Positions 1 through 64,000 of a stretch of 64,000 bases of DNA are shown piece after piece. How positions within the stretch are numbered: position 1 is the stretch's first letter; every line of letters begins with the position of its first letter. Both the position numbers and the translations under genes were made by a program. The notes under the pieces are model-generated. The model did no database searches. It had not been told where the DNA came from and worked only from the letters and a program-made list of their open reading frames with translations. Source of the DNA: Acidimicrobiia bacterium (GTDB taxonomy: Bacteria; Actinomycetota; Acidimicrobiia; IMCC26256; PALSA-610); NCBI GenBank assembly GCA_026002935.1, contig BPGH01000001.1, forward strand, positions 2,693,250 to 2,757,249, in the 5' to 3' direction.

Positions 1-1205
1 CCTTCTTCTTCGACCTGCCGATCGACCAGGCGCGCGGGCGGGTCGCGCTCTGGCTCGTGTGCACGCTGGCGCCGTTCGCGGTGGTCGCGCCGTCGCTGGG
101 CGGCGCGATGCGTCGGCTCCCGCCGTCGGGTGCGGCGCTCGCCGCCGTCGGCGCGGCCCGGGCGGCCGCGGCGCTCACGCTCGCGTTCGTGCTGCACGGG
201 CCCGCGTGCTACGCGGTCTCGTTCGCGGTGCTGGTGCTCGGTGAGGCGTACGCGACGCTGCGGCGCGCGCTGGTCCCCGTCGCGGTCACGCAGCCGGAGG
301 ACCTCGTCGCCGCGAACGCCTTCCTGTCGCGCGTGGGCTCGCTGTCGGGTCCCGTCGGCGGCGGCGCCGGCCTGGCCGCGCTGGCGGCCGGCGGGCCGCT
401 GCTCGCCCTCGCGGTGGCGGCGGGCACGCACGCCGCGGCGGCGCGCGCCGCCCGCGGGGTTCCCGCGCCGGCGGAGCCGGCCGTCACCCCCGCGGCCCCG
501 GAGCCCGCCGGGCCGCCCGCGGCCACGCGCCGGGGCGCCCGCCCCGGCCGGCGGCTCGCCCCGCCCGCGCGGACCGCGCTCGTGACGATGGCGTCGCTGC
601 GGGCGGCGTCGGGGTGCACCTTCCTCGCGGTCGCGTTCGACGCGCGCGGGTCTGCGGGCACGCCGTGGCTGCTCGCGGCCGCCGGCGCCGCGGTGACCGC
701 CGGGAGCCTCGGCGGGACGTTCGTGAGCCCGCGGCTGCGGCGGCGCCTCGGCGACGAGGGGCGCGTCCTCGCCGCGGTCGCCGCCGCGGCCGGCGCCGCC
801 GCGATCGGTGCGTTCGCCGGCGGCGGCCCCGCCGCGGTCGTCGGCCTCGCGCTCGTGCTCGCGCTCGCGTCGAGCGCAGGGCGGCACGCGTACGACGGCG
901 CGGTCCAGCGCACGGTCCCCGGCGGCCGGCGCCGCGCGACGTTCGCGCGCGCCGAGGTGCTGCTCCAGGCGTCGTGGGTCGCGGGCGCCCTCGTGGCGAC
1001 GGCGGCCTCCCTCGCGCCGCGCGCCGCGGCGGCCGCGGCCGCGGCCGCGATCACGGTGCTCCTGCCCGCCGCCGCGCTCGGAGGGCCGGTCGCCGTCCGG
1101 GCACGGGTCACGGGGCGGCGGCCGCGCGTCGCCGCCGGGGTCGCGGTGCTGGCCGGGCGGGCGTGTGCCCCGGACGGCCCGGGGCGGCCCGCGTCCGCCG
1201 CGTGA
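1..1205 (+). CDS. MFS transporter, 5'-truncated by the window edge
   Basis: The reading frame is open from base 3 onward, so the start lies upstream of the window. The visible 400 residues are strongly hydrophobic, with repeated Ala/Val/Leu/Gly membrane segments broken by short Arg-rich loops. A long Pro/Ala/Arg-rich loop around residues 145-185 resembles the central cytoplasmic loop of a 12-segment major facilitator protein. A conserved-looking stretch (GEAYATLRRALVPVAVTQPEDL, read as two parts around residue 85) resembles the interdomain region of MFS exporters of the enterobactin or macrolide type. Substrate unknown. The family call is by composition and layout, not by a diagnostic motif. 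Confidence 0.6.
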   Translation, partial: FFFDLPIDQARGRVALWLVCTLAPFAVVAPSLGGAMRRLPPSGAALAAVGAARAAAALTLAFVLHGPACYAVSFAVLVLGEAYATLRRALVPVAVTQPEDLVAANAFLSRVGSLSGPVGGGAGLAALAAGGPLLALAVAAGTHAAAARAARGVPAPAEPAVTPAAPEPAGPPAATRRGARPGRRLAPPARTALVTMASLRAASGCTFLAVAFDARGSAGTPWLLAAAGAAVTAGSLGGTFVSPRLRRRLGDEGRVLAAVAAAAGAAAIGAFAGGGPAAVVGLALVLALASSAGRHAYDGAVQRTVPGGRRRATFARAEVLLQASWVAGALVATAASLAPRAAAAAAAAAITVLLPAAALGGPVAVRARVTGRRPRVAAGVAVLAGRACAPDGPGRPASAA

Positions 1206-1326
1206 CGACACGCGCGGTGACGAAGCGCGCCGAAGTGCACCACGGTGCACGAGTCGCCCGCGGTCGCGGCGCCGCCGGGACCGGGACCGTTGATCGGGCC
1301 GCCGCGGCCCCCGCATACTCGCGGCC

Positions 1327-2940
1327 GTGACGACCACCGCGGTGCGCGCACCGGAGGGGGGCGCGAGCACCGCGAGGGGCCGCCCGCGGCACCCGGCCCG
1401 CGGCCGGCTGGCGCTCCTGGCCGCCGCCGTGGTCGCGGCGGTCGGTGTCGCCGTGGCGACCTCGCGCTTCGGCATCGGCCTCACGCCCGACTCGGTCACG
1501 TACGTGTCGGGCGCGACGAGCCTCGCGAACGGCGACGGATACACCGACTTCCTCGGGCGCGACATCGGCGTGTTCCCGCCCGGGTACTCCGCGGCGCTCG
1601 CCGTCGGCGAGCTCGCCGGTGGCGGGGTGCTCGGGTGGGCGCGCGTCCTGAGCGCGCTGTGCCTGGCCACCGTCGTGGTGCTCGCCAACGTGCTGCTGCG
1701 CCGCCACGTCCGCTCGCGCGCCGTCGTCGCCGCCGCGACCGCCGTCGTCGCGTGCTCCGCGGTGCTGCTGGAGATCTACTCGAAGGCGCTGAGCGAGCAC
1801 CTGTTCGTGCCCGTCGTGCTGGGGTTCGTCCTCGTCGGCGAGCGCCTGATGCGCCGGCCCGCCGACCTCGCGGCCTGCGCCGGGCTCGTGCTCCTCGCGT
1901 GGGCCGGGTTCGCGCTGCGGTACGCGGGGATCGTGCTCGTCGGCATCGGCGCCCTCGTCGTGCTCGCGGCCGGATGGCCGGGGAACGGGCGGGCGGCGAT
2001 CGCCCGGGCCGCGGCGGTCGGCGCCGCTTCGGCGCTGTTCCCCGTCGCGCTCATGGTGCGCAACGAGCGCGTCACCGGCAACCCGATGGGCAGCCGGTCG
2101 GAGGCCTCGGCGTCGCTCGTCACCAACGTGCGCCGGGCCGCGAACGAGGTGTCGCAGTGGCTCGCGACGCAACTCGCGCCCCCGGCCGTCCGGGCGCTCG
2201 TCGCGGGCGCGGCCGTGCTCGCGGTCGTGGCCGGGGTCGCGCTCGCCCTCCGCCGGGGGCGCCGCGTGCTCCCCGACGACTGGCGGGCGATGGTGCCGCT
2301 CGCGCTGTTCACGGCCGTCTACCTGTCGTACCTCGTCGCGTCCGCGTCCGTCGTGGCCTTCGCCGCGATCAACACCCGGTTCATGCTGCCGCTGTACGTC
2401 CCGGCCGTCGTGTTCGGCGCGTGGGCGTTCGAGCGGGTCCGCGCCCGCCTCCCCGGCCCGCGCTGGCGGCTCGCCGTCACGGTCGTCGCCGCGGCGTGGG
2501 TGGTGGCGAACGTCGCCTGGTTCGCGGGCCGCGCCGTCAACTACGCCCGTGACGGCGCGGGCGGCTACGCGAGCGAGTTCTGGCACGACTCGCAGATCCT
2601 CGCCGACGTGGACGGTCTCGACCTGTCGGCCCCCACGTTCAGCAACGACCCGTACGCCATCTCGTTGTTCCTCGGCGAGTCGGTGCGCCAGACCGTCGCC
2701 CGCACGGCGTTCGCGTCCGACGCCGAGACCGGCAAGCTCCCCGCGTTCGTGCAGACGGTCGCGTGCGCGGGGCGGGCGCAGCTCGTCTGGTTCGACATCG
2801 CCGGCCGGCCCCACCTCTACACCCCCGAGGAGCTGCGCGAGCACCTCGACCTCGTGCCGCTCGTGGAACGTCCCGACGGCACGATCTACGAGCTGCGGCC
2901 GCGACCCGGCGTGACGCCGGCGTGCCGGCGCGGCGCGTAG
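1327..2940 (+). CDS. GT-C fold membrane glycosyltransferase (ArnT/PMT-like, GT39/GT87 type)
   Basis: The 537-residue protein has an N-terminal membrane segment at about residues 27-47 followed by roughly ten more. Just after the first segment is LTPDSVTYVSGA, where the Asp occupies the place of the catalytic loop acid of lipid-linked-sugar transferases. FPPGYSAALA further on is typical of these enzymes. The C-terminal 130 residues form a soluble extracytoplasmic domain. It would transfer a sugar from a polyprenyl-phosphate donor outside the membrane; acceptor and sugar cannot be read. The GTG start is the first in frame after the upstream gene's stop. Confidence 0.7.
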   Translation: MTTTAVRAPEGGASTARGRPRHPARGRLALLAAAVVAAVGVAVATSRFGIGLTPDSVTYVSGATSLANGDGYTDFLGRDIGVFPPGYSAALAVGELAGGGVLGWARVLSALCLATVVVLANVLLRRHVRSRAVVAAATAVVACSAVLLEIYSKALSEHLFVPVVLGFVLVGERLMRRPADLAACAGLVLLAWAGFALRYAGIVLVGIGALVVLAAGWPGNGRAAIARAAAVGAASALFPVALMVRNERVTGNPMGSRSEASASLVTNVRRAANEVSQWLATQLAPPAVRALVAGAAVLAVVAGVALALRRGRRVLPDDWRAMVPLALFTAVYLSYLVASASVVAFAAINTRFMLPLYVPAVVFGAWAFERVRARLPGPRWRLAVTVVAAAWVVANVAWFAGRAVNYARDGAGGYASEFWHDSQILADVDGLDLSAPTFSNDPYAISLFLGESVRQTVARTAFASDAETGKLPAFVQTVACAGRAQLVWFDIAGRPHLYTPEELREHLDLVPLVERPDGTIYELRPRPGVTPACRRGA

Positions 2941-2971
2941 GGCGGCGCCCGCTCCTGCGTAGGCTCGCGCC

Positions 2972-4351
2972 ATGGCCCGGGGGATGCTGACCGTCGAGGA
3001 GCTGGACGACGCCGTCGCGGCGGGCACGATCGACACCGTGCTCGTGGTGTTCCCCGACCTGCAGGGCCGGCTGATGGGCAAGCGCGTCACGGGCCGCTAC
3101 TGGGTCGACCACATGGCCTCCGGCCGCGCCCCGATCCACGCCTGCAACTACCTGCTCGCGGTCGACGTCGACATGACGCCGCTGCCCGGGTACCGGTTCG
3201 CGAACTGGGAGCAGGGGTACGGCGACGTGGCGCTCCAGCCGGACCTCGTGACGCTGCGGCGCATCCCGTGGCTCGAGGGCACCGCGCTCGTCGTGTGCGA
3301 CGTGCTCGACGAGCACACCGGCGCGCCGGTCGAGGTGTCGCCCCGCCGCATCCTGCAGCGCCAGGTCGAGCGCGCGGCGGCCGCCGGGTACACGGTCATG
3401 TTCGGGTCGGAGCTGGAGTTCTTCCTCTTCCGCGAGTCCCCCGAGGAGGCCGCCGCGAAGGGCTACTCCGGCCTCACCCCCCACTCGGACGTGATCGAGG
3501 ACTACCACGTGCTGCAGACCACCCGCGACGAGTACCTCGTGCGGGCCATCCGCAACGGCGTCGACGGCGCGGGGATCCCCGTCGAGTTCTCCAAGGGCGA
3601 GGCCGGCCGGGGCCAGCACGAGATCAACCTCGTGTACTCGACACCGGTCGAGATGGCCGACCGCCACGTCATCTACAAGAACGCGGCGAAGGAGATCGCC
3701 TCGCAGCACGGGCGTTCGGTCACGTTCATGGCGAAGTACTCGCCCGACGAGGTCGGTTCGTCGTGCCACATCCACTCGAGCCTCTGGGACGCCGACGGCA
3801 CGACCTCGCTCACCTGGGACGCCGACGCGCCCGACCACCTGACCCCGGTGTTCCGCGCCTGGCTCGCCGGCCAGGTGGAGTGCGGGCGCGAGCTCGCGTG
3901 GATGTACGCGCCGACCGTCAACTCGTACAAGCGCTACCAGCCGGAGTCGTGGGCGCCGACGGCGCTCGCGTGGAGCGTCGACAACCGGACGTGCGGGTTC
4001 CGTCTCGTCGGGCGCGGCCCGTCGTTCCGCCTGGAGTCCCGCATCCCCGGCGCCGACGTCAACCCGTACCTCGCCTTCGCGGCCACGATCGCGGCCGGGC
4101 TGCACGGCATCGAGCACGGCGCCGAGCCCCCGCCGCGCTTCGACGGCAACGCGTACGCGGCCGACGGGCTCGTGCGGGTCCCCACCCACCTCCTCGAGGC
4201 GATCGAGGCGTTCGAGCGGTCGAAGGTGGCGGTCGACGCCTTCGGCGAGGAGGTCCACGAGCACCTGCTGAACACGGCTCGCCAGGAGTGGCTCGCGTTC
4301 ACCCGCGCCGTGACCGACTGGGAGCGGCGCCGGAACTTCGACCAGTGGTGA
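2972..4351 (+). CDS. Glutamine-synthetase-family ligase (probable gamma-glutamyl-polyamine or amine synthetase)
   Basis: The 459 residues match the glutamine synthetase fold. ELEFFLF (about residue 148) and GQHEINL (about 211) carry metal- and glutamate-binding acids, SSCHIHSSLW carries the ATP/metal His, and NSYKRY and the NRTCGFRLV region complete the active site. The adenylylation-site region typical of housekeeping GlnA-I is absent. The downstream gene overlaps by four bases and is a gamma-glutamyl hydrolase, so a PuuA-like role (gamma-glutamylation of putrescine or another amine) is more likely than ammonia assimilation. That is inference from context. A TAGGCT -10 element lies at 2960-2965, six bases before the ATG, suggesting a leaderless message. 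Confidence 0.85.
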   Translation: MARGMLTVEELDDAVAAGTIDTVLVVFPDLQGRLMGKRVTGRYWVDHMASGRAPIHACNYLLAVDVDMTPLPGYRFANWEQGYGDVALQPDLVTLRRIPWLEGTALVVCDVLDEHTGAPVEVSPRRILQRQVERAAAAGYTVMFGSELEFFLFRESPEEAAAKGYSGLTPHSDVIEDYHVLQTTRDEYLVRAIRNGVDGAGIPVEFSKGEAGRGQHEINLVYSTPVEMADRHVIYKNAAKEIASQHGRSVTFMAKYSPDEVGSSCHIHSSLWDADGTTSLTWDADAPDHLTPVFRAWLAGQVECGRELAWMYAPTVNSYKRYQPESWAPTALAWSVDNRTCGFRLVGRGPSFRLESRIPGADVNPYLAFAATIAAGLHGIEHGAEPPPRFDGNAYAADGLVRVPTHLLEAIEAFERSKVAVDAFGEEVHEHLLNTARQEWLAFTRAVTDWERRRNFDQW

Positions 4352-5052
4352 TCGTCGCGCTCACGGGCCGGCGGCTCGGCGCTGCCGCACGCTGGCCCTA
4401 CACCCGCGCCGCCGCGCTCCCCCGCGCGTACCTCGACGCGGTCGCACGCGCGGGCGGACAGGCCGTCGTGGTCGACGACGTCGCCGACGCGCCCGCCCTG
4501 GTGCGCCGGGTCGACGCGCTGGTGCTCACCGGCGGTCCCGACGTCGACCCCGCCTGCTACGGCGGCGCACCCCATCCGGCCGTGTACGGCGCCGACCGGG
4601 AGGTCGACGAGTGGGAGTGCGCGCTCGCCCGCGCCGCAGTCGCGCAGGGCGTGCCGACGTTGGCGATCTGCCGCGGGCTCCAGGTGCTCAACGTCGCGTA
4701 CGGCGGCACGCTGTACGCGCACCTCCCCGAGGACCCCGGTGTCGCCCCGCACGGCGAGCCCGGGGTCGCCGGCGGGGCCCGCCTGCACGACGTCGAGCTC
4801 GAGCCGGGATCGCTCGTCGCCGCCGTGATGGGCGGCACGACGGTGCGGGCGTCGTGCCACCACCACCAGGCGGTCGACCGCCCCGGCGAGGGCCTGGCCG
4901 TCACCGGCCGGGCCGCCGACGGCGTGGTCGAGGCGCTGGGGCTCGACGGGGCGTTCGTGCTCGCCGTGCAGTGGCACCCCGAGGACACCGCCGGCACGGA
5001 CCCCGCGCAGCAGCGCCTGTTCGACGCGATCGTGCGCCGGGCGGACCGCTGA
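4348..5052 (+). CDS. Gamma-glutamyl-gamma-aminobutyrate hydrolase family protein (class I GATase fold, PuuD-like)
   Basis: The 234-residue protein starts at a GTG that overlaps the stop of the glutamine-synthetase gene (GTGA), implying translational coupling. It shows the glutaminase-like peptidase C26 signature: LTGGPDVDP near residue 55, nucleophile Cys in AICRGLQ near residue 109, and catalytic His-Glu in QWHPED near residue 209. Family members release the glutamate from gamma-glutamyl-GABA or related amides in the cytoplasm. With the upstream ligase it forms a plausible glutamylated-polyamine catabolic pair. No matching oxidase or dehydrogenase lies directly beside it. Confidence 0.87.
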   Translation: MIVALTGRRLGAAARWPYTRAAALPRAYLDAVARAGGQAVVVDDVADAPALVRRVDALVLTGGPDVDPACYGGAPHPAVYGADREVDEWECALARAAVAQGVPTLAICRGLQVLNVAYGGTLYAHLPEDPGVAPHGEPGVAGGARLHDVELEPGSLVAAVMGGTTVRASCHHHQAVDRPGEGLAVTGRAADGVVEALGLDGAFVLAVQWHPEDTAGTDPAQQRLFDAIVRRADR

Positions 5053-5070
5053 GGGCCGGGGCCGGGCGCG

Positions 5071-6585
<1,515 letters not shown>

Positions 6586-6617
6586 CGGCTCCGCCTCCCC
6601 CTGTCCTCCCGGCGGCC

Positions 6618-7361
6618 TCAGACGGTGATGCCGCCGTCGACCGAGACGATCGAGCCGGTCATGTAGCGGCACGCGTCCGACGCCACGAACACCACGATCT
6701 CCGCGATCTCCTCGGGCGTCGAGTTGCCGAGCGGCGACATCACCTTGCGCAGCGCCTTCCAGTCGGCACCCTCGGGCAGCTTCATGAACTCCTGCTGCAG
6801 CGGGGTCTCGATGCCGCCCGGCGCGACCGCGTTCGCGCGGATCCCGCGCCGCAGGTACTCGTCGGCGATGCAGCGCGTGAGGTGCACCACCCCTGCCTTC
6901 GACGCGCAGTAGGCCGCGCTGTACGGCTGCGACTTGATGCCGGCGTTCGACGCGATGTTCACGATCACGCCGCCGCCCTCGAGCATGTGCGGGATGGTCG
7001 CCCGGCACATCAGGAACGTGCCGGTGAGGTTCACGTCGACGATCCGCCGCCACTCCTCGGGCGGCTGCTCGTGGGTGTGCGCGAACCTCCCGATCCCCGC
7101 ACAGTTGACGAGCACCTCGGGCCGGCCGAGGTCGGCGGCGGCCGCCGCGACCGCGTCGGCGACCGACCCGGCGTCGGCCACGTCGACCGCGTACGCACGC
7201 GCGGGCGCGCCGGCCGCGTCGGCCGTCGCGCGGGCGGCCTCGGCGGCGACGTCGAGGCACGCCACCGCCGCCCCCGCGCGTGCGAGGGCGAGCGCGGTCG
7301 CCCGGCCCAACCCGGAGCCCGCGCCGGTCACGAGGGCGACCCGACCGTCGAAGCGCGCCAC
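6618..7361 (-). CDS. SDR family NAD(P)-dependent oxidoreductase
   Basis: This 247-residue classical short-chain dehydrogenase has the Rossmann motif TGAGSGLGRATALA at residues 11-24, VLVNCAGIG near 88, a catalytic Ser region near 136, and the Tyr-x-x-x-Lys pair in YSAAYCASK near 150. An acid follows the second beta strand (CLDVAAE), which favours NAD over NADP. The GTG start is preceded by AAGGAGGGG. It sits first in a minus-strand pair with the acyl-CoA synthetase, suggesting a 3-hydroxyacyl or alcohol substrate in the same pathway (inference). Confidence 0.9.
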   Translation of the reverse strand: MARFDGRVALVTGAGSGLGRATALALARAGAAVACLDVAAEAARATADAAGAPARAYAVDVADAGSVADAVAAAAADLGRPEVLVNCAGIGRFAHTHEQPPEEWRRIVDVNLTGTFLMCRATIPHMLEGGGVIVNIASNAGIKSQPYSAAYCASKAGVVHLTRCIADEYLRRGIRANAVAPGGIETPLQQEFMKLPEGADWKALRKVMSPLGNSTPEEIAEIVVFVASDACRYMTGSIVSVDGGITV

Positions 7362-7638
7362 CAGCCCCTCCTTGCCCGGCGTCCGCCGCCGGGGCGGCCC
7401 CGGAATCTAACGCGGCGTCAGGTCACCGACGAACGCCGCCTGCGGCACGCGCCCGGGCGCCGGGAGACCAACGGCCCGCCGGCGATGACGCCAGCGGGCC
7501 GTCGCGCCATCGGCCCCTGGGGGGTGGGGGCCGGGAAGCGGTCAGGCTCAGATCGGCCCGCGGCCCCCCGACCTGAGCCCTCGCCGGATGCGGCCGCGTG
7601 GCGGCCCCGGGCCGGACCGGACCGTTAGCGTGGCCGGC

Positions 7639-8013
7639 GTGCGCCGCCGCCGACCACCACTGCGCGAGGTCGGGACCGAGCCCGACCCCCGCTTCTCGTA
7701 CGCCAACGAGCGGACCTTCCTCGCGTGGAACCGCACCGCGCTCGCGCTGATCGCGGCCGGCCTCGCCGTCGTCACGCTCCTGCCCGAGCTCGAGGTCGAG
7801 TACGGCCGACGGATCATCGGGGTGCCGCTGATCCTGCTCGGCGCGCTGCTCGCGCTCACCTCGTACCGCCGCTGGGAGGACAACGAGCGGGCGATGCGCC
7901 GGCGCGAGCCCCTGCCCGCCTCGAACCTCCCGAAGCTGCTCGCCGCCGGGATCGTGGCCGCGGCGGTGCTCGCCGCGGTCGTCGCCGCCTTCGGCTCGAC
8001 CGGCTCCGGATGA
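7639..8013 (+). CDS. DUF202 (YidH-type) small membrane protein, first of a pair
   Basis: The protein (124 residues from the chosen start) carries the DUF202 hallmark FSYANERTFLAWNRTALAL followed by three hydrophobic segments. Family proteins are inner-membrane proteins of unknown function. A GTG at 7639 is chosen because TAGCGT (7626-7631) lies exactly seven bases upstream, the spacing of a leaderless -10; in-frame starts at 7588 and 7630 are possible. The next gene, also DUF202, overlaps its stop (ATGA). Confidence 0.8.
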   Translation: MRRRRPPLREVGTEPDPRFSYANERTFLAWNRTALALIAAGLAVVTLLPELEVEYGRRIIGVPLILLGALLALTSYRRWEDNERAMRRREPLPASNLPKLLAAGIVAAAVLAAVVAAFGSTGSG

Positions 8014-8342
8014 TCCCCGAGGACGAGGACACGCCGGGCCTCGCCGGGGAGCGCACCGACCTGGCGTGGTCGCGCAGCGCGCTCGCCGTCCTCGCCGCCG
8101 TCGGCGCGATCGTCAAGCGCCTGATCGACACGACGACCGGCCCGCGGGGCGAGTCCGTCGTGGTCGTGCTGCTGGTCGGCGGCCTCGTCGCGTGGGCGCT
8201 CGCCGTCGCCCACGCCCGCACGGTCGCGGCGACGACTATCACCGGGCGCGCGCTCGCCGACCCGGGCCGCCTGCGCTGGGTCGCGCGGGGGACGGCCGCC
8301 CTCGCGGCCGTCGCCCTCGTGCTGGCGCTCCTCCCCGACTGA
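8010..8342 (+). CDS. DUF202 family small membrane protein, second of a pair
   Basis: This 110-residue protein begins at an ATG overlapping the stop of the preceding DUF202 gene. GLAGERTDLAWSRSALAVLA is the shorter, N-terminally trimmed version of the family motif, and three membrane segments follow. Tandem DUF202 genes, one with the full motif and one short, probably encode a hetero-oligomeric membrane complex; the function is unknown. A strong hairpin follows the stop. Confidence 0.78.
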   Translation: MIPEDEDTPGLAGERTDLAWSRSALAVLAAVGAIVKRLIDTTTGPRGESVVVVLLVGGLVAWALAVAHARTVAATTITGRALADPGRLRWVARGTAALAAVALVLALLPD

Positions 8343-8344
8343 CG

Positions 8345-8368
8345 GCCGGGCGCGGCACGGCGCCCGGC
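8345..8368. terminator. GC-rich hairpin between convergent genes
   Basis: GCCGGGCGC and GCGCCCGGC pair as a perfect nine-base stem around a six-base loop, two bases after the DUF202 stop and 29 bases before the end of the convergent hydrolase gene. There is no T-tract, as is common for actinobacterial hairpin terminators. Confidence 0.55.
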
Positions 8369-8396
8369 GCGGGGCGGCGGCCGGCGGGGCCGGGGG

Positions 8397-10622
8397 TCAC
8401 CGGCACGGCTGGGCGCGCAGCGACGGGCAGGGCGGGTACGCGCGCGGGACCCCGACCCCCGGCTCGACGACCGGGAGCACGACCCGCGACGCGTGGCGGC
8501 CGCCCTGGGCGACGTACACCCGCGCGTCGCCGGCCGCGGGGAGCGCCTCGAACTTCCAGCGCGGCCGCGTGCCGCCGGGTGCGTCGACCTGGACCCGCAC
8601 CCGCGACCCGGCCCGGAACACGTGGCCGAACGGGAACAGCTCGACGCGCGCCTCGCTCCACTCGCCCTCCGGCAACGGCGCCGCGTCCTCCTCGGTGTGC
8701 GTGTGGAGCGGCCGCAGCTCCGTCGCGTCGTCGTGCAGCGCGCGATGGCTCGCCCGCAGCCACCCGGCCTGGACGAACACCTCCGTGCCGTCGGGCCGTA
8801 CCTCGCTCAGCGTCACCTGCAGGTCGACGTCGTCCTGGTCGGCGCGGATCCACAGGTCGACGCTGCCGGTGCCCACCATCACGAGGTCCTCCGCGAGCGG
8901 CGCGGTCTCGTAGGCGAGCGCGGTGCCCTCCGGGGGCGGCACCCACTGCCAGTCGGGGAGCGCCCGCCAGGGCGCCTCGCTCGAGTCCCCCGCCAGGGTC
9001 GTCGTCTGCGCGCGGGACGGGTCGTACCGGTACGACGCCTCCGACTCGTCCTCCGCCGCGGAGTCGGCCAGCACGCCGCCGGGCGCGAGGTACCACGCGC
9101 GGGCCTGCGTGCCCGGCACCGGCCACCCCTCGAAACCGGCCTCGAACGTGGGCACCGGCGCGCCGGGCGCGCCGCCGGCGCCGTTCTCGAACAGGACGCG
9201 CAGCCGCGGGTCGGACTCGAACACGCGGCGCGCCTCCTCCAGCGAGGCGACCTGCGCGAACCGGTCGGGCGGCAGCTCGACCGGCACGCCGAAGACGGCC
9301 GAACCGATCGTCGACGCCACCACCGCCGCGGCGGCGGGCCGGCGCGGCACGTCGCGCGCGACGTAGATCTGCAGGAACTGCAGCCAGCGGTCGAACACCG
9401 CCGGCCCGAGCGCGTCCGTGTGCCCGCCGTTGGTGACCGTGAACCACGCCCGGTCCGTGCCCGTGAAGTCGTCGAGCATGTTGGCGAAGTAGCCGCCGGT
9501 CTGCTCGTCCTGCCAGGCCCCGGCGAGGAACACCGGCACCTCGATGCGGTCCACGAACAGTTCGGGCGCGAGCGGCGCGGCGACCTCGTCGGTCCAGTAC
9601 CGGTTCTCGTCGATCATCTCGAGGATGTCGGGCGACTGGTCGCGCAGCGCCTGGTTCGCCCGGCACGTCTCGTCGCCGTTCTCGATGCGCCGGCGCGCCC
9701 AGGCCTGGCCGCCCTCGGGCGCGGCCTGCGCGTCCCGCTGGCGCTCCTCGGCCCACGACGTCGCGAAGCCGTTGTTGAGGATCCCGCCCGGCGCGAGCGT
9801 GCCGCGGGCGGTGTCGGCGATCACCGACAGCGGGGCGATCGCGGCGAGATGGGGCGGCTGCGTCGCCGCCACGAAGAGCTGGCTGATGCCGGGGTACGAC
9901 AGGCCGACCATGCCGACCTCGCCGTGCTCGACCCACGGCTGGGCCGCGATCGCCTCGACGACGTCGTAGCCGTCGGTCGACTGGAGCGTCTCGAAGAACT
10001 GGAACGCGCCGCCCGAGCAGCCCGTGCCGCGCATGTTGACGCCGACCGTCGCGAAGCCGAGGTTCTGGAGGATCAGCGTCGACGGCTGCGGCGCGTCGGG
10101 ATCGGCCGGCGAGTACCCGGAGTACTCGATCACCGTCGGGTAGGGGCCCTCGTCGGGCGGCCCGGGGAGCTCCACGTTGAGCGCGAGCAGCGTGCCGTCA
10201 CGGGTCTCGACGTAGCCGTACCCCTCGCCGATCTCCTGCGACGCGTAGAACGACGGATCGGGGTGGTCGTCGGGCGCGACGACCTCGACGGCGCCCGACA
10301 CGGTGCCGTCCGAGGCGACGCGGTAGCCCGGGCCCGGCTCGACGTCCCGGAAGATCAGGCTGCCGCGCGCGTCCGCCTCCGCCTCGGCGACCAGCCGGTC
10401 GTCGGCGTCGACGAGCCGGAGCGGCGCGCCCGGCTCGGCGCCCGTCAGCCACACCTGCTCGACGCTGCCGTGGACCTCGAAGGCCGCAGGGGCGGCACCC
10501 TCCAGGTCGACCACCGGCCGCTGCGGGCCGGAACCGGACCGCGACCCGCCGTCGCCGCCGGAGCAGGCCCCGAGCGCGAGGAGGGTGGCGAGGGTGAACG
10601 CGAGGTGACGGGTCGTCCGCAC
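8397..10622 (-). CDS. CocE/NonD family hydrolase, secreted lipoprotein
   Basis: The 741-residue product begins with an Arg-containing signal peptide ending in the lipobox ALGACSGG (Cys near residue 20), so it should be lipid-anchored outside the cell. After a beta-rich N-terminal region comes an alpha/beta hydrolase with nucleophile Ser in GLSYPG (about 239), likely Asp in AGAWQDEQTGG (about 364) and His in NGGHTDALG (about 401). The C-terminal jelly-roll domain is typical of X-Pro dipeptidyl-peptidase or cocaine-esterase relatives. Substrate unknown (acyl ester or peptide). TAGGTT at 10629-10634 stands six bases before the GTG, a leaderless arrangement. Confidence 0.88.
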   Translation of the reverse strand: MRTTRHLAFTLATLLALGACSGGDGGSRSGSGPQRPVVDLEGAAPAAFEVHGSVEQVWLTGAEPGAPLRLVDADDRLVAEAEADARGSLIFRDVEPGPGYRVASDGTVSGAVEVVAPDDHPDPSFYASQEIGEGYGYVETRDGTLLALNVELPGPPDEGPYPTVIEYSGYSPADPDAPQPSTLILQNLGFATVGVNMRGTGCSGGAFQFFETLQSTDGYDVVEAIAAQPWVEHGEVGMVGLSYPGISQLFVAATQPPHLAAIAPLSVIADTARGTLAPGGILNNGFATSWAEERQRDAQAAPEGGQAWARRRIENGDETCRANQALRDQSPDILEMIDENRYWTDEVAAPLAPELFVDRIEVPVFLAGAWQDEQTGGYFANMLDDFTGTDRAWFTVTNGGHTDALGPAVFDRWLQFLQIYVARDVPRRPAAAAVVASTIGSAVFGVPVELPPDRFAQVASLEEARRVFESDPRLRVLFENGAGGAPGAPVPTFEAGFEGWPVPGTQARAWYLAPGGVLADSAAEDESEASYRYDPSRAQTTTLAGDSSEAPWRALPDWQWVPPPEGTALAYETAPLAEDLVMVGTGSVDLWIRADQDDVDLQVTLSEVRPDGTEVFVQAGWLRASHRALHDDATELRPLHTHTEEDAAPLPEGEWSEARVELFPFGHVFRAGSRVRVQVDAPGGTRPRWKFEALPAAGDARVYVAQGGRHASRVVLPVVEPGVGVPRAYPPCPSLRAQPCR

Positions 10623-10679
10623 GGCGGCAACCTAACCGGTCGCCGGGGGCGCGGGCCGCCCGCCGCCGGGCGGGGCGCG

Positions 10680-11165
10680 TCAGGCGCCCCCGCCGATGTC
10701 CACGTCGAACGCCTCGTAGACGAGGTCGGCGCCGCGCTGGCGGTGGCGTGCCAGCATGCACAGCACCGCGGTCAACCGCTCCCGCAGCCCGTCGGCGTCG
10801 ACCGCGTCGGCGCGCATGGCCTCGTCGGCGGCCAGCAGCTCCGACAGGATCTCGCCGTGCTCCTCGCGCAGGCGCTGCACCGGGTTCGCGAGCCGCGGCG
10901 CCTCGGCCACGAGCTCGTCGAGGAACGCCCCGGGCGACTCGGTCTCGAGCACGTGGCGGTTCCACACCTCGTGCAGCGAGTCGAGGGCCTCGCGCACGCC
11001 GCGCCGCCACTCGTCCTCGCGCCCGCGTGCCGGGGCCGCGAGCGCGAGCTCCAGGCCGCTCATCGCCGCCTTGAGGCCGGCGCGGCGGAGCCGGACGGGC
11101 TCCAGGTCGTCGCGCGCGCGGTTCGCGGGCTCGCGCAGGGTGTCGAACCGCCGATAGCGGGCCAT
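10680..11165 (-). CDS. Hemerythrin-like (HHE) domain protein
   Basis: The 161-residue, all-helical protein has spaced His/Glu pairs as in hemerythrin-type four-helix bundles: EVWNRHVLETE, RLREEHGEI and LARHRQRGADLVYEAFDVD. The last resembles the closing helix of actinobacterial HHE-domain proteins. It could bind a di-iron centre and sense or carry oxygen or nitric oxide; none of this is proven by sequence. The ATG follows GGAGG by six bases. It stands alone between the lipoprotein hydrolase and an LLM gene on the same strand. Confidence 0.5.
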   Translation of the reverse strand: MARYRRFDTLREPANRARDDLEPVRLRRAGLKAAMSGLELALAAPARGREDEWRRGVREALDSLHEVWNRHVLETESPGAFLDELVAEAPRLANPVQRLREEHGEILSELLAADEAMRADAVDADGLRERLTAVLCMLARHRQRGADLVYEAFDVDIGGGA

Positions 11166-11266
11166 GGGGCACCTCCGGTGACGGGTTGCGCGGACCGTAC
11201 CGGGAGGACCCGCGGCTGCCCAGGGCCTTTCGCGCTTCGTTACGCCTTCGCGACGCGACCGGCGCG

Positions 11267-12250
11267 TCAACGCAGCCGCGGGAGCACGTTGCGCGCGAAC
11301 AGCTCGAGGCTCGACCACGCCACGTCGGGGGGCAACCCCCCGGCGAGGGGGTGGAAGTTCAGCGCCGCGCCCGGCGGGAGCTCCTTCGCCCGGGCCACGA
11401 TGTCGTCGGGGGTGCCGACCCAGATCTGCGGCGCCCGGCGCAGGTCGGCCACGTCGCGCGCGTCGACCCGCGGGGTCGAGTGCTGCCCCGGCGTCTGGAA
11501 CGACGCGTACGTCTGGGTCTCGTACAGCAGGTAGGGGGCGATCTCCTCCCACGCGCGCTCGGGGTCGTCGCAGACGTGGACGAACGTCGGCCCCTCGGGG
11601 ACCATGACGAACCCGCCGTCGAAGCCGACCCGGCGCGCCTCGTCGTGATACGCGGCGACGACGGACTCGTCGGTGTTCATCGGGAGCATCGGCAGCCGCA
11701 GGCGGGCCGCCCGGCGCGCGGCCGCGGGCACGCCGCCGCCCATCAGCACCGTCGGGTGGGGCTGTGTCACCGGGCGCGGCGTCACCCGGATCGTCCGGCC
11801 GCGCCACTCGAAGGGCTCGCCGGTCCACGCGCGCAGCATCACCGCCGTGTACTCCTCGAGCGTGCGCCCGCGTGACCGGTGGTCCGCGCCGGCCATCGCG
11901 AACTCCTCTTCGCGGTAGCCCGCGCCCAGCACCGTCCAGAGCCGGCCCGGGTGGGCGTTGTCGATCACCGCGATCTGTTCCGCGAGCCGGACGGGGTCGT
12001 GCAGCGGGACGATCGCGGCCGACAGCAGCACGGGCACGCGCTCGGTCGCGCCCAGCAGCGACGCGGCCATCGTGAGCGGCGCCGGCATCCACCCGTCGTC
12101 GACCCCGTGGTGCTCCGACAGGACGAGGAAGTCGAACCCCTGCGACGCCGCCCAGCGCATCTGCTCGATCGCGGCCGCGTAGATGTCGCGCGTCGAGGCC
12201 GGCCCGAATGCCGGGGCGCGGAAGTCCTGGCGCATCGTGAGGATCGGCAC
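11267..12250 (-). CDS. LLM class flavin-dependent oxidoreductase
   Basis: The 327-residue protein shows the luciferase-like TIM-barrel pattern: FLVLSEHHG near residue 42, IVPLHDPVRLAEQIAVIDN near 80, GRLWTVLGAGY near 105 and TVLMGGG near 165. It would use FMN or F420 for oxidation or monooxygenation. The start is taken as GTG (12250), which follows CAGGAGGGG; an ATG 15 bases further in is possible. It is the last gene of a three-gene operon with another LLM enzyme (gap 14) and an aldehyde dehydrogenase. Confidence 0.87.
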   Translation of the reverse strand: MPILTMRQDFRAPAFGPASTRDIYAAAIEQMRWAASQGFDFLVLSEHHGVDDGWMPAPLTMAASLLGATERVPVLLSAAIVPLHDPVRLAEQIAVIDNAHPGRLWTVLGAGYREEEFAMAGADHRSRGRTLEEYTAVMLRAWTGEPFEWRGRTIRVTPRPVTQPHPTVLMGGGVPAAARRAARLRLPMLPMNTDESVVAAYHDEARRVGFDGGFVMVPEGPTFVHVCDDPERAWEEIAPYLLYETQTYASFQTPGQHSTPRVDARDVADLRRAPQIWVGTPDDIVARAKELPPGAALNFHPLAGGLPPDVAWSSLELFARNVLPRLR

Positions 12251-12264
12251 GGCTCCCCTCCTGC

Positions 12265-13239
12265 CTACGTGAGCGGGACGCGGCGCAGGTGCGGCCCGAC
12301 CTCCGCGCCGAACGCCGCGATCTGGTCGCACAGCTCCGACGCGCTGCGGCTCGCGAAGCGGACCTGCAGGTGGCTCACCCCCATCCGCCCCAGCTCGTCG
12401 AACGACTCGACGATGCGCCCCGGCGGGCCCGACACGGCGTGGCGCGGCAGGTCCCACGACGGCGTGCCGACGTACACGTGCTCGGTGATGTACCCGATCT
12501 CGGGCACCGCACCCGGCCGCCGCGCGTCCCGCTCCCGCAGGATGAACTCGATGTCGGCGGGGAGCTGCGCGCGCGGGGTGCCCTGGGGGATCCACCCGTC
12601 GCCGCGGGCCGCGACGCGCCGCAGCGCGGGGCGGCCCGAGCCCCCGACCCAGATCGGCGGGCGCGGGCGCTGCACCGGCCGGGGGCGCTGCCCGACGCCG
12701 GAGTACGACCACCGGTCGCCGCGGTGGGCCGGCCACTCGTCCGCGAGCGCACCCGCGATCGCGTCGATCGCCTCGTCGGTGATCCGGCCGCGGTCCGCGA
12801 ACGGCACGCCGAGGGCCTCGAACTCGCCCTCCACGTGCCCGGCGCCGACCCCGAGGATCACGCGACCGCCGGAGAGCGCGTCGAGCGTCGCGACGGCCTT
12901 CGCGGTCTGCAGCGGGTGCTGGTACGCGACCACGAACACGTTGGTCATCATGCGCGTCCGGGTGGTGCACGCGGCGAGGTAGCCGAGCGTGGTGAACGGG
13001 TCGAACCACTGGGTGCCCATCGTCTCGGCGGGACCGCGCGGCACCGCGACGTGGTGGCAGACCGCCACGTACAGGAACCCGGCCTCGTCGCAGGCCCGCG
13101 CGGCCGCGACCATGTCGTCGACGGTCGCGCCGTCGCGCTCCCACGGCGCCGAGGTGCGCACCGACAGCGCCTGCACCGGGAGCTGCAGCCCGTAGGCGAG
13201 CACGCCGTCGGGCACGATCGTCACGTTCGGGGTCGTCAT
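12265..13239 (-). CDS. TIGR03619-type F420-dependent LLM class oxidoreductase
   Basis: This 324-residue protein has LSGGRVILGVGAGHVEGEF (about 120-138), FLYVAVCHH near 45 and the YQHPLQTAKAVATLDAL stretch, matching the TIGR03619 subfamily of F420-linked luciferase-like enzymes. The likely reaction is hydride transfer with coenzyme F420; the substrate is unknown. It lies 25 bases after the aldehyde dehydrogenase and 14 before the second LLM gene. The two LLM proteins differ clearly in sequence, so they are not a recent tandem duplication. Confidence 0.88.
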   Translation of the reverse strand: MTTPNVTIVPDGVLAYGLQLPVQALSVRTSAPWERDGATVDDMVAAARACDEAGFLYVAVCHHVAVPRGPAETMGTQWFDPFTTLGYLAACTTRTRMMTNVFVVAYQHPLQTAKAVATLDALSGGRVILGVGAGHVEGEFEALGVPFADRGRITDEAIDAIAGALADEWPAHRGDRWSYSGVGQRPRPVQRPRPPIWVGGSGRPALRRVAARGDGWIPQGTPRAQLPADIEFILRERDARRPGAVPEIGYITEHVYVGTPSWDLPRHAVSGPPGRIVESFDELGRMGVSHLQVRFASRSASELCDQIAAFGAEVGPHLRRVPLT

Positions 13240-13265
13240 CGGGAACCGTCCTGGTGCGGCGCCCG

Positions 13266-14726
13266 TCAACCGGGCCAGACGACCGACTGCATCTCGGTGT
13301 ACGCGTGCAGCCCGAACACGCCGCCGTCGCGGCCGACCCCGCTGTACTTCATCCCGCCGAACGGCGCGTGGTGGTTGCGCTGCGTCGTGTTGATCCCGAC
13401 GTTGCCGGCGCGCAATTGCCGGCTCACGCGGAAGGCCCGGTTCGTGTCCCGGCTGAACACGTAGTCGTACAGGCCGTAGTCGCTGTCGTTGGCGATCGCG
13501 ATGCCCTCGTCCTCGTCGTCGAACGGGATCGCGACGACGACGGGCCCGAAGATCTCCTCGCGCGCGACCCGCATGTCGGGCCGGCACCCGGCCACCAGCG
13601 TCGGCGCGACGTAGAACCCGCGGTCGGGCTTCTCGGGCCGCTCGCCGCCCGCCCGGATCTCGCCGCCCTCCTCGCGCGCCGAGCGCACGTAGCCCTCGAT
13701 GCGGTCGCGGTGCGCGGCCGTGATCACCGGGCCGACGACCGTGTCGGGCTCGTACGGGTCGCCGACCTTCAGCGCGGCCGCGAGCTTCGCCAGCCCGTCG
13801 ACGACCTGGTCGTAGACCCCGCGCTGGACGATCGCGCGCGTGGGTGCCGTGCAGATCTGCCCCGAGTGGAACGTCCACACGGAGCCGATCATCGTCACCG
13901 CCGTGCGCACGTCGGCGTCGTCGAACACGACCGCCGCGCCCTTGCCGCCCAGCTCGAGCAGCAGGCGCTTCATCGTCCGGCCGCCGACCTCGGCGATGCG
14001 CAGGCCCACCGCGGTCGAGCCCGTGAACGACACCATGTCCACGTCGCGGGACTCGACGAGCGCCTCGCCGGTCGCGGGGGTGGATCCGGTGACGACGTTG
14101 ACGACACCCGGCGGGAACCCCACCTCGTGCAGGATCCGCACCAGCTCGATCACCGCGAGCGGGTTCTGCGACGCGGGCCGCACGACGACGGTGTTGCCGG
14201 TCGCGAGCGCCGGCCCGAGCTTGCCGGCCATGTTGACGATCGGGAAGTTGTACGGCGTGATGCACGCGACGACGCCGACCGGCACACGCCGCACGAGCGC
14301 GCCCATCAGGCCGCCGGGCGCGAGCGCGGTGGCCGGCATCTCCTGGGGAGGAAGCGGGATGTCCTGCGACTCGACCGCCAGGCGCGCGTACGTCTCGAAG
14401 CGGGTCCACGCCGTCGGCACCTGCATCTGCTTGCCGACCGCCGCGGTGCAGCCGGTCTCGGCGATCACGAGCGGCAGCAGCTCGTCGAACCGGGCCCTGA
14501 TCCGCTCGGCGGCCCGCCCCAGCAGCTCGGCCCGCTCCTCCGGCGCGGTCCGCGACCACGACGCGAACGCGTCGCGCGCCGCCGCGGCGGCGGCGCGCGC
14601 CTGTTCGACCGAGGCCTCGGGCGCGAGGCCGACCACCTCCTCGGTCGCCGGGTTCACGACCTCGTACGCGCCGTCGCCCCCGTCGACCCACTCCCCGCCG
14701 ATGAGCAGCTGCGGTGCCGTGGCCAT
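13266..14726 (-). CDS. NAD(P)-dependent aldehyde dehydrogenase
   Basis: A full-length 486-residue ALDH. CITPYNFPIVN lines the cofactor pocket, FTGSTAVG lies near residue 233, the general base Glu is in LELGGKGA near 257, the nucleophile Cys is in HSGQICTAP near 292, and EEIFGPVV is near 388. It oxidises an aldehyde to an acid. It heads an operon with two LLM oxidoreductases. TACAGT (14733-14738) is six bases before the ATG and overlaps a KstR-like palindrome, so transcription may be repressed by a TetR-family protein. Confidence 0.93.
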   Translation of the reverse strand: MATAPQLLIGGEWVDGGDGAYEVVNPATEEVVGLAPEASVEQARAAAAAARDAFASWSRTAPEERAELLGRAAERIRARFDELLPLVIAETGCTAAVGKQMQVPTAWTRFETYARLAVESQDIPLPPQEMPATALAPGGLMGALVRRVPVGVVACITPYNFPIVNMAGKLGPALATGNTVVVRPASQNPLAVIELVRILHEVGFPPGVVNVVTGSTPATGEALVESRDVDMVSFTGSTAVGLRIAEVGGRTMKRLLLELGGKGAAVVFDDADVRTAVTMIGSVWTFHSGQICTAPTRAIVQRGVYDQVVDGLAKLAAALKVGDPYEPDTVVGPVITAAHRDRIEGYVRSAREEGGEIRAGGERPEKPDRGFYVAPTLVAGCRPDMRVAREEIFGPVVVAIPFDDEDEGIAIANDSDYGLYDYVFSRDTNRAFRVSRQLRAGNVGINTTQRNHHAPFGGMKYSGVGRDGGVFGLHAYTEMQSVVWPG

Positions 14727-14732
14727 GCCGCG

Positions 14733-14748
14733 ACTGTAACGCGTTCTA
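14733..14748 (-). promoter_or_regulatory. Leaderless -10 (TACAGT) overlapping a KstR-like operator
   Basis: On the minus strand TAGAACGCGTTACA (14748 to 14735) fits the palindromic consensus TnnAACnnGTTnnA published for the mycobacterial cholesterol repressor KstR. It overlaps the TACAGT -10, six bases before the ALDH ATG, so a bound repressor would occlude RNA polymerase. The match is seen in the sequence; the identity of the repressor is inference. Confidence 0.5.
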
Positions 14749-14768
14749 TTTTCTCGCGCCCCGCCGGG

Positions 14769-15251
14769 TCAGTCGGAGCCGCACTCCTCGAAGCCGTACT
14801 CCTGCGCGGTGGCCCGCTGCTCGGCGAACGGGTCGAGCTCGCCGCTCAGCGTTCCCTGCGGGTCCTCCTCGACCGCCTGCTCCAGGTCCTCGGTGGCCTC
14901 CTCGAGGTCGTCCCAGAGCCGGGCGAGGTCCTCGGCGTCGGCCTCGGGGGCCTCCAGCGCGCGCAGCTCCGCGATCTGCTCGCGGAACAGCGGGAGCCCC
15001 TCGTCGAGGAAGAGCCGCGCCACGTCCTCGAGGGTCGCGTCCGCCGCGAGCTCCTCGCCGAGCGCGTCGAGCCGCTCCTCGTACCGCGCGCAGATCGCGT
15101 CCGCCGCCTCGATGAACTCCTCCTTGGTGAGCCCGCTCCCGCCGTCGTCGTCGCCGCACGCGGCGCCGACCGTCGCCCCCACGACCACCGCCGCCGCGAT
15201 CCGCAGCCCGCGCCCGCGCCCGCTGCTCGCGCGCCACCTCCCTGCGACCAT
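14769..15251 (-). CDS. Acidic helical lipoprotein of unknown function
   Basis: The 160-residue protein has a basic N-terminus, a hydrophobic stretch and a lipobox-like VGAAC (Cys near residue 32) followed directly by GDDDGG, typical of actinobacterial lipoproteins. The rest is acidic and helical (EEFIEAADAICARYEERLDA, EELAADATLEDVARLFL). A second Cys at position 44 and one near the C-terminus could form a disulfide. The ATG is preceded by GGGGAGG. Similar short lipoproteins with IxxADAIC are common in actinobacteria, but I know of no function. Confidence 0.7.
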   Translation of the reverse strand: MVAGRWRASSGRGRGLRIAAAVVVGATVGAACGDDDGGSGLTKEEFIEAADAICARYEERLDALGEELAADATLEDVARLFLDEGLPLFREQIAELRALEAPEADAEDLARLWDDLEEATEDLEQAVEEDPQGTLSGELDPFAEQRATAQEYGFEECGSD

Positions 15252-15305
15252 GCGTGCCTCCCCGTCTCGTGCACGCGCACGCTAGCCCTCGGTACCGTCG
15301 GGACC

Positions 15306-16190
15306 GTGGACCTCGGCCGCACCGGCGTCTGGACGTTCCAGCTCGACCTCGTCCCGTCGGCACGCGCCCGGGAGCTCGCCGCCGAGCTGGAGGCGCTCGG
15401 CTACGGCGCCATCTGGCTGCCCGAGGCCGTGGGGCGCGACGCCCTCGTGGCCTCGACGCTGGCCCTCGGTGCCACCGCGCGCGTGACCGTCGCGACCGGC
15501 GTGGTCCCGGTGACGTCGCGCACGGCGATGACCACCAACGCCGCGTGGAGGACGATCGAGGAGGCCTTCCCCGGTCGCTTCGTGCTCGGGCTCGGCGTGA
15601 GCCACCGGCCGGCGGTCGAGGGTCTGCACGGTGCCGGCTACGGCCGCCCCCTCGAGACGATGCGCGCCTACCTCGACCGCATGGACGCCTCGCTGTTCCT
15701 CGCGCACGGCCCCGCGACGACCCCGGCGCGGGTGCTCGCCGCGCTGGGACCGAGGATGCTCGCGCTCGCGGCCGAGCGCACCGACGGCGCGCTCACCTAC
15801 AACGTGCCCCCCGAGCACACGCACGCGGCACGCGGGGTCCTCGGCGACGCCGGGGTGCTCGCGGTGGAGCAGAAGGTCGTCCTCGGCGCCGACGCGGACA
15901 CGGCCCGCCGGGTGGCGCGCGCCGCGTTGCAGGTGTACACGGAGCTGCCGAACTACGTGAACAACTGGCGGCGGCTGGGCTTCACCGACGACGACTTCAC
16001 CAACGGGGCGTCCGACCGTCTCGTCGACGCGCTGGTCGTGTGGGGCGACGAGGACGCCGTCCGCGCCCGCGTGCAGGCGCACCTCGACGCGGGGGCCGAC
16101 CACGTGTGCGTGCAGGCGTTGTCGCCGGAGGGCGTGACGGGCCTGCCGCTCGACGCGTGGCGCCGCCTCGCGCCGGCGCTCACCGCCTGA
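15306..16190 (+). CDS. TIGR03620-type F420-dependent LLM class oxidoreductase
   Basis: The 294-residue protein opens with DLGRTGVWTFQLD and continues with ALGYGAIWLPEAVGRD, the signature of the TIGR03620 subfamily, plus the barrel motif GRFVLGLGVSHRP near residue 100. It is a predicted F420-linked redox enzyme of unknown substrate. The GTG at 15306 is supported by TACCGT at 15293-15298, seven bases upstream (leaderless). It is divergent from the lipoprotein gene and separate from the other two LLM genes. Confidence 0.88.
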   Translation: MDLGRTGVWTFQLDLVPSARARELAAELEALGYGAIWLPEAVGRDALVASTLALGATARVTVATGVVPVTSRTAMTTNAAWRTIEEAFPGRFVLGLGVSHRPAVEGLHGAGYGRPLETMRAYLDRMDASLFLAHGPATTPARVLAALGPRMLALAAERTDGALTYNVPPEHTHAARGVLGDAGVLAVEQKVVLGADADTARRVARAALQVYTELPNYVNNWRRLGFTDDDFTNGASDRLVDALVVWGDEDAVRARVQAHLDAGADHVCVQALSPEGVTGLPLDAWRRLAPALTA

Positions 16191-16249
16191 CGCGCCCGTC
16201 CGGCGCGCGGGGAGGCCTCGTCGCGGCCGGTCCATCTCGGCACCGTGGG

Positions 16250-16423
16250 CGGTGCCCGGGCGGCCACGCAGCCCACGAGCACCCCCACCGGGCCGACGTC
16301 GCCTCCCGCGCTCACGACGCCCAGGCCGCGCCCGGCGAGCGCCGCACCGGACTTCTCGGCCGCCGCGCGGTGGTCGGGTCGCACGCCCGGGTTCGACCCG
16401 GCGTGGACGCAGACGCGGCGCAC
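16250..16423 (-). pseudogene. N-terminal remnant of a LOG-family (TIGR00730) protein
   Basis: From a GTG at 16423 the minus strand reads RRVCVHAGSNPGVRPDHRAA, then LAGRGLGVVSAGGDVGPVGV, which parallels the start of cytokinin-riboside phosphorylase-like LOG proteins (VFcGSnpG, GLGLVyGGg.vGLMG). Similarity ends after about 58 residues. The frame then runs antisense into the end of the LLM gene and lacks the PGGxGTxxE active-site motif expected near residue 110. It lies 28 bases downstream of the amidohydrolase stop. Probably a truncated relic. Confidence 0.5.
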
Positions 16424-16451
16424 GGCGACGTGAGCCGCGGGGAGGGGCCGG

Positions 16452-17657
16452 TCAGAGGTCGAGCGACAGCATCCGGATCGCGTTCGTCCGGCAGATCTTG
16501 TCGACCGTCTCCTGGTCGAGGTCCTTCATGATCTCCTCGGCCACCTTCTTGGTGTGCGGCCAGGTGGAGTCGCTGTGGGGGTAGTCGGTCTCGAAGGTCA
16601 CGTTGTCGCGGCCCACGGCGTCGATGTTGCGCAGGCCGTGGGGGTCGTCGAAGAAGCAGCCGTAGACGTGCTCGAAGTAGTACTCCGACGGCGGACGCTT
16701 CACCTTGTCGGCGACGCCGCCCCAACCGCGGTTCTCCTCCCAGACCTTGTCCGCGCGCTCGAGCACGTACGGGATCCAGCCGATCTGCCCCTCGCTGTAG
16801 GCGATGCGCAGGCGCGGGAACCGCTCGAACAGTCCCGACATCAGCCAGTCGGTGAGCGACATCGCGGCGTTCATGTAGGTGAGCGTCGAGCCCACCGCGG
16901 GCGGCGCGTCGCCGGACGTCGACGGCATCTTCGACGACGAGCCGATGTGCATGCACACGACGGTGTCGGTCTCCTCGCACGCCGCGAGGAACGGGTCCCA
17001 GAAGCGGTTCTCGTCGTGCACCGAGGGGAGCCCGAGGAACGGGGGGATCTCCGAGAACGTGACCGCGTGGCAGCCCTTCGCGGCGTTGCGCCGCACCTCG
17101 GCGGCCGCCTTCTCGGGGTCCCAGAGCTGCACGATGATCAACGGGATGAGGCGGCCGCCCGAGCCCGCGCACCACTCGTCGAGCATCCAGTCGTTGTACG
17201 CCTTGACGCACAGGTCCGCGAGCTCCTTGTCGTGGCGCTCGTAGAACGTCTGGCCGCAGAAGCGGGGGAAGCTCGGGAACGACAGCGACGCCTCGACGTG
17301 GTTCACGTCCATGTCCTCGAGGCGCGCCTTCGGGTCCCAGCAGCCCGGGCGCATGTCCTCCATCGTGATGGGGCTGACCGTGACCTCGTCACGCGGGTAG
17401 CCGGCCGCCGCCGACAGGCGCGTGAGCGGCCACGCGAGGTCCTCGACGAGCCACCAGTCGCACCACGTCCCGTCCTCGTGCTCGCCGGCCTCCTCGTAGG
17501 AGAACACGCCGCCGACGAAGCGCATCGCCTTGATCTTGCGCCGCTCGAGCCGCGGCCCCACCGCCTTGAAGCGCTCCGGGAGGCGCTCCTGCCAGACGCC
17601 GGGCGGCTCGATGACGTGGTCGTCGACCGAGATGATCTTGGGGATCTGGGGCGCCAT
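16452..17657 (-). CDS. Amidohydrolase family protein (amidohydrolase 2, ACMSD-like TIM barrel)
   Basis: The 401 residues begin with ISVDDHVIEPPGVWQERLP, where Asp-x-His supplies the first metal ligands. FVGGVFSYEEAG, VNHVEASLSFPSF, MHIGSSSKMPSTS (metal His) and the late FETDYPHSDSTWP (metal Asp) follow in the order of this family. Members hydrolyse or decarboxylate ring compounds; many actinobacterial paralogues have no known substrate. The ATG follows GGGGGAGG. A perfect palindrome 60 bases upstream suggests TetR-type control. Confidence 0.88.
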   Translation of the reverse strand: MAPQIPKIISVDDHVIEPPGVWQERLPERFKAVGPRLERRKIKAMRFVGGVFSYEEAGEHEDGTWCDWWLVEDLAWPLTRLSAAAGYPRDEVTVSPITMEDMRPGCWDPKARLEDMDVNHVEASLSFPSFPRFCGQTFYERHDKELADLCVKAYNDWMLDEWCAGSGGRLIPLIIVQLWDPEKAAAEVRRNAAKGCHAVTFSEIPPFLGLPSVHDENRFWDPFLAACEETDTVVCMHIGSSSKMPSTSGDAPPAVGSTLTYMNAAMSLTDWLMSGLFERFPRLRIAYSEGQIGWIPYVLERADKVWEENRGWGGVADKVKRPPSEYYFEHVYGCFFDDPHGLRNIDAVGRDNVTFETDYPHSDSTWPHTKKVAEEIMKDLDQETVDKICRTNAIRMLSLDL

Positions 17658-17716
17658 GTTCCTCCCCCGTCGCGTCGCGGGGCGCCGCCGGCGGCCGGCG
17701 GGCCGTGCGCAGCCTA

Positions 17717-17737
17717 TATCTGACGATCCGTCAGATA
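17717..17737. promoter_or_regulatory. Perfect dyad operator (TetR-family type)
   Basis: TATCTGACG, three bases (ATC), then CGTCAGATA form a perfect 9+9 inverted repeat in the only relatively A/T-rich spot between the amidohydrolase and the divergent sulfotransferase gene. Size and spacing fit a TetR-family dimer site. It could act on both genes, lying 60 bases from one start and about 50 bases from the other gene's -10. Confidence 0.7.
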
Positions 17738-17799
17738 CAGGGCGGCGGCCGCCCCCGCCCCGGACCCGGGCACCGGGAGCGGCCGGTAGGCTGCGGCCC

Positions 17800-18543
17800 G
17801 TGACGCAGGGCCGGGCGCCTCGGGACGCGGGCGAGCGCCTCTTCTTCGTGCGCGTCATGCGGACCGGCTCGACCACGCTGACCCGCCGCATGAAGCAGCA
17901 CCTCGGCGACGACGCCGTGTACCCGGCCCGCCGCCACGGCGGCGGGGTCGACGCAGCGGTCTCGGTCCCGGCGTTGCTGTCGCACTGGCGCGCCGAGCGC
18001 GGCTCGATCCGGGCGATCGCCGGGCACTTCCCGCTCGCGACGGTCGAGCTGCTCGACGCGCCGTTCACGACGCTGACCATCCTGCGCGACCCGGTCGAGC
18101 GGACGCTGTCCCAGCTCCGCCGGTTCCGCGACGTGATCCCGGAGTACGCGGGCGCCGACCTCGAGACCATCTACGAGGACCCGTGGCGCTTCCACCACAA
18201 CATCCACGACCACATGGTCCGGATGTTCTCGCTGCGCGCCGAGGAGGTGCTCGCCGACGGGATGTGGGCGCGCTTCGAGCACACCCGGGACCGGCTCGAG
18301 CGGGCGAAGGAGCGGCTCGAGTCCGTCGACGTCGTCGGGATCCAGGAGCGCTTCGACGACCTGTGCGAGGCCGTCGCGCAGCGGTTCGGCTGGGACCTCG
18401 GCGAGCCCCTGCGCGCCGCGACGACCTCCGGCCCGCCCGTCGACGCCGCCTTCCGCGACCGGATCGCGAACGACAACGCGCTCGACATGGAGCTGTACGA
18501 GTTCGCGTGCGGCCTCGTCGAGCGGCGCGCGGCGAGCCGCTGA
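17800..18543 (+). CDS. Sulfotransferase-family protein
   Basis: The 247-residue protein has a PAPS-type phosphate loop (VRVMRTGSTTLTRRM near residue 18) and a 3'-phosphate motif (LRDPVERTLSQLRRF near 93). It would move sulfate from PAPS to a hydroxyl of a carbohydrate or other acceptor. It is clearly paralogous to the gene at 51534-52265: both share GHFPL-TVELLDA, HMVRMFS and NALD-ELYEFA. TAGGCT at 17787-17792, seven bases before the GTG, supports a leaderless start. Confidence 0.78.
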   Translation: MTQGRAPRDAGERLFFVRVMRTGSTTLTRRMKQHLGDDAVYPARRHGGGVDAAVSVPALLSHWRAERGSIRAIAGHFPLATVELLDAPFTTLTILRDPVERTLSQLRRFRDVIPEYAGADLETIYEDPWRFHHNIHDHMVRMFSLRAEEVLADGMWARFEHTRDRLERAKERLESVDVVGIQERFDDLCEAVAQRFGWDLGEPLRAATTSGPPVDAAFRDRIANDNALDMELYEFACGLVERRAASR

Positions 18544-18573
18544 GCGGCGGCCCGCGCCGCCCACCGCCCGGAG

Positions 18574-19488
18574 GTGCCGTCGAGCCGGCACCGCCCGGGC
18601 CGTTCGCCCCTGGGCGCGACCACCGTTCGCCGCGAGCCTCGGACCGTGGCCCGCACCGCCGGATCCGTCCCCGGCCGCCCCTGGTACCGCAGGCCGCGCC
18701 GCGTCGGCGCGCTCGTCGCGGCCGCGCTGCTCGCGGGCGCCGCCGTCGCGTTCGCGTTGGCCTGGCGCGGGCGCGGCGCCGAGGAGGCGGACGTCGGCGA
18801 GGCGGTCGAGGAGTACCGCCGGCACCGGGAGGAGGGCGACGCGTCGGGCGGCTTCCTCCTCCCCGCGGCCGGCGTCTACGCGTACGCCGCGCAGGGCACC
18901 GAGCGCCTGTCGTTCCTCGACACCCGCCAGGAGTGGGGCGCGACCCTGCCGGCCACCGTCACCCACGCGGCGGGCTGCTTCACGCTGCGCATCGACTACT
19001 CGACGCACCACTGGCAGGAGTGGGACCTGTGCCCCCGCGGCGCGCGGCTCGAGGAGACCGGCGGGCGCACGTTCCAGCGCTTCGACTTCGTCGCGTTCGA
19101 GGAGTCCGTGCTCGTCGAGCTCACCTGCTCGCCGCCGGGCGTCACGATCGACACGACGGCCGAGCCGGGCGACTCGTGGACCCAGACGTGCCGCGGCGTG
19201 ACCGGCGACGGCACCGAGACGGTGTCGAGCGGCCCCAACACCTTCGTCGGCGTCGAGACCGTGCGCGTCGGGGCGCTCGAGGTCGAGACCTACCGCTACC
19301 GGGCCGACCGGACGATCGGCGGCGACCGGGAGGGACGGGAGCGGTTCGAGACCTGGTACTCGACACGCGACGGGATGCTCGTCAAGGGCACCCGCTCGGT
19401 CGAGGTGCGGTCGCCGTCACCCATCGGGACCGTCACCTACACCGAGGAGGGCTCGTTCGCCCTCACCTCGCTCGAGCCGCGGCGTTGA
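18574..19488 (+). CDS. Membrane-anchored extracytoplasmic protein of unknown function
   Basis: The product (304 residues from this GTG) has an Arg-rich N-terminus, one membrane segment (about residues 46-66) and a beta-rich outer domain containing four Cys (near 148, 170, 199 and 217) that could form disulfides. I do not recognise the domain. A GTG at 18646, nearer the membrane segment, is an equally possible start. It sits 30 bases after the sulfotransferase gene on the same strand, so co-transcription is possible. Confidence 0.65.
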   Translation: MPSSRHRPGRSPLGATTVRREPRTVARTAGSVPGRPWYRRPRRVGALVAAALLAGAAVAFALAWRGRGAEEADVGEAVEEYRRHREEGDASGGFLLPAAGVYAYAAQGTERLSFLDTRQEWGATLPATVTHAAGCFTLRIDYSTHHWQEWDLCPRGARLEETGGRTFQRFDFVAFEESVLVELTCSPPGVTIDTTAEPGDSWTQTCRGVTGDGTETVSSGPNTFVGVETVRVGALEVETYRYRADRTIGGDREGRERFETWYSTRDGMLVKGTRSVEVRSPSPIGTVTYTEEGSFALTSLEPRR

Positions 19489-19503
19489 CCGGCGCGGGCC
19501 GCG

Positions 19504-20127
19504 TCAACGCGCCCAGGCCGCGAGCACCTCGTCGGTCGTCGTGAGCGTCGCGACGAGCGCGAGCGTGTTGTCGAGCACCGCCTGCGCGTACTCGGCGGGC
19601 ACGCCCGCGACGGCGTCACGCGGCATCACCATCTGGTAGCCGCGGTTGACGGCGTCGAACGCGAAGTTCGTCATGCCGATGTTGACCGACACCCCGACGC
19701 CGACGATCGTCGTGACGCCGAGGTTCCGCAGCATCGGGTCGAGCTGCGTGCCGGTCATCGGTCCCAACCCGTGGTGGCGGGGCAACACGACGTCCGACGG
19801 CTCCACGCCGATCTCGTCCGGCACGCGCACGGCGTCGCTGCCGGGCGAGAGCCGTACGGCCGACTTCCGGACGCCGGCGAACAGCCGCGCGTTGCGGTTG
19901 GCGCCGATGCCGTCGTCGCGCGTCTCGGCGGTGCAGTGGAAGACCGGGATCCGCGCGGCGCGCGCGGCACGCGCCAGGCGGGCACAGTTGCGCACCAGTC
20001 CGACGGCGGCCGCGGCCTCCGCCAGCGCGGGCAGGGCCGACGGGCTGCCGACGACGCCGTTCTGCACCTCCTGCAGCACGAGCGCGCTGTGGCGGGGGTC
20101 GACGAGCGACGCGAGGTCGGGCGGCAC
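19504..20127 (-). CDS. Isochorismatase-fold protein lacking the catalytic triad
   Basis: The 207-residue protein follows the cysteine-hydrolase (isochorismatase) fold from ALVLQEVQNGVVG to GVGVSVNIGMTNFAFDAVNRGY. In active enzymes these segments contain the catalytic Asp (IDMQN), Lys and Cys (VCV). Here they read QEVQN, RHHGLGPMTGTQLD with no Lys, and VNIGM with no Cys. It is therefore unlikely to be a standard hydrolase and may bind a ligand or use a different chemistry. A GTG start with TAGCGT (20136-20141) eight bases upstream suggests a leaderless message. Confidence 0.75.
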   Translation of the reverse strand: MPPDLASLVDPRHSALVLQEVQNGVVGSPSALPALAEAAAAVGLVRNCARLARAARAARIPVFHCTAETRDDGIGANRNARLFAGVRKSAVRLSPGSDAVRVPDEIGVEPSDVVLPRHHGLGPMTGTQLDPMLRNLGVTTIVGVGVSVNIGMTNFAFDAVNRGYQMVMPRDAVAGVPAEYAQAVLDNTLALVATLTTTDEVLAAWAR

Positions 20128-20167
20128 GGGACCGAACGCTACCGGCGCGCGGGCGGCGGCCGCGGGG

Positions 20168-20674
20168 CTACAGGCGCGGGATCACGGCGTGCAGCAGGTC
20201 CGCGATCTCGCGTGCGCAGGCGAGGAACACGTCGAGGTCGCCGCCCGCCGGGTCGGCGACGTCCTCCCACGGCTCGAGCCGCACCTCCTGGAGGCGCATC
20301 GCCGCGAGCCGCTCCCACAGTGGCGCGGGCCCCGGCGGCAGGTCGCGGGCGAGGCGCTTGAGCGTCGCGGTGCGCGCCGCGGCGGCGGGGTGGACGCGGC
20401 GCATCCACTGGACGTGCTCGCGGGCGAGCGCGATCACGAGATCGGCCGTGTCGAGCTCCCGCGCGGTCGCCTGGTGGCTCCGGTGGTCGGGGACGGGGAG
20501 CCCGAGCGACGCGATCGCGTCCCGGGTCCGCCAGCTCATCGGCATCCCCTCGATGACGTGGGTGCCGGAGGTCGTGACGCGCAGGCCGGGCACGTGCTCG
20601 CGCAGGATCGCGCCGGCCATGACCGACCGGGCCGCGTTCCCCGTGCACAGCGTGACGACGTGGAGGTCCGGCAC
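20168..20674 (-). CDS. Low-molecular-weight protein tyrosine phosphatase family protein
   Basis: The 168 residues start with the phosphate loop [11 protein letters not shown] (nucleophile Cys near residue 10, Arg near 16, fitting CX5R) and end with a DVADPAGGD segment that supplies the DP general acid. This is the arsenate reductase/LMW-PTP fold; targets might be protein phosphotyrosine or a small phosphate ester. The GTG start lies nine bases after TAGCCT (20684-20689). It is monocistronic or weakly linked to the isochorismatase-fold gene downstream. Confidence 0.85.
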
Positions 20675-20772
20675 CGGCGGGGCAGGCTACGGGACGGACC
20701 CGGCTCGCCGGCGGGTCGAGGGGCGCCGGAGGCGCCCGGCGGGCCAGAATGCACGGCCGAGAGGAGCCGCCC

Positions 20773-21534
20773 GTGCCGTACACGCTCGTCCTGCTCCGCC
20801 ACGGCCAGAGCGCGTGGAACCTGGAGAACCTGTTCACCGGCTGGGTCGACGTCGACCTGACCGACCAGGGCCGGGACGAGGCGCGCCAGGGGGGCGCCGA
20901 CCTGCGGGCGCACGGCGTGCTGCCCGACGTGCTCCACACCTCCGTGCAGGTCCGCGCGATCCGCACCGCGGAGCTCGCCCTCGCCGAGTGCGGCCGGAGC
21001 TGGCTGCCGGTGCGCCGGTCGTGGCGGCTCAACGAGCGCCACTACGGCGACCTGCAGGGTCGGAACAAGAAGGAGACGGCCGAGCGCTACGGCGTCGAGC
21101 AGGTCAAGGTCTGGCGCCGGTCCTACGACGTGCCGCCGCCCCCGCTCGCCGTCGACGACCCGCGCTGGGGCTACGACGCCCGGTACGCGTCGCTCCCGCG
21201 TGACGCGCTCCCGGCCTCGGAGTGCCTGGCGGACGTGCTCCACCGCATGCTCCCCTGGTGGTACGACGCGATCGTCCCCGACCTGCGCGCCGGCGCGACC
21301 GTCCTCGTCGTCGCGCACGGCAACTCGCTGCGCAGCCTCGTGAAGCACCTCGACGGGATGAGCGCCGAGGCGGTCGTGGAACTGAACCTGCCGACCGGCG
21401 AGCCGCTCGTGTACGAGCTCGACGACGACCTGCGGCCGGTCCACGACGTCGGGCCGGGCGGGGTGCGCGGCCGGTACCTCGACCCGGCGCGGGCCCTCGA
21501 CAAGGCGTCGGCGGTGGCGCGGCAGGCCGGGTGA
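20773..21534 (+). CDS. gpmA: 2,3-bisphosphoglycerate-dependent phosphoglycerate mutase
   Basis: The 253-residue enzyme opens with [13 protein letters not shown], whose His is phosphorylated. [38 protein letters not shown] and the second catalytic His in [15 protein letters not shown] are all in place. It interconverts 3- and 2-phosphoglycerate in glycolysis. The GTG at 20773 is preferred because GAGAGGAG precedes it at normal distance; an ATG 24 bases upstream is in frame. The next gene overlaps its stop (GTGA). Confidence 0.93.
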
Positions 21535-23552
21535 GGGGTGCCCTCGGCCTGAGCGGCGGGGCCGGCGCCGGGCGCGTCCGCGCGCTCGACGGCCTGCGCG
21601 GCCTGGCGGTCGCGGCGGTGATCGTGTTCCACGCGGACGTCGGCGCGCTGCCCGGCGGGTTCCTCGCGGTGAGCGCGTTCTTCACGCTCTCGGGGTTCCT
21701 CATCACGACGCTGCTCGTGCGCGAGCACGACGCGGAGGGGACGATCCGTCTCGGCGCGTTCTGGGCCCGACGCGCGCGGCGCCTGCTCCCGGCGGCGTTC
21801 GTGACGCTCGCGGCGGTCCTCGCGTTCGGCGGGTTCGCCGCGGACGCGGCACAGGTGCGCGACCTGCGCGGCGACGTGCTCGGCGCGCTCGGCTACGTGG
21901 CCAACTGGCGGTTCCTCGCGGACGGGCGCGACTACACGGAGCTGTTCGACACCCCGTCGCCGGTGCTGCACTTCTGGTCGCTCGCCATCGAGGAGCAGTT
22001 CTACGTGGTGTTCCCGCCGGCGGTGGCGGCGCTCGCGTGGCTCACGCGCGGCTCGCGGGCCGCGCTCGCGGCGGTGTTCGCCGCCGGCGCCGCCGGGTCG
22101 GTGGTGTTGTCGCGCGCGCTGGCCGGCGACCCGAGCCGCGTCTACTTCGGGACCGACACGCGTGCGGCGGAGCTCCTCGTCGGCGCGGTCCTCGCCCTCG
22201 CCGTCGCGGGCCGCCCGGCACCGCGGCGGCGCGGCACGCGGCTCGCGCTCACCGCCGCCGGCGCCGCGGCGCTCGCGGCCGTCGCCGTGCTGTGGTGCAC
22301 CGCCGAGCGCACCGACACCTGGTTGTACCGCGGCGGGTTCGCGCTCCACGCCGTGCTGGTCGCGGTGGTGCTCGCCGCCGTCGTCGCGGGGACCCCGGTC
22401 GCCCGGCCCCTCGCCGCCGCGCCGCTCGTTGCGCTCGGACGCGTCTCGTACGGCGCGTACCTCTACCACTGGCCGCTGTTCCTGTGGCTCACGCCCGAGC
22501 GCGTCGGCCTGCCGGCCCCCCAGCTCCTCGCCCTCCGGTGCCTGCTGACGCTGTCGGCCGCGGTCGTCTCGTACCTGTTCCTCGAACAGCCGGTCCTCGA
22601 CGGGCGGCTGTCGCCGGCCGCCGCCCGCCGCCTCGCCCCGGCCGCCGCCGCGGCGATCGCCGGCGCGCTGGTGCTCGTGACCGTGTCGCCCCCGCCGCCG
22701 CCGTTCGTGCTCGAACCCGTCGCGGCCCGGCCGCCGGCCACCGCACCCGACCCCGCACCACCGCCCGCCCGCGGGCCGGCCGCGCCGCGGGCGGACGCGG
22801 CCGCCCGGGTCGCGGACGCGGCCGGCACGTCGCCGGCGTGGCACCGGCCGCTCGACGCGCCGCGCCCGGTCCGGGTGATGGTCGTCGGCGACTCCGTCGC
22901 GATGACCCTCGGCCGGGGCCTCGAGCTCTTCGCGCGCGAGACGGGCCGCGTGGTGGTGCGCAACGAGGCGCGCAAGTGGTGCAGCCTCGCGCGGTACGCG
23001 CCTCGCATCGCGGGCTACGGCGAGACGCGCCAGTCGGAGGGCTGCGACGACTGGGCGGGACGCTGGCGCGCCGCGATCGACGAGTTCGACCCCGACGCGG
23101 TCGTGGTGCTCTACACGATCTGGGAGCTCGTGCCGCGGCGCGTCCCCGGGCAGGACGCGTTCCTCGAGCCCGGCAGCCCGACGTTCGACCGCTGGCAGCT
23201 GCGCGAGTACGAGGCCGCCGCCGACGTGCTCACCGCGCGCGGCGCGGTCGCGACCTGGCTCACGATCCCGTGCTCGCCCGACACGCCCGGCGGGCCGGAC
23301 ACGCCGCTCGCGCGCGTCAACGGCGGCACCATCGCCCGCCTCGACCGCCGCCGCGACGACGTGCGCGTGCTCGACCTCGCGGGCCGGATCTGCCCGGGCG
23401 GTGCGTTCGGCCCGTCCCTCGCCACGCCCGGCGCGCTCCCCGACGGCCGACACTTCTCCGACGCCGGCGCGCTCGAGGCGGCGCGCTGGATGATGCCGGT
23501 CCTGCTCGGCGACGCGGCCGAGGCGGGCGACGCGCCGGCGGCGAATCCCTGA
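21531..23552 (+). CDS. OafA/YrhL-type membrane acyltransferase with C-terminal SGNH domain
   Basis: The 673-residue protein has an acyltransferase-3 module of about ten membrane segments ([20 protein letters not shown], then [11 protein letters not shown] and [17 protein letters not shown]). A Pro/Ala-rich linker follows, then a periplasmic SGNH hydrolase-like domain with block [10 protein letters not shown] (about 458) and the catalytic Asp-x-x-His in DGRHFSDAG (about 640). Such proteins move acetyl or other acyl groups across the membrane onto surface glycans. The GTG overlaps the stop of the mutase gene, so it is probably translationally coupled to it. Confidence 0.9.
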
Positions 23553-23564
23553 CCCGCCCGGCGC

Positions 23565-24074
23565 TCAGGCGGGCACGGCGCGCACCAGCGGGACCGGCTC
23601 CGCGAACCCGCGCACGTAGACCGGGCCGAGCGGTTCGTACGCGACCCCGGCGAGCGGGCCGACGACCTCGGCCACGGCGCCCGAGCACAGCACCTCGGAC
23701 GGGCCCGCGAGGTCGACGATGCGGGCGGCGAGGTTCACGTCCCGCCCGATGATGTCGTCGCCGCGGCGCTGCGGCCGCCCCCAGTGCAGCCCGACGCGCA
23801 GCCACAGCGGCAGCTCGCCGTCCGACTCCTCGTCGAGCCGCCGCTGGAGCGCGAGGCAGCTGCGCAGCGCCTCGGCCGCGTCGTCGAACCACAGCAGGAG
23901 CCCGTCACCCAGCTCCTTGACGATCCGGCCGCACGCGGGCAGCGCGCCGCGCACCGCGCGCTCCTGCCGCTCGAGCAGCGCGAGCGCCAGCTCGTCGCCG
24001 TGCGTGTCGGTCAGCTCCGTGAACCCGACGATGTCGGTGAACGCGATCGCCCCGGTCGTCACCGTCACCGGCAT
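23565..24074 (-). CDS. Stand-alone class III adenylate/guanylate cyclase catalytic domain
   Basis: The 169 residues are just a cyclase homology domain. Metal-binding Asp occurs in FTDIVGFTEL and KELGDGLLLWF, the base-selecting Lys precedes the latter, and the transition-state Asn/Arg are in GRDVNLAARI. All catalytic residues look intact, so it could make cAMP as a homodimer. There is no sensor or membrane domain. Its start lies inside the end of the DUF4097 gene (10-base overlap), tying the two together. Confidence 0.85.
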   Translation of the reverse strand: MPVTVTTGAIAFTDIVGFTELTDTHGDELALALLERQERAVRGALPACGRIVKELGDGLLLWFDDAAEALRSCLALQRRLDEESDGELPLWLRVGLHWGRPQRRGDDIIGRDVNLAARIVDLAGPSEVLCSGAVAEVVGPLAGVAYEPLGPVYVRGFAEPVPLVRAVPA

Positions 24075-24733
24075 CGCACTCGGATCGTCCCGCTCACCGT
24101 CTTGACGTCGACCTCGCCGTCCTCGCCGTGCTCGCACTCGGCCCGGACCGACCCGTTCACCGACCGCAGCCTCGCCCGCGGGCTGCACCCGGCGGGCAGC
24201 ACGACCTCGACCGCGCCCGAGACGCTGCGGGCGACGAACCGGCCCTGCGCACGCGCCCCGATCGAGATCGCCCCGGACACCGTCTTGACGTCGGCGCCGC
24301 CCACCTCGTCGGCCTGCACGGAGCCCGACACCGCGGCGACCGCCGCGTGCGCGGCCCGGCCGATGCGCACGCTCCCGCTCCCCACGACCACCCGGCAGGT
24401 GCCGTCGCACGCGTGCACCGCGACGCTGCCCGAGGCGGTGCGCGCGTCCAGCTCGGCCGCCCGGGCGACGTCGATGCTGCCGCTGCCGCAGGTCACCCGC
24501 ACCGCCCCGGGCTCGCCGTGCACCTCGACGGAACCGGTCCTCGACCCGACCACCACGTCGGCGCCGCGCGCGCACCGGACCTCGACGGTGCGGCTCCCGC
24601 CGCGCACGAGGACGTCGCCGTCGGGGTGCCGCTCGGCGGCGCCGCCCTCGACCTCGACGCCCTCGTCGAGCACCGCGTGGACGCGGACGAGGCCGCTCCT
24701 GCTCTCGACCCGGACGCGCAGGCCGCCTGCCAC
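24065..24733 (-). CDS. DUF4097-family beta-repeat protein
   Basis: The 222-residue protein is built from repeated short strands with a GS/SGS turn (GSRTGSVEVHG, GSGSIDVARA, ASGSVAVHAC, GSGSVRIGRA, VSGSVQADEV, VSGAISIGAR, VNGSVRAEC, VSGTIRVRC), the pattern of DUF4097 beta-helical or adhesin-like domains. No signal peptide or membrane segment is visible, so it is probably cytoplasmic. It overlaps the downstream cyclase by ten bases, which hints at a joint regulatory role (inference). Confidence 0.8.
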   Translation of the reverse strand: MAGGLRVRVESRSGLVRVHAVLDEGVEVEGGAAERHPDGDVLVRGGSRTVEVRCARGADVVVGSRTGSVEVHGEPGAVRVTCGSGSIDVARAAELDARTASGSVAVHACDGTCRVVVGSGSVRIGRAAHAAVAAVSGSVQADEVGGADVKTVSGAISIGARAQGRFVARSVSGAVEVVLPAGCSPRARLRSVNGSVRAECEHGEDGEVDVKTVSGTIRVRCR

Positions 24734-24755
24734 GGGCCGAGCCTAGGCTCGCGAC

Positions 24756-25184
24756 ATGGCGCTCACCGAGGAGGAGCAGGCGGCGTGGCGCGAGCGGATG
24801 CGCACGCTGATGGTGCGCACCCGCTTCATCGAGTCGATGGGGACGACCGTGGAGGAGTGGGGCCCCGACGGTGTGCGGCTGCGGGTCCCGTTCTCCGACC
24901 ACCTGACGAACGACGGCAAGGAGTACCACGGCGGCGCCGTCGCGGCACTCGTCGACACCGCCGGCGCGGCGGCGGTGTGGGCGGGCCACGACTTCGACAA
25001 GGGCCTGCGCGCGTCGACGGTCACCATGACCGTCAACTACACCGGCCGGGCCGAGGGCGACCTGGTCGCCACGGCGCGCTGCGTCAAGCGCGGGCGCGAC
25101 ACCCACTTCTCGGAGATCCGCGTCGAGGACTCGCGCGGCCGGCTCGTCGCGACCGGGAGCCTCGTGTACCGGATCGTCCCCTGA
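24756..25184 (+). CDS. PaaI-family hotdog thioesterase
   Basis: The 142-residue protein has the single hotdog domain with KEYHGGAVAALVDTAGAAAVW, where the HGG loop and Asp form the acyl-CoA thioesterase site, and a closing SLVYRIV strand. It probably hydrolyses aryl- or acyl-CoA. TAGGCT at 24744-24749, six bases before the ATG, marks a leaderless promoter. It is divergent from the DUF4097 gene and precedes the transporter operon by 80 bases. Confidence 0.87.
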   Translation: MALTEEEQAAWRERMRTLMVRTRFIESMGTTVEEWGPDGVRLRVPFSDHLTNDGKEYHGGAVAALVDTAGAAAVWAGHDFDKGLRASTVTMTVNYTGRAEGDLVATARCVKRGRDTHFSEIRVEDSRGRLVATGSLVYRIVP

Positions 25185-25224
25185 GGCCCGGGTCGTCCGC
25201 TCCGCGTGCCCTCCGGGACCGGTC

Positions 25225-25253
25225 TTGCACGCGGTGTGAAGGATTCGTAGGGT
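25225..25253 (+). promoter_or_regulatory. Sigma-70-like promoter of the TetR-transporter operon
   Basis: TTGCAC (25225-25230) and TAGGGT (25248-25253) are separated by 17 bases, one of the best -35/-10 pairs in the window. A 24-codon ORF starts nine bases after the -10, followed by tetR and the transporter genes. Confidence 0.6.
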
Positions 25254-25262
25254 GACCGCCCG

Positions 25263-25337
25263 ATGAGCGAGGGCCACGGGGGGACGGCGCGCCACCGGCG
25301 ACGCCCGGACGCGGCCCGAGCGGGCGGCCCGCGGTGA
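25263..25337 (+). CDS. Possible 24-residue leader peptide overlapping tetR
   Basis: An ATG nine bases after the TAGGGT -10 opens a 24-codon frame (MSEGHGG, then an Arg-rich stretch and RAGGPR). Its TGA overlaps the GTG of the TetR gene. This position suits a leaderless short ORF that delivers ribosomes to the regulator gene. There is no homology evidence for the peptide itself. Confidence 0.35.
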   Translation: MSEGHGGTARHRRRPDAARAGGPR

Positions 25338-25930
25338 GCGTGACCCCCGTCAGCGACGGCCGCACCGCCCGCTCGCGGCGCACCCGGGTCGCGGTCGTCG
25401 ACGCCGTCCTGCGGCTCCTGCGCTCCGGCAAGCTCCGCCCGACCGCGCGCGAGATCGCCAGCGAGGCCGGCGTCTCCGTCCGCTCGGTCTACGTGCACTT
25501 CGACGACCTCGACGACCTGTTCGTCGCGGCCGCGGAGCGCCAGTACGAGCTGCTGCGGCCGCTGCTCGTCACGGTGCCGGCCACGGGCCCGCTGCGCGAG
25601 CGCGCCCGCGCGCTCGCGCGTGCGCGCGGCACGATCTTCGAGACCGTCGGCGAGGTGCGCCGCGCCGCGCACGTGCACGCCCCGTTCTCCCCCGCGCTGG
25701 CCGCGCGGCTGTCGGTCGCGCGCGAGTGGTCCCACGCGGAGCTGCGGCGGGTCTTCGCCGCCGAGCTCGCCGGCCTCGGCGAACCCGCGCGGACCCGCCG
25801 CCTGGCCGCGCTGCACGTGCTCACCGGCCCCGACGCGTGGGCCGAGCTGCGGGCGACCCCGCTCGACGAGGAGGCCGCCGCCGACGCGACGGCGTACGCG
25901 ATCGTCGCCCTGTTGGAGGCACGGCCGTGA
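25334..25930 (+). CDS. TetR/AcrR family transcriptional regulator
   Basis: The 198 residues have an N-terminal helix-turn-helix (RRTRVAVVDAVLRLL, then REIASEAGVSVRSVYVHF at about 40-57 and DDLDDLF) and a variable helical ligand domain, as in TetR repressors. It is the first full gene of the operon and overlaps the permease gene by four bases, so it most likely senses the transported compound or a CoA derivative of it and controls its own operon. The ligand is unknown. Confidence 0.88.
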   Translation: MSVTPVSDGRTARSRRTRVAVVDAVLRLLRSGKLRPTAREIASEAGVSVRSVYVHFDDLDDLFVAAAERQYELLRPLLVTVPATGPLRERARALARARGTIFETVGEVRRAAHVHAPFSPALAARLSVAREWSHAELRRVFAAELAGLGEPARTRRLAALHVLTGPDAWAELRATPLDEEAAADATAYAIVALLEARP

Positions 25931-28239
25931 GCACGCGCGCCGACGGCGCCGTCGCGGCGACGGCGGCGGCGCTCGCCGCCGGCACCCTGGCCTCGGTGGC
26001 GGTCCTCGGGCTCGAGCCGGGCCGGGGGACCGAGCTCGTGCTGTGCGCCGTCGCCGTCGGTGCGCTCGTAGCGTTCGACGTGCGCGCCGACGGTCGCCTG
26101 GCCCGGCTCTCGTGGCTCGTCCCCCTCCTCGCGATGCTCGCCGTCGCGGACGTGTTCTGGAGCCCCAGCCGGGGCGTGGTGCTCCAGGGCGCGGTGATCG
26201 GCGCGCTGACCGCGCTCATGGCCGTGGGGCTCGCGGTCGTGTACCGCGCGAACCGGATCATCAACTTCGCACAGGGCGACCTCGGCGCGGTCCCCGCGGT
26301 GTTCGTGCTCCTGCTCCTCGCCGGCGACGCGCCGGGCGGTGCCCCCCACTGGATGACCGGCCTCCCCTACCCGGTCGCGTTCGCGCTCGGGGTCGCGGCG
26401 GCGGCCTTCGTCGGGTTCGTCGTGGAGCGCACGATCATCAACCGCTTCTCCCGCTCGCCGCGGCTCGTGCTCACGGTGGCGACGATCGGGCTCGCGCAGC
26501 TCCTCACCGCACTGACGCTCTTCATGCCGGGCTGGTTCGGCCTCGACGCGCTGCAGATCCCCACGCTCGACCCGCCCTTCGACGCGACGATGACGGTCGG
26601 CGGCGTCAACTTCGACGAGAACTGGGTCATGGTGATGGTCACCGTGCCGGTCGTGCTGACGCTGCTCGCCCTGTTCCTCCGGTACACGCGCACCGGCATC
26701 GCCGTGCGGGCCGTCGCGGAGCGGGCCGACCGCGCGTCCACCCTCGGCGTGCCCATCGGGCGCGTCCAGTCCACGGTGTGGGTGATCGTCGCGGTGTTCG
26801 CGTTCGTCACGATCTTCCTGCGCACCGGCGTCGCGAGCTTCCCGGTCGGCAGCGCGCTGGGGACCAGCGTGCTCGTCCCCGCGCTGGCGGCGGCCGTGAT
26901 CGGCCGCATGGAGCACTTCGCACGCATCACCGCCGCGGCGGTCGGCCTCGGCGTCGTGGAACAGGCGATCGTCATCGACACCGGACGGCGGGTCGAGGTG
27001 TTCCCGGTGCTGTTCCTGTTCGTCGTCGCCGGTCTCGCCCTCAACCGCCGCCGGCGCGAGAGCCGCGTCGTGGACCAGGCGGTCTCGACCTGGCAGGCCG
27101 CTCCCGAGATGCGGCCGATCCCCAAGCAGCTCCGGCGGCTGCCCGAGGTGCGCTGGCCGCGCCTCGCCCTGTTCGCGGCCGTCGGGGTGTTCGTCGTCAC
27201 CCTGCCGCTGTGGATGTCGAACGCCCGGCTCACGATCGCGACCGCGACCGCGATCATCGGCCTCGTCGCGGTCAGCCTGGTGGTGCTGACCGGCTGGGCC
27301 GGGCACGTGAGCCTCGGCCAGCTGGCGTTCGCCGGGATCGGCGCCGCGACGGCCGTGTACCTCACCCAGGAGGTCCGGCTCGTGTTCTTCTGGGCGCTGG
27401 TCGCGGCCGGCGCGGTCGGGGCGCTCGTCGCGGTCGCGGTCGGGCTGCCGGCCGTGCGGGCGGGCGGGCTCACCTATGCCGTCACGACGCTCACGCTCAC
27501 GCTCCCCGTCGCCTACTGGCTCCTCAACACCGAGTACTTCGAGTGGGTGCCGCGGGGCCGGTTCGAGCACGAGGCGGAGCTGTTCCCGGGCGTCGTGGTC
27601 GACTCGCCGCGCGCGTTCTACACGGTGAGCCTGGTCGCGCTCGCGATCGCCGTCGCCGCCGCGGTCGCGATGCGCCGGAGCCGCACGGGGCGCCTGCTGA
27701 TCGCGCTGCGCGACAACCCGCGCGGCGCCGAGGCGTACGGCGTGAACGCGATCCGGTCGACGCTCGTCGGCTTCGCGTTCTCGGGGTTCCTCGCGGCCGT
27801 CGCCGGCGCACTGTTCGTGCACAACCAGCACTTCGTGAACCAGAACTTCGGCTTCGCCAACCCCTTCTCCCCGGAGGAGTCGATTCGCGTGTTCGCGATC
27901 GTCGTGATCGGCGGGCTCGGGTCGGTGCCCGGGGCGATCCTCGGCACCGTCTACGTCTTCTTCGTGCAGTACGAGCTGCCGTACGAGTGGCGGTTCCTGG
28001 CGACCGGCGTCGGGCTGCTGCTCGTCCTGCTGATCCTCCCGGGCGGCCTCGGCGCCGGCCTGGCCGAGGGCCGCGACGGGCTGTTGCGGTTCGTCGCGCG
28101 GCGGCGCGGGATCGTGGTCCCGAGCCTGCTGGCCGACCGCAAGGTCGAGGACGTCCCGGCTTCGGCCGACCTCGCGTCCGCGGTCGCGGACGCGACCGAG
28201 CGGCCGGAGATCGAGGAGATCGCGGAGTTGCAGCAGTGA
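25927..28239 (+). CDS. Fused LivH-LivM branched-chain-type ABC permease
   Basis: The 770-residue membrane protein joins the two permeases of a hydrophobic amino acid transporter. The LivH half contains YRANRIINFAQGDLGAVPA (about 108-126) and the coupling-helix region RAVAERADRASTLGV. After a cytoplasmic linker with RRLPEVRWPR (about 400), the LivM half contains GWAGHVSLGQLAFAGIGAA (about 456-474) and RDNPRGAEAYGVNAIRSTL. Separate genes are the rule in E. coli, although LivHM fusions exist. The GTG overlaps the tetR stop (GTGA), and its own stop overlaps the next start in the same way. Confidence 0.92.
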   Translation: MSTRADGAVAATAAALAAGTLASVAVLGLEPGRGTELVLCAVAVGALVAFDVRADGRLARLSWLVPLLAMLAVADVFWSPSRGVVLQGAVIGALTALMAVGLAVVYRANRIINFAQGDLGAVPAVFVLLLLAGDAPGGAPHWMTGLPYPVAFALGVAAAAFVGFVVERTIINRFSRSPRLVLTVATIGLAQLLTALTLFMPGWFGLDALQIPTLDPPFDATMTVGGVNFDENWVMVMVTVPVVLTLLALFLRYTRTGIAVRAVAERADRASTLGVPIGRVQSTVWVIVAVFAFVTIFLRTGVASFPVGSALGTSVLVPALAAAVIGRMEHFARITAAAVGLGVVEQAIVIDTGRRVEVFPVLFLFVVAGLALNRRRRESRVVDQAVSTWQAAPEMRPIPKQLRRLPEVRWPRLALFAAVGVFVVTLPLWMSNARLTIATATAIIGLVAVSLVVLTGWAGHVSLGQLAFAGIGAATAVYLTQEVRLVFFWALVAAGAVGALVAVAVGLPAVRAGGLTYAVTTLTLTLPVAYWLLNTEYFEWVPRGRFEHEAELFPGVVVDSPRAFYTVSLVALAIAVAAAVAMRRSRTGRLLIALRDNPRGAEAYGVNAIRSTLVGFAFSGFLAAVAGALFVHNQHFVNQNFGFANPFSPEESIRVFAIVVIGGLGSVPGAILGTVYVFFVQYELPYEWRFLATGVGLLLVLLILPGGLGAGLAEGRDGLLRFVARRRGIVVPSLLADRKVEDVPASADLASAVADATERPEIEEIAELQQ

Positions 28240-31200
28240 CCGCCGCCGGGTACCCGCCGCGCACCGTGCTCTTCCGCCTCGGGCGGATCGAGGTCCACAA
28301 GCCGCGCGGGCCGCGCCGGTACTTCGACGAGATCAGCGGCGGGGCGGCGCTCTTCCCCCTGCTCGTGCTGTTCGGGCTCAACGCGGTCGACGAGCTGGAC
28401 CGCACCGTCTTCGGCATCCTCGGGCCGGAGATCCGCGACCACTTCGGGCTGACCAACCAGGGCTACCTGTCGGTGATCGCCCTCACGCTGCTCGGCGGGC
28501 TGCTGCTCGAGATCCCACTGGCGTACTACGCGGACCGCCTGCCGCGGGCGCGCATCGCGGTGCTCGGCGCCGCGGTGTGGGCCGTCTTCGGCCTGATGAC
28601 GGGCCTCGCGACGTCCATCCTCATGCTCGTCATCGCCCGCTCCGGCGCCGGGATGGGCCGCGCGGTCGTCACCCCCACGCACAACTCCCTGCTGTCCGAC
28701 TACTACCCGATCGCGGTGCGCGCCGAGGTCTACGGCTTCCACCGCATCGCGAACGCGCTCGGCGCGTTCCTCGGCCCGTTGGTCGGCGGTCTCCTCGCCG
28801 AGTACTTCGGCTGGCGCGTGCCGTTCTTCGTGTTCGTCGTGCCGACGGTCGTGCTCGTGATCGTCGGGCTGCGCCTGCGCGAGCCGGGCCGGGGGCACTA
28901 CGAGCGGGCGGCCGCCGGGGCCGAGGAGGCGGTGGTCGCCACCGACGAGGCGCCGCCGTCGTGGGCGGAGTCGGTGCGGATCCTCTGGCAGGTCCGCACC
29001 CTGCGCCGCATCTGGTTCTCGCTGCCGTTCCTCGCGGCGTCGGTGATCGGGCTCGTCAGCCTCACGTCGCTGTACTACGAGGAGATCTTCGCGCTGTCCG
29101 AGGCCCAGCGCGGCTACGTCGCGGCGGTGGCCGAGCCCGCGCAGATCCTCGGGATCACGCTCGGCATCCCGCTGGCCTCGCGGCTCATGCTCCGGGATCC
29201 CGGCCTCGGCCTGCGCATGCTGTCGCTCGTCGCGATCGGCATCGCGGGCGCGTGGGTCGCGTACGCGCTCGCCCCGGCGATCGGCGTCGCGATCGCCGCG
29301 AACATCGTGATCTCCGGGCTCGCCGCGCTGCTCGCCCCCGGCATCTTCGCGTCGCTGTCGCTCGCGATCCCGCCGAAGGTGCGGTCGCTCGGCTTCTCGA
29401 TGGCCTCGCTGTTCGTGCTCCCCGGCCTGATCATCCTCTACATGGTCGGCGGCATCGCCGACCGGTGGGGCATCCGCCAGGGGATGCTCATCATGGTCCC
29501 CGTGTTCCTGGTCGGCGCGTGGATCCTGTCGTCCGCGTCGCTGTTCGTGCGCGCCGACATCAGCCGCGTCTGGACGTCGACCGCCGCGCAGGCGGAGGTG
29601 CGGTACCAGCGCAGCCAGGGGCTCGTGAAGCTGCTCCTCGTCCGCAACCTCGACGTCAGCTACGACAACGTCCAGGTGCTGTTCGGCGTGAACTTCGAGA
29701 TCGACGAGGGCGAGATCGTCGCCCTGCTCGGCACGAACGGCGCGGGCAAGTCGACCCTCCTCAAGGCCATCGCGGGCGTCGTCCCGGCCGACGGCGGCGC
29801 GATCGTCTTCGACGGCCGTGACGCCACCTACGCGCCGCCGTACGAGATCGCCGCGCGCGGCATCACGATGGTCCCCGGCGGCCAGGGGGTGTTCCCGTCG
29901 CTCACGGTCGCCGAGAACCTGCGCCTCGCCGGCTGGCTGATCACCGACCGGGCCGAGCGCGAGGCAGCGGTCGGGCGCGTGCTCGACCGGTTCCCCGTGC
30001 TGCGCTCGCGCCTGGGCGAGCCGGCCGCGAACCTGAGCGGCGGCCAGCAGCAGATGCTCACCCTCGGCATGTCGCTGCTCACGCGACCGCGGCTGCTGAT
30101 GATCGACGAGCTGTCGCTCGGCCTCGCGCCGAGCATCGTCGCCGAGCTGCTGGAGGCGGTGAAGGCCCTGCGGGAGCAGGGCACGACGGTCATCCTCGTC
30201 GAGCAGTCGGTGAACGTCGCGCTCACGGTCGCCGAGACCGCCTACTTCATGGAGAAGGGCGAGATCCGCTTCCACGGGCCGACGGCCGAGCTGCTCGGGC
30301 GACCCGACGTGCTGCGCTCGGTCTTCCTCGAGGGCGCGGCGTCGGTCGAGCCGAACGGCGCGCGGGCGGGACGCGTCGAGGTGCGGGAGGCGGAGCCCGC
30401 GGCGGCTCCGTCGGGCAACGGCGCGTCGGGCCACCCGCGCCTCGCGCTCGTGGACGTCACGAAGAACTTCGGCGGCATCGCGGCGCTGCGCGACGTCACG
30501 CTCGAGGTGCGTGCCGGCGAGGTGCTCGGTTTCCTCGGGCCCAACGGCGCCGGCAAGACGACCCTGTTCGACGTGATCTCGGGGTTCCTGGCCGCCGACC
30601 GCGGGGAGGTGCTCCTCGACGGGCGGCCGATCGGCGGGCTCGGCCCCGACGCGCGCGCGCGGCGAGGGCTCGGCCGCTCGTTCCAGGACGGCCGGCTGTT
30701 CCCCGCGCTCACCGTGGAGGAGAACATCGCGCTCGCGTGCGGCCACCACGTCGACGGCCGCGGCGGACGCGCCCGCGCGCTGCGGCTCCCGTCGCCCGCC
30801 ACCCGGCGCGCCGTGCGCGCCCGGGTCGACGAGCTGATCGAGCTCCTCGGGCTCGAGGCCTTCCGCGAGAAGTACGCGCGCGAGCTGTCGACCGGCAGCC
30901 GCCGGATCGTCGACCTGGCGTGCGTCCTCGCGCACGAGCCGCGCGTGCTGCTGCTCGACGAGCCGTCCTCGGGCATCGCCCAGAAGGAGGCCGAGGCGCT
31001 CGGGCCGCTGCTGCTGCGGATCCGCGCGATGACCGGCGCGAGCCTGCTCGTCATCGAGCACGACGTGCCGCTGCTCACCTCGATCGTCGACCGCATGGTC
31101 GCGCTCGACCTGGGCGAGGTCGTCCGCATCGGGACCGCCGAGGAGGTCGTGCACGATCCCCGGGTCGTGGCGTCGTACCTCGGGGATTCGGGCGCTGTCG

Positions 31201-31244
31201 TCGCGCGCAGTGGCCCGCGCGACACCGGGACACGGGACACCTGA
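28236..31244 (+). CDS. MFS transporter-LivF-LivG triple fusion protein
   Basis: One uninterrupted 1002-residue frame encodes three modules. Residues 1-465 are a major facilitator transporter with motif A-like YYADRLPRARI and about 12 membrane segments. Residues 466-700 are a LivF-type ATPase with Walker A LLGTNGAGKST, signature LSGGQQQML, Walker B LLMIDE and VEQ. After a Pro/Ala/Gly linker, residues 735-990 are a LivG-type ATPase with Walker A GPNGAGKTT, the variant signature LSTGSRR, Walker B LLLDEPSSG and IEHD. The upstream gene supplies both permeases, so this protein should power the importer and carry a secondary transporter with it. GTG/TGA overlap with livHM shows tight coupling. The MFS substrate is unknown. 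Confidence 0.9.
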   Translation: MTAAGYPPRTVLFRLGRIEVHKPRGPRRYFDEISGGAALFPLLVLFGLNAVDELDRTVFGILGPEIRDHFGLTNQGYLSVIALTLLGGLLLEIPLAYYADRLPRARIAVLGAAVWAVFGLMTGLATSILMLVIARSGAGMGRAVVTPTHNSLLSDYYPIAVRAEVYGFHRIANALGAFLGPLVGGLLAEYFGWRVPFFVFVVPTVVLVIVGLRLREPGRGHYERAAAGAEEAVVATDEAPPSWAESVRILWQVRTLRRIWFSLPFLAASVIGLVSLTSLYYEEIFALSEAQRGYVAAVAEPAQILGITLGIPLASRLMLRDPGLGLRMLSLVAIGIAGAWVAYALAPAIGVAIAANIVISGLAALLAPGIFASLSLAIPPKVRSLGFSMASLFVLPGLIILYMVGGIADRWGIRQGMLIMVPVFLVGAWILSSASLFVRADISRVWTSTAAQAEVRYQRSQGLVKLLLVRNLDVSYDNVQVLFGVNFEIDEGEIVALLGTNGAGKSTLLKAIAGVVPADGGAIVFDGRDATYAPPYEIAARGITMVPGGQGVFPSLTVAENLRLAGWLITDRAEREAAVGRVLDRFPVLRSRLGEPAANLSGGQQQMLTLGMSLLTRPRLLMIDELSLGLAPSIVAELLEAVKALREQGTTVILVEQSVNVALTVAETAYFMEKGEIRFHGPTAELLGRPDVLRSVFLEGAASVEPNGARAGRVEVREAEPAAAPSGNGASGHPRLALVDVTKNFGGIAALRDVTLEVRAGEVLGFLGPNGAGKTTLFDVISGFLAADRGEVLLDGRPIGGLGPDARARRGLGRSFQDGRLFPALTVEENIALACGHHVDGRGGRARALRLPSPATRRAVRARVDELIELLGLEAFREKYARELSTGSRRIVDLACVLAHEPRVLLLDEPSSGIAQKEAEALGPLLLRIRAMTGASLLVIEHDVPLLTSIVDRMVALDLGEVVRIGTAEEVVHDPRVVASYLGDSGAVVARSGPRDTGTRDT

Positions 31245-31258
31245 CACGGGACACCTGA
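31230..31258 (+). repeat. Two tandem 14-base units straddling the fusion gene's stop
   Basis: ACACGGGACACCTGA occurs at 31230-31244 and again at 31244-31258. The first copy encodes the last residues and stop codon of the fusion protein; the second lies in the short gap before the binding-protein gene. A related GACACCGGGAC precedes them. Confidence 0.7.
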
Positions 31259-31273
31259 GACGGGGGGACTGAC

Positions 31274-32977
31274 ATGAGGGCAGCGACGGGTCGAGGCCGG
31301 GCGCGCGGCGCCGCGGTGCGCGCGCTGGCGATCCTGGCCGTCGCCGCGTTCGCGGCGAGCGGCTGCACCGCGGGCGGCGACGACGAGGACGGTGGGCAGC
31401 CCGCGCCCGGCGACGGCGGCGAGGGCGGCGAGCTGCCGCTGATCTACCAGGAGGCCGTCGAGCAGGGCGTCGAGGACGAGATCGACTGGGGCGACACCTG
31501 CGACACCGAGCGCGGCCGCCTGAAGGTCCCGATCGTCGGCGCGGCGCCGTGCATCGAGCCGTGGGAGGAGGGCGCCGACAACGGCGGTGCGACCGCGCAG
31601 GGCGTGACCGCCGACGAGATCGTGATCGCGCTCTACAAGGGCCAGCCCGACCCGCTCCAGAGCGCGATCGTCGAGGGCGCGGGCGCCGACACCGACCCCG
31701 AGCTCGTCCACCAGACGGCGATCGACTACCTGCGGATGTTCGAGGACCTCTACGAGACCTACGGGCGCAAGCTCCGGATCGAGACGATCGAGGCCACGGG
31801 CGGGCCGGCCGACTCCACCGCCGCGGTCGCCGACGCCCAGAAGGTGATCGACCTGAAGCCGTTCGCCGCGATCGGCGGGCCCGGCCAGACGCCCGCGTAC
31901 TGGCAGGCGGTCGTCGACGCCGGGATCCTGTGCGTCGGGGGCTGCTCGGTCGCCGAGCCGTGGGACGCCGTCGAGGACGCCGCCCCCTACCTCTGGCCGA
32001 CCGCCCACGCGCCCGAGCAGGCCGACGCGCACCTCGTCGAGCTGATCGGCAAGCAGCTCGCCGGCGAGCCCGTGTCGTTCGCCGGCGACGAGTCGCTCAA
32101 CGGCCAGGAGCGCGTGTTCGGCTGGGTGCAGGCCGAGACCGAGGCCGGCGAGTACGCCGAACGCGTCGAGGCGGCCACGGCCCGCCTCGAGGAGGAGTAC
32201 GGCGTGGAGTTCGCGACCACGACCAGCTACATCTACGACCCCGCGAACGCCGCCCAGATCGCGACGACGACCGTGCAGCGCCTCAAGCAGGCGGGCGTGA
32301 CGACCGTCGTCCTGTCGACCGACCCGCTCATCCCGGCCGACATCTCGAAGGAGGCGACGAAGCAGGGCTACTTCCCCGAGTGGGTGCTCGGGCCGAGCGT
32401 GCTCATGGACACGACGATCTTCGGGCGCCGCATGGACCAGGAGCAGTGGTCGCACATGATCGGCATCTCGCTGCCGGCCGCCCGTGGCGAGCGCGAGATC
32501 GGCGACTCGTACCGCGTCTACGAGTGGTACTACGGCAAGGAGCCGCCGGTGAACAGCCAGGCGGTGATCATCCCCGGCCCCGCGCAGCTGATGCTCGGCA
32601 TCCACCTCGCCGGGCCGAACCTGACCCCCGAGACGTTCCGCGACGGGCTGTTCCGGTACCCGCCGAACGAGCCCGGCCTCACGTACACCTACGTGTCGTG
32701 GGGCGAGGACCTGTGGGACCGCACCGACTACAACGCCGCCGACGACGCCGGGGCGCTGTGGTGGGACCCGCAGGCCGAGGGCGAGGACGAGGCGGGCAAC
32801 CCCGGGGTGGGGATGCTCCGCTACGTGAACGGCGGGGAGCGGTACCTGCCCGGCGAGTGGCCCGAGGAGCCGCTGCCGTTCTTCGAGGTGGAGGGCTCGG
32901 TCACCGTCTACGACGAGCGTCCCGACGCCGCGCCCGACTACCCGGCCTGGCCCGGCTCCCCCGCCGCGTCCGGCTGA
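31274..32977 (+). CDS. ABC transporter substrate-binding lipoprotein (LivJ-like, periplasmic binding fold I)
   Basis: The 567-residue precursor has an Arg-rich signal peptide ending in the lipobox FAASGCTAGG (Cys near residue 32), then an acidic Gly/Asp linker. The body shows the leucine-binding fold: VTADEIVIALYKG, AAVADAQKVIDLKPFAAIGG, and a hinge-like second lobe with TTTVQRLKQAGVTTVVLSTD. It is about 170 residues longer than typical LivJ, with an extended N-terminal part and a C-terminal tail. As the last gene of the operon, it should deliver substrate to the LivHM fusion. RBS: GGGGGG, eight bases before the ATG. Confidence 0.87.
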   Translation: MRAATGRGRARGAAVRALAILAVAAFAASGCTAGGDDEDGGQPAPGDGGEGGELPLIYQEAVEQGVEDEIDWGDTCDTERGRLKVPIVGAAPCIEPWEEGADNGGATAQGVTADEIVIALYKGQPDPLQSAIVEGAGADTDPELVHQTAIDYLRMFEDLYETYGRKLRIETIEATGGPADSTAAVADAQKVIDLKPFAAIGGPGQTPAYWQAVVDAGILCVGGCSVAEPWDAVEDAAPYLWPTAHAPEQADAHLVELIGKQLAGEPVSFAGDESLNGQERVFGWVQAETEAGEYAERVEAATARLEEEYGVEFATTTSYIYDPANAAQIATTTVQRLKQAGVTTVVLSTDPLIPADISKEATKQGYFPEWVLGPSVLMDTTIFGRRMDQEQWSHMIGISLPAARGEREIGDSYRVYEWYYGKEPPVNSQAVIIPGPAQLMLGIHLAGPNLTPETFRDGLFRYPPNEPGLTYTYVSWGEDLWDRTDYNAADDAGALWWDPQAEGEDEAGNPGVGMLRYVNGGERYLPGEWPEEPLPFFEVEGSVTVYDERPDAAPDYPAWPGSPAASG

Positions 32978-33030
32978 CCCGCCGCCCGGGCGACCCGCCG
33001 TCCGGCCGGCCCGGCGTCCGGCCGGCCCGT

Positions 33031-33147
33031 CCGTGGTCACTGCGGACGCGACATCTCGCGTTGACGGTGACCACGGGCGCAACAGCGCAGGGCCGAACGG
33101 GCCGTGGTCACCGCGGACGCGACATCTCGCGTTCACGGTGACCACGG
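33031..33147. repeat. Two tandem copies of a 46-base hairpin (REP-like) repeat
   Basis: Copies at 33031-33076 and 33102-33147 differ at only two positions. Each has outer arms CCGTGGTCAC and GTGACCACGG, which pair, and an inner ACGCGA-CATC-TCGCGT hairpin. The spacer is 25 bases. They sit between the convergent ends of the binding-protein and acyltransferase genes, so they may also terminate transcription. A 15-base duplication (CGTCCGGCCGGCCCG) lies just before them. Apart from these repeats, nothing else is visible in 32978-33254. Confidence 0.85.
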
Positions 33148-33254
33148 CGGCGAGTCGCGGCCGCAGCGCGGGGCGTCACGGCGACGACTCGCGGCCGCGC
33201 CCCGGACGACCACGCGCCGACGCGCGGGGCCGGGCCGGAGCGGCCGCCGGGCGG

Positions 33255-33893
33255 TCAGGCGTCCGCGCTCGTCCAGCCCGCGCCGGGCACGTGGCGGCGC
33301 ACGACGCGCGCGGGCACGCCCGCGACGACCGAGAAGTCGGGCACCTCGAGGCCGGCGACGACCGCGCCGGCGGCGACGACGACGTGGCGGCCGAGCCGGG
33401 TCCCGGGCAGGATCACCGCGCCGTGCCCGAGCCACGAGTCGGAGCCGATCACGACCGGTTCGTTCTTCCACATCTGGGTGCCGATCGGCAGGTCGAGGTC
33501 CTCGTAGCCGTGGTTCTGGTCGGTGACGTAGACGTAGTGCCCCGTCCACACGTCGTCGCCGATCTCGATCCGCTCGTGGCCGACGATCCCGATCCCCTTG
33601 CCGAGCATGCAGCGGTCGCCGATCGTGATGACCGGGTCGCCGCGCCAGCCCGCCTGCGACGGCATCCCGGCGGAGATGCTCGCGAGCGGCCCGATCGTGG
33701 AGTGCTCGCCGATCGCGATGCGGCCCTCGCCGAAGATCACGGTCTGCGGGAAGGCGATGAGGCTCCCCTCCCCGAAGGAGTGGAACGACCGCGCCCTGCG
33801 GTGGCGCGGGCCGATCGCGCCGTAACGCTGGACGCGCGTCCACAGCGCGTGGATCGCGTCGCCGACGAGGCGCCCCATCTCGTCCCGGAGCAT
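33255..33893 (-). CDS. Left-handed beta-helix (hexapeptide) acyltransferase
   Basis: The 212-residue protein carries hexapeptide turns from about residue 60 onward (VIFGEGRIAIGEHSTIGP, VITIGDRCMLGKGIGI, IEIGDDVWTGHYVYV, VVIGSDSWLGHGAVIL, VVVAAGAVVAGL) and ends with VVAGVPARVVR, the typical closing turn of NodL/LacA-like O-acetyltransferases. The catalytic His is probably in TDQNHGYEDL. It would acetylate a sugar or antibiotic-like hydroxyl. TACCCT (33905-33900, minus strand) is six bases before the ATG, a leaderless start back-to-back with the next gene's promoter. Confidence 0.87.
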   Translation of the reverse strand: MLRDEMGRLVGDAIHALWTRVQRYGAIGPRHRRARSFHSFGEGSLIAFPQTVIFGEGRIAIGEHSTIGPLASISAGMPSQAGWRGDPVITIGDRCMLGKGIGIVGHERIEIGDDVWTGHYVYVTDQNHGYEDLDLPIGTQMWKNEPVVIGSDSWLGHGAVILPGTRLGRHVVVAAGAVVAGLEVPDFSVVAGVPARVVRRHVPGAGWTSADA

Positions 33894-33899
33894 CGGCGC

Positions 33900-33917
33900 A
33901 GGGTAGCGGGCTAGGTT
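33900..33917. promoter_or_regulatory. Back-to-back leaderless -10 elements
   Basis: On the minus strand TACCCT (33905-33900) lies six bases from the acyltransferase ATG. On the plus strand TAGGTT (33912-33917) lies six bases from the GTG at 33924. Only 30 bases separate the two start codons. Confidence 0.6.
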
Positions 33918-33923
33918 CCCGGC

Positions 33924-34967
33924 GTGAGCAGCGCGGCGCTCCCGGTCCGCATCGGCGTCCTGTACGACTTCCCGCAGGGGGACGACCTGTTCGAGCACGC
34001 GCTGCGGCTCGGGCTCGACACGGTGGTGCGGTCGGACCGCGTCGACCGCGGGTTCGAGCTGCTGCACCGGGAGGTGCGCGGCCTGCCCGCGGGCAGCGAG
34101 CACGCGGTCGTGACCGGGTTCCACGAGCTCGCCGACGACGGCGCGGTCGTGGTCGTCGGCCCCTCGATCTCCGACAACGCCCTCGTGGCCGCGCCGCTGG
34201 CGGACGCCCACCGCCTGCCGACCGTCAACTACTCGGGCGGTGAACGCACCCGCTCGGCGTGGATGTTCCACTACCAGGTCGGGTCGCTGGAAGAGGAGCC
34301 GCCGCTGCTCGTGCGGCGCATGACCGACCGGGGCCTGGGGCGTGCGGCCGTCGTGTACGACCGCTCGCCGGTCGGCCGCGGCTACCTCGACGCGTTCGAG
34401 GCCGCCCGGGTGCGCGCCGGCCTCGAGGTCGTCGCGTCGGTCGCCGTCCCCCCGCTGGTGGAGGACGCGGAACCGCTGCTGCACACGCTGCGCGCCGCCG
34501 AGCCCGACGTGCTCGTCTACCTCGGTCTCGGCGTCGCGTCACGCGCGGTCGCGCTGGCGCGCGGCCGTCTCGGCTGGGACGTCCCGGTGCTCGCGAACTC
34601 GGCGCTGATGTTCGGCTACGCACGTCCCGACTGGCGCGACGGCTACGCGGGCTGGGAGTACGTCGACACGGTCGCCGACGACAACCGGGTCCGCGCCGCG
34701 CTGCGGGAGCGCTCGGCGCGCGCGGCGGGCGGGCCGATCGGCTGTGCCGCGTACGACATCGGGCGGCTCGTCGGCGAGGCGGTGGCACGTGCGGACCACC
34801 TCACGCGCACCGGCGTCGCCGAGGGGCTGCGGCGCGTGAAGGGCCTGCCGGCGGCGAGCGGCCACGACGGCACCACGATGGGGTTCGGCGTCTACGACCA
34901 CGGCGCCCTGAAGGGCCCGTTCCTGGTCCTGCGCGCGTGGCGCGACGGCCGCACCGTGCAGGTCTGA
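33924..34967 (+). CDS. Substrate-binding-protein fold (LivJ-like) without signal peptide
   Basis: The 347-residue protein has the type I periplasmic-binding fold: RIGVLYDFPQGDD, ADDGAVVVVGPSISDNALVA, LPTVNYSGGERTRSAWMFH, and a second lobe with GRAAVVYDRSPVGRGYLDAF. No signal peptide or lipobox precedes it; the fold starts within ten residues of the GTG, which is fixed by the TAGGTT -10 six bases upstream. It may therefore act in the cytoplasm as a ligand sensor, or be an orphan. No permease genes adjoin it. Confidence 0.78.
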   Translation: MSSAALPVRIGVLYDFPQGDDLFEHALRLGLDTVVRSDRVDRGFELLHREVRGLPAGSEHAVVTGFHELADDGAVVVVGPSISDNALVAAPLADAHRLPTVNYSGGERTRSAWMFHYQVGSLEEEPPLLVRRMTDRGLGRAAVVYDRSPVGRGYLDAFEAARVRAGLEVVASVAVPPLVEDAEPLLHTLRAAEPDVLVYLGLGVASRAVALARGRLGWDVPVLANSALMFGYARPDWRDGYAGWEYVDTVADDNRVRAALRERSARAAGGPIGCAAYDIGRLVGEAVARADHLTRTGVAEGLRRVKGLPAASGHDGTTMGFGVYDHGALKGPFLVLRAWRDGRTVQV

Positions 34968-35075
34968 CCGGCCCCGGCCGGCGCGCCGCGCCGTCGGCTC
35001 CCACGCCTCGCAGCGCGTGGTGATCGGACCGGGCCCGGCCGGCCCGGCGCGCCGCCGGATCGCCCGGCCGGTGAC

Positions 35076-35097
35076 TGTCACACCCCCCTGCCAGGCT
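35076..35097 (+). promoter_or_regulatory. Possible DNA-damage-type (RecA-NDp/PafBC-like) promoter
   Basis: TGTCA (35076-35080), an 11-base C-rich gap, then CAGGCT (35092-35097) resembles the spaced TGTCA-N11-TAGnnT layout I know from the mycobacterial LexA-independent damage promoter, with C instead of the first T of the -10. It lies 75 bases before the small zinc-ribbon-like gene. The match is weak to moderate. Confidence 0.3.
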
Positions 35098-35171
35098 CTC
35101 GACGCCGCCGCCTCCCGGGGCGCTCCGGGTGGCGAAGCGGGAGCACGGCACCGACCCGATCGGGGGACGCG

Positions 35172-35345
35172 ATGACGGAGGAGACGACGCTCGTGCGGTT
35201 CGAGCCCTGTTGCGGGTTCCGGCCCGAGACGCCGGGCGCGGCCGTGTGCGCCGAGTGCGGATGGCTCGCGGACGACCACCCGCCGGCCGTGGGCGCGCCC
35301 GTCGCGGCGGGCCGCGCCGCGCGGCACGGGCGCCGGGCCTCGTGA
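35172..35345 (+). CDS. 57-residue Cys-rich (zinc-ribbon-like) small protein
   Basis: An ATG at 35172, seven bases after GGGGGA, opens a 57-codon frame. Its product has FEPCCGF near residue 13 and CAECGWLADDH near residue 26, two Cys pairs spaced like a small zinc ribbon (CC-x11-CxxC), then an Arg/Ala-rich basic tail. It is likely a metal-binding, possibly nucleic-acid-binding protein; family unknown. It lies upstream of, and convergent with, the Ku gene. Confidence 0.6.
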   Translation: MTEETTLVRFEPCCGFRPETPGAAVCAECGWLADDHPPAVGAPVAAGRAARHGRRAS

Positions 35346-35389
35346 ACCGGCCCCCCGGGGCCCGGACGGCACGGCCGCCGGGCGTCGCC

Positions 35390-35418
35390 GCTGCGGCACC
35401 GGGGCCCGGCGCCGCAGC
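35390..35418. terminator. Hairpin between the small Cys-rich gene and ku
   Basis: GCTGCGGC and GCCGCAGC form an eight-base stem with a 13-base GC loop, located between the convergent stops at 35345 and 35428. Confidence 0.45.
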
Positions 35419-35427
35419 GCGGGGGCG

Positions 35428-36354
35428 TCAGGCGCTGCGCCGCTTGGCGGGGGCCTTCTTCGCGGCCTTCTTCGCGGGCTTCGGCGCGCGGGGGGCGGCG
35501 GTACCCGCCGCCGCATCTCCGTCGTCGGCCGGCGGCGCGCCCGCGCCGGCCGCGCTGGGGTGCCGTTCCCTCGCCGTCGCCGCCCTCTCGAGCGAGGCCT
35601 CCAGCGCGGCGACGAGGTCGAGCACCTTCGCGGGCTCCTCGGGCGCGGCCGGCGTGACGATCTCCTCGCCCGCCGCCTTGCGCTCGATCAGGTCGAGGAG
35701 CTGCTCACGGAACTCGTCGTGGTACTTCTCGGGCTCGAACGTCTCGGCCGCGAGCGACTCCACGAGCTGCTTCGCCATCGCCCGTTCGCGCTCGGTCAGC
35801 TCGACGTCCCCGTCCGGCGCGGGGACGAGGTCCTCGCGCGGCAGCACCTCGTCCGCGTAGCGCATGGTCTCGATGCACAGCACGCCGTCGACCGGGCGAA
35901 TCGCGACGAGCCGCTCCTTGGCGCGCAGCACGATCCGGCCGATCGCCACCTTGTTCAGCTCGGTCATCGCGTCGACGAGCAGCTTGTACGGCTTCACCCC
36001 GCGCGGATCGGGCGCGAGGTAGTAGGGCTGCTCGAAGTACAGGGGGTCGATGTCGTCGAGGTCGACGAACTCCTCGATCTCGATCGTGTGGGAGCCCTTC
36101 GGCCGCAGCGCCTCGATCTCGCCGGGCTCGACGACCACGTAGCGGCCCTTCGAGATCTCGTAGCCGCGCTGGATGCGCTCGGCGGGCACCTCCTCGCCCG
36201 ATTCCGACGAGACCTTCTTGTACCGGATGCGCGCCCCGGTGCCCTCCTCGAGCTGGTTGAAGTGCACGTCCTTCGAACGCGTCGCGGTGACAAGGCGGAC
36301 GGGGACCTGCACGAGCCCGAAGCTGATCGCCCCGGTCCAGATGGCGCTGGGCAT
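35428..36354 (-). CDS. ku: Ku protein, bacterial non-homologous end joining
   Basis: The 308-residue protein begins AIWTGAISFGLVQVPVRLV, the bacterial Ku start, and contains the ring-forming core (HFNQLEEGTGARIRYKKV, YEISKGRYVVVEPGEIEAL, FVDLDDIDPLYFEQPYYL) and a minimal C-terminal domain with KYHDEFREQLLDLIERK. It ends in a Lys/Ala/Pro-rich tail (KKAAKKAPAKRR), as in actinobacterial Ku that threads along DNA. It binds broken ends as a homodimer and recruits LigD. The LigD polymerase gene is divergent with only 15 bases between starts. Confidence 0.96.
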   Translation of the reverse strand: MPSAIWTGAISFGLVQVPVRLVTATRSKDVHFNQLEEGTGARIRYKKVSSESGEEVPAERIQRGYEISKGRYVVVEPGEIEALRPKGSHTIEIEEFVDLDDIDPLYFEQPYYLAPDPRGVKPYKLLVDAMTELNKVAIGRIVLRAKERLVAIRPVDGVLCIETMRYADEVLPREDLVPAPDGDVELTERERAMAKQLVESLAAETFEPEKYHDEFREQLLDLIERKAAGEEIVTPAAPEEPAKVLDLVAALEASLERAATARERHPSAAGAGAPPADDGDAAAGTAAPRAPKPAKKAAKKAPAKRRSA

Positions 36355-36366
36355 AACGTGAGTCTA
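36354..36366. promoter_or_regulatory. Interleaved divergent leaderless -10 elements of ku and ligD
   Basis: On the minus strand TAGACT (36366-36361) is six bases from the ku ATG. On the plus strand TAACGT (36354-36359) overlaps the ku start codon and is ten bases from the ligD ATG. Each promoter's upstream region would lie inside the other gene. Confidence 0.55.
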
Positions 36367-36369
36367 CGT

Positions 36370-37272
36370 ATGGCGTCCCGGGTGCGGGTCGAGGTCGGCG
36401 GCCGGTTGCTCTGGCTGTCGAACCTCGACAAGGTCCTCTACCCCGCCGCCGGCTTCCGCAAGCGCGACGTGATCGACTACTACCGGCGGGTCGGCCCGGC
36501 GATCCTCCCGCACCTGGCCGGCCGGCCGCCGACGCTCGTGCGGGCCCCCGACGGGCCCGACGGCGAGCGCTTCCACGAGAAGCGCTGCCCCCCGCACCGG
36601 CCCGAGTGGGTGCCGACCGAGGTGGTGGCCGCCGGCGGGGGTCACCGGGGCTGCCTCGTCACCGAGCCCGCCACGCTGATCTGGCTCGCGAACCTCGCGG
36701 CGCTCGAGCTGCACACCCACCAGTGGACGGTCGACGACCCGGTGCACCCGACGGCGGTCGTCGTCGACCTCGACCCGGGCCCCCCGGCGACCGTGGTCGA
36801 CTGCGCGCGGGTCGCGCTCGCCCTGCGGGCGGTGCTGGAGCGCCTCGGCCTCGTGTCGGTGGTGAAGACCTCCGGCGGCGCCGGCCTGCACCTGTCGGTG
36901 CCGCTGAACGGCGCGACCGCGACCCACGAGGACACGAAGCGCTTCGCGCTCGCGCTCGGCCGGCTCCTCGCGACACGGGAGCCCGACCGGGTCACCGTCG
37001 ACATGGCGAAGGACCGCCGGGTCGGCAAGGTGTTCCTCGACTGGAGCCAGAACGACGCCCACAAGACCACGGTCTGCGCGTACTCGCTGCGGATCCGCCC
37101 GCGCCCGACCGCGTCGACGCCCCTCACGTGGGACGAGGTCGACGACGCGCTGCACACGCGCGACCCCGACGCCCTGACGTTCGAGGCCGCCGACGCCGCG
37201 GCGCGCGTCGAGCGGCACGGCGACCTCTATGCGGCGACGCTCACCGTGCGCCAGGAGCTGCCCGCGCTCTAG
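36370..37272 (+). CDS. ligD: Stand-alone LigD polymerase/primase domain (NHEJ)
   Basis: The 300-residue protein is the archaeo-eukaryotic primase-like POL domain of LigD only. LSNLDKVLYPAAGFRKRDVIDYY opens it, catalytic acids are in VVVDLDPGPP (about 136), and KTSGGAGLHLSVPL, DMAKDRRVGKVFLDWSQN and AYSLRIRPRP follow. It fills gaps and adds nucleotides at double-strand breaks bridged by Ku. The ligase and phosphoesterase domains are not in this window, so the pathway is split among genes. It diverges from ku. The ATG is placed by the -10 spacing and family alignment. Confidence 0.94.
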   Translation: MASRVRVEVGGRLLWLSNLDKVLYPAAGFRKRDVIDYYRRVGPAILPHLAGRPPTLVRAPDGPDGERFHEKRCPPHRPEWVPTEVVAAGGGHRGCLVTEPATLIWLANLAALELHTHQWTVDDPVHPTAVVVDLDPGPPATVVDCARVALALRAVLERLGLVSVVKTSGGAGLHLSVPLNGATATHEDTKRFALALGRLLATREPDRVTVDMAKDRRVGKVFLDWSQNDAHKTTVCAYSLRIRPRPTASTPLTWDEVDDALHTRDPDALTFEAADAAARVERHGDLYAATLTVRQELPAL

Positions 37273-37282
37273 GTTCCGCCGC

Positions 37283-38119
37283 ATGGAGCTCGACGGGAAG
37301 GTCGCCATCGTCACGGGTGCGAGCCGCGGGGTCGGCGCCGCCACCGCGGTCGCGCTCGCCGGGCGCGGCTGCCGGGTCGCCTGCGCGGCGCGGGCGACCG
37401 AGGCCGCCCCGCTCCCGATCCCCGGGACGATCGACGACACGGTGCGGCGCGTCCGCGAGCTCGGCGGCGAGGCGATCGCGGTGCCGACGAACCTCGCGCG
37501 CGACGACGAGATCGAGCGGATGGTCGCCACCACGCTCGACACCTGGGGCCGCGTCGACGTGCTCGTCAACAACGCGGCGATCACGTTCCCCGGTGACCTC
37601 GACCTGCCCCCGAAGCGCTTCGACCTGGTGATGCAGGTCGACGTGCGGGCGCCGTTCCTCGCGATGCAGGCGGTGCTCCCGGGGATGAAGGCGCGGGGCA
37701 CCGGTGCCGTGTGCAACGTCTCGTCGGTCGCGGCGCTCAACTACTTCCCGGGCCTCATGGTGTACGGGATGGCGAAGGCGGCGCTGGAGCACCTCACGAT
37801 GTCGGCCGCGCACCAGCTCGCGCCCCACGGCATCGCGGTCAACACCTTCCGCATCGACGTGCCCGTCGCCTCCGAGGGGTTCCTCGCGAACCTCCCCGGT
37901 GCCGACACCTCGGACTGGGAACCGGCCGAGGTCGCCGCCGAGGGCATCGTGTGGATGCTGGAGCAGCCCCCCGACTACACGGGCCACAACGTCGGCATGG
38001 CGGAGCTGCGGGCCCGCCACGGCATCATGCGTTCGCGCGCGCGGCGCCCGCACGTCCAGATGCCGGGCCTCGTCACCGAGACCCACCTGCGGCCGCTCCC
38101 CCGCGCCGACGCGGGCTGA
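37283..38119 (+). CDS. SDR family oxidoreductase (HSDL2-like)
   Basis: The 278-residue enzyme has VAIVTGASRGVGAATAVAL at residues 7-25, VLVNNAAITFPG near 94, a catalytic Ser in CNVSSVAAL near 145 and the Tyr-Lys pair in VYGMAKAALEHL near 162. The extended second strand loop (ARATEAAPLPIPGTIDDTV) is typical of SDRs related to HSDL2. Its C-terminal 45 residues, basic with HVQMPGLVTETHLRP, exceed the usual fold. TAGGTT, whose TAG is the stop of ligD, lies seven bases before the ATG, so it may have its own leaderless promoter. Confidence 0.9.
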   Translation: MELDGKVAIVTGASRGVGAATAVALAGRGCRVACAARATEAAPLPIPGTIDDTVRRVRELGGEAIAVPTNLARDDEIERMVATTLDTWGRVDVLVNNAAITFPGDLDLPPKRFDLVMQVDVRAPFLAMQAVLPGMKARGTGAVCNVSSVAALNYFPGLMVYGMAKAALEHLTMSAAHQLAPHGIAVNTFRIDVPVASEGFLANLPGADTSDWEPAEVAAEGIVWMLEQPPDYTGHNVGMAELRARHGIMRSRARRPHVQMPGLVTETHLRPLPRADAG

Positions 38120-38129
38120 CGTCGACCGG

Positions 38130-38161
38130 GGGCGCCCGGGTCACCGGGGTGACCGGCGCCC
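38130..38161. terminator. Long hairpin between convergent SDR and thiolase genes
   Basis: GGGCGCC-CG-GGTCACC pairs with GGTGACC-GGCGCCC around a two-base loop: 14 base pairs with one two-base bulge. It lies 11 bases after the SDR stop and 14 before the thiolase stop, so it can serve both directions. Confidence 0.65.
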
Positions 38162-38174
38162 GTCGCCGGGTGCG

Positions 38175-39381
<1,207 letters not shown>

Positions 39382-39443
39382 GACCGGCCTCCGGTACGTG
39401 GCGTAGTGCGGTCGTGAGGAGACCGCACGATAGCTTGCGGCCC

Positions 39444-40142
39444 GTGGCGCACCCCATCGGCGCGGAGCACCACCGCAGCCACCGCTCGGGCTGGTTGCGG
39501 GCCGCCGTGCTCGGGGCGAACGACGGCATCGTGTCCACCGCGAGCCTCGTCGTGGGGGTCGCCGCGGCGGGCGCGGACCGCGCGGCGGTCGTGACGGCGG
39601 GCGTCGCCGGGCTCGTCGCCGGCGCCATGTCGATGGCCGCGGGCGAGTACGTCTCGGTGAGCTCCCAACGCGACACCGAGCAGGCCGACATGACGATCGA
39701 GGCCGCCGCGATCGAGCAGGACCGCATGGCCGAGCTGCGGGAGCTGGCGAGGATCTACGAGGACCGCGGCGTGGAACCCGGCCTCGCGCGTCTCGTCGCC
39801 GAGCAGCTCATGGCCAAGGACCCGCTCGGCGCGCACATGCGGGACGAGATCGGCATCACCGAGGTGGCGTCCGCGCGCCCGCTGCAGGCCGCGGGCACGT
39901 CGGCGGCCGCGTTCACCGTCGGCGCCGCGCTGCCGGTGCTCGCGATCTCGCTCGCCCCCGCCGCGGTGCGCGTGCCCGTGACGGTGGCCGTCGCGCTGGT
40001 CGCGCTCGTCGTGCTCGGCGCGGTCGGCGCCCACCTGGGCGGCGCGCGCTGGCAGCGGGCCTCCCTGCGCGTGGTCGTCTGGTCGTCGCTCGCGATGGGC
40101 GCGACGTACCTGATCGGCCGCCTGGTCGGCACCCAGGTCTGA
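39444..40142 (+). CDS. VIT1/CCC1-family membrane transporter (iron/manganese type)
   Basis: The 232-residue protein has RAAVLGANDGIVSTASLVVGVAAAG in the first membrane segment, AMSMAAGEYVSVSSQRDTEQAD in the second (the Met/Glu cluster used for metal passage), a cytoplasmic helical domain rich in Glu (EAAAIEQDRMAELRELARIY) and three C-terminal segments. Family members export Fe2+ or Mn2+ into vacuoles or out of the cytoplasm. TAGCTT at 39431-39436, seven bases before the GTG, supports this start over an in-frame GTG at 39414. Confidence 0.9.
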   Translation: MAHPIGAEHHRSHRSGWLRAAVLGANDGIVSTASLVVGVAAAGADRAAVVTAGVAGLVAGAMSMAAGEYVSVSSQRDTEQADMTIEAAAIEQDRMAELRELARIYEDRGVEPGLARLVAEQLMAKDPLGAHMRDEIGITEVASARPLQAAGTSAAAFTVGAALPVLAISLAPAAVRVPVTVAVALVALVVLGAVGAHLGGARWQRASLRVVVWSSLAMGATYLIGRLVGTQV

Positions 40143-40170
40143 GACGGGCCCGGCCGCCGCGACCCCGCGC

Positions 40171-40200
40171 GCCGGCGCCGGGGCGCGCCCCGGCGTCGGC
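40171..40200. terminator. Long hairpin between convergent VIT and gamma-CA genes
   Basis: GCCGGCGCCGGGGC (40171-40184) and GCCCCGGCGTCGGC (40187-40200) pair as a 14-base stem with one mismatch and a two-base turn. It sits between stops at 40142 and 40203. Confidence 0.6.
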
Positions 40201-40202
40201 GC

Positions 40203-40721
40203 TCAGTCGATGCGGCGCAGCTCCGCCCGGTACCGCTCCCGGTTTCGGCGGTACTCCCGGGCCGGGTGCTCGACGTGCTCGTCCCGCACCGCGTCGAGCC
40301 GCAGTGTCGCCGGCACGCCGAGCGCCATCGCCCGGCTCGGCACCTCCATCCCGCCCGGCACGAGCGCACCGGCGCCCACGAGCGCGTAGCTGCGGACCAC
40401 GGCGCGGTGCAACACGATCGAGCCGGTCCCGACGAGCGCGTGGTCCTCGACGGTGCAGCCCTCGAGGTGCGCGAGGTGGCCGATGGTGCAGTCGGCGCCC
40501 ACGCGCGTCTCGAGCTCGCGTGTGCAGTGGACGACGGCACCGTCCTGCACGGAGGTGTGGCGCCCGATCACGATGAGGCTCTGGTCGCCGCGCAACACGG
40601 CCTGCGGCCACACGGTCGCGCCGGCCTCCACGACCACGTTGCCGATCACGGTCGCGTCGGGGTGCACGAACGCGTCGGGGTCGATGCGGGGCGTCACGTC
40701 CCCCAGGGCGTAGATGGCCAT
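40203..40721 (-). CDS. Gamma-carbonic-anhydrase-like hexapeptide protein
   Basis: This 172-residue left-handed beta-helix protein matches the YrdA/gamma-CA group: IDPDAFVHPDATVIGNVVV, AVLRGDQSLIVIGRHTSVQDGAVVHC, then IGHLAHLEGCTVEDHALVGTG. In active enzymes the last segment reads GHxxxLHGC; here the third zinc His is replaced by Glu (LEGC), with a His two residues earlier. Zinc binding or hydratase activity is therefore doubtful. The ATG is 18 bases from the divergent dioxygenase start. Confidence 0.83.
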   Translation of the reverse strand: MAIYALGDVTPRIDPDAFVHPDATVIGNVVVEAGATVWPQAVLRGDQSLIVIGRHTSVQDGAVVHCTRELETRVGADCTIGHLAHLEGCTVEDHALVGTGSIVLHRAVVRSYALVGAGALVPGGMEVPSRAMALGVPATLRLDAVRDEHVEHPAREYRRNRERYRAELRRID

Positions 40722-40726
40722 GGGCG

Positions 40727-40732
40727 TAGTCT
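40727..40732 (+). promoter_or_regulatory. Leaderless -10 (TAGTCT) of the PhyH gene
   Basis: TAGTCT lies seven bases before the GTG at 40740. The opposite strand offers only a weak CAGACT at matching distance for the carbonic-anhydrase-like gene. Confidence 0.5.
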
Positions 40733-40739
40733 GTATCCC

Positions 40740-41543
40740 GTGGACGTGATGGCGCACGTGGAGGAGATCGCCGAGCAGGGCTACACGATCGTGCACGACG
40801 CGATCGAGCCGGAGCTGGTCGACGCGCTGCGCGCCGACCTGGCCCGGCTCGAGGCCTTCTTCGACGTGCAGCCCTCCCCCAACTCGTTCGAGGGCCACCG
40901 AACGCTGCGCATCTACAACCTGCTCGCGTTCGGCGAGCTGTACGAGCGGATCCCCGTGCACCCGAGCGTGCTGCCGATCGTCGAACGGGTGCTCGACCCG
41001 GGGTGCCTCATCTCCTCGCTGTCGTCGGTCGACATCCTCCCCGGCGAGGTCGCGCAGCCGATCCACGCGGACGACCAGCTGATCCCGATCCCCAAGCCCC
41101 ACCCGCCGACCGTGTGCAACTCGATGTGGGCGCTCACCGACTTCACGGAGGCGAACGGCGCGACGCGCATCGTCCCCGGGTCGCACCTGTGGGACCACGA
41201 CCCCGAGTACGGCCGGCACTACGACTCGATCCCGGCCGAGATGCCCGCGGGCTCGGTCCTGATCTGGCACGGCAGCCTCTGGCACGGCGGCGGCGCGAAC
41301 CGCACCGGCGAGCGCCGCGTCGGGATCGCGATGAACTACTGCGCGGGGTACATCCGCCAGCAGGAGAACCAGCAGCTCGGCCTCGACCGCGAGACGGTCC
41401 GCCGGTTCCCGCCGCGCCTGCGCCAGCTCGTCGGCTACGGCGTCTACAACATGCTGATCGGGCACATCAACAAGCGATCGCCCGAGCAGCTCCTGCTCGC
41501 CGACGCGCCGGGCGAGAGCCCGATCGTGTGGGACAGGATCTGA
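40740..41543 (+). CDS. Phytanoyl-CoA dioxygenase (PhyH) family protein
   Basis: The 267-residue protein is an Fe(II)/2-oxoglutarate oxygenase. The metal triad is visible as His-x-Asp in PIHADDQLIP (about 105) and the distal His in SLWHGGGANRTGERRVG (about 185), where the Arg binds 2-oxoglutarate. WALTDFTEANGATRIVPGSH is characteristic of the PhyH family. It would hydroxylate an acyl-CoA or other hydrophobic substrate. GTG at 40740 is chosen for its perfect -10 spacing; an ATG nine bases later is possible. The crotonase gene follows after two bases. Confidence 0.9.
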   Translation: MDVMAHVEEIAEQGYTIVHDAIEPELVDALRADLARLEAFFDVQPSPNSFEGHRTLRIYNLLAFGELYERIPVHPSVLPIVERVLDPGCLISSLSSVDILPGEVAQPIHADDQLIPIPKPHPPTVCNSMWALTDFTEANGATRIVPGSHLWDHDPEYGRHYDSIPAEMPAGSVLIWHGSLWHGGGANRTGERRVGIAMNYCAGYIRQQENQQLGLDRETVRRFPPRLRQLVGYGVYNMLIGHINKRSPEQLLLADAPGESPIVWDRI

Positions 41544-41545
41544 CC

Positions 41546-42292
41546 GTGGCGAACCTCGAGATCCGCGACGACGCCGGCGTGCGCGTCCTGACGCTGAACC
41601 GGCCCGAGGTCCTGAACGCGTTCGACACGCCCCTGTACGAGGCGTGCGGTGAGGCCCTGCGCGCCGCGGCCGCCGACGACGACGTCCGGTGCGTGGTGCT
41701 CACCGGCGCCGGTCGCGCGTTCTCCGCGGGCCAGGACCTCGCGGAGATGGCCGCGATCGATCCTGCGGCCGCGGGCACCCGCCACGGATTCCCGGCCCTG
41801 ATCGACACCGTCGCGACCTTCGAGAAGCCGTTCCTGTGCGCGGTGAACGGCGTCGGCGTCGGGGTGGGCATGACCGTGCTGCTCCACGCCGACATCGCCC
41901 TCGTCGACGAGACGGCGAGGCTGCGCGCGCCGTTCGCGCCGCTGGGTGTCGTCCCCGAGGCCGCCGGGAGCCTCCTCATGCCGGCCGTGATGGGGAACCA
42001 GCGCGCCTCGCTCGCGCTCTACACCGGCGACTGGATCACCGCGCAGGAGGCCGTCGACGCCGGCCTCGCGCTGCGCACCGTGCCCGCGGGCCGCGCGCTC
42101 GACGAGACGATGGAGATCGCCCGGCGCATCGCGACGATGCCGCTCGCGTCGCTCGTCGAGACCAAGCGGCTCGTCGTCGCGGGCCGGATCGACGCGATCC
42201 GCGCCGCCCGGGCCCGGGAGGACGCCGCCTTCGCCCGCCTGCTCGGCGGCGCCGACAACGCGCAGGCGCTGCGGGCGTTCCTGGGCGGCTGA
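41546..42292 (+). CDS. Enoyl-CoA hydratase/isomerase (crotonase) family protein
   Basis: The 248-residue protein has TLNRPEVLNAF near residue 15, the oxyanion-hole segment RAFSAGQDLAEM near 55 and AVNGVGVGVGMTVLLHADIAL near 94, then FAPLGVVPEAAGSLLMPAVMG, where Glu is the usual acid/base position of hydratases. It adds water to, or isomerises, an enoyl-CoA. It starts two bases after the PhyH stop, so both act in the same operon, plausibly on the same branched acyl-CoA. Confidence 0.9.
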   Translation: MANLEIRDDAGVRVLTLNRPEVLNAFDTPLYEACGEALRAAAADDDVRCVVLTGAGRAFSAGQDLAEMAAIDPAAAGTRHGFPALIDTVATFEKPFLCAVNGVGVGVGMTVLLHADIALVDETARLRAPFAPLGVVPEAAGSLLMPAVMGNQRASLALYTGDWITAQEAVDAGLALRTVPAGRALDETMEIARRIATMPLASLVETKRLVVAGRIDAIRAARAREDAAFARLLGGADNAQALRAFLGG

Positions 42293-42349
42293 CCGGCGCG
42301 TGCCGGGGGGATCGACGGGGGGCGGGCCGCGCCCGTAGCCTTGGTGCCC

Positions 42350-43856
42350 GTGATCGCGGCGACCCGCAGTGGCAAGGTCCAGGGGCTCGAACGGAACGGG
42401 GTCCTGGAGTTCCGGGGCATCCCGTACGCGGCGCCGCCGGTCGGTCCGCGGCGCTGGCGCCCGCCGCAGCGGGAGGAGCCGTGGGACGGCGTGCGCGACG
42501 CCACCGCCTTCTCGGCCGACGCGCCGCAGGGCCCGTTCGCGATGAACACGCTGACCGGCGCGCCCGAGAGCCCCAAGAGCGAGGACTGCTGCTACCTCAA
42601 CGTGTGGACGCCCGCGTGCGACGACGCGCGCCGGCCCGTCATGGTGTGGATCCACGGCGGCGCCTTCATGTTCGGCTCGGGCAGCACCCCCTGGTACGAC
42701 GGCACGAACCTCGCGCGCGGCGGCGACCTCGTGGTCGTCACCGTCAACTACCGCCTCGGGCCGCTCGGCTACCTGCACCTCGCCGACCTGTTCGGCGACG
42801 AGTTCGAGGGCTCCGGCAACCTCGGCCTGCTCGACCAGATCGCCGCGCTCGAGTGGGTGCGCGACTCGATCGCCGGGTTCGGCGGCGACCCCGACGACGT
42901 CACCGTGTTCGGCGAGTCCGCAGGCGGCGGCAGCGTCGGGACCCTCCTCGGCACGCCCGCCGCGCGCGGCCTGTTCCGCAAGGCCGTCGCGCAGAGCGGC
43001 GCCGCGTCGTGGTGGGCGACTCGCGACGGCGCGACCGGGGTCGCCGAGGCGCTCGTGCGGGGCCTCGGCCTCGCGCCCGGCGACGCGGACGCCCTGCGGT
43101 CGCTCCCGTGGGAGCGGCTCGTCGAGGCGTCCACGCAGCTCGGCACCGCAGTGGGCAGCGGCATGCTGCCGTTCCAGCCGGTCGTCGACGGGGTGGTGCT
43201 CCCCGCGGCCGCCGCTCGACGAGATCGCGGCCGGCAACGCCGCCGGCGTCCACCTCCTCGTCGGGACGAACCGCCACGAGATGACGCTGTTCAACCTGAT
43301 CGACCCGTCGCTCGCGCAGGCCGACGACGAGGCGATCGCCCGGAGGGTCGAGCGGTTCGCGCCGCGCGACCCCGCGCAGCTCCTGGCCGAGTACCGGTCC
43401 CGCCGCCCCGGCGCGACGCCCGCGGAGGTGTGGACCGACCTCGCGTCCGACGCCGTGTTCCGCCTCCCGGCGATCCACCTCGCCGAGCACCAGCTCCCGC
43501 ACGGCCCCGTCTGGATGTACCTGTTCACCTGGGAGTCGCCGGCGATGGGCGGCCTGCTGCGCTCCACCCACGCGCTCGAGATCCCGTTCGTGTTCGACAC
43601 CCTCGACCGTCCCGGCGTCGAGCTGTTCACCGGCGGCGGGGCCGAGCGCCGGGAGGTCGCCCGGCACGTGCACACGGCGTGGATCGCGTTCGCGCGCACC
43701 GGCGACCCGGGCCACCCCGGGCTGCCGCCGTGGCCCCGCTACGACACCGCCCGCCGCGCCACCATGCGCCTCGACGTCACGTGTGAGGTGCTCGACGACC
43801 CCATGGGCGACGACCGCCGGTCGTGGTCACCGCGACCGGCCCCCGACGGCCCTTGA
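42350..43856 (+). pseudogene. Type-B carboxylesterase, one frameshift
   Basis: Joined across two frames, this is a full carboxylesterase: FRGIPYAAPPVGPRRW near the start, EDCCYLNVWTP, the oxyanion loop WIHGGAFMFGSG, nucleophile Ser in VFGESAGGGSVG (about 190), and the catalytic His in STHALEIPFVF. The frame changes by one extra base near 43205-43213, in a GC run (CCGCGGCCGCCGC). Both flanks stay well conserved, so a sequencing slip is likely. TAGCCT (42336-42341) is eight bases before the GTG at 42350, favoured over TTG 42341. Confidence 0.82.
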
Positions 43857-43887
43857 GGCGGCCCCACGGCGTGCCGATGACCCGGAG

Positions 43888-44850
43888 GTGACCGACATCG
43901 TGGCCCTGCTCCTCGACGACGAGATCCCGGCCGCCCGGCTCGGCGGCCTGCTGCGCGAAGCCCGCAAGCGCGCCGGCATGAAGCGGCGCGTCGCGGCGCG
44001 GCGCGCCGGCGTGTCCACGGACGAGCTGCGGCGGTTCGAGCGCGGCGACGAGCTCGCCCCGGCGGCCGTGTGTGCGCGCCTCGCGGAGGTGTACGGCGAC
44101 GACCTCACCGCGCACGTGCCGCTGCGCATCCCGGTCCAGCTCCACGAGCACTGGCTCGTCGCGGCGGGCGCCGTGCAGCCGGTCGGCACCACGCGCCCCG
44201 AGGACGTGCTCGCGGGCTACGCGGCCCTGCTGCGCCGCCTGCGCGGCGCGCGGCCCGGCGAGCCGTTGCCGCTGCGGGCCGCCGACCTCGCGGCGCTGTC
44301 CGCCGCGCTCGGCGGCACGCCCGAGGACGTCGAGCGCCGCATCTCGGAGCTGCTCGGCTGCTCGCGCGAGGAGGCCTCGGCGCTGCGTGCCGACCTGTTG
44401 CGCCGCAAGGTCGTGCTCCCGGTCGCCGGGTTCGCCGCCGGGGTGGCGATGTTCGCGGCCGCGCAGGCGGGGGCCTCGAACGACCGCCCCGCGCCGGCGG
44501 CGCCGGCGCCGGGTCCGGCCGACGCGCCCGCGTCCGCCGACGCGCCCGCCGCGCCCGAGCGGGTCGAGCTGGCCCCGCTCGCGTCCGAGCCACCCGTCCC
44601 CGCGCCCGTCGCCGTCCCCGCGGCACCTCCGGCCGAGGTCGGGCCGCCGCCCGCACCGGCGCCGGACCCCGTGCCCGCGGACGCGGCGGGCGGCACCGGG
44701 GACGGCACCGATGACGGGTTGACCGACGCGACGGTGCCGCCCGAGCTGCGGCCGCCCGACACGCCGCCGGTGACCGACGACCCGCCCGTCGGCATCCTGC
44801 CCGGCGAGGACGAGTTCGTCGAGATCGGCGAGCCGCTCGTCGAGCCCTGA
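43888..44850 (+). CDS. XRE-type HTH protein with membrane anchor and Pro/Ala-rich tail
   Basis: The 320-residue protein has an N-terminal helix-turn-helix (LGGLLREARKRAGMKRRVAA, then RAGVSTDELRRFERGDEL) at about residues 17-55, a helical middle part, one membrane segment (VVLPVAGFAAGVAMFAAAQA, about 172-191) and a 125-residue low-complexity tail rich in Ala, Pro, Glu and Asp. The order resembles RodZ-like or membrane-bound one-component regulators, with DNA binding inside and the tail outside. The start codon (GTG) lacks a clear RBS. Confidence 0.72.
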   Translation: MTDIVALLLDDEIPAARLGGLLREARKRAGMKRRVAARRAGVSTDELRRFERGDELAPAAVCARLAEVYGDDLTAHVPLRIPVQLHEHWLVAAGAVQPVGTTRPEDVLAGYAALLRRLRGARPGEPLPLRAADLAALSAALGGTPEDVERRISELLGCSREEASALRADLLRRKVVLPVAGFAAGVAMFAAAQAGASNDRPAPAAPAPGPADAPASADAPAAPERVELAPLASEPPVPAPVAVPAAPPAEVGPPPAPAPDPVPADAAGGTGDGTDDGLTDATVPPELRPPDTPPVTDDPPVGILPGEDEFVEIGEPLVEP

Positions 44851-44883
44851 GGCACGCGCGGGGCGGCACCCGGCCCGCGCCGC

Positions 44884-46872
44884 TCAGCCCGGGAACAGGT
44901 GCCAGGCCTTCTCGCGCACGAACGTCCGCACGCCGGCGTCCGACATCGACACGCCCGTCCCCGAGTGCCGCCGGCCGGCCCACGGCAGCCGGACGCAGGA
45001 CCGGTCCGCGGTGTTCCAGTAGGCGTTGCCGACGTCGAGTCGCGCCAGGATGCGTTCCGCCCGGGCACGGTCGCGGGTGAACACCGCGGCGCCGAGGCCG
45101 AACTCCGTGTCGCCCATCCGCCGGATCGCCTCCTCGTCGTTGCGCACCGCCGCGACGCCCACGACGGGGCCGAACGACTCGGCGCGCATCAGCTCGGCCC
45201 GCTCGTCGACGTCGACGACGACGGTCGGTTCGAACCAGTTGCCGGGCCGGTCGATCCGCCGTCCGCCCGTCAGCACCCGGCCCCCGCGCGCCAGCGCGTC
45301 GGCGAGCTGCGCCTCGATCACGCCGACCTGCTCGGCGCGCGCGAGCGGCCCGACGTCGGTCGCGTCGTCCGTCGGGTCGCCGACCCGCAGGCGTTCCGCG
45401 GCGGCGACGAGGGCGGCCACGAAGCCGTCGCGAACCGTCTCGTGCACGTACACCCGCTCGATCGCGCTGCACGACTGGCCGCAGTTGTAGAAGGCCCCCT
45501 CGGCGACCGACCGGGCGGCCGCCTCGACGTCGACGTCGTCGCACACGTAGGCGGGGTCCTTGCCGCCGAGCTCGAGCTGCACCCGGACCATCCGCCCGGC
45601 CGTCGCGACCAGCACCGACCGGCCGGTCGCGTAGGAGCCGGTGAGGGACACGAGATCGACCTCGCTCGCGACGAGCTCCGCGCCGGTCGCACCGCCGCCG
45701 ACGACCGCCTGCACCACGTCGACCGGCACCCCTGCGCGGTGGAGCAGGTCGACGAGCCGCAGGCCGGTCAGCGTCGCGTGCTCCGACGGCTTGTAGAGCA
45801 CGGCGTTGCCGGCGAGGAGCGCGGGCACGAGGGCGTTGCAGCCGACGAAGTACGGGTAGTTCCACGCGCTGACGTGCGCGACCACCCCGACGGGTTCGTA
45901 GGTGATCCGCTCCTCGAACGACGGCCCCGCGGTGACGGTCCTGGGCGCGACGATCCGCGGCACGTGCTCGACGTACCAGGCGATCCGCTCGGCGACGGCG
46001 CGGATCTCGGCGCGCGACTGGCGGATCGGCTTGCCGGTCTCGCACGTCGTGGTCCCGGCGCACTCCTCCGCCTCGGCGTCGAGCAGCCGCGCGAACCCGC
46101 GCACGGCCTCCACGCGCTCGGCGACGTCGCGTGCGGCCCAGCGGGGCTGCGCAGCGCGGGCCCGTGCGAGCTTCTGCGCGATCTCGCCCGGCTCGGTGAC
46201 CGCGACCGACCGCACGAGGGTGCCGTCGGCGGGGTTGCGCACCTCGATCGAGTGCGCCGCGACCGGCTGCGGCGCGCGGCGGCGCTCCCCGTCGGCCTCC
46301 GGTGACGGCGGCGGGCCCGGCGCGGGCGCCGGCGCGGGGCCGCCCGCGGCGGCCGGCGCGCCGGCCTCCTCGACGAGCGGGCAGGCCCAGCGCGGCTCCT
46401 TCTGCCCCGGCCGGCGCGGGAGCGCCGCGGTCAATCCGCGCCGGGCGAGCCGCCCCAGCACCTCCTCGACGTCGTCGAGGGACCGGAACCGGTGCCAGCG
46501 TTCCGTGCGGCCCTTCAGCTCCCCGGAGGTCTGCGCGCCCCGCAGGAGCAGGACACCGAGCACCGCGCACTCGGCGGCGTCGAGCCGCAGCGCGTCCTCG
46601 ACGACGTGGCGGTGCTTCACGACCCGCTGCCCGGTGGCCTTGACGCGCCGGCCGAGCCCCTTCGCCCGCAGCCCCTCGAGCGCCCGCTCGACCGTCTCCT
46701 CCGTGTAGCTGACGACCGGCTCGCGGTTGGTGTGCTGGTTGCAGGCGTTGACCAGCGCGTTCAACGACAGCGGGTACGCGTCGGGCGTCGTGACCGCCTT
46801 CTCCATGAGGCAGCCGAGCACGCGGGCCTCCTCGGCGGTGAGCGTGACCGGAGGGGCCGGTGCGTCCGTCAT
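44884..46872 (-). CDS. DUF480 (YceH)-aldehyde dehydrogenase fusion protein
   Basis: One 662-residue frame joins two families. Residues 1-165 are YceH/DUF480 with tandem winged helices: EARVLGCLMEKAVTTPDAYPLSLNALVNACNQ (in two parts), SYTEETVERALEGLRAKGL and ECAVLGVLLLRGAQTSGEL. A 40-residue Pro/Ala-rich linker follows. Residues 210-662 are a complete ALDH with SAWNYPYFVG, VSLTGSYATG, Glu in LELGGKDP, Cys in NCGQSCSAIERVY and ESFGPVV. The ATG at 46872 has TAGGAT seven bases upstream and overlaps the stop of the thioesterase gene (ATGA). DUF480 function is unknown; the ALDH part resembles succinate-semialdehyde or betaine-aldehyde-type enzymes. Confidence 0.85.
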   Translation of the reverse strand: MTDAPAPPVTLTAEEARVLGCLMEKAVTTPDAYPLSLNALVNACNQHTNREPVVSYTEETVERALEGLRAKGLGRRVKATGQRVVKHRHVVEDALRLDAAECAVLGVLLLRGAQTSGELKGRTERWHRFRSLDDVEEVLGRLARRGLTAALPRRPGQKEPRWACPLVEEAGAPAAAGGPAPAPAPGPPPSPEADGERRRAPQPVAAHSIEVRNPADGTLVRSVAVTEPGEIAQKLARARAAQPRWAARDVAERVEAVRGFARLLDAEAEECAGTTTCETGKPIRQSRAEIRAVAERIAWYVEHVPRIVAPRTVTAGPSFEERITYEPVGVVAHVSAWNYPYFVGCNALVPALLAGNAVLYKPSEHATLTGLRLVDLLHRAGVPVDVVQAVVGGGATGAELVASEVDLVSLTGSYATGRSVLVATAGRMVRVQLELGGKDPAYVCDDVDVEAAARSVAEGAFYNCGQSCSAIERVYVHETVRDGFVAALVAAAERLRVGDPTDDATDVGPLARAEQVGVIEAQLADALARGGRVLTGGRRIDRPGNWFEPTVVVDVDERAELMRAESFGPVVGVAAVRNDEEAIRRMGDTEFGLGAAVFTRDRARAERILARLDVGNAYWNTADRSCVRLPWAGRRHSGTGVSMSDAGVRTFVREKAWHLFPG

Positions 46873-47606
46873 CGATCGCATCCTACGAGCACGCTCGCGC
46901 GCACCTCGCCGCCGACGCACAGCCAGCACGCGAACCCGGATTCGGTGTCGGCGGTCAGCATCTCGACCTCGTCACCGGCGTCGAGGCCGGCGCGGAACTC
47001 GATCTCGGCACGGGTCACGACCGGCCCGCCCCGGCGCGCGAGCTCCTCCTCGGCCGCGGCCCAGTAGGCCGCGTTGTTGACGTGGCCGAGCACGTCGAGG
47101 TCCACCGCGCGCAGCGGCCAGCGCGCGCGCACGGCCGACGCGGGTGGCGGCGGGTGCACCAGGCGGGCCCGCACCCGCCGCCCGCCGGCCGACACCCCCC
47201 AACGCTCGTGGAACCCGTCGGGCAGGCCGACCGGCACGCCCCGCTCACGGTCCACGTAGACCCACAACCCGACCGCGCCGACCGCGCGCCGGCCCCCCAC
47301 CTCGACGTCGGTGCGGCGCTCGGCCCAGCGGGCGCCGACCCCGCTGCACCAGGTCCGCAACGTGAGGTCGGCGCGGAACCGCGGGGTGCGCAGCACGCGG
47401 AACGACGAGCGGCGCAGCACCCACACCCCCGCACCGCCCACGTCGGCCGTCGCCGCGTCGTGGTCCGCGACGTCCTGCACGAACCGGGCGAGGGCGTCGA
47501 GCCGCAGGCGCCCGTCGGGACGCGTGTCACCCAGCCCGACGTGGCGCGCCAGCGTGACGACGCGACCGACCGACGGCGGCCCGGCGAGATCCGCGTCGTC
47601 GCGCAC
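46869..47606 (-). CDS. Acyl-ACP thioesterase-like double-hotdog protein
   Basis: The 245-residue protein has two hotdog halves: the first with LGDTRPDGRLRLDALARFVQDVADHD, the second with RAVDLDVLGHVNNAAYWAAAEEEL, whose Asp/Asn/His pattern is the active site of acyl-ACP thioesterases. It would release fatty acids from ACP or CoA. The GTG at 47606 is chosen because TACGTT (47619-47614, minus) is seven bases upstream. It forms an operon with the DUF480-ALDH fusion (stop/start overlap) and diverges from the phosphatase gene. Confidence 0.83.
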   Translation of the reverse strand: MRDDADLAGPPSVGRVVTLARHVGLGDTRPDGRLRLDALARFVQDVADHDAATADVGGAGVWVLRRSSFRVLRTPRFRADLTLRTWCSGVGARWAERRTDVEVGGRRAVGAVGLWVYVDRERGVPVGLPDGFHERWGVSAGGRRVRARLVHPPPPASAVRARWPLRAVDLDVLGHVNNAAYWAAAEEELARRGGPVVTRAEIEFRAGLDAGDEVEMLTADTESGFACWLCVGGEVRASVLVGCDR

Positions 47607-47613
47607 GGACCGC

Positions 47614-47623
47614 AACGTAGTCT
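47614..47623. promoter_or_regulatory. Overlapping divergent leaderless -10 elements
   Basis: The ten bases AACGTAGTCT hold TACGTT on the minus strand, seven bases from GTG 47606, and TAGTCT on the plus strand, eight bases from ATG 47632. The two -10 boxes share two base pairs. Confidence 0.6.
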
Positions 47624-47631
47624 CGGCGCCG

Positions 47632-48315
47632 ATGAGTGCCGCTCCTCCCGAAGGTTTCCGCCAGCACCGGTTCACACCGCCGCCCGGCTCGACCACCGTG
47701 CTCCTCGTGCGCCACGGCGAGTCGGCGCCCGCCCATCCCGACCGCCCGTTCCCGCTCCGGGACGGGCACGGCGACCCGCCCCTCGACGCGGTCGGGGTCC
47801 GGCAGGCGCAGCTCCTCGCCGACCGGCTCCAGCACGAGCGCGTGGACGCGATCTACGTCACGTCGCTGCAACGCACGCACCAGACCGCGGCGCCCCTCGC
47901 CGACCGCCTCGGCCTGCCCCTGCTCGTGGAACCCGACCTGCGCGAGGTGCACCTCGGCGACTGGGAGGGCGGACTGCTGCGGGTGCGGGCGGCCGCGGGC
48001 GACCCGCTCTTCGGGGAGATCCAGCGGCAGGAGCGCTGGGACGTGATCCCCAATGCCGAGCCGCTCGAGGCCTTCGACGGCCGGGTCTGGTCCGCGTTCC
48101 GGCGCGTCGTCGAGCGGCACCCCGACGGGCGCGTCGTCGTGGTCGCGCACGGCGGCGTCATCGGGCAGCTCCTCCACCGGGTGACCGGCGCGCGCCGTTT
48201 CGCGTTCGCCGGGGCCGACAACGCGTCGATCAGCGAGGTGGTCGCGACCCCCGACCGGGTCGTGCTGCGCCGCTACAACGACGTCGCGCACCTCCTCGCG
48301 CTGCTCAACGGCTGA
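47632..48315 (+). CDS. Histidine phosphatase family protein
   Basis: The 227-residue protein has the phosphohistidine motif VLLVRHGESAPA near residue 25, the DAIYVTSLQRTHQTAAPLA segment with conserved Arg, the acid in REVHLGDWEGG, and the second His in VVVAHGGVIGQLL near 180. It belongs to the broad-specificity phosphatase branch rather than phosphoglycerate mutase. The substrate is unknown. Its last 11 bases overlap the end of the convergent hydrolase gene. Confidence 0.9.
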   Translation: MSAAPPEGFRQHRFTPPPGSTTVLLVRHGESAPAHPDRPFPLRDGHGDPPLDAVGVRQAQLLADRLQHERVDAIYVTSLQRTHQTAAPLADRLGLPLLVEPDLREVHLGDWEGGLLRVRAAAGDPLFGEIQRQERWDVIPNAEPLEAFDGRVWSAFRRVVERHPDGRVVVVAHGGVIGQLLHRVTGARRFAFAGADNASISEVVATPDRVVLRRYNDVAHLLALLNG

Positions 48316-48871
48316 GCCCGCGGGCGAACGACGCCAGCGCCTCGACGAGCGTGTCGGCGTCGGGCGCGCGCCGGATGCGCGGCGGCAGCTCGATCTGGAC
48401 GCCGCCGGCCCGCGTCCCGTTGACCGGGTTGCCCGGGTGGACCCCGCGCAGGTGGCGCGGGATCGCGTCGAGGTCGTCGACCCATCGGTACGCGGGCAGC
48501 GAGCGGCGCAACGCGGCCGCGATCGCGCGGGCGAGCACCCGGTCGCGCCCGCCCACGAGGGCGGTCGTCCACCTCCGGTCGGAGGCGCGCAGGCCGCCGT
48601 AGCCGTGCACGGAGACGACGACGTCGACGTGGGCGAGGAAGGCGGCGAGCGCCTCGGAGTGCCGCGGGTCGTGACGGTGCGACGGGATGTGCCAGCGGAA
48701 GCCGTCCGGCTGCACGATCGCGTACACGGACGCGCCCGACCGTGCGGCCGCGCGCCACGCGATCTCGGCCGTTCCCGCCTCGAGGCCGCCGTGCAGCGCC
48801 AGGAACCCGATGCGCGCCCCCAGCTCGCAGTGCTCCAGCACGCCGGGTCGGGCGAGCAGCGCGTCCAGCAC
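48305..48871 (-). CDS. Poly-gamma-glutamate hydrolase family protein (PF05908-like)
   Basis: The 188-residue protein shows LALHGGLEAGTAEIAWRAA near residue 27, VVSVHGYGG near 87 and HPGNPVNGTRAGGVQIELPP near 145, the zinc-ligand pattern of phage-type poly-gamma-glutamate hydrolases, which are carboxypeptidase-like enzymes. No signal peptide is seen, so it is cytoplasmic or leaves by another route. The start is GTG at 48871. It lies just downstream of the glycan exporter genes on the same strand, 54 bases away. Confidence 0.78.
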   Translation of the reverse strand: MLDALLARPGVLEHCELGARIGFLALHGGLEAGTAEIAWRAAARSGASVYAIVQPDGFRWHIPSHRHDPRHSEALAAFLAHVDVVVSVHGYGGLRASDRRWTTALVGGRDRVLARAIAAALRRSLPAYRWVDDLDAIPRHLRGVHPGNPVNGTRAGGVQIELPPRIRRAPDADTLVEALASFARGLSR

Positions 48872-48925
48872 GGGCCCAGTCTCGCGGACGTCCGGGGCGC
48901 CGGGGCGGACGGGAGCCCGCCCCCG

Positions 48926-49960
48926 CTACAGCAGGTTCGCGAAGTCCCGTTCGTGCCGCATGAAGAAGAAGGCGCCGCCGACCAGCATGACGGCCGCCCA
49001 CACGCCCGCCAGGACGACGTAGTCGGGCGACGGCAGGTCCCCGCCGACGATCTGCTGGTAGCTCGCGAAGAGGCCGAAGAGCGGCTGCCAGCGCAGCACG
49101 GCCTCGAGCCCGTCCGGGATGAGCCGCAGCGGGAAGATGATCGGGGTGGTGAAGAAGAGGATCCGGGTGATGTAGCTCATCGCGTTCTGGACGTCGCGGA
49201 AGTAGATCGTGATGGTCGACATCAGCAGCGCGAGACCGACGCTGAGCACGAGCTGCATCGCGAACAGCGGCGGCATCAGCAGGAGCCCGAGGTGCACCGG
49301 CGCGCCGACGAGGACGTGGACGACGACCATCACCCCGATCGTCGGGATGAACCGCAGGAACCCCTTGTAGACGGTCGCGACCGGCAGCAGCGCCCGCGGG
49401 AACGTCGAGTTCAGCATCAGGTTCTGCGACCGCTGGATCGACTGGCCGCCCTCGTTCAGCGAGGAGGTGACGAGCTGGAAGCAGAAGATCCCCCACACGA
49501 GCACGGGGAGGAACTCGATCGGCCGGCTCCCCCGGCGGATGATCGTGAAGAGCATGAAGTAGATGGCGACCTGGAACATCGGCTCGAGGATGCTCCACAA
49601 CGCGCCGAGCGCGGTGTTGGCGTGCCGCCGCCGGATGTCGGCGCGCGCCAGCTCCTTCACGAACTCGCGCCGCTGCCAGATGTCGCGGGCGTAGCCGAGG
49701 AGCTCGGAGGGGAACTCACGCAGGTGCATCTCCCGCGACCGGCGGGGCTCGAACACGTACTCGACCCCGTCCCACTCCTGGGACGGCGCCCGCCCTCCGA
49801 CCGTGGAGACCGCTCCCGACGCGGCCGCCTGCGCCGCGCGCGCCTCGCGCTCGGCCCGGAGGCGCTCGGCCCGCTCGGCCCGGGTCTCGCGCCGGAACTC
49901 GACGGTCGGCGCGGCACCGAGCTCGTCCGGCTCGGTCCTCCCGTCCCGCTCATCGGCCAC
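48926..49960 (-). CDS. wzm: ABC-2 type polysaccharide export permease (Wzm/TagG-like)
   Basis: The 344-residue protein has a long charged cytoplasmic N-terminus (about 85 residues, rich in Arg/Glu) and then the ABC-2 permease: FVKELARADIRRRHANTALGALWSILEPMFQVAIYF, read as the cytoplasmic helix plus first segment, and five further membrane segments to residue 330. It pairs with the ATPase encoded 24 bases upstream and exports a lipid-linked glycan across the cytoplasmic membrane. The neighbouring glycosyltransferases agree with this. RBS: GGGAGGGGA before the ATG. Confidence 0.92.
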   Translation of the reverse strand: MADERDGRTEPDELGAAPTVEFRRETRAERAERLRAEREARAAQAAASGAVSTVGGRAPSQEWDGVEYVFEPRRSREMHLREFPSELLGYARDIWQRREFVKELARADIRRRHANTALGALWSILEPMFQVAIYFMLFTIIRRGSRPIEFLPVLVWGIFCFQLVTSSLNEGGQSIQRSQNLMLNSTFPRALLPVATVYKGFLRFIPTIGVMVVVHVLVGAPVHLGLLLMPPLFAMQLVLSVGLALLMSTITIYFRDVQNAMSYITRILFFTTPIIFPLRLIPDGLEAVLRWQPLFGLFASYQQIVGGDLPSPDYVVLAGVWAAVMLVGGAFFFMRHERDFANLL

Positions 49961-49984
49961 GACCGACTCCCCTCCCGACCGGCA

Positions 49985-50791
49985 TCAGAGGTCGTCCGGC
50001 ATCTGGTCGAGGTTCTGCAGGCGGCAGTACCGGAGGTAGCGGGCGATGGCCTCGTCCGGGTCGCCGAGGAACTCGACCCGCCCCTGGTGCATCCACATCG
50101 CCCGGGTCGCCATCGTGCGCACCGAGGTGAGGCCGTGGGTCACGATGAGGATCGTGCGCCCCTCGCCGCACAGCTCGGCCATCTTCAGCTTGCTGCGCTC
50201 CGTGAACGCCGCGTCGCCGCCCCCGAGCGCCTCGTCGATCAGCAGGATCTCCGGGTCCAGGTGTGCGGCGACCGCGAAGCCCAGCCGTCCCTTCATCCCC
50301 TGCGAGTACGTCCGCATCGGGTAATTGATGTACTCGCCGAGTTGCGCGAAGTCGGCGATGTCGTCGATCAGCGACCGCAGCCGGTCGGGCTCGAGCCCCG
50401 CGGCGAGGCCACCGAGCCAGATGTTCTCCCGGCCCGTGAGGTTCCCGTCGAAGCCGAGGCCCGGGGCGAGCAGGTTGAGCTTGCCCCGCACGACGACACA
50501 GCCGCGTTCGGGGGCGAGGATGCCGGCGATCACCCGGAGCAGCGTCGACTTCCCGGCGCCGTTGCGACCGATCACCGCGAGCACCTCGCCGCGCGGCAGC
50601 GTGAACGACACGTCGCGCACCGCCGGCACGAGCCGGTCGCTCGACGAGCGCGGGCGCAACAGCTTGCGGACCGCGCCCTTCAGCGTCCCCTCGTCGAGCC
50701 GGAGGCGGTACGAGACCGACACGTTCATCGCCTCGATCGCGGGCGGGCCCGGGTTCGGGTCCGGGTGATCCGCCGGGAGCGCGTTGCCCAT
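49985..50791 (-). CDS. wzt: ABC polysaccharide exporter ATPase (Wzt/TagH-like)
   Basis: The 268-residue ATPase has Walker A VIGRNGAGKSTLLRVIAG (about 68-85), the export-family segment LLAPGLGFDGNLTGRENIWL, the variant signature YSQGMKGRLGFAVA, Walker B ILLIDEALGGGD and the switch His in VTHGLTS. There is no C-terminal carbohydrate-binding domain, so recognition of a modified glycan end, as in long Wzt proteins, is unlikely. The ATG at 50791 follows GAGG; in-frame GTG 50806 is also possible. Co-transcribed with wzm. Confidence 0.92.
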   Translation of the reverse strand: MGNALPADHPDPNPGPPAIEAMNVSVSYRLRLDEGTLKGAVRKLLRPRSSSDRLVPAVRDVSFTLPRGEVLAVIGRNGAGKSTLLRVIAGILAPERGCVVVRGKLNLLAPGLGFDGNLTGRENIWLGGLAAGLEPDRLRSLIDDIADFAQLGEYINYPMRTYSQGMKGRLGFAVAAHLDPEILLIDEALGGGDAAFTERSKLKMAELCGEGRTILIVTHGLTSVRTMATRAMWMHQGRVEFLGDPDEAIARYLRYCRLQNLDQMPDDL

Positions 50792-50920
50792 CGCGGCCTC
50801 GGTCACGGGCGCGACACCACCCCGGTCCTCACCGGCGCGCGCCGGCGGGCCGCGCCCGCGGGCCACGGCGCGGGCCCGCCATGGCGCGCTCCTCCGTGAC
50901 CACGGCCGTCGGCATCCGCG

Positions 50921-51367
50921 TCAGCTCCCCGGCGACGAGCCCTCGGCACCCAGCTCGGCCCGCTCGGCCTCGTAGACGAGCGCGGCGATCTCCGGTTCCA
51001 TCGACACGATCGGCCGCTCCGTCACCCTGCCGTTGGGCAGCAGCTCGGTCGCCTTGCGGCGGGCGAGCAGCGGGGGCCTCGACGCGGCCTGCGCGAGCTC
51101 GTTGAGCTCCTGCAGGATGCCGACCATCTCGCGCCGGCTCAGCTCGATCCGGTCCGAGACCTCGTCCTCCGAGAGCGGCCGGTCCGCGCGCACCGCGTGC
51201 GCCACCACCGACAGGAGCATGCGGCCCGGCTCGTCGATGTCGAGGAAGAAGCGCGTGAGCGACTCCTGGTCCCACGGCTGCACCGACGCACGTGCGATCG
51301 CCCGCAGGACGAAGTCGAGCACGTCCTCGACGTGCTCCTCGGGCACGGGCACCATCACGTAGGGCAT
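50921..51367 (-). CDS. YVMVPVPEE-family small protein, copy 1 (unknown function)
   Basis: The 148-residue protein starts PYVMVPVPEEHVEDVLDFVLR and has a winged-helix-like middle part (LSEDEVSDRIELSRREMVGILQELNEL) with a basic C-terminal section. A second gene at 59174-59650 begins QYVMVPVPEELAEQVVEYVR and has the same order, LTVFDMVRLSGLDARQIAGIAFELNQVL. Both flank the glycan cluster. No known family is recognised; the helical core resembles a degenerate winged helix. An AGGAGG site precedes the ATG by nine bases. Confidence 0.72.
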   Translation of the reverse strand: MPYVMVPVPEEHVEDVLDFVLRAIARASVQPWDQESLTRFFLDIDEPGRMLLSVVAHAVRADRPLSEDEVSDRIELSRREMVGILQELNELAQAASRPPLLARRKATELLPNGRVTERPIVSMEPEIAALVYEAERAELGAEGSSPGS

Positions 51368-51533
51368 CGATCCAATCCTCCTGGGCCGCGTAGCGTAGCC
51401 CCTCGTGCCGGGGGCCGAACCCGGCCCCGGCGGTGACCCGGTGCCCTCCGGGGACGGCCACGACCGCGTCGCCCGGTCGCCGCCGCACCACCGGCACGCG
51501 TGCACCCGCACCCGGGCGGCACCCCCGGCGCGC

Positions 51534-52265
51534 TCACGCCCCCGGGTTCCGCTCGCGATAGAGGCGCTGCGCGAACTCGTACAACTCGACGTCGAGGGCG
51601 TTGTCCTCGAGGATGCGATCGATCAGGCGGGGCGGCGCCTCCGCCGGCGTCGTCGCGTTCTTCCGCAACGGGGGCCCGAGATCGAGACCGAAGCGACGTT
51701 CGAGCTCGGTGCAGAACTCGTCGAAGCGGGGCTGGATCCCGAACGCGTCGAGGCCGGCCACGGCCTCCTTCGCGCGCTCCAGGCGCTCCCGGGTGTCGGG
51801 GACGTCGGTGAGCACGCCGTCACCGGCCCGCATCTCGTCCGCCCCGATCGAGAACATCCTCACCATGTGGTTGCGGATCAGGCCGTTGAACCGGAACGGG
51901 TCGTCGTAGATCTCCTCGAGGGAGCGGTCGCGGTCGTCGCGATTGAGCATCTTCTGGTGCCGGAGATACGACAGCGTCCGTTCGACCGGAGGGCGAAGCA
52001 CGCTCAGGGTGACGAACTCCGCGTCCAGCAGCTCGACGGTCGAGAGCGGGAAGTGGCCGGCGATCAGCCGGATCTCGTGCCGGCGAGCCCGCCAGCGCTC
52101 GAGCAGGTGCGAGAGCGAGATCACCGAGTGCCGCTTGTCGCGGCCGTCCGAGGCGTTCGGGTAGATCGCGGCGTCGTCGAACGTCGAGCGGAAGCGGTCC
52201 CGGAGCGACGTGCCCGCCGACTTCTGGAGATGCACCATGAAGAAGCGCGTCGGCTCGCCGTCCAC
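51534..52265 (-). CDS. Sulfotransferase-family protein (glycan cluster)
   Basis: The 243-residue protein has the PAPS loop FFMVHLQKSAGTSLRDRF near residue 10 and the 3'-phosphate motif VLRPPVERTLSYLRH near 95. It is a paralogue of 17800-18543 (shared GHFPLSTVELLDA, NHMVRMFS, EDNALDVELYEFA). Location among glycosyltransferases suggests sulfation of the exported glycan. GTG 52265 is chosen; GTG 52271 and an upstream ATG at 52355 are in frame. A GGGAGTG-type microrepeat at 52261-52297 makes the RBS ambiguous. Confidence 0.78.
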   Translation of the reverse strand: MDGEPTRFFMVHLQKSAGTSLRDRFRSTFDDAAIYPNASDGRDKRHSVISLSHLLERWRARRHEIRLIAGHFPLSTVELLDAEFVTLSVLRPPVERTLSYLRHQKMLNRDDRDRSLEEIYDDPFRFNGLIRNHMVRMFSIGADEMRAGDGVLTDVPDTRERLERAKEAVAGLDAFGIQPRFDEFCTELERRFGLDLGPPLRKNATTPAEAPPRLIDRILEDNALDVELYEFAQRLYRERNPGA

Positions 52266-52459
52266 TCCCACTCCCGCACTCCCGTCCCACTCCTGCGCAC
52301 CCGCGCACCGCGGAACCGGCGTCACGTGGTGCCGCAGTTGTAGCACCGCCGGCACCCCGGCGACGACCGCGCGCAGGCCGCGAACGCGACGATCGCAACG
52401 ATGCGCACGCTCGGGACGCGGGCGACACCGGCGCGTCCACGGGCCGGTACGCTCCGGCC

Positions 52460-53074
52460 GTGAAACGCCTGACCCGGCGCGTCCGGCGCGCCCGCTCCGC
52501 GGCGCGGCTCCCGCACCCCCGCCTGAAGGAGGCCGTGCTCGCCGACCTGCGGTTCGAGTACGGCGCCCGCACCGGCGGCCGCCGGATCCGCACCCGTGCC
52601 GGTCTCGTTCGGGCGTTCTGGCGCATGGTGTGGGAGAGCGACGCGTTCGGGGCCCTCGTGTGCTACCGCATCAAGGCGAGCGCGCAGCGCGCGGGCATCC
52701 CGGTCGTCCCGCGGATCGCCCACCGCATCGCGATGTCCTGGGCCCAGGTGTCGATCGGCGACCCGGTGCTCGTCCGCCCGGGGGTGCGCCTCCCGCACGG
52801 CCAGGTCGTGATCGACGGGTTCGTCGAGATCGAATCGGGCGTGGCGATCCGCCCCTTCGTGACGATCGGGCTGAAGGAAGGGGATCTGCGCGGACCGACG
52901 ATCCGCGCGAACGCTCGGATCGGGACGGGGGCGAAGATCATCGGCCCCGTCACGATCGGCAGGGCGGCCACCGTCGGGGCCAACGCGGTCGTGCTGCACG
53001 ACGTGGCCCCCGGCGCGGTCGTCGCGGGCGCGCCCGCGCGACCCGTCGCCGGGACCGACCGGGCGACGACGTAG
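52460..53074 (+). CDS. Serine-acetyltransferase-like hexapeptide acyltransferase
   Basis: The 204-residue protein has a helical N-terminal half and a C-terminal left-handed helix (VLVRPGVRLPHGQVVIDGFV, IRPFVTIGLKEGD, TIRANARIGTGAKIIGPV, VGANAVVLHDV) closing with VVAGAPARPV. It lacks the classical DKRHP site of true CysE near the helix start, so it probably acetylates a sugar in the glycan cluster. TACGCT at 52448-52453 is six bases before the GTG, a leaderless promoter that starts the rightward half of the cluster. Confidence 0.82.
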   Translation: MKRLTRRVRRARSAARLPHPRLKEAVLADLRFEYGARTGGRRIRTRAGLVRAFWRMVWESDAFGALVCYRIKASAQRAGIPVVPRIAHRIAMSWAQVSIGDPVLVRPGVRLPHGQVVIDGFVEIESGVAIRPFVTIGLKEGDLRGPTIRANARIGTGAKIIGPVTIGRAATVGANAVVLHDVAPGAVVAGAPARPVAGTDRATT

Positions 53075-53177
53075 CCGAGGCTGCGCCGCCGCGTTCCACC
53101 ATCGTTGCGTTGCCCACGGCGGGTGCGCTCGGGCACCCTATGGGCCCGCCGGCGGTTCCGGACCCCGAGGCTGATCG

Positions 53178-54227
53178 GTGATCATCAACATCATCTACCC
53201 GAGTTCGCACCACCGGACCGGCGGCGTCGTCGTCCTCTACGAGTGGGCGAACGCGCTCGCGCGCCGGGGTCACGAGGTGCACTTCATCCACGGACCGCGC
53301 ACCGAGTACCGGATCAACGACCTCGGCGAGCTGCCGCCGTTCCGCTTCGAGGACGAGGTGCGCCACCACATCGTCGACGCCCTCGACGACCCCGGCCCCC
53401 CCGACGGCGACATCGTGATGTTCGCCCCGGGCGCGCCGCGCCGGCTGGGGCTCGAGGTCGGGGTCGTACAGGGTCACCGCATGTTCACCGAAGAGATCGA
53501 GCGCGATCTCTTCCGAGTCCCGGCGCCCAAGGTGTGCGTCGCGAGCTGGCTCGTCGACGTCGGGCTCGGGTACGGCGTGCCGGGCGAGCAGCTGTGGTAC
53601 GTCCCCCTCGGGATCGACCACGAGGTGTTCGCGCTCCGCACGCCGCTCGACGCCCGGCCGGTCGACGTCGCGATGCTCTTCCACCCGCACCGGGAGAAGG
53701 GCTACCGGGTCGGGCTCGCAGCGCTCGAGGAGCTCCTCGCGCGGCGGCCCGGGCTCCAGGCGGTCGTGTTCGGGATGAACCGGCCCGGCAAGCGCCCGCC
53801 CGGCGCCGTCCGCTACGTGCAGGGCGCGACGCACCGCGAGCTCGCGGACCAGGTCTACAACGCGACGCGCGTGTTCATGCAGCCGAGCAACCACGAGGGG
53901 TTCGGCTACACGGCAGTCGAGGCGATGGCGTGCGGCTGCGCGCTGGTCTCCACCGACAACGGCGGCTCGCGCGACTACGCGCTCCCGGGCGAGACGGCGC
54001 TCGTCGTGCCCCCGGGGGACGCAGCCGGCCTCGCCGCCTGCGTCGAGCGCCTGCTCGACGACGACGAGCTGCGGATCCGGCTCGCGACCGCCGGCGAGCG
54101 CCACGTCCGCAAGTTCGACTGGGACGTCAGCGCCGAGATGCTCGAGACGTTCTTCGAGCGCTACCTCGCCGATCCCGACCGGTATCGCCGTCCTCCCGGT
54201 GACGAGGTGGTCGAGGAGGTCGGGTGA
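53178..54227 (+). CDS. GT4-family glycosyltransferase
   Basis: The 349-residue GT-B enzyme has an N-terminal HHRTGGVVVLYEWANALARRGHEVHF and a C-terminal donor site with EGFGYTAVEAMACGCALVST (about 238-257), the EX7E motif of retaining GT4 enzymes. It would add a nucleotide-activated sugar to the growing glycan on the cytoplasmic side. It is paralogous to 58108-59157: both are 349 residues and share CVSKWLV- or CVASWLV-type and TDNGGSRDYA segments. The next gene overlaps its stop. Confidence 0.9.
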   Translation: MIINIIYPSSHHRTGGVVVLYEWANALARRGHEVHFIHGPRTEYRINDLGELPPFRFEDEVRHHIVDALDDPGPPDGDIVMFAPGAPRRLGLEVGVVQGHRMFTEEIERDLFRVPAPKVCVASWLVDVGLGYGVPGEQLWYVPLGIDHEVFALRTPLDARPVDVAMLFHPHREKGYRVGLAALEELLARRPGLQAVVFGMNRPGKRPPGAVRYVQGATHRELADQVYNATRVFMQPSNHEGFGYTAVEAMACGCALVSTDNGGSRDYALPGETALVVPPGDAAGLAACVERLLDDDELRIRLATAGERHVRKFDWDVSAEMLETFFERYLADPDRYRRPPGDEVVEEVG

Positions 54228-55309
54228 GCGGCGCCGGCGACGACCCGCCGATCGACGAGTCGGCGTTCGTCTTCAACATCGTCTGGACCGGTTCGGTGTT
54301 CGGATACCTCCGGTACTTCGTCGCGAGCCAGATCCGCCACAGCGGCGCGCGCTTCCGATTCGTGCTCAACGGTTGCGTGCCGGGCCAGGCCGAGATGATG
54401 GAGCGCTTCGCGCGGCGGTTCCCCGACCGCGTCGTGGAGATCTACCACTTCTCGGACGACATGCTCGCCCACGGCGTCGCACTCGACGCGGTGTTCCGGA
54501 CGCGCGACGACGGCGACTACTTCTGCCTGATCGACTCCGACATCAAGGCCCGGGCACCGTTCGTCGCACCGTTCGCGCAGGCGCTCCGCTCCGGATGCGA
54601 CGGGGTCACCTCGGGCCGGGGCGTGTGGAACGACGACGTCGTCGTCCCGCGTGGCCACCTCGGCGTACCGGGCGAGTGCTTCTACTCCCCCGACGGCTAC
54701 CTGTTCGGCAGCCCGCACTTCGGGATGTACCGCCGGGCTGCACTCACCGAGACCATGGATCGCTGGGGGGTCGGCTTCGGCTCGGCGGGGCGCGAGATCC
54801 CCGCCGCGGCGGCCGCCGCGATCGAGGCCGCCGGGCATCGCTACTGGATGTACGACACGGGCAAGATCCTCAACATCCTGTTCCAGGAGGGCGGCCACCG
54901 GCTCTGCCACTTCGAGCACGACTCGCTCGTGCACGTCGGCGGGATGTCGCACTACCTCTCCCCGCCCGAGCACCACGGCAAGCCGGGTTCGGCGAACGAG
55001 GAGCCCGACCAGAAGTGGCCGTGGCCGGCGGCCCGCCTGGAGGTCGCGCGGTACTCCGCCGCGCTGCTGCGGGACCTCTGCGGCCACCGGCCGCCGCCGC
55101 CGATGCCGCAGGGGCTCCCGGACGACCTCGCACAGCGCCTGCGCGTCGTGCGCGACGAGCTGATCGACCTCGTGCGCACCTACGACGACGACGTGCGCGA
55201 GCCCTCGGACCCGGGGCGGGCCGTCACGTCTGCCTGGGAGCGAACGAGGACCGGAGTAGCTCGCGCAGCCGCTCGGTTGCGTCGTCCAGCTCGGCGAGGT
55301 CCCGCCTGA
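54224..55309 (+). CDS. Probable GT-A type glycosyltransferase
   Basis: The 361-residue protein starts at a GTG overlapping the stop of the GT4 gene. FVFNIVWTGSVFGYLRYF, then CLIDSDIKARAPF near residue 102 provides a DxD-like metal motif, and GMYRRAAL and FEHDSLVHVGGMSHYL follow as acceptor-side segments. I do not recognise the exact family, but the fold resembles family 2-type transferases. Its last 86 bases overlap, tail to tail, the convergent FkbM methyltransferase gene, an unusually long overlap. Confidence 0.7.
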   Translation: MSGAGDDPPIDESAFVFNIVWTGSVFGYLRYFVASQIRHSGARFRFVLNGCVPGQAEMMERFARRFPDRVVEIYHFSDDMLAHGVALDAVFRTRDDGDYFCLIDSDIKARAPFVAPFAQALRSGCDGVTSGRGVWNDDVVVPRGHLGVPGECFYSPDGYLFGSPHFGMYRRAALTETMDRWGVGFGSAGREIPAAAAAAIEAAGHRYWMYDTGKILNILFQEGGHRLCHFEHDSLVHVGGMSHYLSPPEHHGKPGSANEEPDQKWPWPAARLEVARYSAALLRDLCGHRPPPPMPQGLPDDLAQRLRVVRDELIDLVRTYDDDVREPSDPGRAVTSAWERTRTGVARAAARLRRPARRGPA

Positions 55310-55961
55310 GGTAGACGCACTCGCCCTGGTCGAGCAGCATCGTGCCGACGAAGAGGTCGTGCGTGTCGTCGAGGAGGCGGTTGAGTGCCCGCCGGGAGCC
55401 GCGCGAGTCGTACTCGACGTAGAGCACCTTCACGGTCGGCACCAGGTCGCGCAGGCTCTCCAGCACGTCCACCTCGCAGCCCTCGACGTCGACCTTCAGC
55501 ACGTCGACCCGATCGATGCCGTGCTCCCGTGCCCAGCCGCCCGCGTCGCGCAGGCGGATCGGCTCGTGCTCGTCGAGGTTGCCGGACCGCCGGAAGATCG
55601 ACGACTGGCCGAGGTCGCGGTCGCCCTTGTAGAGCTTCGCGTCGCGGTCGGCGGAGAAGAGGCCGACGGGATGCACGGTCACGTTGGGGTACCGGGCGAC
55701 GTTGCGCTCCAGGATCGCCCTCGCCTCGCTCCCCGGCTCGAACGCATGGACCCGTGCGTGCGGGTAGTGCCGCGCGAGGTGCACCGTCGCGGCGCCGCAG
55801 TTGGCGCCGACGTCGAACACGACCCGGACATCCTCGACGAACGGGAGGTACGGGTACGTCTTGCCGCGAAGGATCGCCGTGCAGGTCCACCGCGACGCCT
55901 CGTTGTCGGCACACTCGAACTCGATCCGCTCGCCGTCCTCGGCGCGCACGGAGATCTGCAT
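55224..55961 (-). CDS. FkbM family methyltransferase
   Basis: The 245-residue enzyme has the SAM site VVFDVGANCGAATVHLAR near residue 48, the acidic second strand HAFEPGSEA, and LKVDVEGCEVDVLESL near 170, all typical of FkbM enzymes that methylate sugar hydroxyls. It is the only minus-strand gene between the GT and WecD genes. AGGA precedes the ATG by nine bases. Within the cluster it would methylate the glycan. Confidence 0.88.
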   Translation of the reverse strand: MQISVRAEDGERIEFECADNEASRWTCTAILRGKTYPYLPFVEDVRVVFDVGANCGAATVHLARHYPHARVHAFEPGSEARAILERNVARYPNVTVHPVGLFSADRDAKLYKGDRDLGQSSIFRRSGNLDEHEPIRLRDAGGWAREHGIDRVDVLKVDVEGCEVDVLESLRDLVPTVKVLYVEYDSRGSRRALNRLLDDTHDLFVGTMLLDQGECVYLRRDLAELDDATERLRELLRSSFAPRQT

Positions 55962-56101
55962 CGACTGCCGTCCTGATGTCGACCGGCTGCACACCGAACG
56001 TATCGCACCGCGCGCCACGGCTCCCACGCCCCGCGCCCGCGCGCGCCGCACCCGGGGCGGCCGGGCTGCTGGTACCTTCGGCACGGACCCGAGGAGCGCC
56101 G

Positions 56102-56191
56102 ATGCCGCCGACCGCCGGAAGACCCGCGGCCCCGCCCGCGTCGAGACCGTCCGGGCCCGCCCCCGCCCGCGGGCCGGACCGCCGCCGATGA
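56102..56191 (+). CDS. Possible 29-residue leader peptide upstream of wecD
   Basis: TACCTT (56073-56078) is followed by GAGGAG and an ATG at 56102, a complete promoter-RBS-start order. The 29-codon Pro/Arg/Ala-rich frame stops at TGA 56189-56191, overlapping the wecD ATG. It may be a real coupled leader or merely the 5' leader of wecD. Confidence 0.35.
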   Translation: MPPTAGRPAAPPASRPSGPAPARGPDRRR

Positions 56192-56910
56192 CCGGGAGCG
56201 TCGAGCCGCTCGCCTGGGACAGCGAGTTCTTCGGCTTCCCGATCGGCCGCGTCGCGCTCGACGACGCGACCGAGGAGCGCATGCGCGCGATCGAGCGCGA
56301 GGCACGCGACCTCGGTCTGGCCTGCGTCTACGGCTCGCTCGACCCGTCCGCCCCCGAGACCGCGTACCTGGCGCAACGCTTCGGCCACCGGCTGGTCGAG
56401 ATCTCGATCACGTTCAGCCGCCCCGCGTCGCCGTTCAGCCCGCCGCCGACGCGTTCGGTCGTGCGGCGGGCGACCCCCGACGACCTGCCCCGCCTGGCCG
56501 ACGCGATCCACACCATGGCGCCCTACAGCCGCTACGCGGCCGACCCCCGCTTCGGGCCCGACGCGGCCCGCCGCATGCACGAGGCCTGGATCGCACGCGC
56601 GATCGGCGACACCGAGCACCGGGTCTGCTTCGTCGCCGAGGACGATTCGGGGGTGACCGGCGTGTCGACGTGCGTCCGCGACGGCGTGCCGCGGGTCGAC
56701 ACGACCGGGGTGACGAAGCCCGGCAGCGGCGCCGCCGACGCGCTGATGGCCGCCTTCTTCGAATGGGCCGACGGTGGCGCGACCGAGGCGGGCCCGTGCG
56801 CGGCCCGCAACGTCGCGGTGTTGCGATACGTGGAGCGCTGCGGGTTCCGCGCCCACGCGACCCGGTACCTGTTCCACCGCTGGCTCGACGAACCGGGGAC
56901 GCAGGCATGA
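56188..56910 (+). CDS. wecD: dTDP-fucosamine acetyltransferase-like GNAT protein
   Basis: The 240-residue protein begins LAWDSEFFGFPIGRVAL, the characteristic opening of WecD/RffC, and has a C-terminal GNAT fold with CARNVAVLRYVERCGFRAH. WecD acetylates dTDP-4-amino-4,6-dideoxy-galactose with acetyl-CoA. The WecE transaminase gene overlaps its stop by four bases, giving strong functional support. The canonical acetyl-CoA loop is diverged (TKPGSGAADALMAAF). Confidence 0.82.
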   Translation: MTGSVEPLAWDSEFFGFPIGRVALDDATEERMRAIEREARDLGLACVYGSLDPSAPETAYLAQRFGHRLVEISITFSRPASPFSPPPTRSVVRRATPDDLPRLADAIHTMAPYSRYAADPRFGPDAARRMHEAWIARAIGDTEHRVCFVAEDDSGVTGVSTCVRDGVPRVDTTGVTKPGSGAADALMAAFFEWADGGATEAGPCAARNVAVLRYVERCGFRAHATRYLFHRWLDEPGTQA

Positions 56911-58094
56911 GCGTCGGGACCGACGGCGCCCCCGCGGGGGCGGGCGGCGCGGCGCCGCAACGGATCCCGTTCAACCGTCCCACCCTGCAGGGACGCGAGC
57001 TCGAGTACGTCCGCAGCGCGGTCGAGCACGGCCACACCTCGGCCGAGGGACCGTTCTCGACGAAGGCGGCCGGGATCCTCCGGGAGGAGTCGGGTGCCCG
57101 CGACGTGCTCCTCACCACCTCGTGCACCGCCGCGCTCGAGATGACCGCGCTCCTGCTCGACGTCGGCCCCGACGACACCGTCGTGGTCCCGTCGTTCGGG
57201 TTCGTCACGACGGCGCTCGCCTACGCGCGCCAGGGTGCGCGCATCCTGTTCTGCGACATCGAGGAGCAGACGCTGGGGGTCGACCCGGACCGGCTCGCGG
57301 ACCTCATGGACGACACCGTCCGCGCGGTCGTGCCGATCCACTACGCGGGCGTCGCGTGCGACATCGAGGGCATCCGGGCGGTCCTCGAGCGCTGGCCCCG
57401 CGCCGAGCTCGTCGAGGACAACGCCCACGGCCTGTTCGGCCGGTACCGCGGGCGGCCCCTCGGCAGCTTCGGCCGCTTCGCGACGCTCAGCTTCCACGAG
57501 ACCAAGAACTTCACCTGCGGCGAGGGCGGCGCGTTGCTCCTCAACGACGACGCCGACGTAGCCCGCGCGCACGTCCTCTACCACAAGGGGACGAATCGCC
57601 GCGAGTTCCTGCTCGGCCAGGTCGACAAGTACACCTGGCAGGACACCGGCTCGTCGTTCGGCCTGTCCGACATCCTCGCGGCGTACCTCTACGCGCAGCT
57701 CGAGGAACGCGACCAGGTGCTCGCGAAGCGCCGGGCCGCGTTCGAGCGCTACTCCCGCGCGCTCGCACCCGAGGCCGACCGGCTCGGGTACCGGCTGCCG
57801 TGCGTCCCCGAGGACCGCGAGCCGGGGTACCACATGTTCTACGTCCTGCTCCCCGACCGTGCGACACGGGACCGCGTGCTGGCCGAGATGCACCGCGGCG
57901 GCGTCCACGCGACGTTCCACTACGTGCCGCTCCACAGCGCGCCCGCGGGCCGGCGGTTCTCGGCCCGGGAGGTCGCCTGCCCCGTGAGCGACGCGGTGAG
58001 CGGCCGCCTGCTGCGGCTCCCCTACTACACCGACATCGGTGAGGCCGAGACCGACCGCGTCGTCGAGTGCTTCCTGAGCGCACTGTCGGCGTAG
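56907..58094 (+). CDS. wecE: dTDP-4-amino-4,6-dideoxygalactose transaminase
   Basis: The 395-residue PLP enzyme matches WecE/RffA closely: IPFNRPTLQGRELEYVRSAV at the start, LLTTSCTAALEMTALLL, VVPIHYAGVACDIEGI, LVEDNAHGLFGRYRG, and SFHETKNFTCGEGGA with the PLP Lys near residue 200, then HKGTNRREFLLGQVDKYTW. It converts dTDP-4-keto-6-deoxyglucose to the 4-amino sugar (Fuc4N) using glutamate. It overlaps wecD (ATGA), so the pair supplies a Fuc4NAc-type sugar to the surface glycan. Confidence 0.94.
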   Translation: MSVGTDGAPAGAGGAAPQRIPFNRPTLQGRELEYVRSAVEHGHTSAEGPFSTKAAGILREESGARDVLLTTSCTAALEMTALLLDVGPDDTVVVPSFGFVTTALAYARQGARILFCDIEEQTLGVDPDRLADLMDDTVRAVVPIHYAGVACDIEGIRAVLERWPRAELVEDNAHGLFGRYRGRPLGSFGRFATLSFHETKNFTCGEGGALLLNDDADVARAHVLYHKGTNRREFLLGQVDKYTWQDTGSSFGLSDILAAYLYAQLEERDQVLAKRRAAFERYSRALAPEADRLGYRLPCVPEDREPGYHMFYVLLPDRATRDRVLAEMHRGGVHATFHYVPLHSAPAGRRFSAREVACPVSDAVSGRLLRLPYYTDIGEAETDRVVECFLSALSA

Positions 58095-58107
58095 GCCGGG
58101 CGCCGCG

Positions 58108-59157
58108 TCACCCGGCCCGGGCCCGCACGCCGTAGTGCTCGGGCCGCATCCGGTACCGCTCGAGGAAGTCCTCGAGCGCCGCGGCGCTCGCGTCCCAGTC
58201 GAAGCGCCGCGCCCACCGCACCCCCGAGGAGGCGAGCTCGACCCGGCGGGCGTCGTCCGACAGCAGCGAGACGAGGTGGTCCGCGAGCGTCGCGACGTCC
58301 CCGGGTGCGGCCACGAGCGCCGTCCGTCCGTGGTGGGCGTAGTCGCGCGACCCGCCGTTGTCGGTCGTCACCAGCGCGGCACCGCACGCCATCGCCTCGA
58401 GGCCGGGGAGGCCGAAGCCCTCGACGTCGCTCGTGCAGAGGAAGACGCTGCTGCCGTTGTAGATGTCGTCGACGAGCTCGTCCTGCGAGGGATCGGTCCG
58501 GTAGCGCATCCAGCCGGGCAGGGCGTTCCCGGGCGGCGTGGTCCCGAACAGGACGGCCTCCATCGCGGGAACGCGCTCCTTGGCGCGCTCCAGCACCTCG
58601 AGGCCGACGGCCGCGCCCTTCTGGCGGTGCAGGTTGTAGCAGAACGCGACCCGCGGCGGCCGCCCGTCGACCGGACGCGTCACGCGGTACTTCTCGTGCC
58701 TCAACCCGAGGGGCACGTGCACGAGCTCCGGCTCCGGGACGCCGAGCTCGAGGCCGACCTCCACGAGCCACTTCGACACGCACACCTTCGGGCAGGGCGA
58801 GCGGTACGCGCGCCGTTCGTACTCCCGGTCGAGCAGCCGGTAGCCCTGGATGAACACCACCGGCAACCCCGAGATGTAGGGGCCGCCCTCCTCGCCCCGG
58901 TGGCCGAAGTAGAAGTCGGCGCGGGCGAGGGTCTGGAAGTCGTACTCGCGCGGCGGCGCGAAGTGGTGGATCACCGGGTCGTCGCCGAAGTCGAACCAGC
59001 TGACGTCCTCGAGCCCGGACACGAGGCCGGGCTCGAAGGGCACGTGGTAGACGTGCGACTCGTGACCGCGCCGCGCCATCGCCTTCGCGAACTCGAAGAT
59101 GACCGCGACCCCCCCGCTCGGGTGGGGAAGGCTCGGTGCGATGAACACGAGGTTCAT
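58108..59157 (-). CDS. GT4-family glycosyltransferase, paralogue of 53178-54227
   Basis: The 349-residue GT-B protein reads NLVFIAPSLPHPSGGVAVIF at the start and has the donor motif EGFGLPGLEAMACGAALVTT (about 240) and TDNGGSRDYAHHG. RFDWDASAAALEDFLERYR closes it, like KFDWDVSAEMLETFFERYL in the paralogue. The duplicated pair probably adds related sugars. The ATG at 59157 is chosen by alignment of the N-terminal strand; the RBS is weak. It is convergent with wecE (13 bases apart). Confidence 0.9.
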   Translation of the reverse strand: MNLVFIAPSLPHPSGGVAVIFEFAKAMARRGHESHVYHVPFEPGLVSGLEDVSWFDFGDDPVIHHFAPPREYDFQTLARADFYFGHRGEEGGPYISGLPVVFIQGYRLLDREYERRAYRSPCPKVCVSKWLVEVGLELGVPEPELVHVPLGLRHEKYRVTRPVDGRPPRVAFCYNLHRQKGAAVGLEVLERAKERVPAMEAVLFGTTPPGNALPGWMRYRTDPSQDELVDDIYNGSSVFLCTSDVEGFGLPGLEAMACGAALVTTDNGGSRDYAHHGRTALVAAPGDVATLADHLVSLLSDDARRVELASSGVRWARRFDWDASAAALEDFLERYRMRPEHYGVRARAG

Positions 59158-59173
59158 CGGGGACACGGCGCGT

Positions 59174-59650
59174 TCAGGCCTCGCCATGGGCGCGGGCGGC
59201 CGCGAGGATCGCCTGCGCGACCTGCGCACGCATCACCATCACCTGTTGTCCCCAGTCGAGCGGGCCCGTGCCGACGTCCTCGGGCGGCTTGATCAGCAGC
59301 GCGAGCTGGATCCCGGCCTGCGCGGCGAGCACCTGGTTGAGCTCGAACGCGATGCCCGCGATCTGCCGTGCGTCGAGCCCCGAGAGTCGCACCATGTCGA
59401 AGACGGTGAGCTGGCGGCGGTCCAGGGTCGCGGTGGCGACGGCCACCAGGATCGACCGGGTGTCCTGGTCGAGGTCGCCCCACAGCCGCGCCAGCGGGTC
59501 GTCCGGACGCGCCCGGACCCGCTGCGCCTGGCGGAAGAGCTGGGCGCGGGGCGCGGCGGCCTTCCGGTCGGGGAGCGTCGAGACCCAGCGCACGTACTCG
59601 ACCACCTGCTCGGCGAGCTCCTCCGGGACGGGGACCATCACGTACTGCAC
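59174..59650 (-). CDS. YVMVPVPEE-family small protein, copy 2 (unknown function)
   Basis: The 158-residue protein begins QYVMVPVPEELAEQVVEYVR, parallel to the gene at 50921-51367, and has a helical core (LWGDLDQDTRSILVAVATAT, then LTVFDMVRLSGLDARQIAGI). The GTG at 59650 is supported by GGAGGG seven bases upstream and by alignment with copy 1; an upstream GTG at 59665 is in frame. It lies 16 bases before the GT4 gene on the same strand, so it is co-transcribed. Function unknown. Confidence 0.7.
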   Translation of the reverse strand: MQYVMVPVPEELAEQVVEYVRWVSTLPDRKAAAPRAQLFRQAQRVRARPDDPLARLWGDLDQDTRSILVAVATATLDRRQLTVFDMVRLSGLDARQIAGIAFELNQVLAAQAGIQLALLIKPPEDVGTGPLDWGQQVMVMRAQVAQAILAAARAHGEA

Positions 59651-59924
59651 CGGCGCCCTCCGCACGCGCTCCCGGTCACGACGGCTTCACGGTACACGCC
59701 GCTCCGCGGCACCGGCGCCGGCCCGGCGCGCCGCGCGATCGCGGGCGGCGCGCCGGCGCACGAGGTGATGAACTTCGCAGATCGCGCGGGCGCCGCGGAA
59801 TTTCGTTCGTTTCGACGTTGATTCGGCCCGGTCCGCCTGCCAACCTGCGCGCACGGCCCCGGCCGGCAGGCTCCCGACGGGCGAGGGTCCTGCCGGCGGT
59901 GTCCGCCACGGGGAGGGCCACCGC

Positions 59925-60725
59925 ATGGACACCCTGGAAGGCAAGCGCATCCTCGTCACGGGGCTCGCGACGCCGAACAGCATCGCGTTCGCCGTCGCGA
60001 CGCGGGCGCAGAAGTCGGGGGCGCAGGTCGTGCTCGCTGCGTTCCCGCGCGACCTCGAGGGCGCGCGCGCAACAGCGCAGCAGCTCCCCACCCCGGTCGA
60101 GGTGCACCCCGTCGACGCGACGAACGAGGACGACCTCGACCGGCTGTGCTCGCTCGTGGAGGAATCACTCGGCGGGCTCGACGGTGCGCTCCACGCGATC
60201 GCGTTCGCTTCCCAGAAGGCCCTGGCCCGCCTGGTCGGCGCACCGTTCGAGGCGGTCTCGCTCGCGTTCCACACGAGCACCTACAGCTACGCGGCACTCG
60301 GCGGCGTGCTCGCCCGCCTCGCACCGCCGCACGGCGCGGCGCTCGTCGGCCTCGACTTCGACGGTTCACGGGCGTGGCCGATGTACAACTGGATGGGCGT
60401 CTGCAAGGCGGGGCTCGAGGCCGTCAACAAGTACCTCGCCCGCGAGCTCGCCCCGCGGCGCATCCGCGCGAACCTCGTCGCCGCGGGCCCGCTGCGCACG
60501 CGGGCCGCGCTGGCGATCCCCGACTTCGACCGGGTGCTGCGCGCCTGGGAGGCGCAGGCACCACTCCCGTGGGACCCCGGCGACCCGACGCCCGTGGCGG
60601 ACGCCGCGTGCTTCCTGCTCTCCGACGCCGCCCGCGCGATCACCGGCGAGGTGCTGCACGTGGACGGCGGCTACCACGCGATGGCGGCGCCGGTCTCCGA
60701 GCCGGGTGCTCACCAGCGCACCTGA
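59925..60725 (+). CDS. fabI: InhA/FabI-type enoyl-[acyl-carrier-protein] reductase
   Basis: The 266-residue protein parallels mycobacterial InhA: LEGKRILVTGLATPNSIAFA at the start, FHTSTYSYAALGGVL, LVGLDFDGSRAWPMYNWMGV with the catalytic Tyr near residue 153, CKAGLEAVNKYLARELA with the Lys near 160, then ANLVAAGPLRTRA and the closing HVDGGYHAM. It reduces enoyl-ACP with NADH in fatty acid elongation. The ATG follows GGGGAGGG by seven bases. The 274 bases upstream hold a small A/T-rich patch (59800-59822), but no promoter is clear. Confidence 0.88.
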   Translation: MDTLEGKRILVTGLATPNSIAFAVATRAQKSGAQVVLAAFPRDLEGARATAQQLPTPVEVHPVDATNEDDLDRLCSLVEESLGGLDGALHAIAFASQKALARLVGAPFEAVSLAFHTSTYSYAALGGVLARLAPPHGAALVGLDFDGSRAWPMYNWMGVCKAGLEAVNKYLARELAPRRIRANLVAAGPLRTRAALAIPDFDRVLRAWEAQAPLPWDPGDPTPVADAACFLLSDAARAITGEVLHVDGGYHAMAAPVSEPGAHQRT

Positions 60726-60760
60726 AGCGTTCGTCCCGTCCCGCAGAGAGAGGCGCCGGC

Positions 60761-61654
60761 ATGGCAGACCGGATCCCCGAGAACCTCGCGCTCCTCTACG
60801 GCGCGTTCTCGAAAGAGGCGATCGACCGGATCCTCCCCGGTGACTCCTTCACCGTGGACGGGGTGGAGTTCGTGTGCAAGTACTCGCCGGAGTCGACGCC
60901 GACGAAGTTCCACATCGTCAAGCCGATCGACCTCGTCAACCGGTACCGGGCGTTGTGCGCACAGGAGTGGAGGCATGCCGGCATCGTCGAGCTCGGGATC
61001 GCCGAGGGCGGGAGCACCGCGCTGCTCGCGCTCCTCGCCCGGCCGGAACACCTCGTCGCCGTGGACATCGAACCGGAGCCGCTCGACGCGCTGGACCGGT
61101 TCATCACCGACCGCGGCCTTCAGGACTCCGTGCGGCCGTTCTACGGGCTCGACCAGGGCGACCACGAGCAGCTCGCGGCGGTGGTCGACGGCGCCTTCGC
61201 GGGCGCGTCGGTCGACCTCGTCATCGACGACGCGTCGCACCAGTACGAGCTGACGCGGTCGTCGTTCGAGACGCTCTTCCCGCGCCTGCGCCCGGGGGGC
61301 ATGTACGTCGTCGAGGACTGGAACGCCGCGCACGCCATGCGCATCGCGGTACGCAGGGCGCTCCAGAACAAGGAGGCGCCCGACTACGAGCAGCGCCGGG
61401 CCTCCTTCCGGGAGGCCCGGCAGGAGGCCGGCCGGACCGGCCGGCGGGACGGGCTCGAGGCCCCGCTGAGCCGCCTCGCGGTCGAGCTCCTCCTCGCGTG
61501 CGCCGGGCTCTCCGACGCGGTCGAGTCGGTGTCCGTCGACCGGCACTGGCTGACGGTGATCCGCGGAGCCGGCGAGCTGGACCGGGACTCGTTCCGCCTC
61601 GCCGACGTCTACTGGGACTTCTTCGGGAACCTCCCGCCCCTCGTCGGGTCCTGA
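60761..61654 (+). CDS. Class I SAM-dependent methyltransferase
   Basis: The 297-residue protein has a SAM-binding segment GIVELGIAEGGSTALLALL near residue 75, VDIEPEPLDAL as the acidic strand end and VDLVIDDASHQYELTRSSFE near 150, then LRPGGMYVVEDWN. The DDASH and EDW signatures are typical of Methyltransf_24 enzymes that methylate sugars or macrolide-like products. The N-terminal 60 residues are a helical cap (TPTKFHIVKPIDLVNRYRAL). It lies 35 bases after fabI and probably shares its message; AGAGAGG precedes the ATG. Confidence 0.85.
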   Translation: MADRIPENLALLYGAFSKEAIDRILPGDSFTVDGVEFVCKYSPESTPTKFHIVKPIDLVNRYRALCAQEWRHAGIVELGIAEGGSTALLALLARPEHLVAVDIEPEPLDALDRFITDRGLQDSVRPFYGLDQGDHEQLAAVVDGAFAGASVDLVIDDASHQYELTRSSFETLFPRLRPGGMYVVEDWNAAHAMRIAVRRALQNKEAPDYEQRRASFREARQEAGRTGRRDGLEAPLSRLAVELLLACAGLSDAVESVSVDRHWLTVIRGAGELDRDSFRLADVYWDFFGNLPPLVGS

Positions 61655-61780
61655 GGGGCGGGCCGCACGCGGACGGCGACCGGTCCACCGGCGCCGGGGA
61701 GCGGCTCCCCGCGCGGAGCCGTCAAGGTTCCGGGCGCCGCCGCTAAGGAGCCGCTAATCGACACGGGCGCGTGGCCGCGC

Positions 61781-62561
61781 GTGGTGTTGGGTGTCCCCGT
61801 GGACACGGGACGGGACGCACGCCTGGTCGGGCTGGCGATCGGCGGGATCGGTCCGGTGCTGGTCGCCGGGGCGCTCGTGGCCGTACGCGGCGAGCTCGCG
61901 AACGCGAACGTCGCGCTCGTCCTCGTCCTGGTCGTCGGCGCCGCGGCCATGACCGGCGACTGGGCCGCCGGGGCCGTCGCCGCCGTCGTGGCGACGCTCG
62001 CCTTCGACTTCTTCCACACGAGGCCCTACCTGAGCCTCGAGATCGCCTCCGCGGACGACGTCGAGACGACCGTCCTGCTGCTGGCCGTCGGGATCGGTGT
62101 CGGCCTCGTCACGACGCCGCGCGCGGCGCGCCGCCGGGGCCGCACGGGCGAGCGCGACCGGGATCGCCCGGATCCACCGCGTCGCGCGGCTCGTCGCCCG
62201 CGGCGCCCCGCCCGAGGAGGTGCTCCGCGCCGCGCACGAGGAGCTGACCGGGTTGCTGGAGCTGCGCGACGCGCGCTTCGAGACGCCGCCGTACCCGCGC
62301 GAGCTCCCCACGATCGCGCGCACCGGCGCCGTGACCGGCGTGGCCGAACGCCGCTGCTCGGGGCGCGACCTCGAACTGCCCCGGGACGGCGCGGCACTCG
62401 AGGTGCTCGCGCGCGGGCACGGGGTCGGCCGGTTCGTGCTGGTGCCGACGCCCGGGAAGGGGGCATCGCTCGAGCAGCTCGTCGTGGCGGTCGCGATCTC
62501 CGACCAGGTCGGCGCGGCCCTGGTCCCGCCGCGGCACGCGGAACCGTGGAGGACGAGGTGA
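61781..62561 (+). pseudogene. DUF4118 (KdpD membrane-domain-like) protein, frameshifted
   Basis: The first 110 residues form four membrane segments with TLAFDFFHTRPYLSLEIASADDVET, the hallmark of the DUF4118 domain of KdpD. After the break near 62120-62150 a second frame continues with TGIARIHRVARLVARGAPPE and LRAAHEELTGLLELRDARFE, a cytoplasmic domain like those that follow DUF4118. One extra base in a CGCC run explains the shift. No histidine-kinase core is present. It precedes the kdp genes by four bases, suggesting a potassium-sensing or regulatory role (inference). Confidence 0.72.
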
Positions 62562-62565
62562 GGCG

Positions 62566-62721
62566 ATGGGTGACGTGGTCTTCGCCGGCGTGACGCTCGC
62601 GTTCTTCGCGCTGTGCACCGCGTACGTCGGTGCCTGCGACCGCATCGTGCGGCTCGACGAGGGTCCGCGGCCCGCGACGGACCGGACGCAGCGGCGGAGC
62701 GCCCGCGAGGTGACGTCGTGA
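62566..62721 (+). CDS. 51-residue membrane protein at the head of the kdp operon
   Basis: The ATG at 62566 follows GAGGTGAGG. The product has one membrane helix (VFAGVTLAFFALCTAYVGAC) and a charged C-terminal tail (RTQRRSAREV). Its TGA overlaps the GTG of kdpF. Small proteins of this shape occur before kdpF in other actinobacteria; the function is not known to me. Confidence 0.7.
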   Translation: MGDVVFAGVTLAFFALCTAYVGACDRIVRLDEGPRPATDRTQRRSAREVTS

Positions 62722-62807
62722 GCCTCGACAACGTGTTCGGGCTCGTCGTCGCGGTCGCCCTCGTCGCCTACCTCGCCGCCGCGCTCGTCGTCCCGGAGAG
62801 GTTCTGA
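62718..62807 (+). CDS. kdpF: Potassium-transporting ATPase small subunit KdpF
   Basis: A 29-residue single-helix protein (SLDNVFGLVVAVALVAYLAA, ending VPERF) of KdpF size and pattern, starting with GTG that overlaps the preceding stop and ending six bases before kdpA. KdpF stabilises the KdpABC complex in the membrane. Confidence 0.85.
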   Translation: MSLDNVFGLVVAVALVAYLAAALVVPERF

Positions 62808-62813
62808 GCCCCG

Positions 62814-64000
62814 ATGACCGCCGCCGCCTGGGCCCAGTTCCTCGCGCTCGTCGCCCTCCTGACGGTGAGTGCGCCACCGCTCGGCCGCTACATGGCCGCC
62901 GTGTTCTCCGACGCCCGGCGCGGCGCCCGGCGACCGGTTCTTCCGGCCGTTCGAGCGGGCGGTCTACCGCGTCTGCCGCGTCGACGAGGAGCAGGAACAC
63001 CGTGGACCGTCTACGCGCGGTCGCTGCTCGCCGCCGGCCTGGTCGGCGTGCTCGCGGTCCACGCGCTGCAACGCCTGCAGGGCTGGCTCCCGGGCAACCC
63101 GAACGGCCTGCCCGGTCCCCCGCCCCACCTCGCGTGGAACACGGCGGTCAGCTTCGTGACCAACACCGACTGGCAGTCGTACGCGGGTGAGTCGACCATG
63201 AGCCACCTCACCCAGATGGCGGCGCTGACGACGCAGAACTTCGTCTCGGCCGCGGCCGGCATGGCCGTGATGGCCGCCTTCGTCCGCGGGCTCGCGCGGC
63301 GTCGTGCGACGACCGTCGGCAACTTCTGGGTCGACGCGACGCGCGCGACGACCCGCGTGCTCCTGCCGCTGTCGGTCGTGTTCACCCTCGTCCTGGTGAG
63401 CCAGGGGGTCGTGCAGAACCTCTCGGGCGACCGGGAGGTCACGACCGTCGAGGGCGCCGGCCAGGTGATCCCCGGCGGGCCCGTGGCGAGCCAGGTCGCG
63501 ATCAAGCAGCTCGGGACCAACGGCGGCGGGTTCTTCAACGCCAACTCGGCGCACCCGTTCGAGAACGGGGACCGTTCAACAACCTCGTCGAGACCTACCT
63601 GATCGCGATCATCCCGTTCGCGCTCGCGTTCACGTTCGGCCACATGGTGGCGGACCGCCGTCAGGGACGCGCCGTGTTCGCGATCATGCTCGTGATCTGG
63701 GCCGCGGTGTCGCTCGGCACGATGGCGCTCGAGACCCGTGGCAACCCCCTGCTCGACACCCTCGGCGTCGACCAGGAACCCGCGGCGACGCAGCCCGGCG
63801 GCAACATGGAGGGCAAGGAGGTCCGGTTCGGGCCCGCCGCCTCCGCGCTCTGGGCCGCCACGACGACCGGCACGTCGAACGGGTCGGTCAACTCGATGCA
63901 CGACAGCTACACGCCGCTCGGCGGGATGCTGCCACTCGTCCACATGATGCTCGGCGAGGTGAGCCCCGGCGGGGTGGGTGTCGGGCTGAACGGACTGCTC
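62814..64000 (+). pseudogene. kdpA: Potassium-transporting ATPase subunit KdpA, three frameshifts, runs off the window
   Basis: Frames joined give a normal KdpA: PPLGRYMAAVFSD, RFFRPFERAVYRVCRVDEEQ, WTVYARSLLAAGLVGVLAV, then the selectivity loops [36 protein letters not shown], and [20 protein letters not shown]. KdpA is the K+-conducting subunit. The frame breaks near 62930 (one extra base), near 63000 (one missing C) and near 63563-63575 (net one base lost). With the K+ loops intact in all segments, uncorrected sequence errors are likelier than a dead pump. The 3' end lies beyond the window. Confidence 0.85.

Follow-up and report, generated by a model that had tools for sequence, protein, structure and literature searches.

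Transporters powered by ATP (primary) and those powered by gradients (secondary) are handled as separate classes. The locus described here, whose closest described relatives are the HAAT or LivFGHM-J importers (TC 3.A.1.4, including the Urt urea systems), joins a member of each. It is found in two forms, either as an MFS-LivF-LivG triple fusion (type 1) or as an MFS-LivF protein together with a LivH-LivM-LivG protein (type 2). With the HAAT importers it shares homologues of LivH, LivM, LivF and LivG, a Peripla_BP_6-type binding lipoprotein and the H-switch Gln of LivF, which is that of unfused LivFs. Unlike them, it carries a Spinster (SPNS)-like MFS on LivF, LivH-LivM and LivF-LivG (or LivM-LivG) fusions, the ATPase motifs GTNGAGKST, LSGGQQQ and LSTG[ST]RR, and a large binding protein of 567 aa. 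The nearest solved structures for both MFS types are those of the Spinster carriers HnSpns, SPNS1 and SPNS2. The TM1 Asp, TM4 Arg, TM4 Asp and motif A of these carriers are kept in the fused MFS, which differs from them in being joined to an ABC ATPase, in having Arg or Lys often in place of the TM4 Glu and, in type 1, in a changed TM2 Asp and TM7 Arg.

Two other systems combine comparable parts. In the ArsA/ArsB arsenite pump a secondary carrier is able to work with an ATPase (PMC13381914). This pairing of carrier and ATPase may serve as a conceptual precedent only: ArsA and ArsB belong to protein families unrelated to those of the fused system, are encoded by separate genes whose products associate, act in metalloid export and have neither a binding protein nor an ABC permease. 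MFS carriers fused to another functional domain, SK-MFS (TC 2.A.1.34) among them, are named in PMC3924187, but the partner in SK-MFS is a sensor kinase and not an ABC ATPase. A first-pass annotation of the locus had proposed that a covalent link between a secondary and a primary transporter is little described. In agreement with this, no description of an MFS-LivF fusion was found in the literature searched, most subscription papers being outside the reach of the search. Such proteins are surely present in databases of automated annotation, and the novelty is the absence of a description only.

Organization of the fused operon

The window, that is, the whole stretch of 64,000 nucleotides of an Acidimicrobiia genome that was analysed, contains the operon listed in Table 1. 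Frame analysis together with Pfam and NCBIfam searches confirmed that a single frame encodes an MFS carrier, LivF and LivG, that a LivH-LivM fusion precedes it and a binding lipoprotein follows it, and that a TetR regulator heads the operon, as the first-pass annotation had it. The frame comprises 1002 codons with a GTG start and zero internal stops. Within its product, Pfam recognized MFS_1 at residues 46-382 plus two ABC_tran stretches, and the best NCBIfam fits were UrtE/LivF-like at residues 467-684 and UrtD/LivG-like at 735-982. Walker A and B are intact in both ATPases. The permease scored far under the NCBIfam cut-offs for LivH, LivM, UrtB and UrtC. All junctions had been described as GTGA overlaps; this holds for TetR/LivHM and LivHM/MFS-LivFG only, a 29-base gap preceding the lipoprotein gene. 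Submitted by itself to Pfam, the lipoprotein gave zero matches; a Peripla_BP_6 match was obtained for 16 of 39 aligned relatives (best 4.3e-17). PDB searches with LivHM or the lipoprotein, as single sequence or as profile, also gave zero matches. These data support the view that a system of the branched-chain type (HAAT) is condensed here into three proteins, LivHM, MFS-LivF-LivG and one lipoprotein. We infer that the second binding protein, whose gene begins 950 bases after the lipoprotein gene, belongs with the fused system; it is probably a cytosolic sensor.

Table 1. Features of the fused operon, in positions of the window.
Feature	Position	Strand	Evidence or remark
TetR-family regulator	25334..25930	+	heads operon; TetR_N 3.7e-7 (Pfam)
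LivH-LivM fused permease, 770 aa	25927..28239	+	BPD_transp_2 x2, 6.3e-52 (Pfam)
MFS-LivF-LivG triple fusion, 1002 aa	28236..31244	+	one open frame; Pfam and NCBIfam
SPNS-like MFS domain, about aa 34-440	28335..29555	+	HnSPNS 6e8j 1.2e-25; SPNS1 9boi; SPNS2
MFS-LivF linker, about 25 aa, starting at invariant D441	29556..29630	+	length near constant
LivF ATPase domain	29631..30341	+	GTNGAGKST Walker A; LSGGQQQ signature; DELSLGLAP; H-switch Gln (EQS)
LivG ATPase domain	30441..31193	+	GPNGAGKTT Walker A; LSTGSRR signature; EHD
Large substrate-binding lipoprotein (predicted), 567 aa	31274..32977	+	lipobox-like ASGC
Second binding protein, no visible signal peptide	33924..34967	+	Peripla_BP_6 6.3e-24 (Pfam)

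Conservation of the fusion and a sister architecture

In 41 near genomes, relatives of the MFS lie in frames about 1000 codons long that also encode LivF and LivG, and LivHM is directly upstream. When an MFS match of at least 45% identity and a frame of at least 897 codons were required, the match table gave a relative in a long frame in 47 of the 296 genomes of the host class (45-75% MFS identity). The MFS-LivF-LivG fusion was also present in other classes of the phylum. A contig search with the window MFS returned only weak MFS matches, in Rahnella/Ewingella. The loci examined share one core operon, and LivHM lies next to the triple fusion in virtually every type 1 locus. A binding lipoprotein was called in 51 of the 57 type 1 loci, a TetR regulator in 15 (mostly heading the operon, as in the window) and a cytosolic Peripla_BP_6 binding protein in 8. 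Apparent exceptions at the junctions were mostly contig ends (G253, G203 and G040), and this applies to G253, the sole apparent split with an intact upstream gene. Close relatives thus carry the fusion intact and not only as split genes, and a search for the same domain order and a conserved linker recovered both in tens of independent assemblies. Since both fusion junctions recur in these assemblies, they do not result from a local frameshift, and the proposed covalent tie between a secondary carrier and the ATPases is supported.

A second fused architecture in the same genome had been missed by the first-pass annotation. In this type 2 arrangement an MFS-LivF gene (about 730 aa) is followed by a LivH-LivM-LivG gene (about 940 aa). 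Two such systems are present in the window's own genome (L072 and L073, at C1:2060000-2075000 and C1:1410000-1426000), and the pair was found in 24 loci, which include other families and Embleya sp. NBC_00888 (NZ_CP108785.1, Streptomycetaceae). A plasmid search for more type 2 records returned Embleya only. Both types have one MFS per set of LivH, LivM, LivF and LivG. Intermediates were observed in L150 and L151, with MFS-LivF and a separate LivG, and in L136, where one frame of 1729 codons encodes all five domains as LivH-LivM-MFS-LivF-LivG and its junction contains no stop. L136 and L071, the latter broken across several frames, are isolated odd loci.

Origin of the MFS-LivF fusion

In the window's genome, the LivF domains of the other two fused systems share 55-57% identity with the window LivF, the unfused LivFs only 42-46%. 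Walker A reads GTNGAGK in fused LivFs almost without exception, and mostly GANGAGK or similar in unfused ones. A tree built from 134 LivF domains placed every fused domain and four unfused GTNGAGK domains in one clade of 107 (support 0.76). Two of these four were basal in the clade, one was basal to type 2, and that of L195 was nested among type 1 domains, indicating that its MFS has been lost. In the MFS tree, all 88 fused domains and four standalone ones grouped in one clade (support 0.996), the standalone domains being nested within the fused clade or sister to type 2. Both trees speak for MFS and LivF having been fused once, with a few losses afterwards. The simplest history would be one fusion followed by two routes of LivG attachment and by rare releases; alternatively, more than one event may have occurred, as the rooting is not strongly supported. 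The MFS-free LivF-LivG of L195 and the standalone MFS genes suggest that the ABC part can be separated from the MFS. Standalone descendants nested within the fused clade further suggest that the MFS is able to function alone.

An SPNS-like carrier with altered proton chemistry

The SPNS likeness of the MFS had gone unnoticed in the first reading. Type 1 and type 2 MFS profiles aligned with each other over 418 columns (E 7.6e-72), and the closest solved relative of both was HnSPNS (6e8j; 1.2e-25 for type 1 and 1.8e-26 for type 2), with SPNS1 (9boi) and SPNS2 also matched. The structure match was strongest across the N-terminal half of the domain, and residues were mapped through a gapless N-terminal alignment to HnSPNS, their roles being taken from PMC9440201. 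HnSpns D41 (TM1), R122 and D142 (both TM4) correspond to D55, R135 and D155 of the window protein, which are conserved as Asp in 54, Arg in 53 and Asp in 57 of 58 type 1 proteins, respectively. The motif A residues D100, R101 and R104 are retained in the fused MFS. R292 is present in 86 of 88 fused MFS domains, but only in 4 of 9 standalone and 1 of 7 outgroup domains. Glu129 in TM4 of HnSpns is the intracellular protonation master switch (PMC9440201). Its position is occupied by Arg142 in the window MFS and is basic in 52 of 88 fused domains (37/57 in type 1 and 15/31 in type 2) and acidic in 10 (7 and 3). Most type 1 domains also lack the TM2 Asp/TM7 Arg pair known from SPNS proteins. The replacement of the TM4 Glu in most fused proteins makes ordinary H+ coupling doubtful, and because this proton switch is mostly lost we call the domain SPNS-like and not a member of the SPNS family.

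We compared mean pairwise identities over 39 complete loci. The value for the MFS (48.7%) was close to those for LivH (46.7%) and LivM (49.4%); LivF reached 69.4%, LivG 61.6% and the binding protein 38.9%. From these sequence comparisons, the fused MFS is thus under a constraint like that of a working permease, with its proton chemistry changed.

The MFS-LivF junction and the ATPase motifs

D441, invariant at the end of TM12, and L467 of LivF lie 26 residues apart in 51 of 58 type 1 proteins; the equivalent type 2 linker measures 27-28 residues in 26 of 31 proteins. Between the H-switch of LivF and the Walker A of LivG, the same type 1 proteins have anything from 94 to 173 residues, a spread of about 80. 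Entropy was 1.97 bits for the MFS-LivF linker, 1.91 for the MFS core and 2.82 for the LivF-LivG linker. The MFS-LivF linker is probably a structured, helical connection. Its length and conservation are consistent with conformational coupling, short of proof. An AlphaFold2 model of the window MFS-LivF as a lone sequence had a mean pLDDT of 43, too poor for use.

In the usual ABC architecture the two ATPase domains pair head to tail. Fused LivFs carry LSGGQQQ, the catalytic DELSLGLAP and, in 87 of 88 proteins, the H-switch Gln (EQS), a residue also common to the unfused LivFs of these genomes. The LSTGSRR signature of LivG had been presented as a variant of this gene. A signature unique to the window gene was ruled out: LSTG[ST]RR is the norm in both fused types, where EHD is intact, and unfused LivGs of these genomes show LPYGDQR, LSYGDQR and similar motifs where the motif was caught. 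Should LivF and LivG follow this arrangement, the variant signature of LivG and the Gln of LivF would share one composite site, so that one site looks canonical and the other altered.

Neighbouring genes and likely substrate

Around the 57 type 1 loci we found a hexapeptide acyltransferase in 18, an AMP-binding acyl-CoA ligase in 15, an alpha/beta hydrolase in 11 and an enoyl-CoA hydratase in 9. Beside the type 2 systems of the window's genome are genes for a Peripla_BP_6 protein, an amidohydrolase, a P450, a luciferase-like monooxygenase and an enoyl-CoA hydratase. These neighbours hint weakly at lipophilic or aromatic acids rather than amino acids as substrate, the indication being weak because they vary between loci. 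Amino acids as the default substrate were rejected, as was a function like that of the E. coli Liv system.

Proposed system and alternatives

We lean, by a little more than even confidence, towards a HAAT-type importer whose ATPase subunit has a complete SPNS-like MFS built in, the importer taking up acids, the MFS being a working carrier and the linker mediating an influence between them. This reading starts from the observed architecture, its conservation, the favoured single origin, the SPNS relationship, the conserved residues and the locked linker. To these it would add the stoichiometry of the complex, the substrate class, transport by the MFS, its direction and any coupling. One LivHM, one MFS-LivF-LivG and the lipoprotein would assemble into a complex with exactly one MFS per importer. 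The lipoprotein would deliver a probably carboxylate-like compound, the likeliest candidate being a carboxylate of lipophilic or aromatic nature; the ABC part would import this compound, and activation with CoA would follow. The MFS may carry an organic anion that is amphiphilic and belongs to this pathway, be it the importer substrate, an overflow product or a counter-ion. The helical linker, short and of near-fixed length, would hold the MFS beside LivF and so allow mutual influence.

That the two carriers are co-localized and mechanically independent, the fusion ensuring only 1:1 expression and proximity, has in our estimate somewhat less than an even chance. The MFS could then export an overflow or counter-product or serve as a second uptake route, and SPNS relatives can indeed transport either way according to a preprint (PMC13192786). 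The first-pass annotation had suggested that the MFS moves a counter-product or acts as a second permease tied to ATP use, and either may be the case. Such independence fits the derivatives inside the fused clades, standalone MFS on the one hand and MFS-free LivFG on the other; however, proximity alone does not need a conserved linker of fixed length, and the fusion has been retained across families and classes. The linker also bears on an ATP-coupled hybrid, in which LivF/LivG cycling would drive or gate the MFS through a rigid connection, or the MFS state would gate the ATPase; the use of ATP and transport by the MFS would then be tied mechanically, with ArsA/ArsB as a loose parallel. We regard this as rather unlikely. 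The near length-lock in types 1 and 2, set against the LivF-LivG spacing of 94-173, the conservation of the linker at the level of the MFS core, the invariant D441 and the loss of the TM4 proton switch speak for it, but segments internal to domains are also conserved in length, so that the lock may be an inherited compact junction, and LivHM is always retained, so the ATPase domains keep their ordinary partner. An ATPase pair that a helical linker of fixed length would couple mechanically to two partners, its own permease and an MFS devoid of its main proton switch, with ATP driving or gating secondary-type transport within one complex, is likewise unlikely in our judgement. A non-transporting MFS, serving as membrane anchor or scaffold for the ATPases, seems very doubtful: loss of the TM4 Glu in most proteins and of the TM2 Asp/TM7 Arg pair in most of type 1 would suit it, but the buried TM1 Asp, TM4 Arg, TM4 Asp and motif A are kept, as is the overall rate of change, HAAT ATPase domains require no anchor, and standalone MFS descendants persist. 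Finally, an assembly or frameshift artefact merging neighbour genes, of which only L071 and L136 are possible instances, is rejected for the family as a whole, being practically negligible given the recurrence in tens of independent assemblies, the two architectures and the conserved linker.

The HAAT importer variant with an SPNS-like carrier is therefore real and conserved, and apparently undescribed. New here are the SPNS likeness, the loss of the proton switch, the permease-like evolution rate and the near-fixed length of the MFS-LivF linker. Numerous genes whose annotation is wrong or vague gain a testable role, and the SPNS-like carrier with altered proton switches offers a comparison for the medically important SPNS1 and SPNS2. 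The linker and residue data render the coupled reading testable, and a widespread fusion with apparently one origin, one carrier per importer and a junction of near-fixed length provides a defined system for probing whether primary and secondary transport can be coupled.

Loci that depart from the three-domain fusion

At locus L136 (contig C115 of genome G092, positions 4371-9557), a single open frame of 1729 codons encodes LivH-LivM-MFS-LivF-LivG; this was seen in one assembly only. No stop codon was found at the junction between LivHM and the MFS domain in this frame. Judging from its sequence, one polypeptide would here constitute the entire transporter.

The MFS domain and the ATPases were also found apart. 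A LivF-LivG fusion without MFS occurs at L195 (G106:C8), and its LivF is nested among the MFS-fused LivFs of type 1 systems; the MFS was apparently lost here. Standalone MFS genes, falling within or beside the fused MFS clade, were observed at L124 (G218), L144 (G577), L133 (G134) and L137 (G045). At L124 the binding protein gene directly follows the MFS gene and LivFG is absent, reflecting either real loss or misassembly. The MFS part of the type 1 locus L071 (G003:C12) is scattered across several frames, which corresponds either to a pseudogene or to sequencing errors.

Neighbouring genes and repeats

The large binding lipoprotein is doubled in tandem after the MFS-LivFG gene at L061, L063, L068, L111, L113, L130 and L167. 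In more distant type 1 systems (L157, L158, L159, L161), a TgpA/transglutaminase-like gene lies a short way upstream, replacing the usual neighbours.

Features located 3' of the operon in the window
Feature	Positions	Strand	Position or property
Palindromic element 1 (46 bases)	33031-33076		3' of lipoprotein gene
Palindromic element 2 (46 bases)	33102-33147		3' of lipoprotein gene
Hexapeptide acyltransferase	33255-33893	-	just 3' of operon
Peripla_BP_6 protein	33924-34967		no signal peptide

The two tandem palindromes are near-identical (CCGTGGTCAC...GTGACCACGG), and a genome search allowing up to 2 mismatches returned these two copies only; the pair is possibly a terminator or an operator. The acyltransferase gene is kept in 18 of the 57 type 1 loci, mostly on the strand opposite to the operon. 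The Peripla_BP_6 protein, kept near 8/57 type 1 operons, may sense a ligand in the cytosol, by analogy with AmiC.

Follow-up and report, generated by a model that had tools for sequence, protein, structure and literature searches.

The window, the whole stretch of 64,000 nucleotides that was analysed from an Acidimicrobiia genome, contains two palindromic units placed in tandem between the ends of two convergent genes (Table 1). For the upstream gene no Pfam match was found at E <= 1e-5. Both the two 46-base palindromes and their location between convergent gene ends had been described in the earlier note and were confirmed here. The units are identical at 44 of 46 positions, the two differences being T/C and G/C, and lie 71 bp apart from start to start. 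Over the whole 71-base repeat frame identity falls to 80%, so the linkers diverge much more than the units. When folded as RNA, the copies gave energies between −31.7 and −43.5 kcal/mol according to strand and copy, with z between −5.9 and −8.2, a stability attained by none of 200 shuffles on either strand. Long ORFs begin within the 46-mers or cross them on both strands, in line with the spurious reading frames that had been anticipated for them. The intergenic gap gave no match to plasmid and phage records, and the window gave none to Rfam at gathering scores. Apart from the pair, GC-rich tandem repeats of 16–18 bp (32926–33034) span the upstream gene's end and reach into copy 1.

Table 1. 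Features of the palindrome locus, in window coordinates
Feature	Position	Strand	Description
Upstream flanking gene	31274..32977	+	567 aa; lipoprotein-type solute-binding protein, by eye
Intergenic gap with pair	32978..33254		277 bp; 5-27 bp in the four readable relatives keeping convergent order
Palindromic unit copy 1	33031..33076		arms GTGGTCAC 33033-33040, GTGACCAC 33067-33074; core CGACATCTCG 33049-33058
Linker between copies 1 and 2	33077..33101		25 bases
Palindromic unit copy 2	33102..33147		arms 33104-33111, 33138-33145; core 33120-33129
Downstream convergent flanking gene	33255..33893	-	hexapeptide-repeat acyltransferase, PF00132

A family of gapped dyads in the genome

Searches of the own genome for the 42-mer with up to three mismatches, and for the 18-base core, yielded no true copies beyond the window pair; the core matched at five further places with three mismatches, one of them inside a family copy. 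Since the unit is confined to the window, a literal count of it, as the earlier note had proposed, would have refuted a multi-copy family, whereas the arms at fixed spacing occur in 30 copies. Counting a whole repeat unit can therefore miss a family. The pattern TGGTCAC-N{14,34}-GTGACCA was found at 26 places in the 3.45-Mb genome, all with a spacer of 26 bases, and at none in the reversed control. With the arms held at that spacing, GTGGTCAC-N26-GTGACCAC, there were 26, 4 and 12 places at zero, one and two mismatches, respectively, against 2 in the reversed control. Most of the 12 two-mismatch places are unlike the family, one of them (C1:985815) lying beside a true copy, and the family was defined as the 30 places with at most one arm mismatch. 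These occupy 16 loci, ten of which hold two or three copies in tandem. A wider dyad pattern with up to two mismatches gave 30 places as well, an agreement in count, and a weight-matrix scan over 516,675 bases returned nothing scoring between 9 and 25.6, that is, no intermediate copies; the copy at the lower end (C1:2577175, score 25.6) has a different core, and the next lowest scored 36.1. Isolated GTGGTCAC appeared four times in 82,670 intergenic bases, with no clear excess between genes. One further place in the own genome (L077:1926) probably holds, by eye, a degenerate copy that lacks one base. If a chance palindrome had simply been duplicated in tandem on the spot, a full unit found twice only would be accounted for, but the 30 copies with common arms and spacing, and the empty reversed control for exact arms, refute this explanation, for which we see practically no chance.

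The plan of the dyad is GTGGTCAC-S-N7-CRRCATGYYG-N7-S-GTGACCAC, 42 bp in length. In symmetrised counts over the 30 copies the arms are almost invariant, position 8 is S, CC/GG is weakly favoured outside them and the centre reads CRR(CATG)YYG. Taking one copy from each of the 16 loci, mean identity between loci is 0.984 in the arms and 0.632 in the 10-base core, while the two N7 stretches (0.359) and the far flank (0.373) stand at the random expectation of 0.363. The interiors do not pair, with 75 of 196 Watson-Crick cells among 28 distinct interiors against 72.6 expected, a number reached by 39% of 5000 shuffles, nor do they show kinship across loci (27 of 417 pairs at 9/14 or above; null mean 31.6). 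Because the arms are nearly fixed, the length is set and the interior is random and unpaired, the conserved feature is a gapped dyad of set length rather than a hairpin. The nested hairpins noted earlier exist in the window pair but do not extend to the family, whose interiors are not complementary beyond chance.

Tandem neighbours resemble each other, unlike copies of different loci. In 11 tandem pairs, differences fall on 4 of 176 arm positions, 18 of 154 interior positions and 5 of 110 core positions (arms versus interior, Fisher p = 0.0007), a count biased toward an interpretation as binding sites, because only copies with no more than one arm mismatch, and pairs differing at no more than four interior positions, were chosen. 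The distances between tandem copies (49, 84, 61, 61, 72, 61, 61, 72, 71, 71, 50, 94, 67 and 71 bp) cluster at steps of about 11 bp, with R = 0.79 and p ~0.0004 for 12 spacings or p = 0.013 for the 8 distinct values, in a post hoc test of a pattern noticed first and against a null whose range of periods was slightly narrower. The phasing is strongest near 11.2 bp, with a broad peak, and at 10.5 bp the corresponding values are p = 0.0015 and 0.045; the distance of 67 bp, one of three between unrelated neighbours, is out of phase. This regularity is only suggestive of binding on the same face of the DNA.

Gene context and history of the loci

According to crude codon-usage gene calls, supplemented by ORFs at L088, eight of the 16 loci lie between unidirectional, five between divergent and three between convergent genes. 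Intergenic DNA by length is 59% unidirectional, 33% divergent and 8% convergent, so that the loci follow the background as far as small numbers and crude calls tell, the three convergent loci comparing with about 1.3 expected. The map of positions relative to gene ends suggested by the earlier note bore out an intergenic placement, convergent at 3/16 loci, but also placed 5/16 in divergent regions. In the same crude calls two copies overlap gene 3' ends. At L078, around position 1630, a glutamine-synthetase-like gene seems frame-shifted, its real end lying near 1917, through either an assembly error or a real break.

These placements bear on two explanations. The dyads might be operators through which one transcription regulator governs a scattered regulon, as their symmetry, fixed spacing and the presence, in divergent regions, of several copies at 30–70 bp from crudely called start codons would allow. 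However, the neighbouring genes mix housekeeping and catabolic functions (ClpC-like, GyrB-type, IspE, GlmU, flagellar, dehydrogenase and Rieske oxygenase, partly judged by eye), and the three loci at convergent gene ends are far from a promoter, which makes operators an unlikely account. A transcribed RNA hairpin, serving as bidirectional terminator or mRNA-end stabiliser, fits poorly and appears decidedly improbable. It would agree with the stable stem formed by the arms, the very stable folding of the window pair on both strands, the several loci at 3' ends and the convergent loci in excess of expectation. Yet a scan for intrinsic terminators over window positions 32500–34200 gave no terminator-like site, the hairpin being stable but devoid of a U-run, the interior neither pairs nor covaries, the arms are fixed in sequence and not in pairing alone, and at ispE–glmU a separate terminator-like hairpin stands beside the copies and is found, by eye, in nine relatives too. 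Lacking a U-run, and with 5/16 loci divergent rather than at transcript 3' ends, an intrinsic terminator is not supported, nor is the double terminator offered in the earlier note.

Comparison with relatives bears on the history of some of these copies. Four relatives have the convergent order of the window locus with a readable gap, of 5, 10, 10 and 27 bp against 277 bp here. They belong to 12 relatives with a genome-search match to the acyltransferase that were analysed by BLAST; in five the neighbour runs in the same direction, and the remaining three comprise an unreadable negative gap (L036), a stretch with no neighbour (L029) and a weak match only (L038). Among the relatives read, the pair is shown to be present only in the own lineage. 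The ispE–glmU gap of 527 bp, with three copies added, compares with 326–493 bp in nine relatives, four of the 13 having no detectable ispE on the stretch. The copies there precede the terminator-like hairpin, followed by what we take to be a small gene and a tRNA-like stretch, all of them kept in relatives as judged by eye, and ispE takes its final 11 residues and its stop codon from the first copy, its tails in the relatives being different. At flgE–flbD the gap of 269 bp hardly exceeds those of six relatives (160–267 bp), and its length therefore provides no evidence of insertion.

Such gains are what would be expected of a mobile palindrome of REP/REPIN or MITE type, in which a transposase or nuclease would recognise the arms as its ends, and the interior would be an unconstrained cargo of set length. 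The gain at the window locus, the three copies added at ispE–glmU with the ispE end encoded by the first, a copy at L086 that supplies the stop codon of its flanking gene (crude gene call), and the scattered, intergenic, often tandem and genome-specific distribution all favour it. Against it, the loci have no common interior, which transposed copies should have unless all were very old, and the arms stay fixed after tandem duplication too. The RAYT-type transposase that the earlier note advised looking for did not turn up either, with no match to Y1_Tnp (PF01797) in this genome, an assembly rated 85% complete, against matches in 5 of 14 control genomes. Mobility by another enzyme is the main rival to a reading as protein-binding sites, possible though doubtful.

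Occurrence in other genomes

A family-wide palindrome, as once supposed, is not what was found: among 14 genomes of the family, which include no same-genus genome besides the own, 6 of the 13 others have arm pairs, 8 in all, never with a spacer of 26. Across 394 other genomes of the class, the dyad with up to two mismatches gave 26 matches in 25 genomes, at most two in each and none exact, whereas the reversed control matched 3 genomes; the matches in G006, G130, G379 and G387 seemingly belong, by eye, to one conserved coding stretch. The 18-base core matched in 5 of 395 class genomes, the own included, and the match in the sole family member among them (G012) was rejected as a unit copy, being a coding segment by its ORFs. 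In viral contigs the core matched 10 stretches, rejected for contexts unlike the unit, and the dyad pattern matched none. In genome contigs the dyad pattern matched two stretches (Accumulibacter and Atopobiaceae), in a collection from which the own record was possibly left out. A literature search, mostly of records without full texts, found no published description of the dyad motif. The dyad family is best read as lineage-specific, seen in one genome.

Families of the same plan with other arms were also sought. In the stretches of G007 (333,984 bases, 5,267 N) no A/T-containing arm pair recurred more than twice. The same-family relative G006 carries a perfect palindrome with arms GCGTCGATAGACCA and a 9-base interior in 8 copies over 398,000 bases (L170:5948, L173:797, L174:4457 and 16020, L176:1633 and 18254, L177:11349 and L179:11025), with all 28 arm bases identical across copies and several gene orientations. 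It was rejected as a family of the same plan, being an unrelated perfect palindrome, and a single viral-contig match, over 16 bases of its arm, does not represent the palindrome. The same genome has a 72-bp tandem array (L182:882-1080) whose unit bears inverted arms, GAGATGGG ... CCCATCTC.

Dyads as putative binding sites and their relation to known systems

Conserved half-sites, constant spacing and a free interior, the marks of dispersed protein-binding dyads, were all found here, and we would give an even chance to the proposal that the window pair is part of a family of some 30 intergenic DNA dyads, particular to this genome, that are putative binding sites of one protein. With arms and length fixed, interior free and orientation irrelevant, the simplest cause is recognition of double-stranded DNA by a protein that touches arms and core. 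The copies would then be double-stranded sites for one sequence-specific protein, putatively a dimer or tetramer in simultaneous contact with the two arms and the core. Such dyads might have spread long ago and been held since by purifying selection on contacted bases and length, while uncontacted bases drifted, a history that fits the absent kinship of interiors. Since the neighbours are unrelated and stand in every orientation, our guess for the role would be chromosome organisation or topology over a single regulon. Counting against binding sites, the own genome also holds tandem arrays of GTGACCAC alone, with periods of 18 bp (L075:2018-2061) and 31 bp (L081:2118-2156), which adjoin full copies and indicate that arms are able to multiply without the dyad.

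More tentatively, and with lower probability, the 42-bp gapped dyad could represent a new kind of chromosomal landmark, each copy being under selection on two 8-bp arms, a core and exact spacing, set in tandem in helical register, and used by a lineage-specific putative protein to organise the chromosome between genes. As arms and length are kept, the interior is random and no Y1 match was found, the copies may mark the very bases that a putative protein touches; if so, the function of an intergenic repeat, through its binder, would become directly testable.

Short palindromes in many scattered copies, with a sequence fixed by a binding protein, are known from matS and parS. These sites measure 13–16 bp, are conserved through their core and are common to several genera, whereas the dyad is 42 bp long, has gapped conservation and is seen in one genome. 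The usual account of REP-like palindromes is that of hairpins with a conserved stem that a Y1 transposase moves. The 30 copies at 16 loci are indeed a short palindrome repeated in intergenic DNA, but their flanks, mostly CCG/CGG, have no GTAG or CGTC tag at one end (GTAG immediately precedes 1 of 30), and no stem sequence is common throughout the hairpin, the interior being unpaired and at random identity. Lacking a Y1/RAYT match and a general GTAG tag, the family is best regarded as REP-like in a wide sense and not as a REP/RAYT member. The REP-like element of the earlier note hence stands as a multi-copy intergenic palindrome, without its RAYT link.

REP elements are multi-copy intergenic palindromes of small size that are frequently paired or in tandem and form genome-specific families whose ends can give a flanking gene its stop (PMC3733652, PMC8266576; further literature, PMC12306157 and PMC2267715). 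The dyads share these features with the GTAG and CGTC families associated with TnpAREP/RAYT. In REP-rich genomes the placement is mostly unidirectional and convergent (PMC3733652), which may set them apart from the dyads, with 5/16 divergent loci in small numbers and by crude gene calls. BIME-2 of E. coli consists of gyrase-binding tandem palindromic units with a proposed role in DNA topology (PMC2817692). BIME units differ from the dyads in that they contain REPs and do so in alternating orientation; the dyads are, like BIME-2, tandem palindromic units between genes, and by analogy a role in topology might be envisaged for them too.
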